A stretch of DNA of 64,000 nucleotides from assembly GCA_003158745.1 (NCBI GenBank), contig PMLC01000029.1, positions 1 through 64,000 on the forward strand, read 5' to 3'. This DNA comes from Acidobacteriota bacterium (lineage in GTDB: Bacteria; Acidobacteriota; Thermoanaerobaculia; Thermoanaerobaculales; Thermoanaerobaculaceae). The position numbers were made by a program, and so were the translations under genes. The notes beneath the pieces are model-generated. The model ran no database searches and had not been told where the DNA came from. It saw nothing but the letters and a program-made list of their open reading frames with translations. Positions within the stretch are counted from its first letter, which is position 1. Each line of letters opens with the position of its first letter. This document shows positions 1 to 64,000 of this stretch, piece by piece.

Positions 1-717
1 GACGCGCCGATGGAGATCTGCATGACCTTCAACGGTGTCGCGGACTCGCTAATCCGGCACGGTTTCGCGCGCCGGGCGGACGCGGCCGAGACGCTCGACC
101 TCCTCGACGTGGCCTGGGGGCGCGATCTCGTACAGTTCGGCGAGAACGTGCGTGAGAGCGTCAGCTTCATCTGCAACTGCTGCGGCTGCTGCTGCGAGGC
201 GATGATCGCGCAGCGCAGGTTCTCGGTGTTGCACCCCGTGCATACCACGAACTTCATCCCGCATCTCGATCCCGAGGCGTGTGCGGGGTGCGGCAAGTGC
301 GTGAACGCCTGCCCGGTGGGGGCGGTGAGCCTGGTCTCCGCCCACGATCCGCACCGCGCGGGGAAGAGGAAGGCCTTTCTCAACGAGGTGCTCTGCCTTG
401 GCTGCGGGGTGTGCGTGCGCAGGTGCAGCAAGGGCGCAATTACGCTGCGCGAGCGGCCGGAGCGGGTCATCACACCGGTGGATTCGGTCCACCGCGTGGT
501 GCTCATGGCCATCGAGAGGGGTAAGCTCGCCGAACTGCTGTTCGACCGCCACTACCTCGCCAGCCACCGCGCGATGGCGGCGCTCCTGGGCGCTATCCTC
601 AAGCTGCCTCCTTTCAAGCAGGCGATGGCAAGCCGCCAGATGCGCTCCCGGTATCTCGAGCGCCTGCTCGAGCGGCATCGGGCGCCGCGTGAGGCCGCTT
701 CGCAGCCGCGGGTGTGA
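1..717 (+). CDS. 4Fe-4S dicluster ferredoxin-domain protein (probably truncated by window start)
   Basis: Translation has CAGCGKCVNACPVGAV and CLGCGVCVRRCSKGAI ferredoxin motifs plus an upstream CNCCGCCCE cluster; frame is open to base 1. Confidence 0.8.
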   Translation, partial: DAPMEICMTFNGVADSLIRHGFARRADAAETLDLLDVAWGRDLVQFGENVRESVSFICNCCGCCCEAMIAQRRFSVLHPVHTTNFIPHLDPEACAGCGKCVNACPVGAVSLVSAHDPHRAGKRKAFLNEVLCLGCGVCVRRCSKGAITLRERPERVITPVDSVHRVVLMAIERGKLAELLFDRHYLASHRAMAALLGAILKLPPFKQAMASRQMRSRYLERLLERHRAPREAASQPRV

Positions 718-721
718 TCCG

Positions 722-857
722 GTAGAGGAGCAGGGGAGCCGAGGAGCTGAGGGGCAGAGGGGCAGGGGAGCTAGAGACTCCGCCCGTGGTCTTGCCGTTC
801 CTGGCTCCTCCGCTCCTCTGCGCCCATGCTCCTCTGCTCGTCTTGAACCTTCGAGCC
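722..857. repeat. Iterated-unit inverted repeat (GAGGAGC/GGGGAGC arm, CTCCTC arm, then reverse-complement TTCGAAGG unit)
   Basis: gaggagcaggggagccgaggagctgaggggcagagg ... ctcctccgctcctctgcgcccatgctcctctgctcg ... cttgaaccttcgagcc. Confidence 0.8.
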
Positions 858-901
858 TTGCCGCCGGCGAAGTGCTTCCGGAATGGGCCGTTCGGGACGC
901 G

Positions 902-2368
902 ATGTTAGAATCTCTCGCCGTGAAAAAGGCCGCGCGGTCGTCGCGCGCCCCGAATTCAGTCAAGGTCGGAATGATAGGGCTCGGGTGCGCCAAAAACCTG
1001 GTGGACGGGGAGGTCATGCTCGGTCACCTGGTTGAGCGGGGTGCGCGGATTGTGACCGACGTCAACGACGCCGAAGTCGTGATCGTGAACACTTGCGGTT
1101 TCATCGAGGACGCGAAACGCGAGTCCATCGAAGCCATCCTCGAGGTGGCGCAACGGAAGAGCGGCGGGGGCCTGCGCCGCCTGGTCGTGGCGGGGTGCAT
1201 GGCGCAGCGCTACGCCGCGGAGCTCGCCGCCGAGATCCCCGAGATCGACGCCTTCATTGGTCTGGACGAGCTGGACCGGGTCCCCGAGGCGGTGCTCGGC
1301 CGGCTGGGGCGGGCACACGTGCCCGACCAGCACCGGGCGCTGAAGCTGTACGACCATACCGCGCCGCGTCTGCTGGCGACCGGCGGGGTGTACGCCTACC
1401 TCAAGGTCGCGGAGGGGTGCGACAACCCCTGCTCGTTCTGCCACATCCCGCGCATGCGCGGGGCGTTCAGGTCGCGCACGCCGGCATCGCTGGTCGAGGA
1501 GGCCCGCAGGCTCGAGGAGATGGGCGTGCGGGAGCTCGTGCTCATCGCTCAGGACACGACGCGCTACGGCGAGGACCTCGGGCTCGGACGCTCGGGGCTA
1601 CGGCGATTGCTGGAGGACCTTCTTCGCGGCACGGCGATCGGGTGGATCAGGTTCATGTACGCATACCCGGCGACGCTGGACCACGGAATCTTCAAGCTAA
1701 TGGCGCGCGAGAGCCGGCTGGTGCCGTACCTCGACATCCCGCTGCAGCACGCCTCGCGTAAGGTCCTCAAGCTGATGAAGCGCGGCGGCGACGCCGGGAG
1801 CTACCGCGAGCTGATCGCTCGGGCGCGCCAGACGGTCCCCGAGCTTGCCGTGCGGACTACGTTCATCGTCGGGTTCCCGGGCGAAGGCGACGCGGAGTTC
1901 GCAGAGCTCGAGGCGTTCGTGGAAGAGGTCGGCTTCGACCACGTTGGAGTCTTCACCTACTCGTTCCAGGAGGAGAACCCCGGCGCGTCGCTCGGCGACC
2001 CTGTCGCGGCGCACACCAAGGAGCACCGGCGCAAACAGCTCATGAAGCGGCAGGAACGGATCAGCCGCGAGCGCAACAGGACGCTCAAGGGGAGCGAGCT
2101 CGCCGCTATCGTGGAAGGACCGAGCCCGGAGTCGGAGTACCTGCTCGAGGGACGGCTGCGCCGCCAGGCGCCGGAGGTCGACGGCCGGCTGCTGTTCTCG
2201 GAAGGAAGCGCGCGCGCCGGCGACCTCGTCGATGTCCGGATCGAGAAGACCTACGCGTTCGACCTGGTCGGGAAAATTTGCAGGGTCGTGGACCCCGCGT
2301 CTGCTCGGCGGGCACCGGCCATCCCTCAGCTCCTTCCGACGCTCCGATCGACCGCGGGCGGCGACTAG
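902..2368 (+). CDS. rimO: Ribosomal protein S12 methylthiotransferase RimO
   Basis: VGMIGLGCAKNLVDGEVMLG N-terminus, VNTCGFIEDAKRESI, radical SAM motif CDNPCSFCHIPRMRG, C-terminal TRAM-like region; ATG at 902 in frame with the longer ORF 398..2368. Confidence 0.93.
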   Translation: MLESLAVKKAARSSRAPNSVKVGMIGLGCAKNLVDGEVMLGHLVERGARIVTDVNDAEVVIVNTCGFIEDAKRESIEAILEVAQRKSGGGLRRLVVAGCMAQRYAAELAAEIPEIDAFIGLDELDRVPEAVLGRLGRAHVPDQHRALKLYDHTAPRLLATGGVYAYLKVAEGCDNPCSFCHIPRMRGAFRSRTPASLVEEARRLEEMGVRELVLIAQDTTRYGEDLGLGRSGLRRLLEDLLRGTAIGWIRFMYAYPATLDHGIFKLMARESRLVPYLDIPLQHASRKVLKLMKRGGDAGSYRELIARARQTVPELAVRTTFIVGFPGEGDAEFAELEAFVEEVGFDHVGVFTYSFQEENPGASLGDPVAAHTKEHRRKQLMKRQERISRERNRTLKGSELAAIVEGPSPESEYLLEGRLRRQAPEVDGRLLFSEGSARAGDLVDVRIEKTYAFDLVGKICRVVDPASARRAPAIPQLLPTLRSTAGGD

Positions 2369-2373
2369 CACCT

Positions 2374-3339
2374 ATGGAGATACTGCGCGATCCGGCGCTC
2401 TCGTCCGACCTGCCCCGCGGAGGCGTAATCACGGTCGGCAACTTCGATGGGGTCCACCGCGGCCACCAGCTGCTCCTGGCGGGAGCGGTGGAGCGCGCCC
2501 GGGAGCTTGGCGTGCCGGCCGTGGCCCTCACGTTCGACCCTCACCCGGAGAAGGTGCTGCGCCCCGGGTCGGGCCTCAAGCTCGTGACCACGAGGGCGCA
2601 GAAGGCGCAGCTCCTGGACCGGCTGGGTGTCGACACGCTGGTCGAACTCGGCTTCGACCGTAGGTTCGCCGCGACGACCGCCGCGGAGTTCGCCCGGGAG
2701 TTCCTGTTCCGCAGGCTCGCGCCGGCCGAGGTGAGGCTCGGAACCAACTTCCGTTTCGGCGCCGGACGGATGGGGGACGTGCACTTCCTCTCCGTGTTGG
2801 GGCACGACCTGGGGTTCTCGGTCGTCGGTGTGGAACCCCTGCTCGAGGGCGACGAGATGATCTCCTCGACGCGGCTCCGCCAGGAGATCGCCCACGGTCG
2901 CGCGGACGAGGTGCGGAGCCTTCTCGGTCGCCCGTACTTCGTCGATGGGAAAGTCTACAGGGGCGAACGGATGGGGCGGAAGCTCGGTTTCCCGACGATC
3001 AACGTGGAGGTCGAGAACGAACTCCTGCCGGCTCACGGCGTATACGTCACGGCCGTTCACATCCCGTCGTTCTCTCGCGTGTTCCCCTCGGTGACCAACA
3101 TCGGCGTGCGTCCGACCGTGTACGAGAACTACCACGTCACGGTGGAGAGCCACGTCCTGAACTTCGCCGGCGACGTCTATCGGGAGCCCGTTCGGCTCTA
3201 CTTCCTCAGGCGTGTCCGCGAAGAGATGGTGTTTGCCTCGAGCGTCGAGCTCGTGGCGCAGATCCGGCGCGACGCGGATGTGGCGAGCCTGTACTTCAGC
3301 CGCGAGGGTCTGCCGGAGGAGGAGCTGGTGCGGCGGTGA
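2374..3339 (+). CDS. ribF: Bifunctional riboflavin kinase/FAD synthetase
   Basis: VGNFDGVHRGHQLLL, FDPHPEKVL, GRPYFVDGKVYRGERMGRKLGFPTIN motifs. Confidence 0.93.
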   Translation: MEILRDPALSSDLPRGGVITVGNFDGVHRGHQLLLAGAVERARELGVPAVALTFDPHPEKVLRPGSGLKLVTTRAQKAQLLDRLGVDTLVELGFDRRFAATTAAEFAREFLFRRLAPAEVRLGTNFRFGAGRMGDVHFLSVLGHDLGFSVVGVEPLLEGDEMISSTRLRQEIAHGRADEVRSLLGRPYFVDGKVYRGERMGRKLGFPTINVEVENELLPAHGVYVTAVHIPSFSRVFPSVTNIGVRPTVYENYHVTVESHVLNFAGDVYREPVRLYFLRRVREEMVFASSVELVAQIRRDADVASLYFSREGLPEEELVRR

Positions 3340-4325
3340 ACGTGGCGCTGGCGGTCCCGGTCGCCTTCTGGGCAGTCCTCAGTGTTGCCGCGTTCCTGTT
3401 CCTGTGGCTCGATCGTTACCAGTTCGACCTGGTGCCCTGGCTGGCTGGGGTTGCAGCGTGGGGTTTTGCGGGTCCGGCGGTGCTGGCGGCGGTGGGCGCT
3501 CGGCTGCCGCAGTTGCTGACCGCCCCTGTCATGGGCAGCCCGGTTCCGGAGCTCTGGTTGACACTCCCGGCGCTGGCTGTGGTGCTCCCGTGCATCGGAG
3601 TGGCCCTGCCGGTCGCGGCGGTCGCCCGCTCGCGCTTCCTGGAGGGACCCTCGAGCGGCGCCGTCTTCGGGGTCACGGCGGGACTGGCGTTCTCGCTGGG
3701 CATGCACCTTCTCGTCGTGACACGGGCCGCCTGGCATCCGAGTCTGGCCGCGCTGGTCTTCGTGGGTCTCCTCCACGCAGCCGTCGGCGCGGTTCTCGGC
3801 GCCGGAATCGGTCTGGCCAAGCTGGCGGCGCTGCCCCATCTGCGCATCCCCGCTGTCCTGAGCGCGGTGACGGCCGCCGCCGGGATCGGCGCTCTCCTCG
3901 TCCTCGGAGCGGTCTCGTGCTGGACGAACTGGGGCGAAGTCAGCGCTGCCTGCAATCTGGCGCTCGCTGCGCTAGAACTGGCCGTCCTCCTCGGGGTGTT
4001 CGGCTTCTCGATCTCGTACGAGCGGCGAGTGCTTGCCGGTCAACTCGCCGAAGAGGTGGCCCTCGGCGTGCTACCGGGGTGGGCTGTGCAGGTTCTACCG
4101 AGCTACCGGCGCCGCATCTGCTCCGACTGGTGGGAACGGCGGGACGAACGTCGTGAGATCCTCCGGTTGCTCACGGGCCTGGCGTTCAGGAAGTACAGGC
4201 TGCGAAAGCTGCCCGAGAAGCGGGCCCGGCTGTACGGCCTCGAGGTCGGACGGCTTCGACAGCGTGCGCGTCTGCTTCTCGCGCTGCCACCGACGTCGAC
4301 AGCCGCGGCGTCGCGGGAGGAATGA
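3336..4325 (+). CDS. Polytopic membrane protein, possibly degenerate PrsW-like
   Basis: Multiple hydrophobic segments; overlaps ribF stop; segment GAVFGVTAGLAFSLGMHLLV vaguely PrsW-like. Confidence 0.6.
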   Translation: MNVALAVPVAFWAVLSVAAFLFLWLDRYQFDLVPWLAGVAAWGFAGPAVLAAVGARLPQLLTAPVMGSPVPELWLTLPALAVVLPCIGVALPVAAVARSRFLEGPSSGAVFGVTAGLAFSLGMHLLVVTRAAWHPSLAALVFVGLLHAAVGAVLGAGIGLAKLAALPHLRIPAVLSAVTAAAGIGALLVLGAVSCWTNWGEVSAACNLALAALELAVLLGVFGFSISYERRVLAGQLAEEVALGVLPGWAVQVLPSYRRRICSDWWERRDERREILRLLTGLAFRKYRLRKLPEKRARLYGLEVGRLRQRARLLLALPPTSTAAASREE

Positions 4326-4352
4326 CCACAGCGGCCGCCGCGCGACCGGTCG

Positions 4353-4358
4353 TATACT
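4353..4358 (+). promoter_or_regulatory. Possible -10 box (TATACT) upstream of metK
   Basis: TATACT about 65 nt upstream of the metK GTG start; no convincing -35. Confidence 0.35.
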
Positions 4359-4422
4359 GCTGTCCAAAGTCGAGCCAGGGACTGGTGGGCTAGGGTCCAG
4401 CCCAGGCTAATGGAGAGAGACC

Positions 4423-5619
4423 GTGAACAGCCGAGGAATCCACGTCTTCACGTCGGAGTCGGTGACCGAGGGTCACCCGGACAAGGTTTGCGACCAGATC
4501 TCGGACGCGGTGCTGGACGAGGTGCTGCGCCAGGACATCAAGGCCGACCGCGTCGGCCAGGGGCGGGTTGCCTGCGAGAGCTTCATCACCGTCGGGCTCG
4601 TTATCGTCGGCGGCGAGATCACCACCGACGGGTGGGTCGACGTTCAGGACCTGGTGCGCGGCCTGATCCGCGACATCGGCTACACCGACGCCCGGTACGG
4701 CTTCAACCATGCCACCTGCGGCATCCTCAACGCGATCGGGCGGCAGTCCGGGGACATCGCGCAGGGGGTCGACACCGGCGGCGCCGGCGACCAGGGACTG
4801 ATGGTCGGGTACGCCTGCGACGAGACGCGCGAGCTGATGCCCACGCCGATCACCCTTGCGCACAAACTGACCCGGCGCCTCGCCGAGGTGCGGCGCAAGG
4901 GTGTGCTTCCGTACCTCGGCCCGGACGGCAAATCTCAGGTGACGGTCGAGTACCGGGAGGGGAGGCCGCACCGCATCGACACCGTGGTGATCTCGTCGCA
5001 GCACACCGAGGACATCCTCAACCGGAAGGGCGACCGCATCACGGCCGCGGCGCGCGACGAGATCATCGAGAAGGTCGGCCTCGCGGTGCTGCCGAAGAGG
5101 CTGGTCGACTCGAAGACCCGGTTCCTGGTCAACCCGACCGGGAAGTTCGTCATCGGCGGCCCGCAGTCGGACACCGGCATGACGGGGCGCAAGATCATCG
5201 TGGACACCTACGGCGGCTGGGCTCCGCACGGCGGCGGCGCGTTCTCCGGCAAGGACCCGACAAAGGTGGACCGCTCGGCCACCTACATGGCCCGCCACAT
5301 TGCCAAGAACATCGTCGGCGCGAAGCTCGCGCGCGAAGCTCTCGTGCAACTCGCCTACGCGATTGGCGTTGCGGATCCGGTCTCCGTCATGGTCGATACC
5401 AACGGCACCGGCGTGCTCCCGGACGATAGGCTCACCAAGCTCGTGCGCGAGGTCTTCCCGTTGACGCCGCGCGGCATCATCAAGGAACTCGACCTGCTGC
5501 GGCCGATCTACCGGATAACTGCCAGCTACGGGCACTTCGGCCGGTCGGAGCCCGAGTTTCGCTGGGAGAGCCTCCACCACGTCGACGCCCTCAAAGACGC
5601 CGCTAAACGTCAAGGGTGA
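4423..5619 (+). CDS. metK: S-adenosylmethionine synthetase
   Basis: [61 protein letters not shown] motifs; GTG start with GGAG upstream. Confidence 0.95.
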
Positions 5620-6010
5620 GCATCGCCCCGAAGCGGCCGCCGCGCCGGCGTGGGCGCAGGTCGTGGTACGTCGCCGCCTTGACCTCTATCTCGGGCATCG
5701 TGCCGGCGGGCAGCGGGCCGACCTCGAGGGTCGCCCCGGCTGCGTTCGCCTCGAAGTCCGTCGCGATCTCGTGGCGCACATACAGTGCGAACAGGGCCTC
5801 GTTCACGGCTCGCACGAGTTGTGACGGCAGGTCCTGCGGCCAGGGTCGGATCGCGAACCGGCGCCGTCCTGCGGCCTGCGGTTTCGTGCCCAGGGCCAGT
5901 GTCATAGCGGCGAGAACGGCGTTGCAGATGAGTTCGCGTTCGTTGTCGCCCCAGATCGCGACTCGCAGGTCGGCACCGTGCGCGAGGGTGCGAAACCGCG
6001 GTCGGCTCAT
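5603..6010 (-). CDS. Archease-like protein
   Basis: N-terminal [25 protein letters not shown] and C-terminal [12 protein letters not shown]...MLTLDV match the archease fold signature (KAVTYHDL...LDV). Confidence 0.75.
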
Positions 6011-6057
6011 GGTGTGCAGTTTAGCGAACGGCGCTGGTCTGCCGTAAACTGCTAGAA

Positions 6058-7443
6058 GTGGTCCGTCTCGGATACGTGATCGGTGTCGCGGTGGCCGGGG
6101 CCGCGGCCGTCGCCGGCGTGGCCTTGGTGCGCGGCCGGGGGGTCAGCGGGGGAGCCCGCGCCGTGTCCGATGCGCGTGCCGCCATGGTGCGGCTCGGGTA
6201 CGAGCCGATCGGCGAGCCGACGGCAAGCTTCGAGGGCGACCAGGAGCTGGCGTGGGCACTTGAGCGGGCCAAGCCGGGCCCGGACGGCGTCAGCCTGGCG
6301 CGGGGCGAGGGCGGCGCGCTGCGCTGGCGCGTGGTCTTCCCCGGCGGTGGCGAGACTCAGGTCACCATCGATGGGCTCGTCTGGTCGCTGCGCAGGCCGG
6401 TCCCCACGGCGCCCGGTCCGGACCTCTTTCCATCGCTTGCCCGAGCCCGCGTCGAAGCGGCTGTGGCCCAGGCTGTCACTGACCCGGCAGCGTGGCATCT
6501 CGTGCGCGCGCAGAGTTGGAGGGAAGGCGGTCATACCTGGGAACGGGCCTGGTTCGTCGGCGGTTCCGGGCCGCTCCCGTCGGGCTGGAGACGCGAGCTG
6601 GAGCTGGAGATGGTCGGCTCGACGGTGGTGTCGTGGCGGCGCCTCGTCCACCCCTTCGGCATCGATCTCGGCGTCGTGACCGGTCGCATGGCGGAACTCC
6701 GGATGCTCCGTCGACCGGCGATGCTCGGCCTCGCGATCCTCGTGGTTGGCGTCTTGGTCGCGGGAGCTGAGGCCGTGGCCTACCGTGAAACCGTCGCGCC
6801 GCTTCGCGGGATCGCGTATGGGATTGTGGTCGTGCTCGCCGGCGGTTTTGCGGGTGACGCCCTGACCGCAGCTCCGCTTGAGGGCGTCGTGCTCGCGGCC
6901 GTGATCGCGGTGATGCCCGCATGGACTGCCCTGCCCCGATCGCGGCTCCGCTTCGGCCCGGCAGCCGGCGTGGCGCTGGCCGGGCTGACGCTGGCTGGCC
7001 GCGCGTTCATTCTCGGGGCCGGCGGCTGGGTGCCCGTGACGTCGCCTGTTCCGGCCGACATGGGGGCGAGCCGCCTTCTGGCGGAGTCGTGGGTTCCCGC
7101 CCTTGTGGAGGAGCCCTTGCTCAGGGGGGCGCTGCCCGCGCTGGCCGCTCCGGTGGTCGGGTGGTGGGGGGCGGCTCTGCTCGCTGCGCCGGTCGGCGCG
7201 CTTCTTCATCCACTGCCCGCGGTCCCGTTGCTGTCCTCCATCGCCCTTGAGCTCGTCCTCCAGGCTGGGCTCGCGATCGTGGCCCGGTACGCGGGCGTCG
7301 GGGGGGCCGTGCTCGCGCGTGGGACGTGCGAAGCCCTGGTGAGGAGGGCATCGTTCCCGGTCGGCTCGGAATTTGACCGCATCGCCCTCCTGGGGGTCGC
7401 GGTCGGTGTGGTCTTGTTGCTATGGCCTCGACGCCGCGAGTGA
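6058..7443 (+). CDS. CPBP (CAAX/Abi) family intramembrane metalloprotease
   Basis: VEEPLLRGALPAL (EExxxR) followed by GALLHPLPAVP in a multi-TM C-terminal domain. Confidence 0.65.
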   Translation: MVRLGYVIGVAVAGAAAVAGVALVRGRGVSGGARAVSDARAAMVRLGYEPIGEPTASFEGDQELAWALERAKPGPDGVSLARGEGGALRWRVVFPGGGETQVTIDGLVWSLRRPVPTAPGPDLFPSLARARVEAAVAQAVTDPAAWHLVRAQSWREGGHTWERAWFVGGSGPLPSGWRRELELEMVGSTVVSWRRLVHPFGIDLGVVTGRMAELRMLRRPAMLGLAILVVGVLVAGAEAVAYRETVAPLRGIAYGIVVVLAGGFAGDALTAAPLEGVVLAAVIAVMPAWTALPRSRLRFGPAAGVALAGLTLAGRAFILGAGGWVPVTSPVPADMGASRLLAESWVPALVEEPLLRGALPALAAPVVGWWGAALLAAPVGALLHPLPAVPLLSSIALELVLQAGLAIVARYAGVGGAVLARGTCEALVRRASFPVGSEFDRIALLGVAVGVVLLLWPRRRE

Positions 7444-8672
7444 AACTCCTGCTGGCCGGAGCCGGGGCCGTCGTCCTCGGTGCGGCAGCGCTGACGGTGC
7501 CCATTCCGCCGCGCGGCCAGCCGGCGCCCGAGTCGCCTGAATCGGCCGCCGAGCGGGCTGAGTCCACGCTTCCGGCCCTTGGGGTGCTCTGGGGCAAGGT
7601 CCGCGGCTGGGAGAGGGTCGGTGGGGGTTGGACCGTTTTCTGGCAACCTGCCCACGGGATGTGGGTCGTGCGTGCATGGGTGCCCGACGATGGCGGCGAG
7701 ATCCGATGGCGAATCGAAGCGGCTCCGTGGCTTCCGGGCGCGCGCCTTTCGGAACGTGCGGCTCGTGCGCTAACGGGGTTCGATGCCGGAACGGCGCAGG
7801 AGCGTGAACGGCTCGCTCGCCGCGACTGGCTGCTTGACGGATCGAGGCTACTCGGCGCTCTGCCGGCGGGAGGCGAGCTGCCTGTACGGCAGTTCCGGCA
7901 CCGACCGATCGTGGAGGCGGTGCTGATGGGCCTGCTGCTCGCGGGGGCTGCGGCGCGGCATCTGGTACCCGGCTCTCCTTCGCTGCTCTGGCGGCACGTG
8001 GTTGTCTGGTCATCGGCGCTCCTGGTCCCTCTTCTGCCGTGGCTCTCCGCGCTGGCGCCGCCTTCGTTTCAGCCCGGCGTCCGCCCGTGGGTCGGCGAGC
8101 TCGCGTTCGGAACGGCTGTGACGATTCTGCTTGGCGCACTGCTGTTCGCGGCCCATCGCTTTCCCGCGGTCGCCGGAACTCCTCCAGCCGCCTGGCTGCC
8201 GGCGGCGCTGGCCATCGGTGTGGTGGCAGGCCGGCTGGAGCCCGGGGAGTGGCTGCTGTCGGTGGCCGGGTTGACGTTCGGGATGCCAGCGCTCGCCGCC
8301 CTCGCCGTGCTCGCCGGGTGGCTTGCAGGGCTCGCGGCGGACGGACTCCGAGAGCTGCTGCGCTTCATGGGGGGCGCGCGGGGTTTCGTCCTCGCGTGTC
8401 TCGGCATCGGCGCCGTGGTGGTTGCGGGCCCGTGGCTGAGTGTCGCGTTCGCCGTCGTGGCCGCCGCCGCCAGTGACCGGGGGCGAGGTACGTGGCTGAC
8501 GACCTCTGTGATGTGGGGGTGGGTCGTCGGCAGTCTCTGGTCGCTTGCCGAATGGGAGCCCCCCTTGCAGGACGCTCTCGTGCTCCTGCTCCTCGCGTTT
8601 GGAGTTGCGACCGTCACCGCGCTCGTATCAGGCGTAGGCAGAACCCCTGAGGCGTCGGTCGCAGATCGCTGA
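7422..8672 (+). CDS. Hypothetical membrane protein (soluble N-terminal part, multi-TM C-terminal part)
   Basis: ORF overlaps the preceding gene; hydrophobic helices; coding-strand consistency. Confidence 0.6.
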   Translation: MASTPRVKLLLAGAGAVVLGAAALTVPIPPRGQPAPESPESAAERAESTLPALGVLWGKVRGWERVGGGWTVFWQPAHGMWVVRAWVPDDGGEIRWRIEAAPWLPGARLSERAARALTGFDAGTAQERERLARRDWLLDGSRLLGALPAGGELPVRQFRHRPIVEAVLMGLLLAGAAARHLVPGSPSLLWRHVVVWSSALLVPLLPWLSALAPPSFQPGVRPWVGELAFGTAVTILLGALLFAAHRFPAVAGTPPAAWLPAALAIGVVAGRLEPGEWLLSVAGLTFGMPALAALAVLAGWLAGLAADGLRELLRFMGGARGFVLACLGIGAVVVAGPWLSVAFAVVAAAASDRGRGTWLTTSVMWGWVVGSLWSLAEWEPPLQDALVLLLLAFGVATVTALVSGVGRTPEASVADR

Positions 8673-8720
8673 TCGATTCGACAGGGGCAACCACGCCCAT
8701 TTTGAGGCTATCATCGGCGC

Positions 8721-9902
8721 GTGCGAACGGCCTGGTTCATCGCGGCAAGGCTGCTCCGGAGGCGCGAGACCGCCCTCCTGAGGACGAGTGCGCTCGCGGC
8801 GTTGCTGGCCGTGGCGCTCGGCGTCGCCTCGCTGGTCGTTGTGCTGGCACTGATGAGCGGCTACTCCGCGGCTCTCCGGGCAGGAGTGCTCGCTGCGAGC
8901 GGGCACCTTGTGATTCTCACGACCCCCGGCCTTCCGGCGGACCAGATTGCCGCGGCCGCGACGCGTGTCGCCGCGGTCCCGGGGGTGACCCGGGTTGGCA
9001 CGGTCGTGTACCTCCCCGGAATGCTCTTCCCGCGCACCGGTGGGAGCGCGGAGCTGGTGAGCGTCCGCGCAGGCTCTTCGCCGCCTCCGTTCGCCCACGT
9101 CCGGATCGCTGATGTCGGGGGGCCGCTTCCAGTCGCCGTGGGGCTCGGTGTTGCGCGCAGGCTCGGCGCGCGGGACGGCGATGTGCTGGCACTCCAGGTG
9201 GTGACCGGAGGTGCGCCCCGGGCCGTCACGGTGCGGGTCGGGCAGATATTTTCGACCGGTTTCGCCGAGCTGGACGAGCGGTTCATGGTGGCGGACCTAG
9301 CCGGCCTGCGCCGCCGCGTGTCGTCGTTGCCTGTGGGCGGCCTCGAGGCGTGGCTAGCTGACCCGGACCGAGCCGAAGCGCTGCGCGATCGGGTCGAGGC
9401 GGCGTGCGGCAAGGGATCCATCGTCACCACGTGGCAGGAGAGCAACCGCAACCTCTTCGCCGCGCTGCGCTGGCAGAAGATCTCCCTGGGGCTCGTGCTC
9501 TCGCTCGTGCTCGGGGTCGGCGCTTTCGAAGTGGCGTCCGCGCTCGTGGTCATGGTGACCGAGAAGCGGCGGGCGTTCGGCGTGCTGCTTGCGCTCGGAG
9601 GGCCGCCGAGTCTGGTCCGGCGGACGATCGTGCTGGCCGGGGCAGCGCTCGGTGGCGCCGGAGTCCTGGCTGGAGTGGGGTTGGGCGTGCTCGTCGTGCT
9701 CGTGCTGACGGTGCTCGGCATCCCCCGATTCCCTCCGGACATCGCCAGTATCTACATGGTTGATACCATCCCGTTGCGGCTTCTCCCTGGGGACCTTGCC
9801 TTCGTCCTGGGGCTGAGCATGGTCGAGGTCGTGCTGGCCGCAATGTTGCCCGCGAGTCGGGCCTCGCGCCGAGAACCCGTCGAGGTGCTGCGGTGGGTCT
9901 GA
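8721..9902 (+). CDS. FtsX/LolC-E-like ABC transporter permease
   Basis: N-terminal TM, large extracytoplasmic domain, C-terminal TMs with VVMVTEKRRAFGVLLALGGPPSLVRRTIVLAGAALG typical of FtsX-domain permeases. Confidence 0.75.
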   Translation: MRTAWFIAARLLRRRETALLRTSALAALLAVALGVASLVVVLALMSGYSAALRAGVLAASGHLVILTTPGLPADQIAAAATRVAAVPGVTRVGTVVYLPGMLFPRTGGSAELVSVRAGSSPPPFAHVRIADVGGPLPVAVGLGVARRLGARDGDVLALQVVTGGAPRAVTVRVGQIFSTGFAELDERFMVADLAGLRRRVSSLPVGGLEAWLADPDRAEALRDRVEAACGKGSIVTTWQESNRNLFAALRWQKISLGLVLSLVLGVGAFEVASALVVMVTEKRRAFGVLLALGGPPSLVRRTIVLAGAALGGAGVLAGVGLGVLVVLVLTVLGIPRFPPDIASIYMVDTIPLRLLPGDLAFVLGLSMVEVVLAAMLPASRASRREPVEVLRWV

Positions 9903-10972
9903 ACGACGGGACGTTGTGGGAGGTGCAGTGGCACCCCGGGGGCGGCGGCTCGCTCCGTCGGTTGGTGCTGACGCGGCGCAGTCTTCGCCGCGTGCTCATC
10001 GGGCTCGGGTTCATCGGTCTCCTCGTCGTGGTCGTGATGAGCGCCCTCCCGGTAGGTCTCAAGGGCTTCCTGACCTCGTTCACCGTTGACGCCGCGAAGC
10101 GCGAGAATCGTGCTCTGACGGTTCAGGGCGAGTCGCTTCGTGAGCAGGCCTTGACGGCGGCGGCCCGCGCTTACGACCTCATCCAGCGCGGCCGTCGCAC
10201 GGCATGGGCCCTCGGGACCTCCAGCAAGTCCTGGCAGGAAGCCTGTCCGCCGCCGCCCCAGCAAGGCACGAGCGACCGGGAGGTTCTGGACTGGATCTCC
10301 AAGGGTGGGGACCGCCTCGAGGCGCTGGGGTCCGATCTGGCCACGGCAGGAGGGGGTTCGCCGCGGTGCCCGCTGCCGGCGATGCCCATGGGGGCTCCGC
10401 TGGACCGGCTCAGCGCCGTCCCCGTGTCCCTCTTCGGCTGGCGGCAGTCCCCTTTTACCGGCAAGACCGTGGCCCAGTACGGGATCATTCTGGCTGCGCC
10501 CGAGGGCGAGGTGGTCCACGCCACCGGGGCCGGGCAGGTTCTGTTTGCCGGTGGTGTGAGAGAGCGCAAGGCTAACGAGTGGACGCGCTTCGGCAATGTC
10601 GTCGTGATCGACCACGGCGGCGATGTCGCGACCGTCTTCGGTCACCTGCGCGACGTGCTAGTCAAACGCGGCCAGGTGGTCGCCCGGGGTGACCGTGTTG
10701 GCACCGTGGGCCAGACCGGTTGGACTCAGGTTCCCGCACTGTATTACGAGTTGCGATGGCCCGTTTCGGGCGGGAGCCGCCCGATCGACCCGGGGATGGT
10801 GACGATCTCGCTGCCGGTCGAGGACCTCGACGCGCGCCTTGCGGATCCGACTGCCGGGCTGCCAGCCGGCTGGGCGCTGCTCGAGCACCTCGTAGGCAGC
10901 GGCCTCTCCAGGGGGCCGGCCCACAGGCCCGTCCGTCACGATCCCCAGCATGCGCCCCGCCCCTCGCCCTGA
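9893..10972 (+). CDS. Membrane-anchored M23/LytM-domain protein with degenerate active site
   Basis: FGWRQSPFTGK...YGIILAAPEGEVVHATGAGQVLFAG...NVVVIDHGGDVATVFGHL...RGDRVGTVGQTG...PALYYELRW aligns to the LytM fold; overlaps upstream permease. Confidence 0.75.
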   Translation: MGLNDGTLWEVQWHPGGGGSLRRLVLTRRSLRRVLIGLGFIGLLVVVVMSALPVGLKGFLTSFTVDAAKRENRALTVQGESLREQALTAAARAYDLIQRGRRTAWALGTSSKSWQEACPPPPQQGTSDREVLDWISKGGDRLEALGSDLATAGGGSPRCPLPAMPMGAPLDRLSAVPVSLFGWRQSPFTGKTVAQYGIILAAPEGEVVHATGAGQVLFAGGVRERKANEWTRFGNVVVIDHGGDVATVFGHLRDVLVKRGQVVARGDRVGTVGQTGWTQVPALYYELRWPVSGGSRPIDPGMVTISLPVEDLDARLADPTAGLPAGWALLEHLVGSGLSRGPAHRPVRHDPQHAPRPSP

Positions 10973-10980
10973 ACCTGCCG

Positions 10981-11206
10981 ATCCAGGTTCCCAGGTTCGA
11001 AGGTCCGAAGGTTCAAGACGAGCAGAGGAGCACGGGTGCAGAGGAGCGGAGGAGCTAAGGACGGCGGAGGAGCAGAGGAGCAAGGGAGCAGCGGGGCTCA
11101 GGATGGCAGAGGAGCAGAGGAGCGTGGGAGCCGAGGAGCGACAGACGGCTCAGCTCGACGTTCTTGCTTTCTCCTCTGCACCTCAGCCCCTCTGCTCCTC
11201 TGCTGG
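10981..11206. repeat. Iterated-unit inverted repeat (TTCGAAGG units, long GAGGAGC arm, CTCCTC arm)
   Basis: aggttcccaggttcgaaggtccgaaggttc then >100 nt of gaggagcagaggagc-type units then ctcctctgcacctcagcccctctgctcctctgc. Confidence 0.85.
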
Positions 11207-11315
11207 TAGGGCGGGGGAGCGCCGGCGAACGTGAGAGGGTGCCGACGGTGGTGTTGCTGGCCTGAGCGGGGCGGTGATACGCTTCACAATCGGCGTGTCC
11301 GCGCCGGGAGGGCCG

Positions 11316-12422
11316 ATGGACGAGCCACACCTCAAGCGAACCCCACTGTACGAATGCCACGTTGAGGCGAAGGCGCGCATCGTGCCGTTCGCCGGCTTCG
11401 AGATGCCGGTGCAGTACGCGGGGGTGCTGGAGGAGCACCGGGCGGTGCGCACCGCCGTCGGGCTCTTCGACGTCTCGCACATGGGCGAGATCGAAGTCAT
11501 AGGACGTCGCGCGCTGGACTTCGTCCAGTACGTGACCTGCAATGACGCATCGAAGCTCACCGTCGGACGCGCCCAGTACTCGGGTCTCATGACCCCGCGC
11601 GGCACCTTCGTGGACGACCTCCTCGTCCACAAGATGTCCGATGAGCACTACTTCCTCGTCGTCAACGCGGCCAACAAGGACAAGGACTATGCCTACCTCT
11701 GCGCTCAATTGGTGGGCTTCGACGGCGCGGACGTGGTCGATCGCTCGAATGACTACGCGCAGATTGCCGTCCAGGGGCCGAAGGCGCTCCCGACTCTGCA
11801 GAAGCTCACCGTGACCAACCTGGGCGAGATCAAGTACTACCGGTTCGTCCATGGCGCGGTCGATGGTGCCGCGGCGATCATCGCCCGCACCGGCTATACG
11901 GGGGAGGACGGCTTCGAGATCTACGTGGCGCCCGGCGACGCGCCGCGCCTCTGGCGGAAGCTGCTCGCCGCGGGGGCGGAGTTCGGCATCGTCCCTGCCG
12001 GCCTCGGGGCCCGCGACACGCTCCGGTTCGAGGCGTGCATGCCGCTTTATGGCAACGACATCGACGACACGACGACGCCGTTCGAAGCCGGACTGGACTG
12101 GATCGTCAAGCCGGACAAGGGCGGCTTCCTCGGGCGCGAGGCGCTCCTCCGGCAGCGGGGAGACGGCATCCGCCGCAAATTGACGGGGTTCGAGATGACG
12201 GGCCGCGGCATCGCCCGGCATGGGTACCCGATCTGGGCCGGCGGCAAGGAGGTCGGAACGGTCACCTCGGGCACGCACTCGCCGACCCTCGGGAAAGCGC
12301 TCGGGATGGGGTACGTTCCAGTGAGACTCTCCGAGGTCGGCTCGTCGTTCGAGGTCGAGATTCGAGAACAAAAGGTAGCAGCTCGGGTCGTGGAGATGCC
12401 GTTCTACCGCCGCGCGCGGTAG
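11316..12422 (+). CDS. gcvT: Glycine cleavage system T protein (aminomethyltransferase)
   Basis: RTPLYECHVEAKARIVPFAGFEMPVQYAGVLEEHRAVRTAVGLFDVSHMGEIEV. Confidence 0.93.
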   Translation: MDEPHLKRTPLYECHVEAKARIVPFAGFEMPVQYAGVLEEHRAVRTAVGLFDVSHMGEIEVIGRRALDFVQYVTCNDASKLTVGRAQYSGLMTPRGTFVDDLLVHKMSDEHYFLVVNAANKDKDYAYLCAQLVGFDGADVVDRSNDYAQIAVQGPKALPTLQKLTVTNLGEIKYYRFVHGAVDGAAAIIARTGYTGEDGFEIYVAPGDAPRLWRKLLAAGAEFGIVPAGLGARDTLRFEACMPLYGNDIDDTTTPFEAGLDWIVKPDKGGFLGREALLRQRGDGIRRKLTGFEMTGRGIARHGYPIWAGGKEVGTVTSGTHSPTLGKALGMGYVPVRLSEVGSSFEVEIREQKVAARVVEMPFYRRAR

Positions 12423-12444
12423 CGGATTGCGAGAGGAGCAGGGC

Positions 12445-12834
12445 ATGGCACAACCGAACGATCGTCTCTATACGAAGACGCACGAGTGGGTGAAGGTCGC
12501 CGGCGGCGAAGCCTCCGTCGGCATCACCCAGTACGCACAGGAGCAGCTGGGCGACGTCGTCTTCGTCGAGCTTCCGGCCGCCGGCAAGAAGGTGGACAAG
12601 GGTGCGGCGCTGGGAAACATCGAGTCCGTGAAGGCCGTCTCGGAGGTCTTCTCCCCGGTTGCCGGCGAGGTGACCACCGCCAACGGCGAGCTCGAGGCCC
12701 ACCCCGAGCTCATCAACCGGGATCCCTACGGCGGCGGCTGGCTTGTGCGGCTCTCGGTCGCCCCCGGCGCTTCGGACGGGCTCATGGACGCCGCGGCGTA
12801 CGAGGCGTTCCTCGCCGAAGAGGGCGCGCACTGA
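12445..12834 (+). CDS. gcvH: Glycine cleavage system H protein
   Basis: YTKTHEWVKVAGGEASVGITQYAQEQLGDVVFVELP...GNIESVKAVSEVFSPVAGEV (lipoyl-Lys motif). Confidence 0.95.
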   Translation: MAQPNDRLYTKTHEWVKVAGGEASVGITQYAQEQLGDVVFVELPAAGKKVDKGAALGNIESVKAVSEVFSPVAGEVTTANGELEAHPELINRDPYGGGWLVRLSVAPGASDGLMDAAAYEAFLAEEGAH

Positions 12835-14189
12835 TGCACCGCTACCTGGCGGGGGAGGACGATCGCCGGAAGATGCTGGATGCGGTCGGGTGCGCCTCGG
12901 TGGAGGAGCTGCTCGCCTCGATCCCGCAGGAAGTGCGCTGCGGGGCCCTTGACCTGCCGCCGGCGGCCAGCGAGGAGGAGGTTCGCCGACAGTTCTGGGC
13001 ATACGCGATCGCCAACTCGGCGCCCGAGTGCTTCGCGAGCTTCCTGGGCGCGGGCGTCTACCGGCACATCGCTCCCGCGGTCGCCGACGCGATGCTGCAG
13101 CGGGGCGAGTTCTTCACCGCGTACACGCCCTACCAGCCCGAGGTCAGCCAGGGTACGCTCCAGGCTGTCTTCGAGTTCCAGACGTTCGTGTGCCAGCTCA
13201 CCCAGCTCGACGTCGCCAACGCCTCGCTCTACGACGGCGCGACGGCGGTTGTCGAGGCCGTGATGATGGCAGCCCGCGTGCTGCCCAAGCGGCGCAGGGT
13301 GGTGGTGGCGGGCGCCTTCCACCCCGATTGGAGCGCTGTGCTCGACACATACTGTGAGCCGATGGGGTTGGCGATCACCCGGGTCGGCTGGGGCGCCGAC
13401 GGCCGAGTGGATGGGGGAGAGCTTGCGGGCGCGCTCGGCAACGACGTCTGTGCGGTGGTGGTGCAGTCGCCGAACTTCCTCGGTGTTGTCGAGGACCTCA
13501 GCACGCTCGGCCCGGCCATCGCGGGTTCGGGCGCGCTCGGCGTTCACGCGGTCGCAGAGGCCACGTCGCTCGGTTTGCTAGCGCCCGGCGGCCGGTTCGG
13601 CTTCGACGTCGTGTGCGGCGAGATGCAGGCGTTCGGACTCCCTGCTGCCTTCGGCGGCCCGCTGTTGGGGTTCTTCGCGACCAAGCAGGCGCATGTGCGT
13701 CAGATGCCGGGGCGGCTGGTGGGTGAAACTTTGGACTCGAGCGGGCGGCGCGGCTTCGTGCTGACTCTCTCGACCCGCGAGCAGCACATCCGGCGAGCCA
13801 AGGCGACCTCGAACATCTGCACCAACCACGGACTGATGGCCTTGGCGGCGACGATCGTGCTGTCGTTGCTGGGCAGGAAGGGCGTCCGCGACGTGGCGCT
13901 CGCCTCGCATGCCACGGCGGAGTACCTGAAAGCCGGGGTCAGGGACCAGGGGTCAGGGGCCAGGGCAAGGCTCGCGTTCCCGCAGAGCCCGACGTACAAC
14001 GAGTTCCTCGTGTTGCACGACGACCCCGACGTGCTCCTGGCGCGCCTCAAGGCCGAGGGGATCCTCGGCGGCGTGTCCACGACCCGCTTCGGCGACTCGT
14101 GGCCGAAGGGACTCCTCGTTGCGGCCACCGAGCGCAACACGAGAGAAGAGTGCAACCGTCTCCTAGATGCTCTGCGGAGGTTGGGATGA
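12834..14189 (+). CDS. gcvPA: Glycine dehydrogenase (decarboxylating) subunit 1
   Basis: YTPYQPEVSQGTLQAVFEFQTFVCQLTQLDVANASLYDGATAVVEAVMMAAR; start overlaps gcvH stop. Confidence 0.93.
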   Translation: MHRYLAGEDDRRKMLDAVGCASVEELLASIPQEVRCGALDLPPAASEEEVRRQFWAYAIANSAPECFASFLGAGVYRHIAPAVADAMLQRGEFFTAYTPYQPEVSQGTLQAVFEFQTFVCQLTQLDVANASLYDGATAVVEAVMMAARVLPKRRRVVVAGAFHPDWSAVLDTYCEPMGLAITRVGWGADGRVDGGELAGALGNDVCAVVVQSPNFLGVVEDLSTLGPAIAGSGALGVHAVAEATSLGLLAPGGRFGFDVVCGEMQAFGLPAAFGGPLLGFFATKQAHVRQMPGRLVGETLDSSGRRGFVLTLSTREQHIRRAKATSNICTNHGLMALAATIVLSLLGRKGVRDVALASHATAEYLKAGVRDQGSGARARLAFPQSPTYNEFLVLHDDPDVLLARLKAEGILGGVSTTRFGDSWPKGLLVAATERNTREECNRLLDALRRLG

Positions 14190-14283
14190 AGACAGTCGTT
14201 CCCCGCCTGCCCGCCCAGTCGACAGTTGACGGTCGACAGTCCCGCCGCAAGAAGAATCCCGTAACCAAGCTCGGAGGTGGCGC

Positions 14284-15765
14284 ATGAACGGCTCGAGGAC
14301 TTTGCGCGAGCCCGAGCGGCTGATCTTCGAACGATCATCGCAGGGCCGCGTCGGCTACCAGCTCCCTGCGCTCGAGGTGCCGCCGGTCGATCCCTCTGCG
14401 ACCTTGCCGGCCGCCCTTCTGCGCGGCGAGATCGAGGGGATGCCCGAGGTAAGCGAGGTCGATGTCGTGCGCCACTTCACGCGTCTGTCGAAGTGGAACT
14501 ACAGCGTCGACGAAGGGCTCTACCCGCTCGGTTCCTGCACGATGAAGTACAACCCGCGCATCAACGAGGAGTTGGCCCGCCTGGCCGGCATCGCCCAGCT
14601 CCACCCCCTCCAGCCCGAGGACCAGGTTCAGGGGGCCCTCGCGCTCATGTGGGAGTTGGAGCAGGCGCTTGTCGCAGTGACCGGCATGCCCAAGGTGACG
14701 CTGCAGCCCGCCGCAGGAGCACACGGCGAGCTCGCCGGAATGCTGATGATCCGCAAGGCACTCATGGACCGGGGCGAGCATCGGAAGCTCGTACTGATAC
14801 CGGACTCGGCCCACGGCACGAACCCTGCTTCGGCGGTTTTCGCCGGTTTCGAGACGGTGGAGATCGCGTCGACGGCCCAGGGGACGCTCGACCTGGCGGT
14901 GCTCGCGAGGCACCTCGACGGAGGCGACGTGGCCGCGCTCATGGTCACCGTCCCAAACACCCTCGGGGTGTTCGAGCCTGAGATCGTCAAGACGGCGGGG
15001 TTGCTCCACGAGAAGGGCGCGTACCTGTACATGGACGGCGCCAACCTCAACAGCTTCGTCGGAATCGCGTACCCGGGGAAGATGGGCGCCGACGCGCTGC
15101 ACATCAACCTGCACAAGACGTTCTCGACCCCTCACGGCGGGGGCGGTCCCGGGGCGGGGCCGGTCGCGGTCTCCCAGGCCCTGGTGTCGTACCTGCCGGT
15201 ACCGACCGTCGAGAAGGTGGGTGGACGCTACACGCTGTCCTACGACCGGCCGAAGAGCATCGGGAAGGTGCGCGGCTTCTACGGGAACTTCGGGATGCTG
15301 GTCCGAGCGCTGGCGTACATCCGCTCCCTGGGGCGGGACGGCCTGAAGTCCATGTCCGAAGGCGCGGTCCTCAACGCGAACTACATCAGGAAGCGGCTCG
15401 AGGGCGACTACCACCTGCAGTACGACGGGCCGAGCCTCCACGAAGTGGTGTTCGACGATACGTTCCAGGCCGCGTCCGGCGTGAAGAACGTGGACATCGC
15501 CAAACGCCTCCTCGACTACGGCTTCCACCCGCCGACGATGTCCTTCCCGCTGATCGTCCACGGTGCGCTCATGATCGAACCCACCGAGAGCGATGGAATC
15601 GACGAGCTGGACGCATTCATCGCGGCGATGAAGACGATCGCCGTGGAGGCGAAGGAGAACCCGGAGCTTGTGAAGGGCGCGCCCTACACCACCCCGGTGG
15701 CGCGGCTCGACGAGGTGAGGGCGGCTCGGCAGCCCGTGCTGCGCTGGCAGAGAACGAAGAGCTGA
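14284..15765 (+). CDS. gcvPB: Glycine dehydrogenase (decarboxylating) subunit 2
   Basis: YPLGSCTMKYNPRINEELA, DGANLNSFVGIAYPGKMGADALHINLHKTFSTPHGGGGPGAGPV (PLP Lys). Confidence 0.95.
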   Translation: MNGSRTLREPERLIFERSSQGRVGYQLPALEVPPVDPSATLPAALLRGEIEGMPEVSEVDVVRHFTRLSKWNYSVDEGLYPLGSCTMKYNPRINEELARLAGIAQLHPLQPEDQVQGALALMWELEQALVAVTGMPKVTLQPAAGAHGELAGMLMIRKALMDRGEHRKLVLIPDSAHGTNPASAVFAGFETVEIASTAQGTLDLAVLARHLDGGDVAALMVTVPNTLGVFEPEIVKTAGLLHEKGAYLYMDGANLNSFVGIAYPGKMGADALHINLHKTFSTPHGGGGPGAGPVAVSQALVSYLPVPTVEKVGGRYTLSYDRPKSIGKVRGFYGNFGMLVRALAYIRSLGRDGLKSMSEGAVLNANYIRKRLEGDYHLQYDGPSLHEVVFDDTFQAASGVKNVDIAKRLLDYGFHPPTMSFPLIVHGALMIEPTESDGIDELDAFIAAMKTIAVEAKENPELVKGAPYTTPVARLDEVRAARQPVLRWQRTKS

Positions 15766-15803
15766 GGCGGCCTCGCCGGGCACCGTCCGGCTCGGACGAC
15801 ATC

Positions 15804-16451
15804 GTGGAGGGGGGATTGATGCAGCGCGTGCATGTGTTCGTCGACTATTGGAACTTCCAGCTCCGATGGAATGAGCGCGCCGGCGAGGCGCGCTGCAACT
15901 GGGCCCACCTTCCCGCCGTGCTGCTGGAGAAGCTCGGCACGCTACCGCTGTCGGACGACGTGGACTTCCAGGGGATGCGGGTCTACGCATCGTGCGACCC
16001 CGATGACGAGAACCTGCGCCGCTGGCTGGAGAACTTCCTCGAGCGACAGCCGGGGACCAGCGTTGTGACCCTCGAGCGCCGGCGGCGCTTCGACCACATC
16101 CGCTGCCGCGGCTGCGGGTACGAGACCGGCACCTGCCCCTCGTGCGGGCAGCCGCTCGTGTGGTCGGCGGAGAAAGGGGTCGAAGCGGCCCTGATCACCG
16201 ACCTCTACGAGCTCGCGTGGTCGGATGCTCTCGACGTGGCGATCGTGGTCTCCTCGGACAGCGACTTCGTCTTCCCTGTGGTGGGTCTTCAGGGGCGCGG
16301 AATCAAGGTCGTCAACGCCGCGTGGCGGGGCGCCGGCCAGGAAATCGCGCGCGCGGCCTGGGCGACTCTCGACCTCGACGAGCTGATCCCGCGCCTGGTG
16401 CGCGAGCCGAGCGCCGCCGACCGCAAGGCCGTCGTCGAGACACACCCGTAG
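15804..16451 (+). CDS. NYN/PIN-like (LabA/DUF88 family) protein with embedded zinc ribbon
   Basis: VHVFVDYWNFQ, DLYELAWSDALDVAIVVSSDSDFVFPV; CRGCGYETGTCPSCGQ zinc ribbon. Confidence 0.7.
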   Translation: MEGGLMQRVHVFVDYWNFQLRWNERAGEARCNWAHLPAVLLEKLGTLPLSDDVDFQGMRVYASCDPDDENLRRWLENFLERQPGTSVVTLERRRRFDHIRCRGCGYETGTCPSCGQPLVWSAEKGVEAALITDLYELAWSDALDVAIVVSSDSDFVFPVVGLQGRGIKVVNAAWRGAGQEIARAAWATLDLDELIPRLVREPSAADRKAVVETHP

Positions 16452-16489
16452 GGCAGCGCGTTCGAAGGTCCGCAGGCTGGTGGCAGCAG

Positions 16490-16587
16490 TGAAGAGTTAA
16501 GAGTGAGGAGTTGAGAGTTGGAAGGTAGGGCTGGTCCGTGCTCTGATGGCTTCTTGTCCTCAACTCTTCACTCTGAACTCCTAACTT
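16490..16587. repeat. Iterated-unit inverted repeat, GAGTTGAGAGT-type
   Basis: gtgaagagttaagagtgaggagttgagagttgg and gtcctcaactcttcactctgaactcctaactt arms. Confidence 0.8.
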
Positions 16588-17024
16588 GCCTGGGGGGAGC
16601 GGTGCTTGGGAGGGAATAGGAGCATGACGAGCGCGGCGACGAGCATCGGGAGATCGCGCAGGACGAGGAACCACGAATTGTGGGTTTCCTGGGCGCTCGC
16701 CGAGAAGCAGCCGCAGGCCACGTCCACGCCGCGCACGGCGTTGATCCCGAGCGCGACCTCGAACATGAGGAGCAGCACGGTGGCCCACAGCGCCGCTGCG
16801 CGGCGCCCGAAGCCCAAGAGCAGGCACGCACCGACGAGCAGCTCGAGCCACGGCATGTAGATCGCCATCAGGTCGATCGGGCCGGCGGGCAGGATCCGGT
16901 ACCCCCAGATGATCGTCACCAGGGGCCGCGGGTCGAGGATTTTGCCCCAGGCGGCGTACAGGAAGATGCCCCCGAGCGCGAGGCCGAGCAGCCGGTGCAG
17001 CCAACGGTTTCGCAGGAAGCTCAC
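16581..17024 (-). CDS. MauE/DoxX-like small membrane protein
   Basis: GIFLYAAWGKILDPRPL...MPWLELLVGACLLLGFGRRAAALW...VACGCFS. Confidence 0.7.
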   Translation of the reverse strand: MSFLRNRWLHRLLGLALGGIFLYAAWGKILDPRPLVTIIWGYRILPAGPIDLMAIYMPWLELLVGACLLLGFGRRAAALWATVLLLMFEVALGINAVRGVDVACGCFSASAQETHNSWFLVLRDLPMLVAALVMLLFPPKHRSPQAS

Positions 17025-17500
17025 CGGGTCTCCCCCCGCTCGAGCGGCAGGCCCGCCGCTTCCCAGGCCGACACGCCTCCCATCAGTACGTTCGGCGGGG
17101 AGAGCCCGCGGCGGTGGAGCTCCTGGGCGAGCAGCTGCTCGATGTCGGCCTCCTCGCTGGCGCCGTACACGACGACGGCGTCAGCAGAGCGCAGCTGCGC
17201 CAGACGATCGGCGGTCAGCTGCTTCTGAAGATCGGTGTAGGAGATCTCCTCCGCGCCGGGCACGTGCCCGACCGCAAACTCGGTTTTTGATCGTGTGTCG
17301 AGGAAGACGACCCTCGGGAGCGAGGTGCGCATCGAGTCGGCGGAGCCGGCGTCGATAAGCTGGAAGTCGACCCCCGTGGCGGGCGGCTCGTGACCCTTGC
17401 CCCACCACGCGAGGTGGCGCCCGGGCACGAGGTTCGCCGCGGTCCCCAGCACCAGGACGGCCACGAGGATCAGGCCGGCATCGCGAAGGAGTCCACGCAT
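17021..17500 (-). CDS. Membrane-anchored rhodanese-domain protein
   Basis: VVFLDTRSKTEFAVGHVPGAEEISYTDL...ADAVVVYG...GGVSAWEAAGLPLE; overlaps 16581..17024 start. Confidence 0.7.
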   Translation of the reverse strand: MRGLLRDAGLILVAVLVLGTAANLVPGRHLAWWGKGHEPPATGVDFQLIDAGSADSMRTSLPRVVFLDTRSKTEFAVGHVPGAEEISYTDLQKQLTADRLAQLRSADAVVVYGASEEADIEQLLAQELHRRGLSPPNVLMGGVSAWEAAGLPLERGETR

Positions 17501-17526
17501 CGCCGCAGGAGGGTACCATACCGCCG

Positions 17527-17862
17527 ATGCGCACATCGAGGCGGCTCCTGGTCTGGCTGGCGGCGGTCGCGGCCCTCGGGGCGGTGGCGTTGTGGACAAC
17601 GTCCGGCAAGCCGCCGCGCCTGCCCGCCGACCAGGACCACCGTGTCGATCAGACCGAGACAGGTTGCCTGCACTGTCACGTCCACACCGGCGCGCATCCG
17701 CGGCCGACCGATCACCCGCCGCGCGATGACTGCTTTTCCTGCCACCGCGACGCGCACGGGGTGCTGTACCCCCGGCAAGGGGCGTCGACCGACCTGCCGG
17801 GCGGCTGGAAGGACGACCCGCGGCTTGCGGGCAGGGTGGGCATGAAAGGCGGAGGTCGATGA
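17527..17862 (+). CDS. Membrane-anchored dihaem c-type cytochrome
   Basis: Two CxxCH motifs (CLHCH, CFSCH) after an N-terminal hydrophobic segment. Confidence 0.7.
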   Translation: MRTSRRLLVWLAAVAALGAVALWTTSGKPPRLPADQDHRVDQTETGCLHCHVHTGAHPRPTDHPPRDDCFSCHRDAHGVLYPRQGASTDLPGGWKDDPRLAGRVGMKGGGR

Positions 17863-19037
17863 ACCGGTTCTTTGGGAGGTTCGAAGGTTCAGAGGTTCGA
17901 AGGTTCGAAGGTTCGCAAAGAAGCGGCTCTAAGGTAAGAGGGAAGAGGGGAAAGGAAAGACCCGGAGACCGCAGCACGGGCTGGGCGTGGAACCCGTGGG
18001 CCTTGTTCCTCGCAGCTGTGGCGCTGGCCGTGGCAACGGCCGGTGCGGCGCCACCGGCGCCCCGTTTCCCGGGGGCGACCACGACGTTGGCGGCGAACCG
18101 GGCCGACGGCCGGCTCGCCGTTCTCCAGGCGGGTACGCTCTCGGTGTACCGGGGCGAGAACGCGGAAGCGCCGTCGGCGTCGTTCGAGATTCCCGGCAAG
18201 GACCCGGCCGTGATCGAGTTCCGCGGCAACCAAATCCTCTACACGACGCACGGAGTGAACGACATGCCGGTCATCTTCGTGGCGGTGAGCGTGGACGGCC
18301 GGGAGCGACTGGCGTGGCCCAACTCAGGCATCTCGGAGCTCTTCCCGACCGACACGAGCCGCCTTACGTTGGACGGGAAAGGCATCTACGGTTTCCTGGT
18401 CCTCGATCCGCCGGCCAGGGCGTTCTTCGGTCTGGCGGACGACATACCGCTTGGCGCCGGCGTGGCGGCAACGTACCGTTTTGCGGGTGAGAAGCTCCTC
18501 GCGCGCGGCTCCGAGGCGTTCGCCGGCCTCGTCGCGCTCTCGGCCGACGACATGCTGCTGGCGCTCAAGGGAGGAGGCTTGATGCGGTACCGCTCTCCTG
18601 GAGGGGTCGCGTGGAAGCGAGAGGGGAGCGGCGGCGGCTGGGGGATCGCCGATGTGGACCTTGCGGGTGGCCTCGTCGTCGCGATCGATGCTGCGGGGCT
18701 GGCCGTCGCGACCGGCCTCGAGAAGGGCGAGCCACGCTGGCGCTGCGCCGTTGCGGGCGCCCCGGTCCGGGACGCCCGGACGATGCCCGACGGTAAGCTG
18801 CTCGTCCTTACCGGGGGGAGCGACCCCAAGGTCGCGGCGCTTGACCCCGCGACCGGACGGCGGTCCAGAAGCCAGCTCACCGACCTTTGCGAGGGTCAGG
18901 GGCTTTCGAAGGCTCTCGCCGACTGCCTGTCGAAGGCGCAGTCGCTGTCCGAGATCGTGAGCGTCGCGACTCCAGGCGGATCGGCGTGGCTCATCCGCGG
19001 CGCGGACGGGTGGTACGAGGTCCGCGACTCCCGGTAG
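17859..19037 (+). CDS. Hypothetical secreted beta-propeller-like protein; true start uncertain
   Basis: Long ORF with signal-like WALFLAAVALAVATAGAAPPAP; N-terminal 30 codons are encoded by intergenic-type repeat units. Confidence 0.55.
   Translation: MNRFFGRFEGSEVRRFEGSQRSGSKVRGKRGKERPGDRSTGWAWNPWALFLAAVALAVATAGAAPPAPRFPGATTTLAANRADGRLAVLQAGTLSVYRGENAEAPSASFEIPGKDPAVIEFRGNQILYTTHGVNDMPVIFVAVSVDGRERLAWPNSGISELFPTDTSRLTLDGKGIYGFLVLDPPARAFFGLADDIPLGAGVAATYRFAGEKLLARGSEAFAGLVALSADDMLLALKGGGLMRYRSPGGVAWKREGSGGGWGIADVDLAGGLVVAIDAAGLAVATGLEKGEPRWRCAVAGAPVRDARTMPDGKLLVLTGGSDPKVAALDPATGRRSRSQLTDLCEGQGLSKALADCLSKAQSLSEIVSVATPGGSAWLIRGADGWYEVRDSR
17875..17915 (+). repeat. TTCGAAGGTTC tandem units at the 5' end of ORF 17859..19037
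   Basis: gaggttcgaaggttcagaggttcgaaggttcgaaggttcgc. Confidence 0.85.
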
Positions 19038-19156
19038 CTCCGCCCACGTCTTCGCTCGCTGCGGCGAGTCCGGCAGCGCGGCTCTTCCCCTCGGCTCCTC
19101 GGCCCCTCAGCTCCTCTGCGTGTCTCTTCGTGCCGCCGACCACTGACCACGGTCTC

Positions 19157-20548
19157 TCAGTCGAGGTCAAACTCGCCCGCTTCGAGAACCGCCTTGACCA
19201 CGGCCATGAACTGGTCCGCGGTCGCACCGTCGACCACACGGTGGTCGAACGAGAGGGCCAGGTAGACCATGTCGCGGATGCCGATCGATTCGCGGCCCAT
19301 CTCGTCGGTGACCACTACCGGCCGGCGCTGGATGCTCCCCGTGGACAGGATGGCGACGTTGGGCTGGTTGATGATCGGCAGCCCGTACAGGCCGCCGTAC
19401 GGGCCGGGATTCGTGACCGAGAACGTCGAGCCCTGGACGTCTTCAGGCTTGAGTTGCTTGTTGCGGGCGCGGGTCGCGAGGTCCGTGACGGCGCGCTGCA
19501 GTCCGATGAGGGATAGCTCCTCGGCGTGCCTGACCACCGGCACGATCAGCCCGTGCGGGAGGGCCACCGCGACACCGATGTTGATGTGGCGGTGGTAGAC
19601 GATCTCATTGCCGTCGAGAGACGCGTTGGCGACGGGAAACTCCTTGAGACCTTCCATGACTGCGGCAAGAAAGAACGGCGTGTAGGTGAGCTTCAGTCCG
19701 TGCTTCGCCTCGAACGCCGTGCGCCCCCCTTCCCGCAGAGCGACGACCCTCGACATGTTCGCCTCGAACACTGTGTTGACGTGCGGCGACGTCCGGCGCG
19801 AGGCCACCATGTGCTCGGCGATCTTCTGGCGCATGACCGACATCGGCTCGCGCAGCTCTTCGCCGGTGAAAGCCCCGGATGGGCCGAGGGTGGCGCCGGA
19901 GATCGGGGGCGTGCCGTGGCTCGGGGGCGCCGGGACGGGCGCCAGACGCGGCGCAGCCGCCTTCGGACCGGCCGACCGGGCCGGCGCCGGCGGGGTGGCC
20001 TTGCTCGCCTGAACGTAGGAGAGGATGTCGTCCTTGGTCACGCGGCCGTGGATCCCGGTCCCGGGCACGGCGGCAAGGTCCACCCCGTGCTCGCCTGCGA
20101 TGCGACGAACCAGCGGCGAGGAGCGCCGGCGCAGGGCCTCGGCCTCGCCGGCCGTCGGCTCGGCCGGTTCGAGAGCGGCGGGAGCCGGAGCGGGCGCCAT
20201 GGGAGGCGGCGCGACCGGCGCCGGCGGGGCTGCCGAGACCGGAGGCGGCACCAGAGCCGCGGCCGGTACCGCTTTGGGCGCGGGCGCCGATGTGGCCGTT
20301 TCGCCGGCCTGATCGATCTCGATCACGCCGATCACGGTCTCGACCGCGACAGTGGCTCCCGGCCCGTGGAGTATCCTCCCGAGCTTCCCGCTTGCCGGGG
20401 CAGGTACCTCGGCGTCCACCTTGTCTGTCGAGATCTCGAGCAGAGGCTCGTCCTTAGCGACCTCGTCACCCTCGTTCTTGAACCAGCGGACGACCGTCCC
20501 CTCGGTGATCGACTCGCCCATCTGCGGCATCAAGACGTTGACCGGCAT
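19157..20548 (-). CDS. 2-oxo acid dehydrogenase dihydrolipoamide acyltransferase (E2)
   Basis: VNVLMPQMGESITEGTVVRWFKNEGDEVAKDEPLLEISTDKVDAEVPAPASG lipoyl domain, peripheral-subunit-binding domain, LSFDHRVVDGA catalytic motif. Confidence 0.92.
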   Translation of the reverse strand: MPVNVLMPQMGESITEGTVVRWFKNEGDEVAKDEPLLEISTDKVDAEVPAPASGKLGRILHGPGATVAVETVIGVIEIDQAGETATSAPAPKAVPAAALVPPPVSAAPPAPVAPPPMAPAPAPAALEPAEPTAGEAEALRRRSSPLVRRIAGEHGVDLAAVPGTGIHGRVTKDDILSYVQASKATPPAPARSAGPKAAAPRLAPVPAPPSHGTPPISGATLGPSGAFTGEELREPMSVMRQKIAEHMVASRRTSPHVNTVFEANMSRVVALREGGRTAFEAKHGLKLTYTPFFLAAVMEGLKEFPVANASLDGNEIVYHRHINIGVAVALPHGLIVPVVRHAEELSLIGLQRAVTDLATRARNKQLKPEDVQGSTFSVTNPGPYGGLYGLPIINQPNVAILSTGSIQRRPVVVTDEMGRESIGIRDMVYLALSFDHRVVDGATADQFMAVVKAVLEAGEFDLD

Positions 20549-20568
20549 ACGTGCCCCCTCTTTCAAAG

Positions 20569-20693
20569 GCGACAGTTGACAGTTGACGGTTGACAGTCAA
20601 AGGCTGAAAGCAGAGTGCTGAAACCACCTTCGGCCTTGACCACGTTCCCTCTTGCTCCTGACTGTGAACTGTTGACTGTCAACTGTTAACTCC
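20569..20693. repeat. Iterated-unit inverted repeat, GACAGTTGACAGT-type
   Basis: gcgacagttgacagttgacggttgacagtcaa and ctcctgactgtgaactgttgactgtcaactgttaactcc arms; fills lpdA-E2 intergenic gap. Confidence 0.85.
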
Positions 20694-20694
20694 T

Positions 20695-22098
20695 CTAGAA
20701 GTGGATCATGTGCCCGTGCACGCCCTCGGCCGCTTCGTGAATTGCCTCGTGCAGCGTCGGGTGAGCGTGGATGGTGTGGACAAGCTCCTCGGCGGTCAGC
20801 TCGCCGCGCAGCGCGGCCTCGGCCTCGGCGATAAGCTCGGTCGCGCAGGGGCCTACGATGTGAACGCCGAGGATCTCGTCGTACTTTGCCTCACCAACGA
20901 TCTTCACGAAGCCGGTCGACTCGCCGAGAATCGACGCTTTGCTGCTGGCCGAGAACGGGAATACCCCGGTGCGCACGTCGTACCCGGCCTCCCGCGCCCT
21001 GGGCTCGGAGAGCCCGATGGAAGCCACCTCCGGCCAGCAATACGTGCAGGAGGGCACCTGGTCGTAGTCGATGGGGCGCGGGTTGGCTCTCGCGATATGT
21101 TCGACGGCGAGAACACCCTGCATCGAGGCCACATGGGCGAGCCAGGGGGTGCGGAGCAGGTCCCCGATTGCGTACACCCCCTCTTCGTGCGTTCGGCAGA
21201 ACTCGTCCACCACGATGCGGCCGCGCTCGACCTGCGCCTTCGTGTTCTCGATGCCGACCCCGTTGAAGTTGGCGACCCGGCCCACGGCCAGCAGCAGGCG
21301 CTCGGCCTCGAGCTGGAGCGTCTCACCCTTGGCGGTCACCGCTCTGCAGCGCACGACCTCGCCGTCGACCCTGGCTTCCTCCACGCGCGTGGCGGTGTAA
21401 ACCGTGATCCCCTGGCGGCGGAACGCCTTGTTCACCTCGGCGGAGAGGTCCGGGTCCTCGAGCGGCAGCACGCGGTCCAGCAACTCCACGACGGTGACCT
21501 GGGAGCCGAAACGCGCGAAGATCGAGGCGAACTCCATTCCCACCGCCCCACCCCCGAGCACCAGGAGCCGCGGAGGAACTTCCGCCAGTTCGAGAATGTG
21601 GTCCGAGTTGATGATCCGGTCGCCGTCGGCGGTGATGAACGGCAGGTCGCCGCAGCGAGATCCGGTCGCCAGGATGATGTTCTTTGCGAGACGCTTCTCC
21701 ACCGAGCCGTCGGGTCGTGTGATCTCGACCGCATGGTTGCCGGCGAGCTTGCCGGTGCCCTGCACCCAGGCGACCTTGTTCTTCCGGAGGAGGAACTCCA
21801 CGCCCTTTGAGCTCTTCGTCACGACCCTGGTCTTGTGCGCCTGCGCGGCCTTGAGGTCGAGCTTGACCTCGCCGCAGACGACCCCGAACCTGGCGCCGTC
21901 GCGCGCCTGTTGGAGCAGGTCGGCGGTGTGGAGCAGGGCCTTGGTCGGAATACAGCCTCGGTGGAGGCAGGTCCCGCCGAGGAAGGGGTCCTGCTCGACC
22001 ACGCACGTGTCGAGGCCGAGCTGCCCTGCCCGGATCGCGGCGACGTAGCCGCCGGGTCCGGATCCGATGATCACAAGGTCGTGCTGGGTTTCGAGCAT
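20695..22098 (-). CDS. lpdA: Dihydrolipoyl dehydrogenase (E3)
   Basis: DLVIIGSGPGGYVAAIRAGQLG, GGTCLHRGCIPTKALLH, HAHPTLHEAIHEAA. Confidence 0.93.
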   Translation of the reverse strand: MLETQHDLVIIGSGPGGYVAAIRAGQLGLDTCVVEQDPFLGGTCLHRGCIPTKALLHTADLLQQARDGARFGVVCGEVKLDLKAAQAHKTRVVTKSSKGVEFLLRKNKVAWVQGTGKLAGNHAVEITRPDGSVEKRLAKNIILATGSRCGDLPFITADGDRIINSDHILELAEVPPRLLVLGGGAVGMEFASIFARFGSQVTVVELLDRVLPLEDPDLSAEVNKAFRRQGITVYTATRVEEARVDGEVVRCRAVTAKGETLQLEAERLLLAVGRVANFNGVGIENTKAQVERGRIVVDEFCRTHEEGVYAIGDLLRTPWLAHVASMQGVLAVEHIARANPRPIDYDQVPSCTYCWPEVASIGLSEPRAREAGYDVRTGVFPFSASSKASILGESTGFVKIVGEAKYDEILGVHIVGPCATELIAEAEAALRGELTAEELVHTIHAHPTLHEAIHEAAEGVHGHMIHF

Positions 22099-22285
22099 CG
22101 CGCCCCCTCCCTCTGCGACTGGAACCGCTTTGTGCGGCGACTCATTCTAGCTTGGAAGGTCGCCCGGTGGTCCCGCACGGTTGCGGCATGACTTCTCGGC
22201 GACACACGAACAACTCGCGTTTCGCGGACACGGTTGCCGGCGGAGCATCCTCAAAAGCAGCGCCGCCCGGCGGAGTTCCTTCCAG

Positions 22286-22633
22286 TTAGGGGTCTGCCAC
22301 GATGATCCTCGGCGAGGAACCACCCTCGGCAAGGTCGCCGCCGCCCTCAGCCGGGACGTAAACCGAGTAGGGGTAGGAACCCAGATCTGCGTTGATCACA
22401 AACAAGGTCTTCTTCCTGTTCTTCTCTTGCTTGCTATTCTCTTGCGCAACTGCCCTAACTGCCTCGGGGAACATGATCTCAAAATCCGGCACCAAGGAAA
22501 CAAACCTCACGAGGGCTCGAGGGTGGACCACGAGCCGGCCGGGCTCGACCCGGTACTTGCAGCCTTCCTTGTAGATCACCACCTTGTGGATGCAACCACG
22601 TTCCTCACACTTGGACTTCTTGCTTGCCGCCAT
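22286..22633 (-). CDS. Small hypothetical protein, possibly cupredoxin-like fold
   Basis: ORF with strong RBS (GGAAGGA) before ATG at 22633; beta-rich CKYRVEPGRLVVHPRALVRFVSLVPDFEIMFP...YPYSVYVP. Confidence 0.5.
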   Translation of the reverse strand: MAASKKSKCEERGCIHKVVIYKEGCKYRVEPGRLVVHPRALVRFVSLVPDFEIMFPEAVRAVAQENSKQEKNRKKTLFVINADLGSYPYSVYVPAEGGGDLAEGGSSPRIIVADP

Positions 22634-22665
22634 ATTGATTCCTTCCTTGGCCAGTTCGGCCTGTC

Positions 22666-25290
22666 TCACTTCTTACCCTTCTGTTTCTGGGCCTTGATCA
22701 GAGCCGCGAATTGCGGGTCCTTCTTGAGCTCTTGCAGCGACGGATCGGCCTCGACCTCGGCGAAAGGGCAGCCGAGTCGCAACGCCGTGGCGATCCACTC
22801 GATGGTCCGCTCGCGGTCACCCAGGTCCGCGTAGACCAGCGCGATCTGACGCGCAAGGTCTCCCTGCTGCTTGCCGTCAGCTTCGAGCCTTTTCAGGTAA
22901 ACCTGCGCCTGGTCCTTATCACCGAGCGCCGCGTGGTAGCTCGCGAGGTCCACGATGACCTGGGGGTCTCGGGGGTCAACGGAGAGGCTCTTCTTGGCCA
23001 GCTCAATTGCCTTGGAGAGGGCCTGTCGTCCCTTGGTTTCCTGGCCCGAGATGTGTTGATACCTGGTGCCGAGGTTTCCCCACAAGACGTAGTCGTGGTC
23101 GTCAATGGCCAGAGCCTTCTCGAACATGGTGGCTGCCTCCCGTGAATTGGCACGCTGGGACGCCAGGGTCCCGAGGTTCGAGTAGGCGATGTAGTTCGGC
23201 CTCGCATCGGCCGAGCGCTCGAACATGAGGCGTGCTTCGTCCCAGCGCGACAGATCGAAGTAGAGCGCACCGAGGTCGTTGAGGAGCAGGTAGTTCTCAG
23301 GGGTCAGCTCGAGCGCATTTCGGTACTCCTGCTCCGCCTCCCGGTGCCGGCTCTGGAGCCAGTAGAACCGAGCCAGGCGCGAATACCCCAGCCAGTAGTC
23401 AGGCTGGAGCGCGATGGCTTTCTTGAAGGCCGCCTCGGCCTCCGGCGCCTTCTGGAGCTTTGCATAGGCTCGGCCCAGCTCGACGAGTGCCTGAGCATTT
23501 GAAGGAGCCAGCTTGAGGGCGTGCTGGAAGGCGGTGGCCGCCTCCTCGTACTTCCCGGTGGCAACGCTGATCAAGCCGAGCAGGACCTGGACCTGTGGCA
23601 GGGATTCGTCGAGCCGCGCCGTCTTTTGGCACGCTGCAACGGCCTCCTCGACGGCAGCCGGATCTTTGGTGTTCCTGTAGAGCGCGAGGTAAGCCTCGCC
23701 CAGCGCCGCCTGTGCCAGGGTGAAATTGGGGTCGAGCGCGGTGGCGCGCTTGAGCATCGTGATGGCGACCTCGGGATCGGACGGTCCCAGACTGTTTTGC
23801 AGAGCGCCCAGGGCATGCACGTACGCGTCCTGGGCCTCGGAATTGGCCGTACCTCCGACCGCCAGTTTCCTGCGCGCCTCGGGCCGAAGCTCCAATTCGA
23901 GCATGTCCATAACCGCCACGAGGACGCGGTCTTCGACGGCGTTCAGATTCGAGAGGGGCTCGTCGATGACCCGGGACCGGAGCTGGCGCGACCTCTCAGT
24001 GTCAATGAGGTTGAGGGCCAGTCGAACGCTGTTGCGACCGCGCTGAACGGAGCCGGTCACCGCGAGGTTGGTTCCGAAGACTCGTCGGGCATCGCTCGGC
24101 GCCCTGATCGCTCGTGCCGTGAGTTCGCTTTGGGGCACCACCCACAATGAGCCTTGAAAGCTCTCGACCTGCGTGAGCTGGCTCGTGAGGATCTCGGTAA
24201 GGCCGTCGCAGAAAGCCCGGTTGGCGGGGTCCTCACCTACGTTGGCGAAAGGAAGCACGGCCAGATGCTGCTGGCCCGGAACCGCCGGGATGTGCAGCGC
24301 GTCCCTGACCACTTTCCGTCCCAGGGGCGTGATCGCCAGCAGGGCGGCAACGATCACGGCCACGGCCGCCGGCAACACGATCGCGGGCCGAAGCGCGCGG
24401 CGCAGCCGCGCCGGAAGACGGCGCCGACGCCTGCCCGGTTGGTCGGTAGGCAGATCCCAGAGGGTTCGTGCGGTTGCGAGGCCCAGCGCCCGTGGGACAT
24501 TCTCCAGGTCGGCGATGAGCTCCGCAGCGGTCTGATAGCGCGCCGCGGGGTCCTTCGCGAGGCAGCGCGCGACCGTTGCGAGGAGCTGCGGCGGGAGGTC
24601 CGGCCGCAGCTCGGCGAGCGGGCGAAGTTCGTCGTAGACGACGGCGTGGAGGGTCGCAGCGTCGGTGCCCCCGCCGAACGGCAGCCGGCCGGAGACCATC
24701 TCGTAGATCACAACGCCGAGCGACCAGAGGTCGGAGCGGCAGTCGGCCACGAGGCCGCGGGCCTGCTCCGGCGACATGTAGGCTGCGGTACCGACGACCT
24801 GCCCGCTCAGGGTCAGGCGCGCGTGCCCGGCGAGCGAGGCGAGCCCGAAGTCCACGATCTTGACCAGGCCGTCACTGGTCAGCATCAGGTTGCCCGGCTT
24901 GATGTCGCGGTGGACGACGCCGTGGCGGTGGGCCTGACCGAGCCCGACGGCAACCTGGACGGCGACGGAGAGGGCCTCCTCAACGGTCAGCGGTCCGCGT
25001 GCGAGCCTCGCCCGCAGAGGCTCGCCGTCCACGTAGGCCATGCAGATGAAGACCTGGCCACCGGGGGTCTCGTCGATCTCGTGGATTGTGCATATGTTGG
25101 GGTGGTCGATCGAGCCCGCGGCCTGCGCCTCGTGCGTGAAGCGCTCGCGCGAGGCCGGGTGGCTGGTGAGCTCAGGCGGCAGGAACTTGAGGGCGACGAA
25201 GCGCTTGAGGCGCGAGTCTTCGGCCTTGTAGACGACTCCCATCCCGCCGCCACCGAGCCTCTCGAGCACCCGGTAGTGAGAGACTGTCAT
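22666..25290 (-). CDS. Ser/Thr protein kinase with TM segment, TolB-like domain and TPR repeats
   Basis: HYRVLERLGGGGMGVVYKAEDSRLKRFVALKFL, VVHRDIKPGNLMLTSDGLVKIVDFGLA, LAVLPFANVGEDPANRAFCDGLTEILTSQL, multiple TPRs. Confidence 0.9.
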   Translation of the reverse strand: MTVSHYRVLERLGGGGMGVVYKAEDSRLKRFVALKFLPPELTSHPASRERFTHEAQAAGSIDHPNICTIHEIDETPGGQVFICMAYVDGEPLRARLARGPLTVEEALSVAVQVAVGLGQAHRHGVVHRDIKPGNLMLTSDGLVKIVDFGLASLAGHARLTLSGQVVGTAAYMSPEQARGLVADCRSDLWSLGVVIYEMVSGRLPFGGGTDAATLHAVVYDELRPLAELRPDLPPQLLATVARCLAKDPAARYQTAAELIADLENVPRALGLATARTLWDLPTDQPGRRRRRLPARLRRALRPAIVLPAAVAVIVAALLAITPLGRKVVRDALHIPAVPGQQHLAVLPFANVGEDPANRAFCDGLTEILTSQLTQVESFQGSLWVVPQSELTARAIRAPSDARRVFGTNLAVTGSVQRGRNSVRLALNLIDTERSRQLRSRVIDEPLSNLNAVEDRVLVAVMDMLELELRPEARRKLAVGGTANSEAQDAYVHALGALQNSLGPSDPEVAITMLKRATALDPNFTLAQAALGEAYLALYRNTKDPAAVEEAVAACQKTARLDESLPQVQVLLGLISVATGKYEEAATAFQHALKLAPSNAQALVELGRAYAKLQKAPEAEAAFKKAIALQPDYWLGYSRLARFYWLQSRHREAEQEYRNALELTPENYLLLNDLGALYFDLSRWDEARLMFERSADARPNYIAYSNLGTLASQRANSREAATMFEKALAIDDHDYVLWGNLGTRYQHISGQETKGRQALSKAIELAKKSLSVDPRDPQVIVDLASYHAALGDKDQAQVYLKRLEADGKQQGDLARQIALVYADLGDRERTIEWIATALRLGCPFAEVEADPSLQELKKDPQFAALIKAQKQKGKK

Positions 25291-25477
25291 GCCGATCACG
25301 CTTCGAGGCCCCCCTCTTCTCGTGGTCCGTGGACGATCGTCATCCGAGCATGGTGCGTCGAGTTGGTTCTATGTCTCCATATCGCTCAGCTCGAGAGGTT
25401 TGTCAAGTTCGGGCAGATACTTGCAGGTGTGCGCCCTTTTCTCGCAGGGACGCGTCTCTGCGCGCGATAATTACATC

Positions 25478-27643
25478 ATGCACTCCGCTCCTCCCAGGCG
25501 GGCGTCTGTAGGGGCGCTGATGGCGCTCGGGTTCGGGACGGCCGTTGCCCAGGCGGTGCTCCTCCGCGAGGCGATGGCGGCCCTCGGTGGTTCCGAGTTG
25601 GCGTGGGGTGCCGTGCTGGCGCTCTGGCTTGCGGGGATGGGACTCGGGGCGTGGGCCGGGGCGCGGCGTTCGGTCGGAGCGCTGACCTCCGCGGGCCCGG
25701 TCCTGGTTCTGGCGCTGACCGCGGTCGGGGTCGTGCTGATGCGCTTCTCTCCCGCGCTCGCCGGCGCAGGCGTCGGCGAGGCCGGCACGGCGTGGCGCGG
25801 CGCCTGGCTCTGGGCCTCGGCGGTCGTCGCCCCGGCAGTCGTCGGCGGGTGGTGTTTCCCGGTGGCGGCGGCCCGGCTTGCTCCTCGGGACGAAGCCGGA
25901 CAGGCGTACGCGCTCGAGAGCGGCGGGGCAACCGTCGGAGGCCTCGTCTTCACGTTTCTGCTGGCTCCGCTCGGCTCTGCGGGAGCGGTGTGTGTGGCGG
26001 CCGGCGTCTGCGGCGCCGCCTGGCTGACGATGGGCAACCGCCGGCAGCTCGCGGCGCTCCCGCTGCTGGCTGGAATCGTGCTCGTCGGCCCGGCGGACCG
26101 GGCGCTGGCCCACGCGGGGTGGCGCTTCTCGGAGCGCCTGGGGTCGCTCGCCGACTGGCGCGAGACCCGCATGGAGCGCCTCGAACTCGCATCCGGCCGG
26201 CCGGCGGCGCTGTACGCGGACGGCAGGCTCGCGGCGACGTTCCCGGACCGCTACTCGACGGTCGCGCGCGCCCACCTGATGATGCTGCTCCACCCGAACC
26301 CGGCCCGCGTGGCGGCGGTCGGCGCTCTCGCCGACGGCAGCGTCGTCACGATGCTCCGGCACCCGGTGGCGCGGCTTGTCGCCGCCGAGGAAGATCCCGG
26401 GCTCGCCGCAGTGCTGCCGCGCTGGTTCGGGCCCCCTCTCACCGACGCTTTGGCCAACCCGCGACTGACGGTCGCGACCGGCGACCCGCTCCGCCTGATC
26501 CGGAGCGGCGGGCCGTGGGACCTCGTGGTGCTTGCCGACCCGGACCCGACGACGTTGCGCACGAACCGTACACGAACGGTCGAGTTTTTCCGGGCCTGCG
26601 AGCGCGCCCTGGCCCCGGGCGGCGTGCTGGTCGTGCGGGTCGGCGTGAGCGACACCTACCTCGGCGGCGGCGGGGGCCGTCTCCTCACCGTCCTGTTCGC
26701 GACGCTCAGGGCAGTCTTCCCGGCGGCGAGTGCGATTCCCGGCGAGGAAGTGCTCCTGGTGGCTGGCCGTGCGGCGGCGGGGCTCGCGATCGACCCCGCG
26801 ACGATCGCGGCCCGGTGGCGCGAGCGGGGGATCCGTGATCCAGACTTCGATCCCGACGTCCTGCCGCTCCTCGTCGACCCGGGAAGGGCCGGGTCCCTTG
26901 CGGAGTTCCTGTGGAGCGCGGACGCCCCGGCGAACACCGCCCAGCATCCCCGCGCCGTCCTCCTGGCGGCAGCGTTGCACGAGGCGAGGGGAGCGCCGCC
27001 GATCCTGACCGCGGCGCGGGCCCTCGAGGGGTGCTCCCCGCTGCCGCTCGTCGTCTGCCTCGTGCTGGTCGTCACGGTCCTCCTGATCTGCGGCGCCCGG
27101 CGTGTCTCCCTGGGTATCAGTTCAGGCGCGGTCGTCGGCTTCGCCTCGATGGGTTGGTGGCTGCTCCTGCTGGCGTGCTGGCAGGCAACGATGGGCTCGG
27201 TGTACGGCGAGGTGGGCGCTCTCTCGGCAGCCTTCATGGCGGGCACGGCGGTTGGGGCGATCGGCGGACGCCGTTGGCTCGTGCCTTCCGAAAAGAACCT
27301 GGCATGCGTGCTGGCTGGCGGGGCCGCCGTGTCCCTCGCGATCGGGATCGGCGTGCCCCTCTCGTTTCCCAGGGCGGCCATCGTGCCGTTGCTCGCGCTC
27401 GGCGGTGGGCTCACGGGCGCAGCGTTTCCTTCGGTGGCGGCGCTGGCGGGAGGGCGGTCGTCCGCGCGCGGGGTCGGGTGGGGGTTCGCCGCGGACGAGG
27501 CGGGAGCCGCCTTCGCCGCCCTGGCGGTTGGGCTGCTGATCGTCCCCTGGGCGGGAATCGCTGCGGCCGGCGCAGTGATTGCCATCCTCGAGGTGGGCGC
27601 CGCCGCGGCGCTGCTGCTGTCGACGCGCCGCCGCCGCGCGTAG
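25478..27643 (+). CDS. Integral membrane spermidine synthase-like (polyamine aminopropyltransferase fold) protein
   Basis: TM segments at both ends around YADGRLAATFPDRYSTVARAHLMMLLHP...VAAVGALADGS...DLVVLADPDPTTLRTNRTRTVEFFRACERAL. Confidence 0.7.
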   Translation: MHSAPPRRASVGALMALGFGTAVAQAVLLREAMAALGGSELAWGAVLALWLAGMGLGAWAGARRSVGALTSAGPVLVLALTAVGVVLMRFSPALAGAGVGEAGTAWRGAWLWASAVVAPAVVGGWCFPVAAARLAPRDEAGQAYALESGGATVGGLVFTFLLAPLGSAGAVCVAAGVCGAAWLTMGNRRQLAALPLLAGIVLVGPADRALAHAGWRFSERLGSLADWRETRMERLELASGRPAALYADGRLAATFPDRYSTVARAHLMMLLHPNPARVAAVGALADGSVVTMLRHPVARLVAAEEDPGLAAVLPRWFGPPLTDALANPRLTVATGDPLRLIRSGGPWDLVVLADPDPTTLRTNRTRTVEFFRACERALAPGGVLVVRVGVSDTYLGGGGGRLLTVLFATLRAVFPAASAIPGEEVLLVAGRAAAGLAIDPATIAARWRERGIRDPDFDPDVLPLLVDPGRAGSLAEFLWSADAPANTAQHPRAVLLAAALHEARGAPPILTAARALEGCSPLPLVVCLVLVVTVLLICGARRVSLGISSGAVVGFASMGWWLLLLACWQATMGSVYGEVGALSAAFMAGTAVGAIGGRRWLVPSEKNLACVLAGGAAVSLAIGIGVPLSFPRAAIVPLLALGGGLTGAAFPSVAALAGGRSSARGVGWGFAADEAGAAFAALAVGLLIVPWAGIAAAGAVIAILEVGAAAALLLSTRRRRA

Positions 27644-27665
27644 GATGCGGTGCGGGGAGGGATCG

Positions 27666-28127
27666 ATGGAGCCTGGCCAGAAGAAGGCGCGATACGCGCG
27701 GGTTGCCGAGCAGCTGAAAGAGCTCTTCGGCGCGACCCGCGATCCCGAGGCCCGGATGGCGACTGAGGCGGCGCTCCTGCACGCTAAGCTGCCGGGCTTC
27801 CTTTGGACGGGCTGGTACCTCCTTCGCGGCGGCGAATTGACCGTAGGCCCGTATCAGGGCCTGCTGGCGTGCCTCGTGCTCAAGGCGCACGCGGGCGTCT
27901 GCTGGGCCGGGATCGAGCGAGGCGAGACCGTGATCGTGCCCGACGTGCACGCATTCCCCGAACACATCGCGTGCGACGCGCGCTCGCGTTCGGAGATCGT
28001 GGTACCGGTACGCGATCCCTCCGGCGTCATCGTGGGCGTCCTCGACGTGGACTCCGAGGAGCACGCTCACTTCGACGAGGCCGACCGCGAGGGCCTCGAA
28101 GCCGTTGTCGCGCTGATCTTCGCCTGA
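27666..28127 (+). CDS. msrC: Free methionine-(R)-sulfoxide reductase (GAF domain)
   Basis: GPYQGLLACLVL..GVC..VPDVHAFPEHIACDARSRSEIVVPVRD...GVLDVDSEEHAHFDEADREGLE; three conserved Cys retained. Confidence 0.85.
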   Translation: MEPGQKKARYARVAEQLKELFGATRDPEARMATEAALLHAKLPGFLWTGWYLLRGGELTVGPYQGLLACLVLKAHAGVCWAGIERGETVIVPDVHAFPEHIACDARSRSEIVVPVRDPSGVIVGVLDVDSEEHAHFDEADREGLEAVVALIFA

Positions 28128-28204
28128 CTGCGCTCCGTGGCGCCTGGACGGGTTGCCGGTAGAAGGTGGTGTGCCGGCTCCTGGCTGCCGAGTCCTTTGC
28201 CCGG

Positions 28205-28246
28205 TGTGCTTGTGAACAACGAATTGTGTTGAATTGCACAAGCACA
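28205..28246. promoter_or_regulatory. Perfect 10-bp inverted repeat in an AT-rich intergenic patch (operator-like or RNA hairpin)
   Basis: tgtgcttgtg (28205-28214) and cacaagcaca (28237-28246) are exact reverse complements. Confidence 0.4.
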
Positions 28247-28712
28247 AAACAGCTCTGAATTGTTCTTGATTTTGTGCACACTTGCACGAGCAGCCCATGG
28301 AGTCTCAACGATTTATGTGTTCTTGACACCGGAAAATAATCAGCCTATGTTTCGCGTAAATTTTCGCTGGGGCGGGGCAAGTCTCGAGGTGCACTGCTTT
28401 ACGGAGCGGATGTCCCCGAGAGGGGTCGTCGGGCAAAGGGGGCGAGAAGCCGGTGGGCAAGGCGTGGCGGGCGCAGTCTTTTTCAACGATGCCTGGGGCC
28501 GGTCGAAATGCGGTCGGCGTTTCCGGGCGACGACGCTTCAGGCGGCGGAGATGAATCGCGGCCCGGCGGCGTTCCTCGGCGGGGGCAGCCCGGCGTTGGC
28601 GCGAACGCACCTTCGCCCGTCGGGCGGAAGTTCTGAAGGTCAAATGTCGCACTCTCGCTCCCGGCGGCGAATCAGCTGGCGGCGGCGGGAGGCAAGAAGA
28701 AGGGGGGGGAGA

Positions 28713-29963
28713 ATGAGCAACACCGTCGGTGCGCAATCGGAAGGCCACCTGAATCGATGGTGGCACGTGGTGGGCGGGCTCTGCATGAACCTCGCTCTGG
28801 GGTCGCTTTACGCTTGGAGCGTCTTCGTCGCGCCTCTCGAAAAGGAGTTCGGCTGGAAGCGAGCGGACACCTCGACGGTGTTCACCGTGGCTATCGTGGT
28901 CTTCGCTCTGAGCTTCATCCTCGCGGGCCGGCTGCAGGACAAGTTCGGACCGTTCCGTGTTTCCCTGACGGGCAGCGTCTTTCTCACGCTGGGCTTCCTG
29001 CTCTGCACGAGGACGAGCAGCCTGACCTACCTCATCGTCTGCTTCGGGGTGCTGGTCGGGATCGGCAACGGCTTCGGCTACGCGACGCCGATCCCCGTCA
29101 TGGCCAAGTGGTTCCCGGACAAGCGCGGACTGGCGGTCGGTCTGGCAGTGGCCGGCTACGGCGGCGGATCGGCGATCTTCGGACCGATGGCGAACCTGTG
29201 GCTGATCCCCACCTACGGGTGGCGCACCACGTTCGCCGTTCTCGGAGTCGTGTTCTTCGGCATGACCCTTATCGGAGCGTTCCTGCTCAAGAACCCGCCC
29301 GTAGGGTACCGGCCTACGGGCTGGGTACCGGTGCCGGCGTCGAAGGCAGCGGCGACGGCCTACGAGTTCTCGCCGGGCCAGATGTGGCGCACCGCGCCGG
29401 CCTACTTCATGTGGATCGCGTATGCCCTGGGCACTTCGGCGGGTCTCATGGTCATCAGCCAGCTGGTCCCGTTCGCCAAGAGCATGAAGATCCCGAGCGA
29501 GGCCCTTCAAACCATGACCCTGTTCGTCGGTGCCGTCGGCAGCGCCTCGGGTCGGGTGCTCTCGGGCTGGATGTCGGACGCCCTCGGGCGGCTCAACGTG
29601 CTTCGCCTGATGATTGGGATTTCCGCAGTGGCGATGCCGCTCCTGTACCTGACCGGCGGCACTGTCGCGATGTTGTACGTCATGGTGTTTATCGTCTACT
29701 GGTGTTTCGGGACGCAACTGTCGGTGAACGCGTCGACGAGCTCCGATTTCTGGGGCACGAAGAACGCCGGCATCAACTACGGGATCCTGTTCAGCGCCTA
29801 TGGCGTTGCGGGCATCATCGGACCCAAGATCGGCGGCGCGCTCTTCGATCAGTACAAGAACTACCAGGCCGCGTTCTATACCGCCGGCGCGCTTGCAGTC
29901 GTTGCCCTCGTCTTCGAGTTCCTTGCGAAGCGGCCATCGACTCCGACGGGCAGCGGCGTATGA
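28713..29963 (+). CDS. OFA-family (oxalate/formate antiporter-like) MFS transporter
   Basis: LNRWWHVVGGLCMNLALGSLYAWSVFVAPLEKEFGW, ATPIPVMAKWFPDKRGLAVGLAVAGYGGGSAIFGP. Confidence 0.85.
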   Translation: MSNTVGAQSEGHLNRWWHVVGGLCMNLALGSLYAWSVFVAPLEKEFGWKRADTSTVFTVAIVVFALSFILAGRLQDKFGPFRVSLTGSVFLTLGFLLCTRTSSLTYLIVCFGVLVGIGNGFGYATPIPVMAKWFPDKRGLAVGLAVAGYGGGSAIFGPMANLWLIPTYGWRTTFAVLGVVFFGMTLIGAFLLKNPPVGYRPTGWVPVPASKAAATAYEFSPGQMWRTAPAYFMWIAYALGTSAGLMVISQLVPFAKSMKIPSEALQTMTLFVGAVGSASGRVLSGWMSDALGRLNVLRLMIGISAVAMPLLYLTGGTVAMLYVMVFIVYWCFGTQLSVNASTSSDFWGTKNAGINYGILFSAYGVAGIIGPKIGGALFDQYKNYQAAFYTAGALAVVALVFEFLAKRPSTPTGSGV

Positions 29964-30133
29964 AGGCGGCAAGCCGGGTCGAGGCGGGCCGGACGGGAAA
30001 CCCTCGCCGTTTCGTCGACGGGGGCGAAGTGCTTCGGATTGGTCCGCCACCTCTCTGCGGCTTTGATGACGACGGAGGAGTTGAGATGTCGGGAACGATG
30101 AGAATCGAACGACCCCAAGGGAAGGGAGAATGC

Positions 30134-31225
30134 ATGAAAGGGAGACTCTACCTGCTGATTCTGGCCGCGGCGTTCGGATACATCTTCGGTCTTGCGGCCC
30201 CCGCAAACGCGCAATGGTCGATCGCCACGGCCGACGGAAAGTCCAACTTGAACCTGGGCTTCCTGTCGCAGCTCCAGTACGAGGGGTTGGATAATGCCGC
30301 GGCGACTCATACGGGTCAGAACCTGTTTTTGAGGCGCCTGCGGCTGATCGCGGGCGGGAAGATCAACGACAATCTGTCGTTCTTCTTCGAGACCGACAGC
30401 CCAAACCTGGGAAAGGGGACGGCAGAAGGGACGAAGACGGCCAGCACGATGACGATTCAGGACTTCGTGTTGACTTACTCGTTCTCCAACGAATTCAAGC
30501 TCGACGGCGGGATGCTGCTGGTGCCGGTGTCGCACAACGCCCAGCAGAGCGCCGCGTCGCTGCTCCTGGTGGACTACGGGCCGTACAGCTTCCAGCACTC
30601 GACCCCGCTCAATTCGGTCGTCGGTCGGGACTACGGCCTTCAGGCGCGCGGCTACCTGGCGGATAACCACCTCGAGTACCGCCTTGCGGTGCTCCAGGGG
30701 AACCGCGGCACCACCTCGACCATGCCGTTTAGGACCACGGCGCGCGTCGTCTGGTACCCGTTCGAGGCGGACACCGGCTTCTTCTACACCGGGACGACGC
30801 TCGGCAAGAAACAGATCCTCGCAATCGGCGGGAGCTACGACGAGCAGCAAAACTACAAGGCCTACAGTGGCGACATCTTCCTCGACCAGCCGGTCGGCGG
30901 CGGCAACTCGTTGACGCTCCAGGCCGACTACACGAACTTCGACGGCGGCACCACATTCGTCACGCTCCCGCAGCAGAAGGCGTTGCTCGTTGAGGGCGGT
31001 TTCTTCGTTGCCAGCGCGAAGGCGAGCCCGATCGTCCAGTTCAGCAAGCTCACGTACGACAGCGAAACCAGCACCTACGAGAATCAGCAGAAGATCGCCG
31101 GCGGCGTCGCTGTGTATTTCAACGGCCACCGGAACAACCTCAAGGCGCTGGTTGAGCAGATCAAGCAGGACAACGCCCCCAACCGCATGCAATACGTCGT
31201 GCAGTGGCAGGTCTTCACGTACTAG
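30134..31225 (+). CDS. Porin (phosphate-selective porin O/P-like)
   Basis: Signal peptide ...AAPANAQW; GFLSQLQYEGL...NLFLRRLRLIAGGKINDNLSFFFETDSPNLG; C-terminal aromatic QWQVFTY. Confidence 0.75.
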   Translation: MKGRLYLLILAAAFGYIFGLAAPANAQWSIATADGKSNLNLGFLSQLQYEGLDNAAATHTGQNLFLRRLRLIAGGKINDNLSFFFETDSPNLGKGTAEGTKTASTMTIQDFVLTYSFSNEFKLDGGMLLVPVSHNAQQSAASLLLVDYGPYSFQHSTPLNSVVGRDYGLQARGYLADNHLEYRLAVLQGNRGTTSTMPFRTTARVVWYPFEADTGFFYTGTTLGKKQILAIGGSYDEQQNYKAYSGDIFLDQPVGGGNSLTLQADYTNFDGGTTFVTLPQQKALLVEGGFFVASAKASPIVQFSKLTYDSETSTYENQQKIAGGVAVYFNGHRNNLKALVEQIKQDNAPNRMQYVVQWQVFTY

Positions 31226-31281
31226 CGGGACACGTGCGGCCCGGCCTCCTGGCAGGGCCTAATCGAAAGGGAGGTTTGCAG

Positions 31282-33255
31282 ATGGCACCTGAGAAACCGA
31301 AGTCAGCGATCGAGACCCTGCAGGTGGACGTCAAGAAATACCCCCCGCCGGCGGCCTTCGCCGCGCAGGCGAACGCGAAACCGGAGATCTACGACCAGGA
31401 ACTGGAAGCTTTCTGGGACAAGGAGGCAAAGTCTCGGATCTCGTGGTTCAAGCCGTACCACAAGGTCCTCGAGTGGAACCTGCCGTACGCGAAATGGTTC
31501 GTCGGCGGCGAGCTCAACATCTGCTACAACTGCGTGGACCGCCACGTCGAAGCCGGGAAGGGCGCCAAGGTCGCGTACTACTGGGAGGGCGAGGGCGTCG
31601 GGGAACGCAAGACGATCACGTACTCCGACCTCCTCAAGGACGTGGTGAAGCTCACCAACGGCCTGAGGAAGCTCGGCGTCAAGAAAGGCACGCACTGCGG
31701 TATCTACATCGCCATGGTGCCGGAGCTGCCGGTGCTGATGCTGGCGCTCGCCCGCATCGGCGCGCCGTTTACGGTGGTGTTCGCGGGCTTCTCCCCGGAC
31801 TCGCTCGCGGACCGCTTCAACGACATGGAAGTGGAGTTCGTGTTCACCCAGAACGAAGGCCTGCGCGGGGGCAAGCGGCTGCCCCTCAAGGCCAACGTGG
31901 ACGAGGCCCTCAAGCAGGTTCCCACGGTGAAGAAGATGGTCGTCTACAAGCGCACCGACGGGGCCACGGCGATGCAGGTCGGGCGCGACCTCTGGTGGCA
32001 CGACGTGACCGCCGGGCAGAGCGATGACCCGAAGAGCTGCCCATGCGAGTCTCTCGACTCCGAGCACATGCTGTACCTCCTCTACACCAGCGGCACCACG
32101 GCCAAGCCCAAGGGGATCATGCACACGACCGGCGGGTACCTGGTCGGAACCGCCACGACCCACCACTACATCTTCGACATCAAGCCCGATGACGTGTACT
32201 GGTGCGCCGCCGACATCGGCTGGGTTACCGGCCACAGCTACATCGTCTATGGTCCGCTGGCGAACGGCTGCACCGGCGTGATCTACGAGGGCACCCCGAA
32301 CTTTCCCAACGCCGAACGCTGGTGGGACATCATCGAGCGCTACAAGGTCTCCATCCTCTACACCGCGCCCACCGCGATCCGCGCCCACATGAAGTGGGGC
32401 CCGCAGCACGCGGCCAAGCACGACCTCAAATCGCTCCGGCTGCTCGGCTCGGTCGGCGAGCCGATCAACCCCGAGGCGTGGGAGTGGTACCACGAGCACA
32501 TCGGGGGGCGGCGATGCCCCATCGTGGACACGTGGTGGCAGACCGAGACCGGCATGATCCTGATCACGCCTCTTCCGGGGATCACGACGCTCAAGCCCGG
32601 ATCCGCGACGAAACCGTTCCCGGGCCTGGTGGTCGCGGTCGTCAACGACAAGGGGGAGGAAGTCCCACTCGGTGGCGGAGGCTACCTCGTCTTGAAGTCG
32701 CCGTGGCCGGCCATGCTGCGCGGGATCTACAAGGCGCCGGAGCGCTACGTCCAGACGTACTGGAGCCGGTTCCCGGGGATGTACTTCGCCGGCGACGGCG
32801 CCAGGATGGATAAGGACGGCGACCTCTGGTTGATGGGCCGCGTGGACGACGTCATGAACGTGTCCGGTCACCGCATCTCCACGATCGAGGTCGAGAGCGC
32901 CCTGGTCGACCACCCCAAGGTCGCGGAGGCGGCCGTGTGCGGCCGCGCCGACGCCCTCACCGGGCAGGCGATCGTCGCATTCGTCACCCTCAAGTCCGGG
33001 TTCGAAGCGACGCCGGAGATGCTCGCCGAATTGCGTGAGCACGTCGGCAAGAAGATCGGCGCCCTCGCCAAGCCAGCCAACATCGTTTTCACGCCGGACC
33101 TCCCCAAGACGAGGTCGGGCAAGATCATGCGACGCCTGCTGCGCGACGTTGCGGAAAACCGACCTCTCGGCGACACCACAACGCTCGCCGACGCGGCGGT
33201 GGTCAAGGAGATCGCCACGAGGGCCGTTACGGAGGCGACGCAGCACGAGGTGTGA
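31282..33255 (+). CDS. acs: Acetyl-CoA synthetase (AMP-forming)
   Basis: YLLYTSGTTAKPKGIMHTTGGYL, VDTWWQTETGMILITPLPG, PKTRSGKIMRRLLRDVAENRPLGDTTTLAD. Confidence 0.92.
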   Translation: MAPEKPKSAIETLQVDVKKYPPPAAFAAQANAKPEIYDQELEAFWDKEAKSRISWFKPYHKVLEWNLPYAKWFVGGELNICYNCVDRHVEAGKGAKVAYYWEGEGVGERKTITYSDLLKDVVKLTNGLRKLGVKKGTHCGIYIAMVPELPVLMLALARIGAPFTVVFAGFSPDSLADRFNDMEVEFVFTQNEGLRGGKRLPLKANVDEALKQVPTVKKMVVYKRTDGATAMQVGRDLWWHDVTAGQSDDPKSCPCESLDSEHMLYLLYTSGTTAKPKGIMHTTGGYLVGTATTHHYIFDIKPDDVYWCAADIGWVTGHSYIVYGPLANGCTGVIYEGTPNFPNAERWWDIIERYKVSILYTAPTAIRAHMKWGPQHAAKHDLKSLRLLGSVGEPINPEAWEWYHEHIGGRRCPIVDTWWQTETGMILITPLPGITTLKPGSATKPFPGLVVAVVNDKGEEVPLGGGGYLVLKSPWPAMLRGIYKAPERYVQTYWSRFPGMYFAGDGARMDKDGDLWLMGRVDDVMNVSGHRISTIEVESALVDHPKVAEAAVCGRADALTGQAIVAFVTLKSGFEATPEMLAELREHVGKKIGALAKPANIVFTPDLPKTRSGKIMRRLLRDVAENRPLGDTTTLADAAVVKEIATRAVTEATQHEV

Positions 33256-33297
33256 AGACCGTGGACCGCGGTCGGTGGACTGTGAAAACCGAAACAC

Positions 33298-33329
33298 GGG
33301 GCCGTTTCCGGAAAAATGGAAGCGGCCCC
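33298..33329 (+). terminator. Stem-loop downstream of acs, terminator-like without U-tract
   Basis: ggggccgtttcc / ggaagcggcccc 12-bp stem (one G-U), 8-nt loop. Confidence 0.5.
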
Positions 33330-33727
33330 GCTTCTGCAAGCAGGTCATCGTTGCTCCCGTTTGTCGCCTTTGCGGGGGCTGATGCGTGAGACGTGTTCTT
33401 GTTGGGCGGGCGCGAGGAACACGACCGTCACTATGAATACCTCCGCGCACCCCAGGTAACACTGTCCTCAAGCTGAGCATGTAGACTCCTTTCCATGACG
33501 ACGCTCCAAGTCCAGCGTTGTCCTCCTCTGCCTCGACAAGCCGGGCTGACGCCTCCGGCCGTTCATCTGGATCGCCGCACTCGCGCACTTCGGTAGTTCA
33601 GTGTCTTCTCACTGTGGCCCTGCGCCCGCGAACTCCCGGCGGTCAATGTAACGGTCGAAGCGCTCGCTCCGTCTCTAGGGGAAGGGGAGGCGCCTGCTGC
33701 CGCGCCGCCGAGAAGAGGAGACAAACC

Positions 33728-34192
33728 ACGAAGATCCGTCAGCTAATCGTGGCAACGCTTGCAACCGTGGCACTTCTCGTGCCAACGGTGATGTGGGCCA
33801 CTGGTCATTTAGGGCATGGCGGCATGGGGTTCGGCATGGGAGCCGGGCCGTTCGCGATGGGCGGCGGCAGCATCCTGCACCTCGCTGACAAGCTCGACCT
33901 CAGCAGCGACCAGGTCACGAAGATCAAGGGCATCATCTCCGCAGCCCAGGCCGCCAACAAGCCGACCCGTGACCAGCTCAAGGCCAACCAGCAGGCGTTC
34001 GATGCGTCGCACAACCCTGCGCAGTTCGACGCGAACGCGGTCAACGCCTACATCGCGCAGCAGACGCCCCTGATGCAGCAGCTCGTCGTGAGCGGGTTCC
34101 AGACCGAGGCCAACGTGCTCGCTCTGCTCACACCGGCCCAAATCACTCAGTACAACCAATTGCGCACTCAGGCCGCCCAGTGGAAGCAGTAG
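33728..34192 (+). CDS. Spy/CpxP-like periplasmic protein (start codon uncertain, see finding)
   Basis: KIRQLIVATLATVALLVPTVMW signal-like N-terminus; ILHLADKLDLSSDQVTKIKGIISAAQ...LLTPAQITQYNQL. Confidence 0.65.
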   Translation, partial: TKIRQLIVATLATVALLVPTVMWATGHLGHGGMGFGMGAGPFAMGGGSILHLADKLDLSSDQVTKIKGIISAAQAANKPTRDQLKANQQAFDASHNPAQFDANAVNAYIAQQTPLMQQLVVSGFQTEANVLALLTPAQITQYNQLRTQAAQWKQ

Positions 34193-34412
34193 GGCTCCGG
34201 CCGGTCCCGGCCTCAGGAAGATTGGTCGCATGAGGTCGATCACGGGTGAGCGTCGTCCTCAGCGCCCATCCGCGGGAATCTCTCGAGGTTTGCAGGCCAA
34301 GCGACGGGGAAGGCCATCTCGGCTTCCTTGGCACGTCTCCCCCAACAGGTTTCTTGCCCCTCTATGCTCCGAGGGCTGACATCGACAACGCTGAGAAAGG
34401 AAATTCCTATCC

Positions 34413-35846
34413 ATGTCGTTCTTACGCCGCAACGTTCTCTGGCTCTTGGCCGCGGTCCTCGCAATTCTCGCCGTCGCAGGCCTTCTCTGGTGGCGGGCGA
34501 GAAGCCAGAAGTCCCAATACGTCACGGCTGCGGTGACGCGCGGCACCATCCAGCGCAGCGTCGCCATGACCGGCGCGCTCAATCCGGTTGTCACGGTGCA
34601 GGTCGGATCCTACGTCTCCGGCACGATCAAGACGCTTGGGTGCGACTACAACACGGAGGTCGTGGTCGGCCAGGTCTGCGCGACGATCGATCCCGTCCCG
34701 TTCCAGCTCATCGTCGATCAGGACCAGGCCGCGGTGGGCGTGGCCGAGGCGCAACTGGAGAAGGATCGCGCCGCCCTGACCTACGCGAGAATCGCCTTCG
34801 AACGGGATTCGAAGCTGTTGACGCAGGGCACCGTGTCGCAGGACACGGTGGACAACGACAAGAGCGTCATGGACCAGACGACCGCCCAGATAGGTCTCGA
34901 CGAAGCGACGATCGTCAACAAAGTGGCCACGCTGAAGGCGGCGCAGGTAAACCTGGCCTACACCAACATCGTGTCGCCGGTGGTAGGCACGGTGATCACG
35001 CGCGCCATCGACGTCGGGCAGACGGTAGCCGCGAGCCTGACCAGCCCGACCCTGTTCCTCATCGGCCGGGACCTCACGAAGATGCAGGTCGACACCAACG
35101 TGAGCGAGGCCGATGTCGGCGCAGTTCGCGTCGGGCAGAATGCGCTGTTCACCGTGCAGGCATACCCGAGCCGGACTTTTCGGGGCAAGGTCACGACGAT
35201 CCGTCATGGGCCGATCACAGTGCAGAACGTCGTCACCTATGACGTCGTCGTAGCCGTGGACAACCCGGACCGCGCGCTGTTCCCCGGCATGACCGCCGAC
35301 ACCCATATCGTGATCGACGAGCACGACGACGTGCTGCGCGTCCCGTTGCCGGCGGTGCGCTTCAATCCGGAGGGTATCGGTCGCCTGCGGGGAGGCGGAT
35401 CCCGCCGAGACGAGGGACGCCCAGAGGCGCCAAGCGAAAGTGGCACCGAGACGCGCGCCGGCGAAGGTGGGCGCGCGGGCGTCGGGCAAAGGGGCAGCGC
35501 CCGCCCCGAGGAGGCCGGCAGATTTGGAGACAGGCCCGCCGGTTCGGGCTCCGGGAGGCCCGGCGGCACGGGGCGCTGGGGCGAGGGCCGGCTCGCGGGC
35601 GCGAGTGCGCGCCGCAGCCGGGTCTGGGTGCTCAGCGGCGACGGCACGTTACGCCCCGTCCCGGTTACCACGGGCATCGACGACGGCGCCTTGATCGAGG
35701 TTTCCGGCGAGGACCTGAAACCGGGCGACAGGGTGGTGGTCAATCAGGCCAACTCCTCCGAGCAGGGGCGCGCCGGTGCGAGTCCCAACCCAAACCCCGC
35801 GTTCCGCCAGGGACAGGGTCAGGGCCCAGCGGGACCGCGACTGTGA
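34413..35846 (+). CDS. MacA/HlyD-type periplasmic adaptor with Arg/Gly-rich insertion
   Basis: GTIQRSVAMTGALNPVVTVQVGSYVSGTIKTLGCDYNTEVVVGQVCATID; YTNIVSPVVGTVITRAIDVGQTV; R/G/E-rich segment near aa 325-405. Confidence 0.85.
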   Translation: MSFLRRNVLWLLAAVLAILAVAGLLWWRARSQKSQYVTAAVTRGTIQRSVAMTGALNPVVTVQVGSYVSGTIKTLGCDYNTEVVVGQVCATIDPVPFQLIVDQDQAAVGVAEAQLEKDRAALTYARIAFERDSKLLTQGTVSQDTVDNDKSVMDQTTAQIGLDEATIVNKVATLKAAQVNLAYTNIVSPVVGTVITRAIDVGQTVAASLTSPTLFLIGRDLTKMQVDTNVSEADVGAVRVGQNALFTVQAYPSRTFRGKVTTIRHGPITVQNVVTYDVVVAVDNPDRALFPGMTADTHIVIDEHDDVLRVPLPAVRFNPEGIGRLRGGGSRRDEGRPEAPSESGTETRAGEGGRAGVGQRGSARPEEAGRFGDRPAGSGSGRPGGTGRWGEGRLAGASARRSRVWVLSGDGTLRPVPVTTGIDDGALIEVSGEDLKPGDRVVVNQANSSEQGRAGASPNPNPAFRQGQGQGPAGPRL

Positions 35847-37939
35847 GCGCGCCGAAGGAGCCGCGCGCGGTGACGGCCGACCCGGTAATCGCGGTCCGCG
35901 ACGTGACCAAGGTCTATCAGCTGGGCGACCAGGAAGTCCACGCCCTCCGGGGCATCAGGCTGACGATCGAGCGCGGTGAGTTCGTCGCCATCATGGGCGC
36001 ATCGGGTTCGGGGAAGTCCACCCTGATGAACATCATCGGTTGCCTCGACCAGCCGACCGCTGGTGAGTACCTGCTGGACGGGATCGATGTCGCCGGTCTG
36101 GATGAGCCCGCTCTGGCCCGAATCCGCAGCCGCCGGATCGGCTTCGTCTTTCAGAGCTTCAACTTGCTGGCTCGGACCAGCGCTGCTGAAAACGTCGCAC
36201 TGCCGTTGTTCTACTCGGGCCAGCTGACCGGCAGCGCCGGCAAGGTACGCGACACGCTGGCCTTGCTTGGACTATCCGACCGCGAGCACAACCATCCAAA
36301 CCAGCTTTCCGGCGGCCAGCAGCAGCGCGTGGCGATCGCCCGCGCGCTGATCAACAGCCCGACGATCCTGCTCGCCGACGAGCCGACAGGCAACCTCGAT
36401 TCGCAGACGGCCAAAGAGATCATGGGGACGATCCGGGCGCTCAACCGGGAACGCGGCCTGACGGTTGTGCTCGTCACCCACGAACGAGCGATGGCCGAGT
36501 TTGCCGACCGCGTCGTCACCCTCAGCGACGGCCTCGTCCTGTCCGACGAGCGGAAGACCGAGAAGACCGTGGCGCCCCATCTGTCGGCGACGGCAGCCCG
36601 CGACGGCCTGCAAACGGCGCCACTCTCCGAAGTGCGGTCCTTCCTCTGGATGGCGTTTCTCGCCGCCGGGCGAGGGCTCGGCCGCAACAAGTTGCGTTCG
36701 GCGCTGACCATGCTCGGCATCTTCATCGGCGTCGCCGCTCTCATCGCAATGCTGGCGGTCGGCGAAGGGGCGCGCGCGGCCCTCCAGAAGCAGCTCGAGA
36801 GCCTGGGCACCAACCTGCTCATCGTGCTGCCGGGGACGACCCGCGCCAACGGCGTGCGGGCAGGCATCGGCAGCGCCACCAGCCTCATGGTGACCGACGG
36901 CGCCGCGATCCTGGAGGAAGACTCCGCCGTCGCCGACATCAGCTACGTGAACCGCCAGTCCGCCCAGGTGGTCAACAGCAACCTGAACTGGTCGACGAGC
37001 GTGCAGGGAGTCACCCCAAGCTATCTGTCGATCCGGGATTGGCCGGTGGTCGCGGGCCGCAAGCTCGACGATCAGGACGAAGACAATGCCAGGACGGTCT
37101 GTTTGCTGGGTCAGACCGTGCTCGCCAATCTCTTCGGCGAGTTCGAGGACCCGGTGGGCGCCACCATTCGCGTCAAGAACGTGGACATGCAGGTAGTGGG
37201 CGTGCTTGGCATCAAGGGTCACTCGGCGTCGGGGCAGGACCAGGACGACACCGTCCTCATTCCGTTCCGCACGTCGCAGGAGAGGGTCCTTGGGTCGGCC
37301 GCCCCCAACTCGGTGCAGAGCCAGTCGACGATTTTCTTCACGCCGCCCAATCCGTTCGGCATCCAGCCCAAGCTGACGGGGTTCGTGCACACCATGTACG
37401 TGCAGGCGCGCAGCACGGAGCTGGTCAAGACGGCGCTGCAACAGGTGACGCAGACGCTCGAACGGCGTCATCGGATCAAGCCCGGTCAGCCCGACGACTT
37501 CGCCGTGCGCGATCTGACCGAGATCGCCGAGGTGGCGGAGGCAAGCAGCCGCGTCATGGAGCTGCTGCTCGCCGCGATCGCCTCGATCTCGCTTCTCGTC
37601 GGCGGCATCGGCATCATGAACATCCTGCTCGTCTCGGTCACCGAGCGCACGCGGGAGATCGGCATTCGGATGGCGATCGGTGCCCGGCGCGTTCACGTCC
37701 TTCTCCAGTTCCTCATCGAGGCGGCACTGCTCAGCCTGATGGGTGGCGGGGCCGGCGTGCTGACCGGCGCCGTCGCATCGAAGGTCATCTCGCGGGTGGC
37801 CGGCTGGCCGACGTTGCTCCATCCGATGGTGGTGCTCGCGGCCTTTCTGTTCTCGGCGGCGATCGGCCTCTTCTTCGGGTACTACCCGGCGCGTCAAGCC
37901 TCCCTGCTGAATCCCATCGACGCCCTGCGCTATGAATGA
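35843..37939 (+). CDS. MacB-type ABC transporter, fused ATPase-permease
   Basis: GASGSGKSTLMNIIGCLDQPTAGEYLLDG, LSGGQQQRVAIARALINSPTILLADEPTGNLDS, C-terminal FtsX-domain GIGIMNILLVSVTERTREIGIRMAIGAR. Confidence 0.92.
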   Translation: MSAPKEPRAVTADPVIAVRDVTKVYQLGDQEVHALRGIRLTIERGEFVAIMGASGSGKSTLMNIIGCLDQPTAGEYLLDGIDVAGLDEPALARIRSRRIGFVFQSFNLLARTSAAENVALPLFYSGQLTGSAGKVRDTLALLGLSDREHNHPNQLSGGQQQRVAIARALINSPTILLADEPTGNLDSQTAKEIMGTIRALNRERGLTVVLVTHERAMAEFADRVVTLSDGLVLSDERKTEKTVAPHLSATAARDGLQTAPLSEVRSFLWMAFLAAGRGLGRNKLRSALTMLGIFIGVAALIAMLAVGEGARAALQKQLESLGTNLLIVLPGTTRANGVRAGIGSATSLMVTDGAAILEEDSAVADISYVNRQSAQVVNSNLNWSTSVQGVTPSYLSIRDWPVVAGRKLDDQDEDNARTVCLLGQTVLANLFGEFEDPVGATIRVKNVDMQVVGVLGIKGHSASGQDQDDTVLIPFRTSQERVLGSAAPNSVQSQSTIFFTPPNPFGIQPKLTGFVHTMYVQARSTELVKTALQQVTQTLERRHRIKPGQPDDFAVRDLTEIAEVAEASSRVMELLLAAIASISLLVGGIGIMNILLVSVTERTREIGIRMAIGARRVHVLLQFLIEAALLSLMGGGAGVLTGAVASKVISRVAGWPTLLHPMVVLAAFLFSAAIGLFFGYYPARQASLLNPIDALRYE

Positions 37940-39464
37940 GATTGATGACGCGAGACCGGTGGAAAGGGGCTGGCGCGTGACGACTCGATTGACCAGAGCG
38001 ATGAAGAGGATTCGAGGCGGCGCCGCGTTCGCCTTCTGCCTGGCACTGACGCTGGCGCTCGACGGCTGCCTCGTGGGCCCGAGCTTCAACCGGCCGGCGC
38101 CTCCGGACGTTGCCGCGTACCTGCCGCCGGAATCTCCGGCGGCGCAGCCGGAGAGCGGCGCCGACGCGGCGCAGCACATCGCGCTCGGAGAGCGCATCCC
38201 GGCGCAATGGTGGGCGTTGTTCCACAGCTCGCGCCTCGACGAGACGCTGCGCCAGGTCATCGCCGCCAACTACACGCTGGCCGCGGCCAAGGCCACCCTC
38301 GCGCAGGCCCAGGAGGCGATCGTCGAGGCCCGCGCCGCGCTCTACCCGCAGGTCGACTTCGGCGCGTCGGCGCGCCGTTCGAGGTCCTCGACGGGGTTCG
38401 GCACGACTGCGAGTCTCTTCTCCTTCGGCCCCAGTGTCAGCTACTCGATCGACGCGTTCGGGGGGGCACGGCGACACATCGAACAGGAAACGGCTCTCGC
38501 GGAGAACCAACGCTACCAGCTCGACGCGGCGTACCTCACCCTGACCGGTGGCTCCGTCACTCAGGCGATCACCATCGCCTCGACGAACTTCCAGATCGCG
38601 ACCGTGCAGGACCTGATCAGCAACGATCAAAAGAACCTCGACCTCGTGCAGGGTGAGTTCGACGCCGGCAAGGTGGCCCGGAGCGAGGTGCTGACCGCCG
38701 AGGCGCAGCTGGCGGGCGACCGCACGCAACTGGCTCCGCTGCATCAGCAGCTGAGCGTCGCCCGTCATGCGCTGGCCGTTCTTGCCGGCCAGGCCCCGGG
38801 CCGGTGGGCGCCATCGGATTTCGCGATTGACGAGCTCACACTGCCCGAAAACGTGCCCGTCAGCCTCCCTTCGGAGCTCGTCCATCAGCGCCCCGACATC
38901 CTGGCTTCGGAGGCGTTGCTCCACGCCGACAGCGCGGCGATCGGAATGGCGACCGCGCAGCTGTACCCCTCGATCACTCTCTCCGCATCCCTCAGCCAGG
39001 AGGCGCAGTCGCTCGCCAGTCTGGTGCGCTCGGCGAGCCGGGCATGGGATGCGAGTGCAGGCGTCGACGCGCCGTTGTCCCGCGGGGGCGCCCTGCGAGC
39101 GCAGCAGCGCGCCGCGATCGACGCGTACAATGCCGAGCTCGCGACCTATCAGCAGACGATTCTGCTGGCCTTCGGCCAGGTGGCGGACGTCTTGAGCGCT
39201 CTCGAGCACGATGCCGAGCTAGTGTCAGCGTCCCACCGCTCGGTCGACATCGCCGGCGCCTCGCTGGCGCTGCAACGATCAGGCTATGCGGCGGGGAAGA
39301 CGAGCGCGCTCCAGTTGATCGTCGCCGAGAACACCTATTCCAGCGCGCGCCTCGGCTACGTGCGCGCCATCGGCCAGCGCCTGTCGGACACGGCTCAGCT
39401 CTTCATCGCCCTTGGCGGCGGCTGGTGGAACGAAGGCGATTCGGCGCTGTTTTCCGGGTCGTAG
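37932..39464 (+). CDS. TolC-like (NodT-type) outer-membrane efflux lipoprotein
   Basis: Lipobox-like LALDGCLVGPSFNRPAPP; WWALFHSSRLDETLRQVIAANYTLAAAKATLAQAQ; SLPSELVHQRPDILASEALLHADSAAIGMATAQLYPSITLS. Confidence 0.9.
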   Translation: MNEIDDARPVERGWRVTTRLTRAMKRIRGGAAFAFCLALTLALDGCLVGPSFNRPAPPDVAAYLPPESPAAQPESGADAAQHIALGERIPAQWWALFHSSRLDETLRQVIAANYTLAAAKATLAQAQEAIVEARAALYPQVDFGASARRSRSSTGFGTTASLFSFGPSVSYSIDAFGGARRHIEQETALAENQRYQLDAAYLTLTGGSVTQAITIASTNFQIATVQDLISNDQKNLDLVQGEFDAGKVARSEVLTAEAQLAGDRTQLAPLHQQLSVARHALAVLAGQAPGRWAPSDFAIDELTLPENVPVSLPSELVHQRPDILASEALLHADSAAIGMATAQLYPSITLSASLSQEAQSLASLVRSASRAWDASAGVDAPLSRGGALRAQQRAAIDAYNAELATYQQTILLAFGQVADVLSALEHDAELVSASHRSVDIAGASLALQRSGYAAGKTSALQLIVAENTYSSARLGYVRAIGQRLSDTAQLFIALGGGWWNEGDSALFSGS

Positions 39465-39682
39465 AGTCGCCGAGCGCCATTCGTGCTCCAGCAATCGCCG
39501 GCATGAGCGGTGACCCTGCCTATGGTGTGGGCCCTGGCCATAATCGATCTCTCGTCGCTCCTGGGCCTGATCGACATCGGATCCTGCGCGGCGGGATCGC
39601 CCTGGCATGGGCGTGCTCGAAGCCGGCTCAGGCCATGGGTCGAGCGCGTCGTGCTAACGTCTTGAGCGGGTCGCGGGTCCTG

Positions 39683-41398
39683 ATGAGCGAGCGAAGATAC
39701 TCGGAACGGTGGCGGTCCGATCCGCGGTGGCTGCGAGCCGCCGCGTTGGGTAGCGTGTGGGCGGCGTCGGAGATCATCCTTGGCAGCTTCCTGCACAACC
39801 TCAAGGTCCCTTTCCGTGGTCACGCACTCACTGCAATTGCGGTGCTCCTGGTTTCGGGAGCCCAGCGGAGGTGGGGGCAGCGGGGCGTCGTCGCCCGTGC
39901 GGGGCTCGTCGCCGCGATCATGAAGTCGGCCTCGCCGAGCGCGGTGCTGCTCGGCCCGATGCTCGCAATCGGCATGGAGGGATTCGCCTTCGAGCTGGGC
40001 CTCGCCCTCGGAAGGGGAGGACTGTTTGGGTGCCTGATAGGCGGCGTCCTCGCGATGTCGTGGACATTGCTGCATCTGCTCCTCAGCCTGCTCCTCAGCT
40101 ACGGCGGCAACCTCATCGAGGTTTACCGCCAGCTCGTTCTCCTTGCCGGGCAGCAGTTGGGCCCCGTACCGGCCGGCGCAGCAGGTCCGATCGCTGTCCT
40201 CGCGCTGATTAACATGTCGATCGGCGCCGCAGCCGCTCTTACCGGTTGGCGGGTCGGCGGCCGCACCGACGCCACGACCTCTTCGGTGGCCGCAGCGGCG
40301 TCGCCCCCGCGGCAGGTGTACCGACCCGCCGTCACGGCCCGTCCGAGCCTCATCATGCTCGTGCTCGTCGTCGTCGCTCTTCCGCTGGGACTGGTGGCCC
40401 TGTCCCGGGTGACGCTGCCGGTGGCGTGCGCAGGCATGGCGGCCGCGCTCGGAGCCGGCGCGCTCCGTTACCGGAGAGCGTTTCGCCGACTCGCGAGGCC
40501 CGGGTTCTGGATAGGTGTGCTGACGATCGCCGTGACCGCCATGCTGGTTGGAAGGTTAGCGTCACGGCAGTCGCTGGGCCTGGCAATCTCCGTCGGCGCC
40601 GCAATGGTGCTGCGGGCGATCTTCGTGGCCGCGTGCTTCGCGTCGATCGATGTCGAGCTGGCGCATCCAGGCCTGCGGGCCTCGCTCGAGCGTCACGGAG
40701 CGGGATCGCTGCTGGGCGCCGCCGAGGCAGCGTTCGCCACGCTCCCCGAAATCATCGCGAGCGTACCCTCCGGCCGGGACCTCGTGAGGCGGCCGGCTGC
40801 AGCTCTCGCGTCGATGCTTCCCAGGCTGGACGCCCTGGTGGACGGATTCACCCCCGACCCAGAACGGGGCCGGGTTGTCGTCCTCACCGGCGAACGGGGG
40901 TCGGGGAAGACCACGCTCGCCGCGGAGACCGTCGAGCGTCTTCGAGGAGCGGGCTTCAAGGTCGGTGGCATCTTGGCGCCGGGCACCTTCCGCGACGGGA
41001 CGCGTTTCTCGTTTGATCTCTTGGACCTTGCCTCGGGCGACAGTCTCCCCTTCGGCTGTCGTGAGCCGCGGCAGGGATGGTCCGAGGAGAAGTGTTTCTG
41101 GGTGAACCCGGCAGGGCTCGCGCTCGGTCGCGTTGCGCTCGCTCGCTCCGAGGTGGACGTGGTTGTCGTGGACGAGGTGGGGCCGTGGGAACTGGTGGGG
41201 TCCGGTTGGTCCCGCGACCTCGATGCGCTCGTCGGTCGAGGGGTGCCGCTCCTCATTGTGGTGCGCCACGCGTGTCTCTCGGCTGTGGTTTCGCGGTGGC
41301 GCCTGGAAGGCGCGCCGGTCTTCGAGGTGAGCGAGGCCAGCGCGGACCGGATCGCGGAGCTGCTCGTGGCGGCGGCGGCGCGCCGGCCGCCCCACTAG
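39683..41398 (+). CDS. Polytopic membrane protein (ECF S/T-component-like) fused to C-terminal THEP1-type NTPase
   Basis: N-terminal ~370 aa are hydrophobic multi-TM; C-terminal RVVVLTGERGSGKTTLAAETVERLRGAGFKVGGILAPGTFRDGTRFSFDLLDLASG...VVVVDEVGPWELVGSGWSRDLDAL matches NTPase_1/THEP1 signature. Confidence 0.75.
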   Translation: MSERRYSERWRSDPRWLRAAALGSVWAASEIILGSFLHNLKVPFRGHALTAIAVLLVSGAQRRWGQRGVVARAGLVAAIMKSASPSAVLLGPMLAIGMEGFAFELGLALGRGGLFGCLIGGVLAMSWTLLHLLLSLLLSYGGNLIEVYRQLVLLAGQQLGPVPAGAAGPIAVLALINMSIGAAAALTGWRVGGRTDATTSSVAAAASPPRQVYRPAVTARPSLIMLVLVVVALPLGLVALSRVTLPVACAGMAAALGAGALRYRRAFRRLARPGFWIGVLTIAVTAMLVGRLASRQSLGLAISVGAAMVLRAIFVAACFASIDVELAHPGLRASLERHGAGSLLGAAEAAFATLPEIIASVPSGRDLVRRPAAALASMLPRLDALVDGFTPDPERGRVVVLTGERGSGKTTLAAETVERLRGAGFKVGGILAPGTFRDGTRFSFDLLDLASGDSLPFGCREPRQGWSEEKCFWVNPAGLALGRVALARSEVDVVVVDEVGPWELVGSGWSRDLDALVGRGVPLLIVVRHACLSAVVSRWRLEGAPVFEVSEASADRIAELLVAAAARRPPH

Positions 41399-41412
41399 GA
41401 ACCGGAGTTGAG

Positions 41413-41448
41413 TGTAGCGGCCGCCCGCCGGGCGACCGGTCTTCCGCC
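41413..41448 (+). repeat. 36-bp repeat, left copy of an inverted pair
   Basis: tgtagcggccgcccgccgggcgaccggtcttccgcc; 35/36 identical to reverse complement of 44106-44141. Confidence 0.85.
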
Positions 41449-41563
41449 AAGCCTGCACGATTGCCCACAGCGGGCCCCTACATTAGAAAGCGGAGTCTTG
41501 TGTAACCGCCGCACGCCAAGAAAGGCGGTATCCTGAGGTTGCGAAAAGCTGGAGGACGCGGGG

Positions 41564-43990
41564 ATGTTCAGGATCATCACGGACGCCAAGCAGTTCCGCG
41601 AGTACGTGTTGCTCCGAGACGGGGAGGGCGTGCTGCTCCGTATGGCGACGCCTGCGGACGTGCCGGCCATCGACGCGCTCCTCGCCAGGGTGTCCCGGCA
41701 GAGCCTGCGGATGCGATTCATGGGCGGGATGGCCCAGGCTCCCCGCCAGTTCGTAAGCGGGCTGTGCGGCGAGGATTTGCGGGACCGCGCCTGTCTCCTG
41801 GCGGTGATCGGCGAGGAGCCTGAGGTCAGGATCGTCGGCTTCGGCAACTACGTCGGGCTCGGTACTCGCAACACCGCCGAGGTGGCGTTTCTGGTGGACG
41901 ACGAGTTCCAGGGCCGGGGGATCAGTACGCTCCTCCTTGAGCGCCTCGCCGGGCTCGCCGCCGGGGTCGGGTTCGTCGGCTTCGAGGCCGACGTGCTCTT
42001 CGAGAACCAGCCGATGCTCAACGTGTTCCGCGATTCCGGGTTCGAGGGGCGCCAGGTGATGGACGGTGGCAGCTACCACGTCGAGTTCCCCGTCGCCGGA
42101 GCGGTTGCGCTCCGCGAGAGGGCCGAGTTGCGGGAGCAGATCGCCGCCGCCGCCTCGGTGGCCCGCCTCCTGCGCCCTCGCGTCGTGGCGGTGGTGGGCG
42201 CCTCGCGCGAGCCGGGCGGCGTCGGCCACCTCATCTTCCGGCACATCCTCGCCAGCGACTTCACCGGGACGGTGTACCCGGTCAACCACCAGGCGGCGTC
42301 GGTGCACGGCGTGCGGGCGTACCCGAGTGTCGCCGAAGTTCCGGAGAAGCCGGACCTGGTCGTGGTGGCCGTCCCCGCCGCGAAGGTCGTCCAGGTGGTG
42401 GAGGAGGCGCTCCGCGCCGGGGCCGGCGGCCTCGTCGTCGTGACCTCCGGGTTCGCCGAGGCCGGGCCGGACGGCGCGGCGCTGCAAGCCCGCCTGGTAG
42501 ACGTCGTGCGCTCCCAGGGCGCGCGCCTCGTGGGGCCGAACTGTCTCGGCCTGCTCAACACGGACCCTGAGATCAGCCTCAACGCCAGCCTCGCGCCCAC
42601 GCTGCCGCCGTTGGGCCGGGTCGGTTTCTTCTCCCACTCGGCGGCGCTCGGGGTCGTGATCCTGCAATACGCGGCCGAGCGCGGGCTCGGCTTCTCCACG
42701 TTCGTCTCGGCGGGGAACAGGGCCGACGTTTCCGGCAACGACCTGCTGCAGTACTGGGAGGAGGACCCGGCCACCGACGTCGCCATGCTCTACCTGGAGG
42801 CGTTCGGCAACGCGCGCCGCTTCGCGCGCGTCGCGCGCCGGGTCGCGCGGCGCAAGCCGGTGCTGTGCGTGAAGAGCGCCCGCAGCCGCGCCGGGCTGTC
42901 CGCGGCCCGCGCCCACATCGGCGCGACGCCGCTCTCCGACGTGGACGTGGACGTGCTCTTCCTCCAGGCCGGCGTAATCCGCGTGGACACCCTCGAGGAG
43001 CTCTTCGACGCCGCGGTCCTGCTGGCCCACCAGCCGCTGCCGGCGGGGAACCGCGTCGCCATCGTGGGCAACTCCGGAGGGGTCGTCACCATCACGGCCG
43101 ACGCCTGCGAGGCCCGTGGGCTGGAGGTGCCGAAGGCGGGGCTCGTCGACCTCGGCGCGCTGGCTGGCCCGGAGGACTACCGGCACGCCCTGCAGAAGGC
43201 GCTCGAGGACCCCGGAGTGGACGCGGCAATCGCGATTTTCCTCTGCGTCGGCAAGTGCGACCCCGAGCTCGCGGCCCGCGGGATCCGGCGCGGCGTGGTC
43301 GGCGCCGAGAAGAAGAGCGGCGTCGCGAAACCGGTGCTGCTTTGCCTCATGGGCGCGACCGGGCTCGTCAACTTTGCCTTCGAGCACGGAGGTGCGGCCG
43401 CCGACCGCAAGACCACGTTCCCCTCGTATCGCTTCCCCGAGGCGGCCGCCCGCGCCCTCGCGCACGCCGCGGCGTACGCTGCCTACCGCCGCCAACCGCC
43501 GGGCCGGCTGGTCTGGTTCGATGATGCCGACCCGGCCGCCGCGCGCAAGAAGCTCGAGGCTGCCCTGGCCGGCGGCGTCCCGGCAGAGGGAGTGACGTGG
43601 CTCAACGGCGATCAGGCGGCCGGGATCCTGAGTTGCTTCGGCATCGAGGCGTTGAGCGGCGGCTGGATATCCGGGCGCGACTACGTCCTCGGCGTGAGCG
43701 TCCGCCCGCACCCCGACTTCGGCCCGCTCGTCGTCCTGCGGCGCGGCGAGGAGCCCGTCGTCGAGCGAATCACCCCTCTGACCGACCAGGACGTGCGGGG
43801 GATGCTCGATGCGGTGGGCCTGCCGGTCGACGGCGGCGAGGCCGAGCTGCTGTGCCGGCTCTCGCAGCTCGTGGAGGAGCTTCCGTGGCTGGCCGAAATG
43901 CACGGCGACCTGGTGCCGGCGGCCCCGGGCGGGAGCGGCAAGCCGGCGCTGGGCGGCGATCTACGCGTCGCGTTCACCGCGCCCGCCTGA
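41564..43990 (+). CDS. GNAT-ADP-forming acyl-CoA synthetase fusion (Pat-like protein acetyltransferase or acyl-CoA synthetase)
   Basis: N-terminal GNAT (AEVAFLVDDEFQGRGISTLLLERLAGLAAGVGFVGFEADVLFENQPMLNVFRDSGF), then CoA-binding VVAVVGASREPGGVGHLIFRHILASDFTGTVYPVN, then ACD domain VGPNCLGLLNTDPEISLNASLAP..GFFSHSAALG. Confidence 0.85.
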   Translation: MFRIITDAKQFREYVLLRDGEGVLLRMATPADVPAIDALLARVSRQSLRMRFMGGMAQAPRQFVSGLCGEDLRDRACLLAVIGEEPEVRIVGFGNYVGLGTRNTAEVAFLVDDEFQGRGISTLLLERLAGLAAGVGFVGFEADVLFENQPMLNVFRDSGFEGRQVMDGGSYHVEFPVAGAVALRERAELREQIAAAASVARLLRPRVVAVVGASREPGGVGHLIFRHILASDFTGTVYPVNHQAASVHGVRAYPSVAEVPEKPDLVVVAVPAAKVVQVVEEALRAGAGGLVVVTSGFAEAGPDGAALQARLVDVVRSQGARLVGPNCLGLLNTDPEISLNASLAPTLPPLGRVGFFSHSAALGVVILQYAAERGLGFSTFVSAGNRADVSGNDLLQYWEEDPATDVAMLYLEAFGNARRFARVARRVARRKPVLCVKSARSRAGLSAARAHIGATPLSDVDVDVLFLQAGVIRVDTLEELFDAAVLLAHQPLPAGNRVAIVGNSGGVVTITADACEARGLEVPKAGLVDLGALAGPEDYRHALQKALEDPGVDAAIAIFLCVGKCDPELAARGIRRGVVGAEKKSGVAKPVLLCLMGATGLVNFAFEHGGAAADRKTTFPSYRFPEAAARALAHAAAYAAYRRQPPGRLVWFDDADPAAARKKLEAALAGGVPAEGVTWLNGDQAAGILSCFGIEALSGGWISGRDYVLGVSVRPHPDFGPLVVLRRGEEPVVERITPLTDQDVRGMLDAVGLPVDGGEAELLCRLSQLVEELPWLAEMHGDLVPAAPGGSGKPALGGDLRVAFTAPA

Positions 43991-44105
43991 TATCGACGGT
44001 CGTTCGAACGTGCCGTTTTCGCCGCATTGCACGCCCATTCGCAGGCGGTGCTGAACAGGAAAAAGCGGCCGGCCGCTGGCCGGCCGTCGGCACTCATGCG
44101 GTCTC

Positions 44106-44141
44106 GGCGGAAGACCGGCCGCCCGGCGGGCGGCCGCTACA
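44106..44141 (-). repeat. 36-bp repeat, right copy of an inverted pair
   Basis: Reverse complement of 41413-41448 with one mismatch. Confidence 0.85.
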
Positions 44142-44350
44142 CATGGCTGCGTGTTTCGCGTAGGGATGGGATTGCCTCGTCGTCCCGCCGGAGGCGCCCT
44201 TCTCGCGATGAACAAGTTCTCTATGACGGACGGTCAAATGATGGGAGCGGTGGTAGCCGCAGCGGCGTTCGCGAAGATCAGGGCTAGAATTGCCCCGAGG
44301 AAACCGGGGCAGACGATCGGAATCGGGGGGATCACCGGGGGAGGTGCCGT

Positions 44351-44977
44351 ATGTTCGTGCGAGACATCATGACGACCGCCGTCATTACGGTCGCGCCTGA
44401 CGCGACGCTGGAGCAGGTGTGCGAAATCATGCACGCCAGGAATATCCGCCACCTGCCGGTGGTCGAAGGCGGTCGGCTCGTAGGCGTGATCACGGACCGC
44501 GACGTCCACAGCGCGACGAGCGCCCTGTGCCTGACGCCCTCGCAACCGAAGGGCCTCGTGCGCGAAGCCATGGCGAAGGAGGTGAAGACCGCCCACGCGC
44601 TCGACCCGGTGGAGGACGCGGCCCGCACGATGCGTTCACTCAAGATCGGCTGCCTCCCCGTGCTGGACGGCGAGACGCTCGTAGGGATCATCACCGGGAT
44701 CGACCTGCTTGACGCCCTGTTGCGGCTCACCGGCGTCGACCAGCCCTCGGGGCGTATCGAAGTCAGGCTGCCGGACCGCCCGGGCGGGCTCGCGAGACTG
44801 ACCGCGCTCATCGCCGACCGCCTGCTCAACGTCCACTCGATCCTGACGTATCCGGAGGGCGGCCAGGTGCGGACCGTGCTGCGCGTCAACACCCTCGAGA
44901 CGCGTCACCTCGCCGAGGCGCTGCGGGGCGCGGGGTTCGAAGTGCTGTGGCCGGTCGACAAGCCATGGCGGAGCTGA
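44351..44977 (+). CDS. acuB: CBS-pair plus ACT-like domain protein (AcuB family)
   Basis: MFVRDIMTTAVITVAPDATLEQVCEIMHARNIRHLPVVEGGRLVGVITDRDV, second CBS, then RIEVRLPDRPGGLARLTALIADRLLNVHSILTYPE. Confidence 0.8.
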   Translation: MFVRDIMTTAVITVAPDATLEQVCEIMHARNIRHLPVVEGGRLVGVITDRDVHSATSALCLTPSQPKGLVREAMAKEVKTAHALDPVEDAARTMRSLKIGCLPVLDGETLVGIITGIDLLDALLRLTGVDQPSGRIEVRLPDRPGGLARLTALIADRLLNVHSILTYPEGGQVRTVLRVNTLETRHLAEALRGAGFEVLWPVDKPWRS

Positions 44978-46098
44978 TCTACGGCCCGTCGTACAGGGCC
45001 TACGACCTCGGCCCCGAGCACCCGTTCAGCCCCGAGCGGCAGGAGATGGCGCTGGACCTGGTCGCGGCGCTCGGGCACACGGTGCAGCGGATCGAGCCCG
45101 AGCCCGCCACGCGAGAGGAAATCCTGACCGTTCACGACGAGGGGTACGTCCGCGCGGTCGAGGCGCTCTCCGCGGGCGAGCCGCTCGACGACGCCGCGGC
45201 TCTCGGGCTCGGCACGCCGGACACCCCCGTCTTCCCCGGGATCGACCTGGCGGTGCGGTCCCTCGTGGGTGGCACACTGACCGGCGCCCGCCTCGTGAGC
45301 GAGGGGAGGGCCACGCGGGTGCTGCAGTTCGGGGGCGGGCTGCACCACGCCCACCCAGCAAGCGCTTCGGGATTCTGCGTCTACAACGACCTCGCGGTGG
45401 CGATCAAGCACCTGACCGCGAACGGCCTCTGGGTAAGTTACATCGACATCGACGTGCACCACGGCGACGGCGTACAGGCGGCGTTCTACAAGGACGACAA
45501 GGTGCAGACGATCAGTCTGCACGAGTCGGGCCAGTACCTCTTCCCCGGCACCGGCGCGATCCACGAGCTCGGCGACGGCATGGGCCGGGGCCTCAAGATC
45601 AACCTGCCGCTCGAGCCGTTCACCGACGCCCAGAGCTACCTCGAGGTGTTTGAGATGCTCGTCCCGCGCGCCGTGGAGGCGTTCGGTCCGCACGTCCTGG
45701 TCGTGCAGGCCGGTGCCGACGCCCACTTCGACGATCCCCTGGCGGACCTGGCTCTCACGACGCAGGCATACGAGAAGCTGTACCGCCGCATCCTCGATCT
45801 GGCGGACCAGTTCACCGAAGGACGGGTGCTGGTCACGCTTGGAGGCGGCTACTCGCTCCACGCGGCGGCCAGGGTCTGGACGATCCTGTACCTGGTCATG
45901 AACGATCTCCCGGTTCCGGGCGCGATACCGAAGGCCTGGGCCGCGAAGTGGGCGGAACGGCTCGGAGGCAAGACGGCCGCCACGCTCCACGACGCCGACC
46001 CGCCCTACGAACGCCTGCCGAATCGGGACGAGATCGCCCAGCGCAACCAGGTCGTGGCCAAGCGCCTCATCGACGCCCTGATGCCGTATTGGTTCTGA
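44965..46098 (+). CDS. acuC: Histone-deacetylase-family protein (AcuC-like)
   Basis: EHPFSPERQEMALDLV, GGGLHHAHPASASGFCVYNDLAVAI, YIDIDVHHGDGVQAAFY, VLVVQAGADAHFDDPLADLALT; overlaps acuB end. Confidence 0.88.
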   Translation: MAELIYGPSYRAYDLGPEHPFSPERQEMALDLVAALGHTVQRIEPEPATREEILTVHDEGYVRAVEALSAGEPLDDAAALGLGTPDTPVFPGIDLAVRSLVGGTLTGARLVSEGRATRVLQFGGGLHHAHPASASGFCVYNDLAVAIKHLTANGLWVSYIDIDVHHGDGVQAAFYKDDKVQTISLHESGQYLFPGTGAIHELGDGMGRGLKINLPLEPFTDAQSYLEVFEMLVPRAVEAFGPHVLVVQAGADAHFDDPLADLALTTQAYEKLYRRILDLADQFTEGRVLVTLGGGYSLHAAARVWTILYLVMNDLPVPGAIPKAWAAKWAERLGGKTAATLHDADPPYERLPNRDEIAQRNQVVAKRLIDALMPYWF

Positions 46099-46130
46099 TG
46101 CAGAGTACTCGCCCTCGATGGAGAAAGCGC

Positions 46131-46216
46131 TGTCATTGCGAGCGAGGCGACGAAGCAATCTCGTCCAGTTCGGCGGGATTGCCGCGTCGAAGCTGCGCGG
46201 CTCCTCGCGATGACAG
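46131..46216. repeat. REP-like palindromic element (TCATTGCGAG...GAAGCAATCTCG / inverted half)
   Basis: tgtcattgcgagcgaggcgacgaagcaatctcg ... ggattgccgcgtcgaagctgcgcggctcctcgcgatgaca, imperfect inverted halves. Confidence 0.7.
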
Positions 46217-46318
46217 AGTGGCGGGACAGCGAGTCGACCGCGTCGATCTCAGTGGTCTCGCGATGACCATGAGAACGCTGCGTTTGAGCAAGATCGGTTT
46301 GAGCATCGCGGGGGGATC

Positions 46319-47092
46319 TTGACGGACGAGCAGCTGACCTTGTCTTCCGATCCGAGCGCACCGCGGATCTCGCTCGTGGTCCCGGCGCACGACGAGGAGA
46401 GGTACCTGCCCGACCTTCTCGATACCGTCGATCGGGCGCGATCGCGCTATGCGCAGGGGCCGGGCGCGGTCGAGGTCATCGTCTCCGACAACGCCTCGAC
46501 GGACCGCACCGCCGAGATCGCCGCGCTGCGCGGGTGCCGGGTCGTCTATGTCGCCAAACGCGCGATTGCCGCCGCCCGCAACGGCGGCGCCAGGATCGCC
46601 CGTGGCGAAGTCCTCACCTTCGTGGATGCCGACACGAGGATCCGCCCCGAGACGTTCAACGCGATCGACGCGGCGATCGCTTCGGACCGCGTGGTCGGCG
46701 GCGCCACCGGCGTCCGTCTCGACCGCATGTCGCTCGGGATCGCCTGCACTCACGTCCTGTTGATCCCCATGGTCTGGGTCACCGGCTTCGACACGGGCGT
46801 CGTATTCCTCCGGCGGGCCGACTTCGAGGCGATCGGCGGCTACGACGAGAGCATCCGGTGGGGCGAGGACGTGCGGCTCATGGTCGCGATGTGGAGGCTC
46901 GGCCGCTCGCGCGGGCAGAGGCTCGTGCGCCTGCGTCCGGTCAAGGCGATCGCCTCGGCGCGGAAGTTCGACGAGCACGGCGACTGGCACTACTTTGCGC
47001 TGGTCGCCCGCGCGATCCCCTGGCTTTTCGGGAACAGAGGCCCCGCGGACCGGATCGCCGACCGCTACTGGTACGGCGACCGGAGGCGCTAG
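46319..47092 (+). CDS. Family 2 glycosyltransferase
   Basis: ISLVVPAHDEERYLPDLLDTV, VIVSDNASTDRTAEIAA, FVDADTRI. Confidence 0.88.
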   Translation: MTDEQLTLSSDPSAPRISLVVPAHDEERYLPDLLDTVDRARSRYAQGPGAVEVIVSDNASTDRTAEIAALRGCRVVYVAKRAIAAARNGGARIARGEVLTFVDADTRIRPETFNAIDAAIASDRVVGGATGVRLDRMSLGIACTHVLLIPMVWVTGFDTGVVFLRRADFEAIGGYDESIRWGEDVRLMVAMWRLGRSRGQRLVRLRPVKAIASARKFDEHGDWHYFALVARAIPWLFGNRGPADRIADRYWYGDRRR

Positions 47093-47220
47093 CGTAGAGG
47101 CGCTCCGGATCCACGCGGCGTTTGCAGACGCGGGGAAACGGAGCGATCTCGCCGATCTCGGCAGAACCGTGAGTTAGGGCGGGAACAAACCCCGCCCTGG
47201 TCTCGCTCCCTCTCCCGCAC

Positions 47221-47490
47221 GCGGGGGAGGAATCCACGCCGGGTTGGCCCACGCCCGGTCGTTCACCCTTTCCCGCGTGCGGGAGAGGGCCGGGGTGAGG
47301 GCCTAATTGAGCGGTACCGAACCCCTCACATCGCCTTCCCTGGAAGCGGGGGAGGAATCCACGCCGGGTTGGCCCACGCCCGGTCGTTCACCCTCTCCCG
47401 CGTGCGGGAGAGGGCCGGGGTGAGGGCCCGGTTAAGCGGTACCGAACCCCTCACATCGCCTTCCCCGGAAGCGGGGGAGGAATCCGCGCA
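47221..47490. repeat. 125-bp tandem direct repeat (two full copies plus partial third) containing CCCTCTCCCGCGTGCGGGAGAGGG hairpins
   Basis: gcgggggaggaatcc recurs at 47221, 47346 and 47471 (125-nt period); internal hairpin in each unit. Confidence 0.9.
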
Positions 47491-47511
47491 GGGCTTGCGT
47501 GGCGGCACTTT

Positions 47512-47529
47512 GTATTAGATATAATATCC
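47512..47529. promoter_or_regulatory. Operator-like motif GTATTAGATATAATATCC upstream of YfcC-family transporter
   Basis: Reverse complement matches 52947-52964 at 15/18 positions; near-palindromic. Confidence 0.5.
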
Positions 47530-47549
47530 CGCCGACAGGGAGACCCCCC

Positions 47550-48938
47550 ATGGCCAAGAAGAGTCCCGACGTCTTCGTGATCGCGTTCACGCTGATCCTG
47601 CTGGCCGCGATTGCCACCTGGGTGCTGCCGGGCGGCTCGTACACGCGCCAGAAGGAGACCGTGGGCGGCTCGGTCCGCGAGGTGGTCGTCCCCGGGACGT
47701 TCCACGTCGAGCCGAGCAAGCCGCAGGTCGCCGCGATCCTGCTCGCCCCGATGCGTGGCTTCCTGCGAATGGGGGCGATCATCGGGCTCATCTTCATCGT
47801 CGGGGGCGCCTTCAACATCCTCAACGACACCGGCGCGATCGCCGCGGGCATTCACCAGCTCGTCAAACTCCTCGGGAACCGGAGCTTCCTGATCATCCCC
47901 ATCGTGATGACGGTCTTCTCCTTCTTCGGGGGCGCGTACGGAATGGCGGAGGAGGCGATCCCGTTCGCCCTCATCTTCGTCCCGCTGGCGCTCGCGCTGG
48001 GCTACGACTCGATCGTGGGCGTGTGTCTCTCGTTCGTCGCCGCGGGGGTCGGCTTCTCGGCCGGGTTCCTCAACCCGTTCACCGTGCAGATCTCACAGGG
48101 GATCGCGGGGGTGCCGCTCGGCTCCGGGATCAAGTACCGCCTCGTGATCTGGACCCTCGCGACGGTGCTGGCGATCGTCTGGGTGATGATCTACGCAGCG
48201 CGCGTCAAGGCCGACCCGAAACGCTCGGTGATGTACGAGCTCGACCAGCAGCGCCGCGAGGATCTCGCCAACGCCGAGGCCGAGCAGCCGGTGTTCACCT
48301 GGCGCCACGGCCTCTGCCTGCTCGTCCTCGCCGCCACCGTCGTCGGCCTGATTGTGGGCTCGACGGTCTACAGCTGGTACATGGTGGAGTTCGCGGGCCT
48401 GTTCTTCGCGATGGGCCTCGCCTGCGGGATCGCGGGCGGCATCGGGCCGAACAAGCTCGCCAAGTCGTTCATCGCGGGCGCCAAGGACCTCGCCAGCGCG
48501 GCGCTGATCGTCGCGTTCGCGGGGGGGATCGTCGTGATCCTGGAGGACGGGCACATCCTCGACACGATCCTCTACGGCATGGCCTCGGTCACCTCGCACT
48601 TCGGCGGCATCCTCGCGGCGCAGTCGATGTACGTGCTGCAGTGCATCCTCAACTTCTTCATCCCGTCGGGCTCGACCAAGGCCGTGCTCACGATGCCGCT
48701 GCTCGCGCCGCTGGCGGACCTCTCCGGGATCACGCGGCAGACGCTGGTGCTCGCGTATCAGCTAGGCGCCGGCTTCAACAGCATGATCCTTCCCACCTCG
48801 GCGGTCACCGTGGGCACGCTCGCGCTCGCCAAGATCCCGTACGAGCGCTGGTTCAAGTGGAACTGGCCGCTGCAGGTGGCGCTGTTCGTGTTCTCCCTGC
48901 TCGCGCTCGTCTGGCCGGCGGTGACGCACTGGAACTAG
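47550..48938 (+). CDS. YfcC-family (C4-dicarboxylate/arginine-type) transporter
   Basis: WVLPGGSYTRQ...GTFHVEP...GAFNILNDTGAIAAGIHQLVKLLGNRSFLIIPIVMTVFSFFGGAYGMAEEAIPF. Confidence 0.85.
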   Translation: MAKKSPDVFVIAFTLILLAAIATWVLPGGSYTRQKETVGGSVREVVVPGTFHVEPSKPQVAAILLAPMRGFLRMGAIIGLIFIVGGAFNILNDTGAIAAGIHQLVKLLGNRSFLIIPIVMTVFSFFGGAYGMAEEAIPFALIFVPLALALGYDSIVGVCLSFVAAGVGFSAGFLNPFTVQISQGIAGVPLGSGIKYRLVIWTLATVLAIVWVMIYAARVKADPKRSVMYELDQQRREDLANAEAEQPVFTWRHGLCLLVLAATVVGLIVGSTVYSWYMVEFAGLFFAMGLACGIAGGIGPNKLAKSFIAGAKDLASAALIVAFAGGIVVILEDGHILDTILYGMASVTSHFGGILAAQSMYVLQCILNFFIPSGSTKAVLTMPLLAPLADLSGITRQTLVLAYQLGAGFNSMILPTSAVTVGTLALAKIPYERWFKWNWPLQVALFVFSLLALVWPAVTHWN

Positions 48939-48943
48939 GGAGC

Positions 48944-49030
48944 GGGGGAGTTCGAAGGTTCGGAAGTTCGCAGGTTCGAAGGTTCAACAGCGGCAGAGGA
49001 GCAGACGGGCAGAGGAGCAGGGGAGCGCGA
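48944..49030 (+). repeat. TTCGAAGG units followed by GAGGAGC units (left of LRR gene)
   Basis: ggagttcgaaggttcggaagttcgcaggttcgaaggttcaacagcggcagaggagcagacgggcagaggagcaggggagc. Confidence 0.8.
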
Positions 49031-49221
49031 GGACGGCCGTTATCACGAGCGGACAGCGCTCGAACCGGCTTCCGCCAGACTCGTACCCAACCCACTGAAA
49101 GCCAAAAAGGTGAGAAGAAGGTGATACCTATGCGGAACGACAGGCTAAGTCCTCGCTCTGACCAACCCGATCCGCAGCCGCCGACGTTGAACGCTGCCCC
49201 AATTGCACTATCCTCGACGGC

Positions 49222-51411
49222 ATGAAGAACAACTTCTCAGGTCGGACGCTGGCTGTACCTTTGGCGAGCCTCGCGTTCCTGATTAGTCCCACCCACGCTA
49301 ATGCTGCCATCCCGGCCAGCGAACGTCAGGCGCTGGTTGCTCTGTACAACGCCACGGACGGTGAACGGTGGGCCTATGGCACCCAGTGGAACGGGACGGT
49401 TGGGACGGAATGCACATGGGACGGCGTCACATGTGATGCCGAGGGGACCACGGTCACCGCTCTTTCACTGCGGAGGCGTGGTTTGCAGGGTCACCTGCCT
49501 GTGTCTATCGCCCAGCTCACAAACCTCGAGACCCTCGACCTCGGGGAGCTCAACGCCCTTGAGGGTCCGGTTCCACTCGAGCTCTGCCGTCTCTCGAAGC
49601 TGCGGAAGCTCCTCTTGGACGGCAACGGACTCTCGGGGCCCATCCCACCTCAGATCGCCAGCCTGCGAAACCTGGAAGTGCTCGAACTATCCTTTAACAG
49701 CCTATCCGGTTCGATTCCGGTCGAGCTGGCGCAGCTCGCCAATCTCGAGCGCCTCGAACTCGAAGGGAACAACCTCCTAGGAGTAATCCCGGCCCAGCTC
49801 GGCAAGCTATCCCGCCTCACGTGGCTCAACCTGGATCGCACGAAGATCTGGGGCACGATCCCGCCGGAACTAGGCCGGCTCACCAACCTCACCTACCTCA
49901 AGCTCAAGTCCAACCAGCTGTCCGGCTCGATCCCGCGCGAGCTCGGGAACCTCGTTGCCCTTGAATACCTGGGGCTAGGCCACAATCAACTCTCCGGCCC
50001 CATTCCTGCCGAACTCGGGAGGTTGCCCAGGGTGCGCATAATCGATCTCTCCTACAACCAGCTCGAGGGTTCGATACCTGATGGCCTGAGCGCGCTTGCC
50101 CAGCACGTCTTGCTGAGTCTGGACTTCAGACACAACAAGTTCAGCGGCCCGATCCCCCCCGAGCTGGGGAACATGCCGTACCTGGAGGGTCTGAATCTCT
50201 CGGCCAACCAGCTCACGGGTCCGATACCGCCGGAACTTGGCAAGCTCCAGGCGGGCGGGGGCGTCTCGCTTGACCTCTCGGCGAACCACCTCACGGGCTC
50301 GATCCCGCCGGAGCTTGGCAATCTGAACGCGGTCTACCTGAACCTCTCCTCGAATCTCCTCACTGGCCCGATCCCGACAGAGATCGGGAAGATCACACGA
50401 CTTAACCAACTTGACCTCTCCGCGAACCGCCTCTCTGGGCCGATTCCTAGTGAGCTGGGACAGCTTCGATTCCTGCTGCTGCTCGATCTCTCAATTAACG
50501 AGCTGAGCGGCCCGATCCCATTCACGCTCGCAACCGCCACCTCGATGCTCGAGTTGAACCTCAGCTACAACCGCCTGAGCGGCCCCATACCAGGTGAGTT
50601 TGGGAGCGTGAAGCACCTTCGGCATCTTGACCTCTCGACCAACCAACTCACGGGTCTGATCCCGCCTGAGCTTGGCAAGCTCCAGGTGGACCTGGGCGTC
50701 TCCCTCAACCTCTCGGTCAACCACCTCACGGGCTCAATCCCGCCCGAGCTTGGCAATCTGAACGCGGTCTACCTGAACCTCTCCTCGAATCTCCTCACTG
50801 GTCCGATCCCGACAGAACTCGGGAAGATCAAACGCCTCAACTACCTCGACCTCTCGGTGAATCAGCTCACAGGTCATATTCCCCCCGAACTCGGCACGCT
50901 GGTCCGGATGGGGAAGCTCAAGCTCTGCGGCAACGCGCTCGCGGGCGAGATTCCCAAGACGCTGGAGGCCATGGATACGCCCACGCGCCGTGTCCAGTCG
51001 ATCGACATCCGTTGGAACGCGCTCCATACGGTGGACGCCGCCCTCGGGACGTTCCTCGAATCCAAGGAAGTCGATGGCGACTGGTCCGCCACGCAGACCG
51101 TTCCACCGAGCGATGTGAGCGTGAGCGTTGAGGCACCGGACTCGATCACGCTCAGTTGGGCGCCGGTGAGCTACACGGCCAACCCCGGTTACTATCGGAT
51201 CTACGCATCAGCGGTCAGCGGCGGTCCATATCAGCTCGTAGCCACCACCAGAAGCAAGGCCGACGCCTCATGGCTGGTCACGGGGCTTCATGGGGAGACG
51301 TTGTACCTCGTGATCGACACCGTCACCGAGCAGCACGTGCACAACCCAGGCCCCGTCGAGAGCGACCATTCGAAGGAAGTCTACGCACAACTGACCGCCC
51401 GAATGAGGTAG
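49222..51411 (+). CDS. Secreted plant-type leucine-rich-repeat protein with C-terminal fibronectin-III-like domain
   Basis: Signal peptide; ERQALVALYNATDGERWAYGTQWNG...CTWDGVTCDAEGTTVTALSL LRR-N-terminal-like cap; many LxxLDLSxNxLSGPIPxELGxL repeats; C-terminal PDSITLSWAPVSYTANPGYYRIYAS. Confidence 0.92.
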   Translation: MKNNFSGRTLAVPLASLAFLISPTHANAAIPASERQALVALYNATDGERWAYGTQWNGTVGTECTWDGVTCDAEGTTVTALSLRRRGLQGHLPVSIAQLTNLETLDLGELNALEGPVPLELCRLSKLRKLLLDGNGLSGPIPPQIASLRNLEVLELSFNSLSGSIPVELAQLANLERLELEGNNLLGVIPAQLGKLSRLTWLNLDRTKIWGTIPPELGRLTNLTYLKLKSNQLSGSIPRELGNLVALEYLGLGHNQLSGPIPAELGRLPRVRIIDLSYNQLEGSIPDGLSALAQHVLLSLDFRHNKFSGPIPPELGNMPYLEGLNLSANQLTGPIPPELGKLQAGGGVSLDLSANHLTGSIPPELGNLNAVYLNLSSNLLTGPIPTEIGKITRLNQLDLSANRLSGPIPSELGQLRFLLLLDLSINELSGPIPFTLATATSMLELNLSYNRLSGPIPGEFGSVKHLRHLDLSTNQLTGLIPPELGKLQVDLGVSLNLSVNHLTGSIPPELGNLNAVYLNLSSNLLTGPIPTELGKIKRLNYLDLSVNQLTGHIPPELGTLVRMGKLKLCGNALAGEIPKTLEAMDTPTRRVQSIDIRWNALHTVDAALGTFLESKEVDGDWSATQTVPPSDVSVSVEAPDSITLSWAPVSYTANPGYYRIYASAVSGGPYQLVATTRSKADASWLVTGLHGETLYLVIDTVTEQHVHNPGPVESDHSKEVYAQLTARMR

Positions 51412-51530
51412 GATCGGATGCCTCTAGTATGTACTTAGCTGATTTGTAGTCGTGGCCTCTCATTTGCCGAGACTTGCTGAGAGAATGACGGTCACGGTCG
51501 CTCAGCCGGCCCGTCTGAGCTTGCCGCCTT

Positions 51531-51568
51531 TGCTCCTCTGCTCCTCCGCCCCTCTGCTCCTCTGCTGC
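51531..51568 (-). repeat. CTCCTCTG arm (reverse orientation, right of LRR gene)
   Basis: tgctcctctgctcctccgcccctctgctcctctgctgc. Confidence 0.75.
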
Positions 51569-51580
51569 AGCGAACGAGCT

Positions 51581-52810
51581 CTACTTCCCCTCCGCCTTCG
51601 GGGCGATAGCCTGTATCTCGGTGAGGGTGCGCTCCGCAAGCTGGTCCTGGAGGCACGACACCTCTTGCGGCGCCGGCGCCTCCTTTCGCCAATCGGCGAG
51701 GGCGGCCTCGGCGTGGCGGAAGTTCTCGGCCTCGCTCTTGAGCAGGCGGGGCTCGAGCGCCGAGTCGGAGGCGGCGAACGCGTCGGCGCGGATGAACTTC
51801 TTCAGCTCGCCGCGGGTCTCGGGGTAGAACACCGTCCGCACGGCGTCGAGCGCCTGCGTCATCTCCGAGGCCTTGAGCGCCGGCGCGAGCGCCGACGGCA
51901 CCCTCGCGGCCCGCACCCACACGGGGACCGCCGCGCCGGTGATCGGCTGGCCGACGATCACCCACAACGTCGCGAGCAGGGGATCCTCGCCCGGGCGCAC
52001 GCCCTCGAACAGCGCGACGGAGGCGGTGTCGAACCTGCAGACGCTGTCGGCGGTGTAGGCCCAGTGCGCGCCTGCCGGCAGGCCCTTGGCGGGGTACGAG
52101 CCGATACGGACGTTGGCGACGTCGCGCGCGGGACCGGAGAGCAGGGTCGGGGCGGCGAGCGCCTTGGCCTTGACGAGCTCGTCGAGCAGCGAGGTGGCCC
52201 GCTCCCGCCGGAGGAAGCCGGACCCGTCCTCGGTGTCGCCCGAGTCGCTGTAGTTGGTGCGCACGATGAACCCGTTGGGCGCGACCTTGGGGTCGGTGGC
52301 GTCGAAGCGTTTGTGTGCCTTGCGGCCGGTCTCGAAGATCGCCGCGCCCCCTTTGGCGTCGATGACGCCGAAGTTGGCCATCACGTCGCGGCCGCCGTCC
52401 GTCTTGTCGAGCAGCGCCTGGAACTCCTCCACGGTGGCGCACGACTGCAGCGCAAGGCGCATGAGCTGGCCCTCGGCGACCGAGTCGCCCTTGTCGAGGT
52501 TGTAGGAGGCGGAGTTCATGATCGCGAACCCCTGGGCGTTGATCCCGGCCCAGATATCGAGCCCGGCCGGGTCGGCGGAGTTGACCACGCCCACGAACGG
52601 GTAGCGCCCGGTGGCGTCGTACACGACCTGGTTCTGCTTGTTGTCGGCGTCGCGGTTCTTCCAGAGGAGCGGGCGGCCGTTGGCGGTCGCCTGGCCCGAG
52701 ACCACCGCCGTGGTGCAGGCGCGAGCGTCGTTCACGAAGGCCATGCCGAGAGCGACTGCCAGGCAGAGGCTCAGGAACAAGAGGGTGCGATCCACATTCT
52801 TCGGGGTCAT
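51581..52810 (-). CDS. Secreted Ntn-hydrolase (C45/acyl-CoA:6-APA acyltransferase-like) with predicted N-terminal Cys nucleophile
   Basis: Signal peptide ending NDARA|CTTAVVSGQATANGRPLLWKNRDAD. Confidence 0.7.
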   Translation of the reverse strand: MTPKNVDRTLLFLSLCLAVALGMAFVNDARACTTAVVSGQATANGRPLLWKNRDADNKQNQVVYDATGRYPFVGVVNSADPAGLDIWAGINAQGFAIMNSASYNLDKGDSVAEGQLMRLALQSCATVEEFQALLDKTDGGRDVMANFGVIDAKGGAAIFETGRKAHKRFDATDPKVAPNGFIVRTNYSDSGDTEDGSGFLRRERATSLLDELVKAKALAAPTLLSGPARDVANVRIGSYPAKGLPAGAHWAYTADSVCRFDTASVALFEGVRPGEDPLLATLWVIVGQPITGAAVPVWVRAARVPSALAPALKASEMTQALDAVRTVFYPETRGELKKFIRADAFAASDSALEPRLLKSEAENFRHAEAALADWRKEAPAPQEVSCLQDQLAERTLTEIQAIAPKAEGK

Positions 52811-52946
52811 GACTCCTCCTTGGAGCGGGGTTGGGGTGTCGGCTGAGGCGGGGAAAAGCGTTCCCGTGAGCGCAGGGCGGCGCCGCCGGTGTCGCCTGCG
52901 CCCCGCTTGACTCGTACGGCGTGGTGGGCTAGCGTCGGCACGGATT

Positions 52947-52964
52947 GGATTTTATATCAAATAT
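52947..52964. promoter_or_regulatory. Operator-like motif GGATTTTATATCAAATAT upstream of gntR
   Basis: 15/18 match to reverse complement of 47512-47529; lies in the divergent 51581..52810 / gntR intergenic region. Confidence 0.5.
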
Positions 52965-52977
52965 CGGAGACGATCGG

Positions 52978-53664
52978 ATGTCGGACGAAACCACTCCTCC
53001 AGCTCACAAGCAGCTTCCTCAGTGGATCGCGGAACAGATCCGCGCGGAGATCCTGGAAGGCCGCCTCAAGCCCGGCGAGTGGCTGCGCCAGGAGAGGCTC
53101 GCCCAGGAGCACGGCGTCAGCCAGATGCCGGTCCGGGAGGCTCTCAAGAAGCTCGCCTCCGAGGGTCTCGTGGAGCACGTGCCCTACCGAGGGGTGCGGG
53201 TCGTGGAGTTCTCGGTCGCCGACGTCGAGGACCTGTACACCTGCCGGTCCTTCATCGAGGGGATGGCGGCGCGCTTCGCGGCGGCGAGCATCTCGGACGA
53301 GGAGCTCGACGAGCTGAGGGCGCTCGCGACGCGGATGGCGGCGTGCGAGACGCCCAAGGACCTGCACGAGTACCGGGAGTTGAACCGGCGCTTCCACGGA
53401 GTGATCTTCACCGCAAGCCGACGCTCGTACCTGGTGCGGACGCTGGCGCAACTGTGGTCGGCGTTCCCCACGATGCTCTGGAGCAACGTGCCGCGCGTCG
53501 CGATCGCCTCGGTCCCGGAGCGCGACCAGCCCGACGTCGAGGAACACGCGGCGATCATCGCCGCGCTCGCCGCGCGCGACCCGGCTGCCGCCGAGCGCGC
53601 CGTCCGCACCCACATCGAGGCGGCGGGCAAGTCTCTGCTCGGTGCCGTGGAGACCCAGCAATGA
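52978..53664 (+). CDS. GntR-family transcriptional regulator (FCD/FadR-type)
   Basis: QLPQWIAEQIRAEILEGRLKPGEWLRQERLAQEHGVSQMPVREALKKLASEGLVEHVPYRGVRV wHTH; helical FCD C-terminus. Confidence 0.9.
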   Translation: MSDETTPPAHKQLPQWIAEQIRAEILEGRLKPGEWLRQERLAQEHGVSQMPVREALKKLASEGLVEHVPYRGVRVVEFSVADVEDLYTCRSFIEGMAARFAAASISDEELDELRALATRMAACETPKDLHEYRELNRRFHGVIFTASRRSYLVRTLAQLWSAFPTMLWSNVPRVAIASVPERDQPDVEEHAAIIAALAARDPAAAERAVRTHIEAAGKSLLGAVETQQ

Positions 53665-53738
53665 ACCGCTCCGAGGTGGAATTCTCGCCCACGGAAACCA
53701 GCGGTACCTACCTCTTCCCTCGACAAGGAGGCCTCATC

Positions 53739-54602
53739 ATGCGGCGGACTCTCGCTCTCATCGGCTCGGTGATGGTCGCGGTGGCGGCAACCGCCGCCGG
53801 TCCCTCTCCCAAGGGCAACCTGGTCCTCATCGGCGGCGGCGACAAGCCGAAGGACGCGATGATCAAGTTCATCGAGCTGGCCGGCGGCCCGAAGGCCTCC
53901 ATCGTGGCCATCCCGACCGCTTCCGAGGAAGCGGACGCGGCCTCCTACTACGTGAAGCTCTTCAAGGAGGAGTTCGGGTGCACCAACGTTGTGGCGCTCG
54001 ACATCAAGGCGAAGGCCGACGCGATGCGGCCGGATTTCGCGCAGCGCGCCGCCGAGGCGGGCGGCATCTTCTTCGGAGGCGGGGACCAGGTCCGCATCAC
54101 GAACGCGATTCTCGGCACGCCGGTTGGCGCGGCGATCGCGAGGGCGTTCGAGCGCGGCGCGGTCGTCGGCGGCACGTCGGCCGGGACGGCGTGCCAGAGC
54201 GACCCGATGATCACGGGCGAGGGAGACTTCACGGTGATCAAGGCCAACACGGTCGAGCTGAAGCCGGGGCTCGGATTCTTTCGCGGGGTGATCGTGGACC
54301 AGCACTTCATCAAGCGCCAGCGGGAGAACCGTTTGCTGGCGGTGATCCTGGAGCACCCCGACCTGCTCGGCGTGGCCGTGGACGAGGAGGCCGCGGTCTG
54401 GGTGCGCCCCGACCAGACGTTCACCGTGCTCGGCAAGAGCTCGGTCGTCGTGATCGACGCATCGAACGCGAAGGTCGGCCGGCAGCCGGGCGAGAAGGGG
54501 CAGGACCGCCTTGGGGCCCACGGCCTGAAGGTCGACATCCTCATGCCGGGCGAGGCATACGACCTCAAGACCCGGGCAGTGGTGACCGCTCCGGCCAAAT
54601 AG
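53739..54602 (+). CDS. Secreted cyanophycinase-like (S51) peptidase
   Basis: GNLVLIGGGDKPKDAMIKFIELAGG, GGIFFGGGDQVRITNAI, GAVVGGTSAGTACQSDPMI (Ser nucleophile motif). Confidence 0.85.
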   Translation: MRRTLALIGSVMVAVAATAAGPSPKGNLVLIGGGDKPKDAMIKFIELAGGPKASIVAIPTASEEADAASYYVKLFKEEFGCTNVVALDIKAKADAMRPDFAQRAAEAGGIFFGGGDQVRITNAILGTPVGAAIARAFERGAVVGGTSAGTACQSDPMITGEGDFTVIKANTVELKPGLGFFRGVIVDQHFIKRQRENRLLAVILEHPDLLGVAVDEEAAVWVRPDQTFTVLGKSSVVVIDASNAKVGRQPGEKGQDRLGAHGLKVDILMPGEAYDLKTRAVVTAPAK

Positions 54603-54657
54603 CGCTGAACTCCCCGTCCCGGTGTAGGTGCGGGGCTTGTTCCCGCCCTGTCGTTCA

Positions 54658-54681
54658 CCCTCTCCCGCGAGCGGGAGAGGG
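54658..54681. terminator. CCCTCTCCCGCGAGCGGGAGAGGG palindrome between convergent genes (dispersed repeat, possible bidirectional terminator)
   Basis: Perfect palindromic hairpin; same core as the 47221-47490 repeats. Confidence 0.5.
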
Positions 54682-54709
54682 GAGGTGGGGGGCTCGCGCT
54701 GGCTCTGCT

Positions 54710-55846
54710 CTACGACCACACGCCGGGGATGGCGCGGGCGCAACTCGGGCAGCGGCCCTTCGTGAGGCGGTTCTCCATGACCTGGAACCCAACCCGCCGG
54801 ATGAGCTGGCCGCCACAGCCCGGGCAGACGGTGCTCTCGCCGGCGTGACCGGGGACGTTGCCGAGGTAGGCGAACGCGAGCCCTTCGGCCTTTGCGATCT
54901 GCCAGGCTCGCTCCAGCGAATCGAGCGGGGTGGGCGGGAGGTTGGTGAGGCGGTACGTCGGGTGAAAGCGTGTGAAGTGCACCGGCACCTCGGCACCGAG
55001 GGTCGTCTTGACCCAGCGAGAGAGGGTACGGACCTCCGCTTCGGAGTCGTTGAGCTCCGGAAGTAGCAGCACGACGATCTCGAGCCAGGTCCCGCTGGCC
55101 TTGATCGCCTCGATCGACTTGAGGACGGGTTTCAGCTCGCCACGCACGACGTCCTTGTAGAAGCGTTCGGAGAATGCCTTGAGGTCCACCTTCATCGCGA
55201 CGAGCGACGGGAGCACCTCCTTGAGGGGCTTCTCCTGGATGTAGCCGTTGGAGACCACCGTGGAGCGGATACCGAGCTTCCGTCCCTCGATGGCGGTGTC
55301 GCGCACGTACTCCCAGAACACGACAGGCTCGGAGTAGGTGGCGGACAGCAGCGGCACGCCGTTGTTGCGCGCGATCTTGGCGAGCGCCTCGGGCGGCAGG
55401 TACGTGGCAGCGACCTGCTCCGGCCTGAACTGTGAGATCTCCCAGTTCTGGCAGAACTTGCACTCGACGTTGCAGCCCGCGGTGGCGTACGACAGCGCCT
55501 GCGAGCCGGGCAGGACATGGAAGAAAGGTTTCTTCTCGATCGGGTCCAGGTGAACGGTGCAGGCGAGGGAGTGGACGAGCGTGTTGTAGACGCCGCCGCG
55601 GTTCTCGCGGACACCGCACCCGCCGCGCTCGGCATCGGCGACTTGGCAGCCGCGGGGGCAGAGCTGGCACTCGACGCGCGAGTCGGGGAGCTTCTTGTAC
55701 CAGGACGCCTCGCGGGCCGGCAGCTCGTCGGGGGGAACGGGAGCGCCGACCGTCGGCGAGGCGGCTTTGCTCCGGCGCGGAAGGAGCGCGGCGGCCGCTC
55801 CGGCGCAGGTGGCCACGGCAAGCTGCCGGCGGCTCAGGCTGCCCAT
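54710..55846 (-). CDS. amrS: AmmeMemoRadiSam-system radical SAM enzyme (AmrS-like) with predicted twin-arginine N-terminus
   Basis: CQLCPRGCQVADAERGGCGVRENRGGVYNTLVHSLACTVHLDPIEKKPFFHVLPGSQALSYATAGCNVECKFCQNWEISQFRPEQV; N-terminus MGSLSRRQLAVATCAGAAAALL. Confidence 0.9.
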   Translation of the reverse strand: MGSLSRRQLAVATCAGAAAALLPRRSKAASPTVGAPVPPDELPAREASWYKKLPDSRVECQLCPRGCQVADAERGGCGVRENRGGVYNTLVHSLACTVHLDPIEKKPFFHVLPGSQALSYATAGCNVECKFCQNWEISQFRPEQVAATYLPPEALAKIARNNGVPLLSATYSEPVVFWEYVRDTAIEGRKLGIRSTVVSNGYIQEKPLKEVLPSLVAMKVDLKAFSERFYKDVVRGELKPVLKSIEAIKASGTWLEIVVLLLPELNDSEAEVRTLSRWVKTTLGAEVPVHFTRFHPTYRLTNLPPTPLDSLERAWQIAKAEGLAFAYLGNVPGHAGESTVCPGCGGQLIRRVGFQVMENRLTKGRCPSCARAIPGVWS

Positions 55847-56820
55847 TACGCGCGCACCTCCACGATTCCTGCCGGGTCCGCGACGCCGAGACCGTAGCGC
55901 GCGGCGGTGGCGAGGAAGCGCGGCGGGCGTCCGGCCGCTTCAAGCGATGGCATGCCTTTCCGCTGACGCTCGGCATCGATGACCTTCCAGGCCCAGGCGT
56001 CCGCGGCGACCGGGTCGGTGGAGGCCGCGATCAGACCGAGGGGCCAGACGGCATCCGGGCGGTACGCCGGTCCGCCGTGGCACTGCGCCGTGACGCCGTC
56101 GAGGACAACGAGGCGCAGCTTGCCCTTGACGAACGGGTGGTTCAGGACGTCGGCGACGTATGGATCGCAGTTGTGGTCGTGGTACTTGTTTGGGTTGTGG
56201 ATCAGGCCGTACAAGTTCTTCAAGCCTGCCGACACCCCGGCGAGGTCGTGGTCCTTGACGACGCCGAACGACACCAGCGCACTGCAGGTCGTCGACACCA
56301 GTCGGGCGAAGCACGAGCCGATCTGGCCGGAGGCGGTGGGTTCGCGGTCGTAGTCGTTGTCGATGCCGTAGCACAGCCAATCGCCGTCGTCCCGGCGTAC
56401 GGGGAACCGGGAACGGGCGAGCTCGCGGCTCGAGCGGTCGAACACGATGATGCGGTGCGACGGGATTCCGCGCTGGTGGAGTAGCCCGGCGAGCGCCGAC
56501 ACCAGCTCGACACGTGGTGACATGCCGGGGCCGGCGATGGAGTTGACCTTGACCCCCACGATGTCCTCCGGGAGGAACAGGGCCTCGACGGCGTCGCGGG
56601 CCGTCGCAAGCCCCGTGCACGCGACGAGCGCCGCGCTCAAGGCTCGCTCGGCCGCTGCGGGATCGAGCGGTCCGCCGCCCGCGCCGGGGGGCAGCGGCGC
56701 GAGCCCCACGCGGCCGCGCACCCGCGGAGGTCTGGCCGCAGCGCCCGCGCCGCGGGCCAACCCGGCCACGCCGAGACCGGCAATTCGTACCAACTCGCGG
56801 CGACTGATCGTTCGGCCCAC
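55846..56820 (-). CDS. DUF362 domain protein with Tat-like signal
   Basis: VGRTISRRELVRIAGLGVAGLARGAGA; VGVKVNSIAGPGMSPRVELVSALAGLL; GTG start; stop overlaps start of 54710..55846. Confidence 0.8.
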   Translation of the reverse strand: MGRTISRRELVRIAGLGVAGLARGAGAAARPPRVRGRVGLAPLPPGAGGGPLDPAAAERALSAALVACTGLATARDAVEALFLPEDIVGVKVNSIAGPGMSPRVELVSALAGLLHQRGIPSHRIIVFDRSSRELARSRFPVRRDDGDWLCYGIDNDYDREPTASGQIGSCFARLVSTTCSALVSFGVVKDHDLAGVSAGLKNLYGLIHNPNKYHDHNCDPYVADVLNHPFVKGKLRLVVLDGVTAQCHGGPAYRPDAVWPLGLIAASTDPVAADAWAWKVIDAERQRKGMPSLEAAGRPPRFLATAARYGLGVADPAGIVEVRA

Positions 56821-56906
56821 GTGTCTCCCCCTGGGCGAGGATACGCCTGTTGCGGGTCTCAGGATCCCTCCGGGCTTTGTGAGAAACTGTTTATAATCGG
56901 GACACG

Positions 56907-59246
56907 ATGCACGGACCGCCGGGGCCCACCACGAAGACCCTGCCATTTCTTGCTGTCGGGAGCGAAACCGTCACACCTCAGTTCGCGCTGCCGGCGCGAT
57001 GGCAGATCACCCGATTGCTCGGCGCCGGCGGGCAGGCCGAGGTCTGGCTCGCTCGCGACCAGGAGCTGGACGAGTGGGTGGCGGTGAAGGTCTTCCGCGG
57101 GGACATATCCGACACCCGCCGCGAGTGCATGCGCCGAGAGGTCCGGCTCGGCCGGTCGCTGTCCCACCCCAATCTGGTCCGGGTCTACGAGCTGATCGAG
57201 GCCGGGGAGCACCTCGCTGTTTCGATGGAGTGGGTGCGCGAGGGAAGTCTCGCGTCCTGCCTCGAGGACGGACCGCTGGAGATCGGGAGGGTCATCGCCG
57301 TCGCGGACGAGGCGCTCTCGGTGCTCGCGTACTTGCACGACCAGGGGATCGTGCACCGCGACGTCAAGCCTTCAAACCTGTTGCTGGACGACCGCGGTCG
57401 CGTGCGTCTCGCCGACCTCGGACTCGCGCGGCCGCTCGAGCCCGGCTCGGACCTGACGACGACGGCGACGACCGTCGGGACGCCGGGGTTCATGAGCCCC
57501 GAGCAGATCCGCGGCACGGAGCTGACCCCCGCATCCGACCTCTATTCGCTGGGCGTGGCCCTGTTCCATTTGCTGACGGGGCGCATGCCGTCCGAGGGCA
57601 ACTCGGGGTTCGAGATCGCGGACAGGCACCTGCACAAAGAGCCGCCAAGCCCTCGGTCGCAGCGGCCGGAGTGCCCGGCGTGGCTGGCGCATTTCGTCTT
57701 GCGCCTGATGGAGAAGTCGCCGCGCGATCGGTGGCCCGACGCGGCCCGGGCCCTGGACGCGCTCCGCCGCAGGCGCGTGATGGCGTCCCCCCGGACCTGG
57801 CGCCGAGCAGCGGCGGGCGCGGCGGCGGTGGGGGTCGTCGCCGTCGCGGCGACGTGGGCCGTCCGTCACCTCCATCCGCTCCCGGCCGGTGTGCGAGTCG
57901 TCGGGAATGACGTGGTGGTCAGCGACGCCTCGGGGCATCAACTTTGGCGGAAGACGTTCCCCGGAGACGCACCGACGGCGGCTGTTGGCGACGTCCTCGG
58001 TGGGGGGCCTCAGGTAGCCATCGGGTTCGGAACGGCCGGGAGACCCGGCGACGTCCCCGACCTCGCCATCTTCTCCCCGGATGGCCGAGAGCTCGAGCGG
58101 ATCTGTTCGACCGGCGCGACCTTTCCCCTGTATTTCCCTGATTTCGAGAATCGTGTCGGAGTGACATGGCCTTCGATGATCGATCTGGACGGCGACGGGA
58201 AGCCGGAGCTCGTCTGGAGGACCAACCACGCCGTCTGGTACCCGTCGCTGGTTGGCGCCTGGAACCCGCGCGCCGGTCTTTCGCCGAGCGTGCTGTTCGT
58301 GAATTCCGGGACGATCCACGGGGTCTCCGGCGCCGACCTCGGCGGCGAGCGCCGGACGCTCGTCATCTCGGCGATCAACAACCCCCTGGGGTACCAGAGG
58401 GTGGTGGCGCTCGTGGAGCCGGTCCACCAGGCAGGTTCCGCCTACCAAGAGGGGTTCTCTCCCGACCTTTTCGGGGAGTGGAGTTCCGCCCCCCGCAACG
58501 GCGTGGTCCCGGTGCGCGCGTTCACACCCATCGGGCCGGCGGGCGGTGTCGCCCTGGTGCTGGCGGCCGGCCCCTCCGGCATCGTGCTCGACGTGGACCG
58601 TCGGCGAATCGAGCTCGATGCCGACGCCAACCCGAGGGGCTTTCCCCTCTACGGCGCGGGGTCCGCCGGTCGCACCCGGTTCTGGAACGAGCTGGCGGCG
58701 GCGTGCCTCGACCTCGCAGGCGGCAGGGGGGATTCGCGCGCGGTCGTGGCGGGGCTTCGGGAGCGGCACGCGGCCGCGCTTGCGGAGCCGCCGATGGAGC
58801 TGGCGCTTACCCTGATGCTGGCTCGTTCGCTGGCCCAGGCGGGAAACCACGGGGCCGCGATCGACCTGCTGCAGACCGCGCTCGCCGCGACGCCCGACGA
58901 CCTCGACCTCTTGCTGCGTCTCGGCGAGCAGCTCGCGGCAGTGGGGAACTACGGTGCCGCGATGGATGCGCTGGCGCGTGCACACCGGGTCAATATCGTG
59001 GGGCGCAACCCGCTGGACGCCGCGGTGTCCCGCGCCGAACTGGCGGCCGCCTCGGGCGACGAGGTGCGCTTCCGGCAGGTCGTCGAGTACTCGAGGGCGA
59101 GCAGTGAAGGCGGGTTCCGGGATGTCGAGAGCCAACTCCTGGCCTTCTGGGCGTTCTGCCGCGGAGAGTGGGGGGCCCAGGATCTCGTCGAGGAGGCCGA
59201 CGACCACAACGTGCCGATCGTCACGGTGCTGCGCGCGTGGGCGTGA
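56907..59246 (+). CDS. Ser/Thr protein kinase with TM segment, beta-propeller-like extracytoplasmic domain and TPR region; interrupted by TGA
   Basis: WQITRLLGAGGQAEVWLARDQELDEWVAVKVF, IVHRDVKPSNLLLDDRGRVRLADLGLA, GTPGFMSPEQIRG; DLDGDGKPELVW FG-GAP-like. Confidence 0.88.
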   Translation: MHGPPGPTTKTLPFLAVGSETVTPQFALPARWQITRLLGAGGQAEVWLARDQELDEWVAVKVFRGDISDTRRECMRREVRLGRSLSHPNLVRVYELIEAGEHLAVSMEWVREGSLASCLEDGPLEIGRVIAVADEALSVLAYLHDQGIVHRDVKPSNLLLDDRGRVRLADLGLARPLEPGSDLTTTATTVGTPGFMSPEQIRGTELTPASDLYSLGVALFHLLTGRMPSEGNSGFEIADRHLHKEPPSPRSQRPECPAWLAHFVLRLMEKSPRDRWPDAARALDALRRRRVMASPRTWRRAAAGAAAVGVVAVAATWAVRHLHPLPAGVRVVGNDVVVSDASGHQLWRKTFPGDAPTAAVGDVLGGGPQVAIGFGTAGRPGDVPDLAIFSPDGRELERICSTGATFPLYFPDFENRVGVTWPSMIDLDGDGKPELVWRTNHAVWYPSLVGAWNPRAGLSPSVLFVNSGTIHGVSGADLGGERRTLVISAINNPLGYQRVVALVEPVHQAGSAYQEGFSPDLFGEWSSAPRNGVVPVRAFTPIGPAGGVALVLAAGPSGIVLDVDRRRIELDADANPRGFPLYGAGSAGRTRFWNELAAACLDLAGGRGDSRAVVAGLRERHAAALAEPPMELALTLMLARSLAQAGNHGAAIDLLQTALAATPDDLDLLLRLGEQLAAVGNYGAAMDALARAHRVNIVGRNPLDAAVSRAELAAASGDEVRFRQVVEYSRASSEGGFRDVESQLLAFWAFCRGEWGAQDLVEEADDHNVPIVTVLRAWA

Positions 59247-59588
59247 CTCGCCCGCGGTGGAGACGCCGCTGCGACTGCTCGGCAGGCGCAGAGCCTCGCG
59301 GAAAACCCCGAGATCCGCAACGCGGCCGAGCTTCTGCGGGCGGCCGCGCTGGTGCGGAGCGGGCAGGCAGGGATCGCCAGGGGGATCGCGAGCGGCGCTC
59401 TCGCGGCCCTCGAGCGCAAGGCGCGAACGGGCATCGAGGCGCAGTGCCTGGTGCCCCTTGCCGAGAGGGTCAATGGCGACGCTGCGGCAGCGCTCGGCGA
59501 CACGGCGGCGGCGGAAGGCCACTGGGCGAGAGCGCTGCGGCTCGCTCCGCGCTGCTGGTTCGGGCGGCCACCAACCCCGTCGCGGTGA
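59247..59588 (+). pseudogene. In-frame C-terminal TPR-like continuation of the kinase after TGA at 59244-59246
   Basis: Same frame reads LARGGDAAATARQAQSLAENPEIRNAAELLRAAALVRSGQAGIARGIASGALAALERKARTG... to TGA at 59586. Confidence 0.55.
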
Positions 59589-59595
59589 GCCCGCG

Positions 59596-61119
59596 TTACT
59601 CGTGCTCGCCGAAGACCTGCGCGGTGAAAACCTCGAAGCGCGCGCCGCTTCGCCATGCGTCAGGAGCGAGCCCGGCCTTCTGGGAGAGCGCCGACAGGAA
59701 CGTCGAGAGGTCCCACCCGGTCTCGGTGGCCACCTGCGGGAGGAACACCGCGCCCCGTCCGGACTTCGTCAGCACCACGCCGTGCTTGCCCAGGACGATG
59801 TCCTCGGGGCCGCCCACCGGGCGCATCGGGGAGAGCACCGACACCTCGACCGCAACCTCGTCGAGCTCCGATGCGGCTAGTTCTGGAAAGCGCGGGTCGT
59901 GGGCCGCGGAGACGGCCGCGCCGATCACCGAGTCGACGAGGGGCTCGCGCGCCTCCATGGAGCCGATGCAGCCGCGCAGCTTCCCCTCTTTGCGCGCTTT
60001 GGCTCCCGTGTTGTTCACGGTGACGAAGACGCCGGAGAGCGCCGCGAGGTTGCCTGCCACCGGGTGCGCGGCGAACCAGTCGGCAAGCTGTCCCTGGTGA
60101 GTGAGGTGGGTCGCGAGCGTGGCCCTGGCCAGCTCCACGACCGCCTTCTCCTCCGGCTTGCTCAGCTCGGTCGGGTGAGGCGGCGCGGGGTCGTCGCGCC
60201 AGGAGCCCCAGCTTCCCGTGAAGTCGACGCCGGCGTACGCGACCACCTGCGACCAGTCGCCGCTGACCTCCGCGGAGGTGGTCACGTCGGCAACGGCCCC
60301 TGAGCCCTGGAAGGCGTGGGCGAGCAGCTCGAGCAGCACCGTGATCGGCCGGGCGCCGCACACCGTGTCGCCGCTCGTCTCGATCTGCTGCGAGAAGCCG
60401 AGCGGGTCGATGGCCGCCGCGCGACCGGCGGTCGAGCGGGCGAGCGCCACCAGCTTGGGTCCAAGGGTGTGATCGGTCGCAAAGGGCCTGTAGTCGTAGG
60501 CAGCCCCGTGATGGGTGAAGTCCGAGGAGGCCACCACGATGGTGCCCGGTCCGAGGAGATCGGCCAGGCGCCGGGCCATGGCGACGGCGAGGGCCAGATC
60601 GGTCGCGTGTCCGACGACGATCGGCACGATCGGGACCGGCCCGACCGTGGCTAGGAGGAACGGAAGCTCGACCTCGAGACTGTGCTCGCGTACGTGCGCG
60701 CTCGCAGGCCCTCTGAACTCGGGCAGCGCGGCGAGCTTTGCGACCGCCTCGCGGTCTACGGGCATCTCGCCGAGGGGCGTCGCGAACGCGGTGACGTCGC
60801 GGTCCGGCAGCGCGCCTCCCGCGAACCCTGCGTAGTGCGAGGGACCGAGGATGATCACCCGGGTGGGCTTGGAGCCGGCGAGCGGAGCGAACGCCTTGCC
60901 CGCCGTGGCGCCGGAGAAGACGTAGCCCGCGTGGGGGGCGATCACGGCAACCGAAGCCTGGGCCGCGCCCTTCCCCGCAGCAAGGAACCCACGCACCTCG
61001 CCCTCGAGCTGGCGGGCGTCACCAGGGTAGAAAGCTCCCGCCACGGCGGGCGGGCGGACCTCGGCTCGGACCATGTTCGTGAACATGAGCACCCCCAGGA
61101 TCAGCGCAGCGTTCCTCAT
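59596..61119 (-). CDS. Fused MEMO1 (AmmeMemoRadiSam B) - AMMECR1 (AmmeMemoRadiSam A) protein with signal peptide
   Basis: MRNAALILGVLMFTNMVRAEVRPPAVAGAFYPGDARQLEGEV (signal plus MEMO start), VIAPHAGYVFSGATAGKAF, ILGPSHYAGF, SGDTVCGARPI; then AMMECR1 GVFVTVNNTGAKARKEGKLRGCIGSMEAREPLVDSVIGAAVSAAHDPRFPEL. Confidence 0.93.
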   Translation of the reverse strand: MRNAALILGVLMFTNMVRAEVRPPAVAGAFYPGDARQLEGEVRGFLAAGKGAAQASVAVIAPHAGYVFSGATAGKAFAPLAGSKPTRVIILGPSHYAGFAGGALPDRDVTAFATPLGEMPVDREAVAKLAALPEFRGPASAHVREHSLEVELPFLLATVGPVPIVPIVVGHATDLALAVAMARRLADLLGPGTIVVASSDFTHHGAAYDYRPFATDHTLGPKLVALARSTAGRAAAIDPLGFSQQIETSGDTVCGARPITVLLELLAHAFQGSGAVADVTTSAEVSGDWSQVVAYAGVDFTGSWGSWRDDPAPPHPTELSKPEEKAVVELARATLATHLTHQGQLADWFAAHPVAGNLAALSGVFVTVNNTGAKARKEGKLRGCIGSMEAREPLVDSVIGAAVSAAHDPRFPELAASELDEVAVEVSVLSPMRPVGGPEDIVLGKHGVVLTKSGRGAVFLPQVATETGWDLSTFLSALSQKAGLAPDAWRSGARFEVFTAQVFGEHE

Positions 61120-61346
61120 GCAGGGATTGATAAGTCCGCGAGACGAAAAGTGCAACTTTGAAGCCCGGAAACCCCAGGTGTTTTCTGTTGCGAGGGCGGA
61201 TCTTGCTGCGCTGGCGGGCGTACTCAGGGCTCGAACCGTGCCGCTGTACCGCAGAAGTATGGCTCCGGCTCTTCGCCTACGGGCGCCCGCCATCATCAGC
61301 ATCCCCGCCCTCTCGCGACGAAACCAACTGGGGTTTCCGGGCTTGG

Positions 61347-62834
61347 TCACTTCGGCAAACCTCCGGCCAGGAGCCGGTTCAGGGGATCGCGCGTCTCGCC
61401 GACAGAGTAGACGCGGATTGCGGCCTCCTCGCCGACGGGGCACTTGTTCTCGCAGATGCCGCAGCCGACGCACTTGGCCACGTCGACGCGCGGGCGCTGG
61501 AGCTTCCGGGACGCGCCGTCGCGCCCGGCCTCGTCGACGGTCTCGAACCAGATCGCCTTTGGGTCGGTCGGGCACATCTCCTCGCAGACGATGCACGGCG
61601 TGCCCATCGCCCACGGTAGGCAGCGGCCCCGGTCCACAAAGGCGGTGCCGATGCTCACCGGGGGCTTGCCGTCGTACCCGGTCTTGCGCGCCGGGGTGAG
61701 CCTGGTTATTGCTCCCGTCGGGCAAACCTCGCCGCAGCGGGTGCACGCGAACTCGCACCACCCTCGGCGCGGAACGACCACCGGCGTCCAGAAGCCCTCG
61801 ACTCCGGCCTGGCCAATCGCGGAGTGGATCGCGCTCGTGGGACAGGCCTGCTGGCAGAGCGAGCACTTGACGCAACGCTGCAGGAACTCCGCCTCGCCGA
61901 GCGAGCCGGGCGGGCGCAGTAGACGCGGGCGCGCGGCTTCGCGGCCGCCGCCGGTGGCTCGGAGGAGCGGGGCCACGGCGATCGACCCGAGGACGGTTCC
62001 CAAGAGGTAGCGCCTCGAGAGGTCGGGCTCTTTGGGGGGGGCCGGCAGGGCGGGCAATGCCTGGTAGGTTATCGCCTGCTCGGGGCACGCCGGCAGGCAG
62101 TTGAGGCAGACCAAGCACTCGCCGACGCGATGGCTCCCGAGCGGCTCGTCGGCGCCCTGGCACGCGAAGGTGCAGAGTTTGCACGACGTGCAGGCGTCGC
62201 CTGCGCGGTGGATGCGGCACACCGCGAACCGGGCGAAGACGCCCAGCAGTGCGCCGAGCGGGCAGAACCCCCGGCAGAACATGCGCGGAATCCACCGGCT
62301 CGCCACCAGGATTCCGAGCAGCAGCACCGCCGCGACCCACCCGCCCGGCGCCGGCCGGCCGCCGGGAAGCAGGGGCCAGAGGCCCGAGGCGAGGCCGCGC
62401 GCCGTCAGCGACAGGGGGTCGAGCAGGCCCGTCTGCAGCGTCCCGGCGAGGGCGCCGACGAGCAGGGCGGCGAGGGCGTAGTACTTGATCGCGTACCAGC
62501 GGCGGTAGCGATTGACGTGCAGGCTCTCGCGCCGCGTGCGCGGCGAGAAGAGCCGGCTCGAGAGCTGCTGCAGAGTTCCGAGGGGACACACCCATCCGCA
62601 GAACGCCCGCCCGAATAGAAGCGTGAGCGCGATCAGGACAGACCCCCACACAAGTGCGCCCGGAAGGGTGCCCGAACCGAACGTCACGCCGACCGCAGAG
62701 AGCGGGTCGCCGTGGTGGAAGGCGGAGAACGGAAGGTCGCGAGCGTCCCCCGCCGCGAGGCGCGCCAGCAGCCAGAGGAACACTACCAGGAAGAACGCCT
62801 GGTAGAGCACGCGGATGCGGATGGTCCACCTCAC
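61347..62834 (-). CDS. NapH-like membrane polyferredoxin fused to NapG-like Tat-type ferredoxin domain
   Basis: CGWVCPLGTLQQL and CRGFCPLGALLG (NapH/NosR-type CxxxCP); internal SRRYLLGTVLGSIAVAPLL; RLLRPPGSLGEAEFLQRCVKCSLCQQACPTSAIH, CTRCGEVCPTGAI, CIVCEEMCPTDPKAI, CVGCGICENKCPVGEEAAIRV. Confidence 0.85.
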   Translation of the reverse strand: MRWTIRIRVLYQAFFLVVFLWLLARLAAGDARDLPFSAFHHGDPLSAVGVTFGSGTLPGALVWGSVLIALTLLFGRAFCGWVCPLGTLQQLSSRLFSPRTRRESLHVNRYRRWYAIKYYALAALLVGALAGTLQTGLLDPLSLTARGLASGLWPLLPGGRPAPGGWVAAVLLLGILVASRWIPRMFCRGFCPLGALLGVFARFAVCRIHRAGDACTSCKLCTFACQGADEPLGSHRVGECLVCLNCLPACPEQAITYQALPALPAPPKEPDLSRRYLLGTVLGSIAVAPLLRATGGGREAARPRLLRPPGSLGEAEFLQRCVKCSLCQQACPTSAIHSAIGQAGVEGFWTPVVVPRRGWCEFACTRCGEVCPTGAITRLTPARKTGYDGKPPVSIGTAFVDRGRCLPWAMGTPCIVCEEMCPTDPKAIWFETVDEAGRDGASRKLQRPRVDVAKCVGCGICENKCPVGEEAAIRVYSVGETRDPLNRLLAGGLPK

Positions 62835-62843
62835 GGCAGGGCT

Positions 62844-62988
62844 CCGGGATCCGGGGTCCGGGGTCGGGGACAACAAAGAGAGCATGTCCGGTGTCCGGTG
62901 GCCATGGTGGGGCAAGAACCCGTCGGCTTTTTGCCGGCCGAGCGGGGTTGGGCGGCCCTGACCCCTGATCCCTGACCCCGGACCCCTC
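62844..62988. repeat. Iterated-unit inverted repeat, GGGGTCAGGGA/CCGGGGTCC-type
   Basis: ccgggatccggggtccggggtcggggac and ccctgacccctgatccctgaccccggacccctc arms between NapHG-like and DUF362 genes. Confidence 0.8.
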
Positions 62989-62991
62989 TCT

Positions 62992-63975
62992 TCATGCCGT
63001 CCCCAGTTCCTTGACCAGGGCGAGGTCGGCGCGGCCGAGGCCACGGCGCTCGGCTTCGGCGATGAACCCGAGGCCCTCGGGCTTGTGGCCGAGGAGCGAC
63101 GCGCCCCACGCGTCGGCCAGCACCGGGTCGGTCGCGGCGAGGACGGCGCCCACCGGCAGGACGTCCGCCAGGCTGCCTCCGACGGGTCCGTTGGCTGCGA
63201 GCACCCGGGTCGCGTCAACGACGGTGAGCGTCGGCCGGAAGGTGGCGCCGAGCTCCGCCACCGCCCTGTTGATGTCCTGGTGCAAACGGTTGCGTCCCTT
63301 GCCAAGGACCCCGAACCAGTTCTTCATGCCGAGCGTCACGCGCGAGAGGCTGTGGTGCTTGACCACCGGGACGTTGATGACGCGATCGGCGCGGAGCAGC
63401 TCCTCGACGACTTGGAGCCCCGCCGAGAGCCCGGGCAGCGCGGCCGTTGCCAGGTGCAAGCGACCGGATTCGATGACCTCGGCCCCGGCTGCGGTCGCCG
63501 CCGCTTGGATGCCGGAGCGCGCGAAGCAGCGGCGAGGGTCGTTGCAGGAGATGTCGGTGACCACGACCCGGCGCGCGCCCGCGGCAATGCACAGCCTGAC
63601 AATTTCGGCCACGACCTGCGGATCGGTGTTCGCGGCCTGCTCGGGCAGGCGGTCCCACCCGACGTTCGGCTTGACGAGCACGGTCTCGCCCTTGCGGACG
63701 AAACGCTCCATCCCGCCCATCGCCGCCACCGCGCGCCGGACGTTCCCCGCGGGATCGCTCCCGCGGGCCGCCGCCGCCGTTCCGGTGCCCGGCTGTGGGA
63801 CGCGCCAGTCGGGGATCGCGGAGGCGCTTGCCGAGACGGTTCGGCGGTCGTGGAAGGTCGCGAAGCCGGCGCCGACGGCCGCGGCCGCGACGGCCGTCGA
63901 CGACAGCCGGAGCAGTGCCTCGCGCCGGGTGACCTTGGGCGTGGACGGGCCGCTCACGGCCGCCCTTTCAGCCAC
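62992..63975 (-). CDS. DUF362 domain protein with Tat-like signal
   Basis: KVTRREALLRLSSTAVAAAAVGAGFA; VLVKPNVGWDRLPEQAANTDPQVVAEIVRLCIAAGARRVVVTDISCNDPRRCFARSGI. Confidence 0.85.
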   Translation of the reverse strand: MAERAAVSGPSTPKVTRREALLRLSSTAVAAAAVGAGFATFHDRRTVSASASAIPDWRVPQPGTGTAAAARGSDPAGNVRRAVAAMGGMERFVRKGETVLVKPNVGWDRLPEQAANTDPQVVAEIVRLCIAAGARRVVVTDISCNDPRRCFARSGIQAAATAAGAEVIESGRLHLATAALPGLSAGLQVVEELLRADRVINVPVVKHHSLSRVTLGMKNWFGVLGKGRNRLHQDINRAVAELGATFRPTLTVVDATRVLAANGPVGGSLADVLPVGAVLAATDPVLADAWGASLLGHKPEGLGFIAEAERRGLGRADLALVKELGTA

Positions 63976-64000
63976 CCTGCTGCGACGGTGGCGAGCGCCT

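Follow-up and report, generated by a model that had tools for sequence, protein, structure and literature searches.

A putative extracytoplasmic version of the AmmeMemoRadiSam system in an Acidobacteriota bacterium

A minus-strand gene cluster and its products

The window, by which we mean the whole 64,000-nucleotide stretch of contig PMLC01000029.1 that was analysed, carries close to its end a group of minus-strand genes that the initial annotation had described as a cluster of an AmrS-like protein, a MEMO-AMMECR1 protein, two DUF362 proteins and a polyferredoxin. A family-model search of the window confirmed this: all five genes are present on that strand, and each matches its family. They are listed here with a sixth gene that runs over the window's edge and with a plus-strand gene, MSpeE, discussed further below.

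54710..55846, minus strand: AmrS, a radical SAM enzyme of 378 aa with a Tat signal, MGSLSRRQLAVATCAGAAAALLPRRSKA
55846..56820, minus strand: DUF362a, a LarA-fold protein of 324 aa with a GTG start and a Tat signal, MGRTISRRELVRIAGLGVAGLARGA
59596..61119, minus strand: MEMO-AMMECR1 fusion of 507 aa with a Sec-like signal, MRNAALILGVLMFTNMVRA
61347..62885, minus strand: NapH-NapG fusion (NapHG) of about 512 aa
62992..63957, minus strand: DUF362b, about 321 aa, with a Tat-like signal, VTRREALLRLSSTAVAAAAVGAG
63954..64000, minus strand: 3' end of the gene for a DUF6599 protein, the first gene of the conserved cluster, with an N-terminal TM segment
25478..27643, plus strand: MSpeE, a polytopic membrane protein of 721 aa and a candidate SAM-handling component

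The start of DUF362a is most likely the GTG at 56820, which has a good ribosome-binding site (AGGGGGAG), rather than the ATG at 56946, and the stop of this gene overlaps the start of AmrS. MEMO-AMMECR1 starts at the ATG at 61119 and DUF362b probably at the GTG at 63957, while the start of NapHG was placed near the ATG at 62885 because the long TTG ORF shows homology to its relatives only from about residue 151 onward. The DUF6599 gene extends beyond the end of the window (C102:63954-64643, with a start at about 64499-64643), and its product is membrane-anchored. A plus-strand kinase gene at 56907-59246 splits the cluster between MEMO-AMMECR1 and DUF362a, which we count against our best explanation. 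The product of this gene is a serine/threonine kinase with TPRs, present at the related loci L040 and L043 and absent at L048 and L059. Elsewhere in the window, positions 49222-51411 of the plus strand encode an exported leucine-rich-repeat protein of 729 aa.

AmrS belongs to the AmmeMemoRadiSam radical SAM family, scoring 351.5 bits against TIGR04337 (cut-off 220). Its CX3CX2C motif lies at C125/C129/C132, its SAM-binding residues D221 and K223 align with the DLK motif of the pyruvate formate-lyase activating enzyme (PFL-AE), and its predicted fold (pLDDT 85.8) matches the AdoMet-bound form of that enzyme with a TM of 0.75-0.81 of target. MEMO-AMMECR1 is a true fusion, i.e., TIGR04336 (209.5 bits) and TIGR04335 (146.7 bits) both score over their cut-offs on one protein, and the MEMO metal ligands (His, His, Cys) are conserved relative to human MEMO1. 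Both DUF362 proteins match PF04015 (71.6 bits for DUF362a and 159.4 bits for DUF362b, cut-off 24). The predicted fold of DUF362a (pLDDT 90.3) matches LarA racemase structures (E 2.7e-5); a sequence search with DUF362b returned no match among solved structures.

The genome contains a single AMMECR1 domain, the one within the exported fusion, which rules out a cytoplasmic trio built from the second AmrS (contig C5) and the second MEMO (contig C40). These two genes each stand alone: the MEMO (L037, 8360-9529) has a Sec-like signal, and the AmrS (L038, 4810-5787) is divergent, with an N-terminus that adjoins a run of N.

Signal sequences in relatives and across phyla

The alignment of TIGR04337 with AmrS begins no earlier than residue 48, which makes the N-terminus MGSLSRRQLAVATCAGAAAALLPRRSKA an extension of the family's domain. 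Signal labels in this work were given by motif search and by eye, not by a trained predictor. The AmrS N-termini show the features of Tat substrates (twin arginines, a short n-region and a hydrophobic stretch), and in 21 of 21 orthologs examined the twin arginines lie 3-14 residues from the start and are followed by a hydrophobic stretch. A test of this kind on 339 non-system neighbour ORFs gave only 16 positives, and cytoplasmic AmrS paralogs in the same genomes have no such extension, so that a chance occurrence of twin arginines in GC-rich sequence could be ruled out. The initial annotation had raised the concern that these N-termini might be absent or mis-started in orthologs; the orthologs keep their signals and the start sites have ribosome-binding sites, which rules out mis-started or vestigial signals. 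The SRRELV and TRREAL starts that it had reported on the two DUF362 proteins were both seen again, and the genome encodes TatC (231.6 bits).

About 37 of 61 related genomes encode this class of AmrS. A comparison of their loci found the order DUF6599, DUF362b, NapHG, MEMO-AMMECR1, DUF362a, AmrS conserved across the order and class, in full in several genomes, with MEMO-AMMECR1, DUF362a and AmrS together in most of the loci fetched. Next to exported AmrS genes, MEMO-AMMECR1 has Sec or lipoprotein (lipobox) N-termini, and in two related genomes without a Tat-AmrS and without a strong MSpeE match (G011 and G014) the fusion has no signal.

The invariance of the twin arginines of DUF362a in our alignment A2 is partly circular, as starts had been chosen by their presence; in a count that disregards this choice, they are present at 28 resolvable N-termini and absent from 4. 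A Tat signal on one side only of a DUF362a-AmrS pair was seen at L058/L202, L066, L069, L072 and L204. At L058/L202, L066, L069 and L072, DUF362a lacks a signal where AmrS has one, and genome G040 has two further AmrS copies without a twin-arginine signal though its DUF362a has one; we count both situations against our best explanation. None of the resolvable pairs lacks a signal on both members, and the one-sided cases, small in number, suggest from their sequences that DUF362a and AmrS may be co-exported as a complex, one hitchhiking on the other.

When genome contigs were scanned, relatives of AmrS turned up in many phyla; of 80 N-termini, about 45 are Tat-like and 16 Sec-like, and exported forms occur in Planctomycetota, Aminicenantes, KSB1, Poribacteria, Latescibacterota, Omnitrophota and others. 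Of the 121 AmrS domains placed on a tree, 55 form a clade (SH-aLRT 97) in which nearly all members have a Tat signal. The distinction between exported and cytoplasmic AmrS requires 4 changes on this tree as against 9 for the presence of a Tat signal alone, so that Tat and Sec-like signals replace one another in lineages that stay exported. A search of the literature with partial coverage, including few subscription papers, found no report of an exported AmrS.

Eight Tat-AmrS proteins of one clade (L053, L089, L102, L103, L108, L109, L112 and L116) carry, between signal and catalytic domain, an insert resembling a c-type heme site, namely a CxxCH motif followed by a distal His. The heme in that clade is a motif-level prediction, and the AmrS of the window lacks the insert. 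Attachment of c-type heme takes place exclusively outside the cytoplasm. Six lineages have a split AmrS, with the catalytic part separate from an exported N-terminal piece, and this too is counted against our best explanation. At these loci (L087, L094, L104, L126, L133 and L136) the EAxYW N-terminal strand of AmrS is encoded at the end of an exported or membrane ORF, and the catalytic part follows as a signal-less ORF, mostly with stop-start overlaps.

Redox neighbours and the location of the enzyme

NapHG consists of a NapH-like TM part with CxxxCP motifs, an internal twin-arginine/TM segment (SRRYLLG) and a NapG-like 4Fe-4S part, the twin arginines standing directly before the NapG half (SRRYLLGTVLGSIAVAPLL). 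Its first half matches the NapH type at 88 bits (cut-off 213) and its second half NapG at 95 bits (cut-off 269). As these scores are below the equivalog cut-offs, we call the protein NapHG-like rather than NapH or NapG, and count this against our best explanation. Similar redox neighbours recur in different phyla: NapHG adjoins exported AmrS at L064, L066 and L130, FMN_bind-NapH proteins, some with a DsbD_2 part, lie upstream of AmrS at L087, L094, L104, L121, L124 and L128, and DsbD_2 (DsbD-type) proteins adjoin other exported AmrS genes. The support for the NapHG-type electron feed proposed initially is an association that repeats across phyla.

The initial annotation had left two readings of the signals, placement outside the cytoplasm or simple anchoring. 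If the N-terminal segments were mere membrane anchors, the catalytic domains would remain in the cytoplasm; the hydrophobic segments, whose cleavage sites are uncertain, and the split AmrS genes that begin without any signal are in keeping with this. However, Tat and Sec signals take downstream sequence outward, MEMO-AMMECR1 proteins have lipoboxes, a heme-like motif stands between signal and AmrS domain in the sister subfamily, extracytoplasmic electron carriers adjoin AmrS, and cytoplasmic AmrS paralogs have no such extensions, so we regard anchoring as highly improbable. The outside location is well supported by four independent lines, namely the interchange of conserved Tat and Sec-like signals, the Sec and lipoprotein signals of MEMO-AMMECR1, the CxxCH...H insert and the redox neighbours, and AmrS and its partners are, judging from their sequences, very probably exported.

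An electron route through NapHG to AmrS appears likely on balance. NapH-like flavinylated systems have been described as extracytosolic electron carriers with largely uncharacterised reactions, and NapH-like modules serve reductases and oxidases alike (PMC8238504). The latter point would also allow electrons to flow the other way, with an extracytoplasmic substrate being oxidised, its electrons passing through NapHG to quinone, and AmrS acting as a maturase for MEMO-AMMECR1 or DUF362; the LarA-like fold of DUF362a, from a family with a special cofactor, would suit such a scheme. We consider this quite unlikely, given that radical SAM enzymes need reducing power and that carriers of the DsbD and FMN_bind-NapH types usually pass electrons outward.

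SAM supply, proposed pathway and known systems

An all-against-all comparison of the neighbours of AmrS loci yielded the MSpeE family, polytopic proteins about 715 residues long whose central domain resembles spermidine synthase (Pfam PF01564 in most members). MSpeE flanks 33 of 66 exported versus 0 of 12 cytoplasmic AmrS loci (p 0.0009), and of the related genomes, 31 of the 37 that encode the AmrS class contain a strong match versus 1 of the 24 that do not, counts that ignore genome relatedness. This link between MSpeE and exported AmrS loci is new in the present analysis. The MSpeE of the window, which was not part of the initial annotation and is a candidate further component, has a degenerate spermidine-synthase-like domain set between two TM bundles and is homologous over its full length to a Scalindua protein. 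By BLAST it is the one match in its genome (25478-27643) and the only strong match to the family there; a profile search gave three more, those listed being weaker, partial and on other contigs.

What MSpeE does is a matter of two readings. It may be a neighbour with a polyamine role of its own, unrelated to SAM supply, to which we give about an even chance: the family includes true aminopropyltransferases, and in the window the gene stands 27 kb from the AmrS cluster. The association with exported over cytoplasmic loci and, relatedness of the genomes aside, with genomes encoding the AmrS class speaks against such a role, as does the tendency of the family to keep its nucleoside-binding residues while the catalytic Asp varies. 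The window protein itself scores 21.3 bits against Spermine_synth, below the cut-off of 22.9 for that model. MSpeE is a tentative candidate for a SAM-handling or SAM-exporting component.

Whether the exported AmrS performs SAM chemistry is a separate point. We know of no established pool of free SAM outside the cytoplasm, which counts against our best explanation, and the conserved neighbours are redox proteins; AmrS and its partners might thus be exported while AmrS serves as an Fe-S redox or binding protein, or carries out one bound SAM for a single action. This seems unlikely to us, since conservation of the radical SAM cysteines, of D221 and K223 and of dozens of further positions is as high in exported as in cytoplasmic AmrS, with a single alignment column (P142) separating the two groups, and since the predicted fold matches AdoMet-bound enzymes. 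We infer, with somewhat better than even confidence, that AmrS uses SAM outside the cytoplasm.

Overall, the cluster is probably best explained as a form of the AmmeMemoRadiSam system that operates outside the cytoplasm. AmrS and DUF362a would leave the cytoplasm folded, via Tat and possibly as one complex, MEMO-AMMECR1 would go out via Sec, and the NapH-NapG fusion would be a membrane protein whose NapG half faces outward. Quinol would supply electrons, and NapHG would relay them to the 4Fe-4S cluster of AmrS. This enzyme would cleave SAM outside the cytoplasmic membrane and use radical chemistry to modify a substrate held by MEMO-AMMECR1, the SAM having crossed the membrane, most likely through MSpeE.

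Among known systems, the closest is the AmmeMemoRadiSam system itself, with TIGR04335, TIGR04336 and TIGR04337 all over cut-off, co-located and with conserved catalytic residues; the version described here differs in being exported, in its fused MEMO-AMMECR1, in its DUF362 partners and NapHG, and in having no AMMECR1 domain outside the exported fusion. 'Memo-Ammecr1 systems' are attributed to Burroughs et al. 2019, as cited in PMC7159879. The flavinylated NapH-like systems of PMC8238504, whose main text does not mention Memo or AMMECR1, are similar in that FMN_bind-NapH adjoins some exported AmrS genes and the window has a NapH-type membrane protein, which however joins NapH to NapG and lacks FMN_bind. 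NapGH quinol dehydrogenase shares the four-TM NapH-like part and the NapG-like ferredoxin part with a preceding twin-arginine segment, whereas the protein in the window is one chain, scores below the equivalog cut-offs and has no nitrate reductase beside it. PFL-AE is the best fold match to AmrS, with CX3CX2C and DxK aligned; in contrast, it is cytoplasmic, signal-less and without MEMO/AMMECR1 partners, and AmrS has extra N- and C-terminal Cys motifs. DUF362a resembles LarA, among the nickel-pincer nucleotide racemases, by predicted fold (E 2.7e-5); the two share about 15% identity, and DUF362a differs in being exported. DUF362 and DUF2088 belong to a common Pfam clan, CL0471 (PMC11770544).

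A still broader proposal, which we hold to be possible though doubtful, is that many phyla run a whole radical SAM pathway outside the cytoplasmic membrane, its electrons supplied interchangeably by NapHG, FMN_bind-NapH, DsbD-type proteins or a c-type heme on the enzyme itself, and its SAM delivered across the membrane by MSpeE as a dedicated protein. Radical SAM enzymes are understood as cytoplasmic, as SAM and strong reductants are found there. If true, placement outside would break the rule that these enzymes work only inside the cell, and a widespread, conserved exported group would raise two questions, how SAM gets outside and by what means the cluster is reduced in that location. Humans, too, have MEMO and AMMECR1 domains, and an exported AmrS group would offer a way into the AmmeMemoRadiSam proteins, whose function is unsettled.
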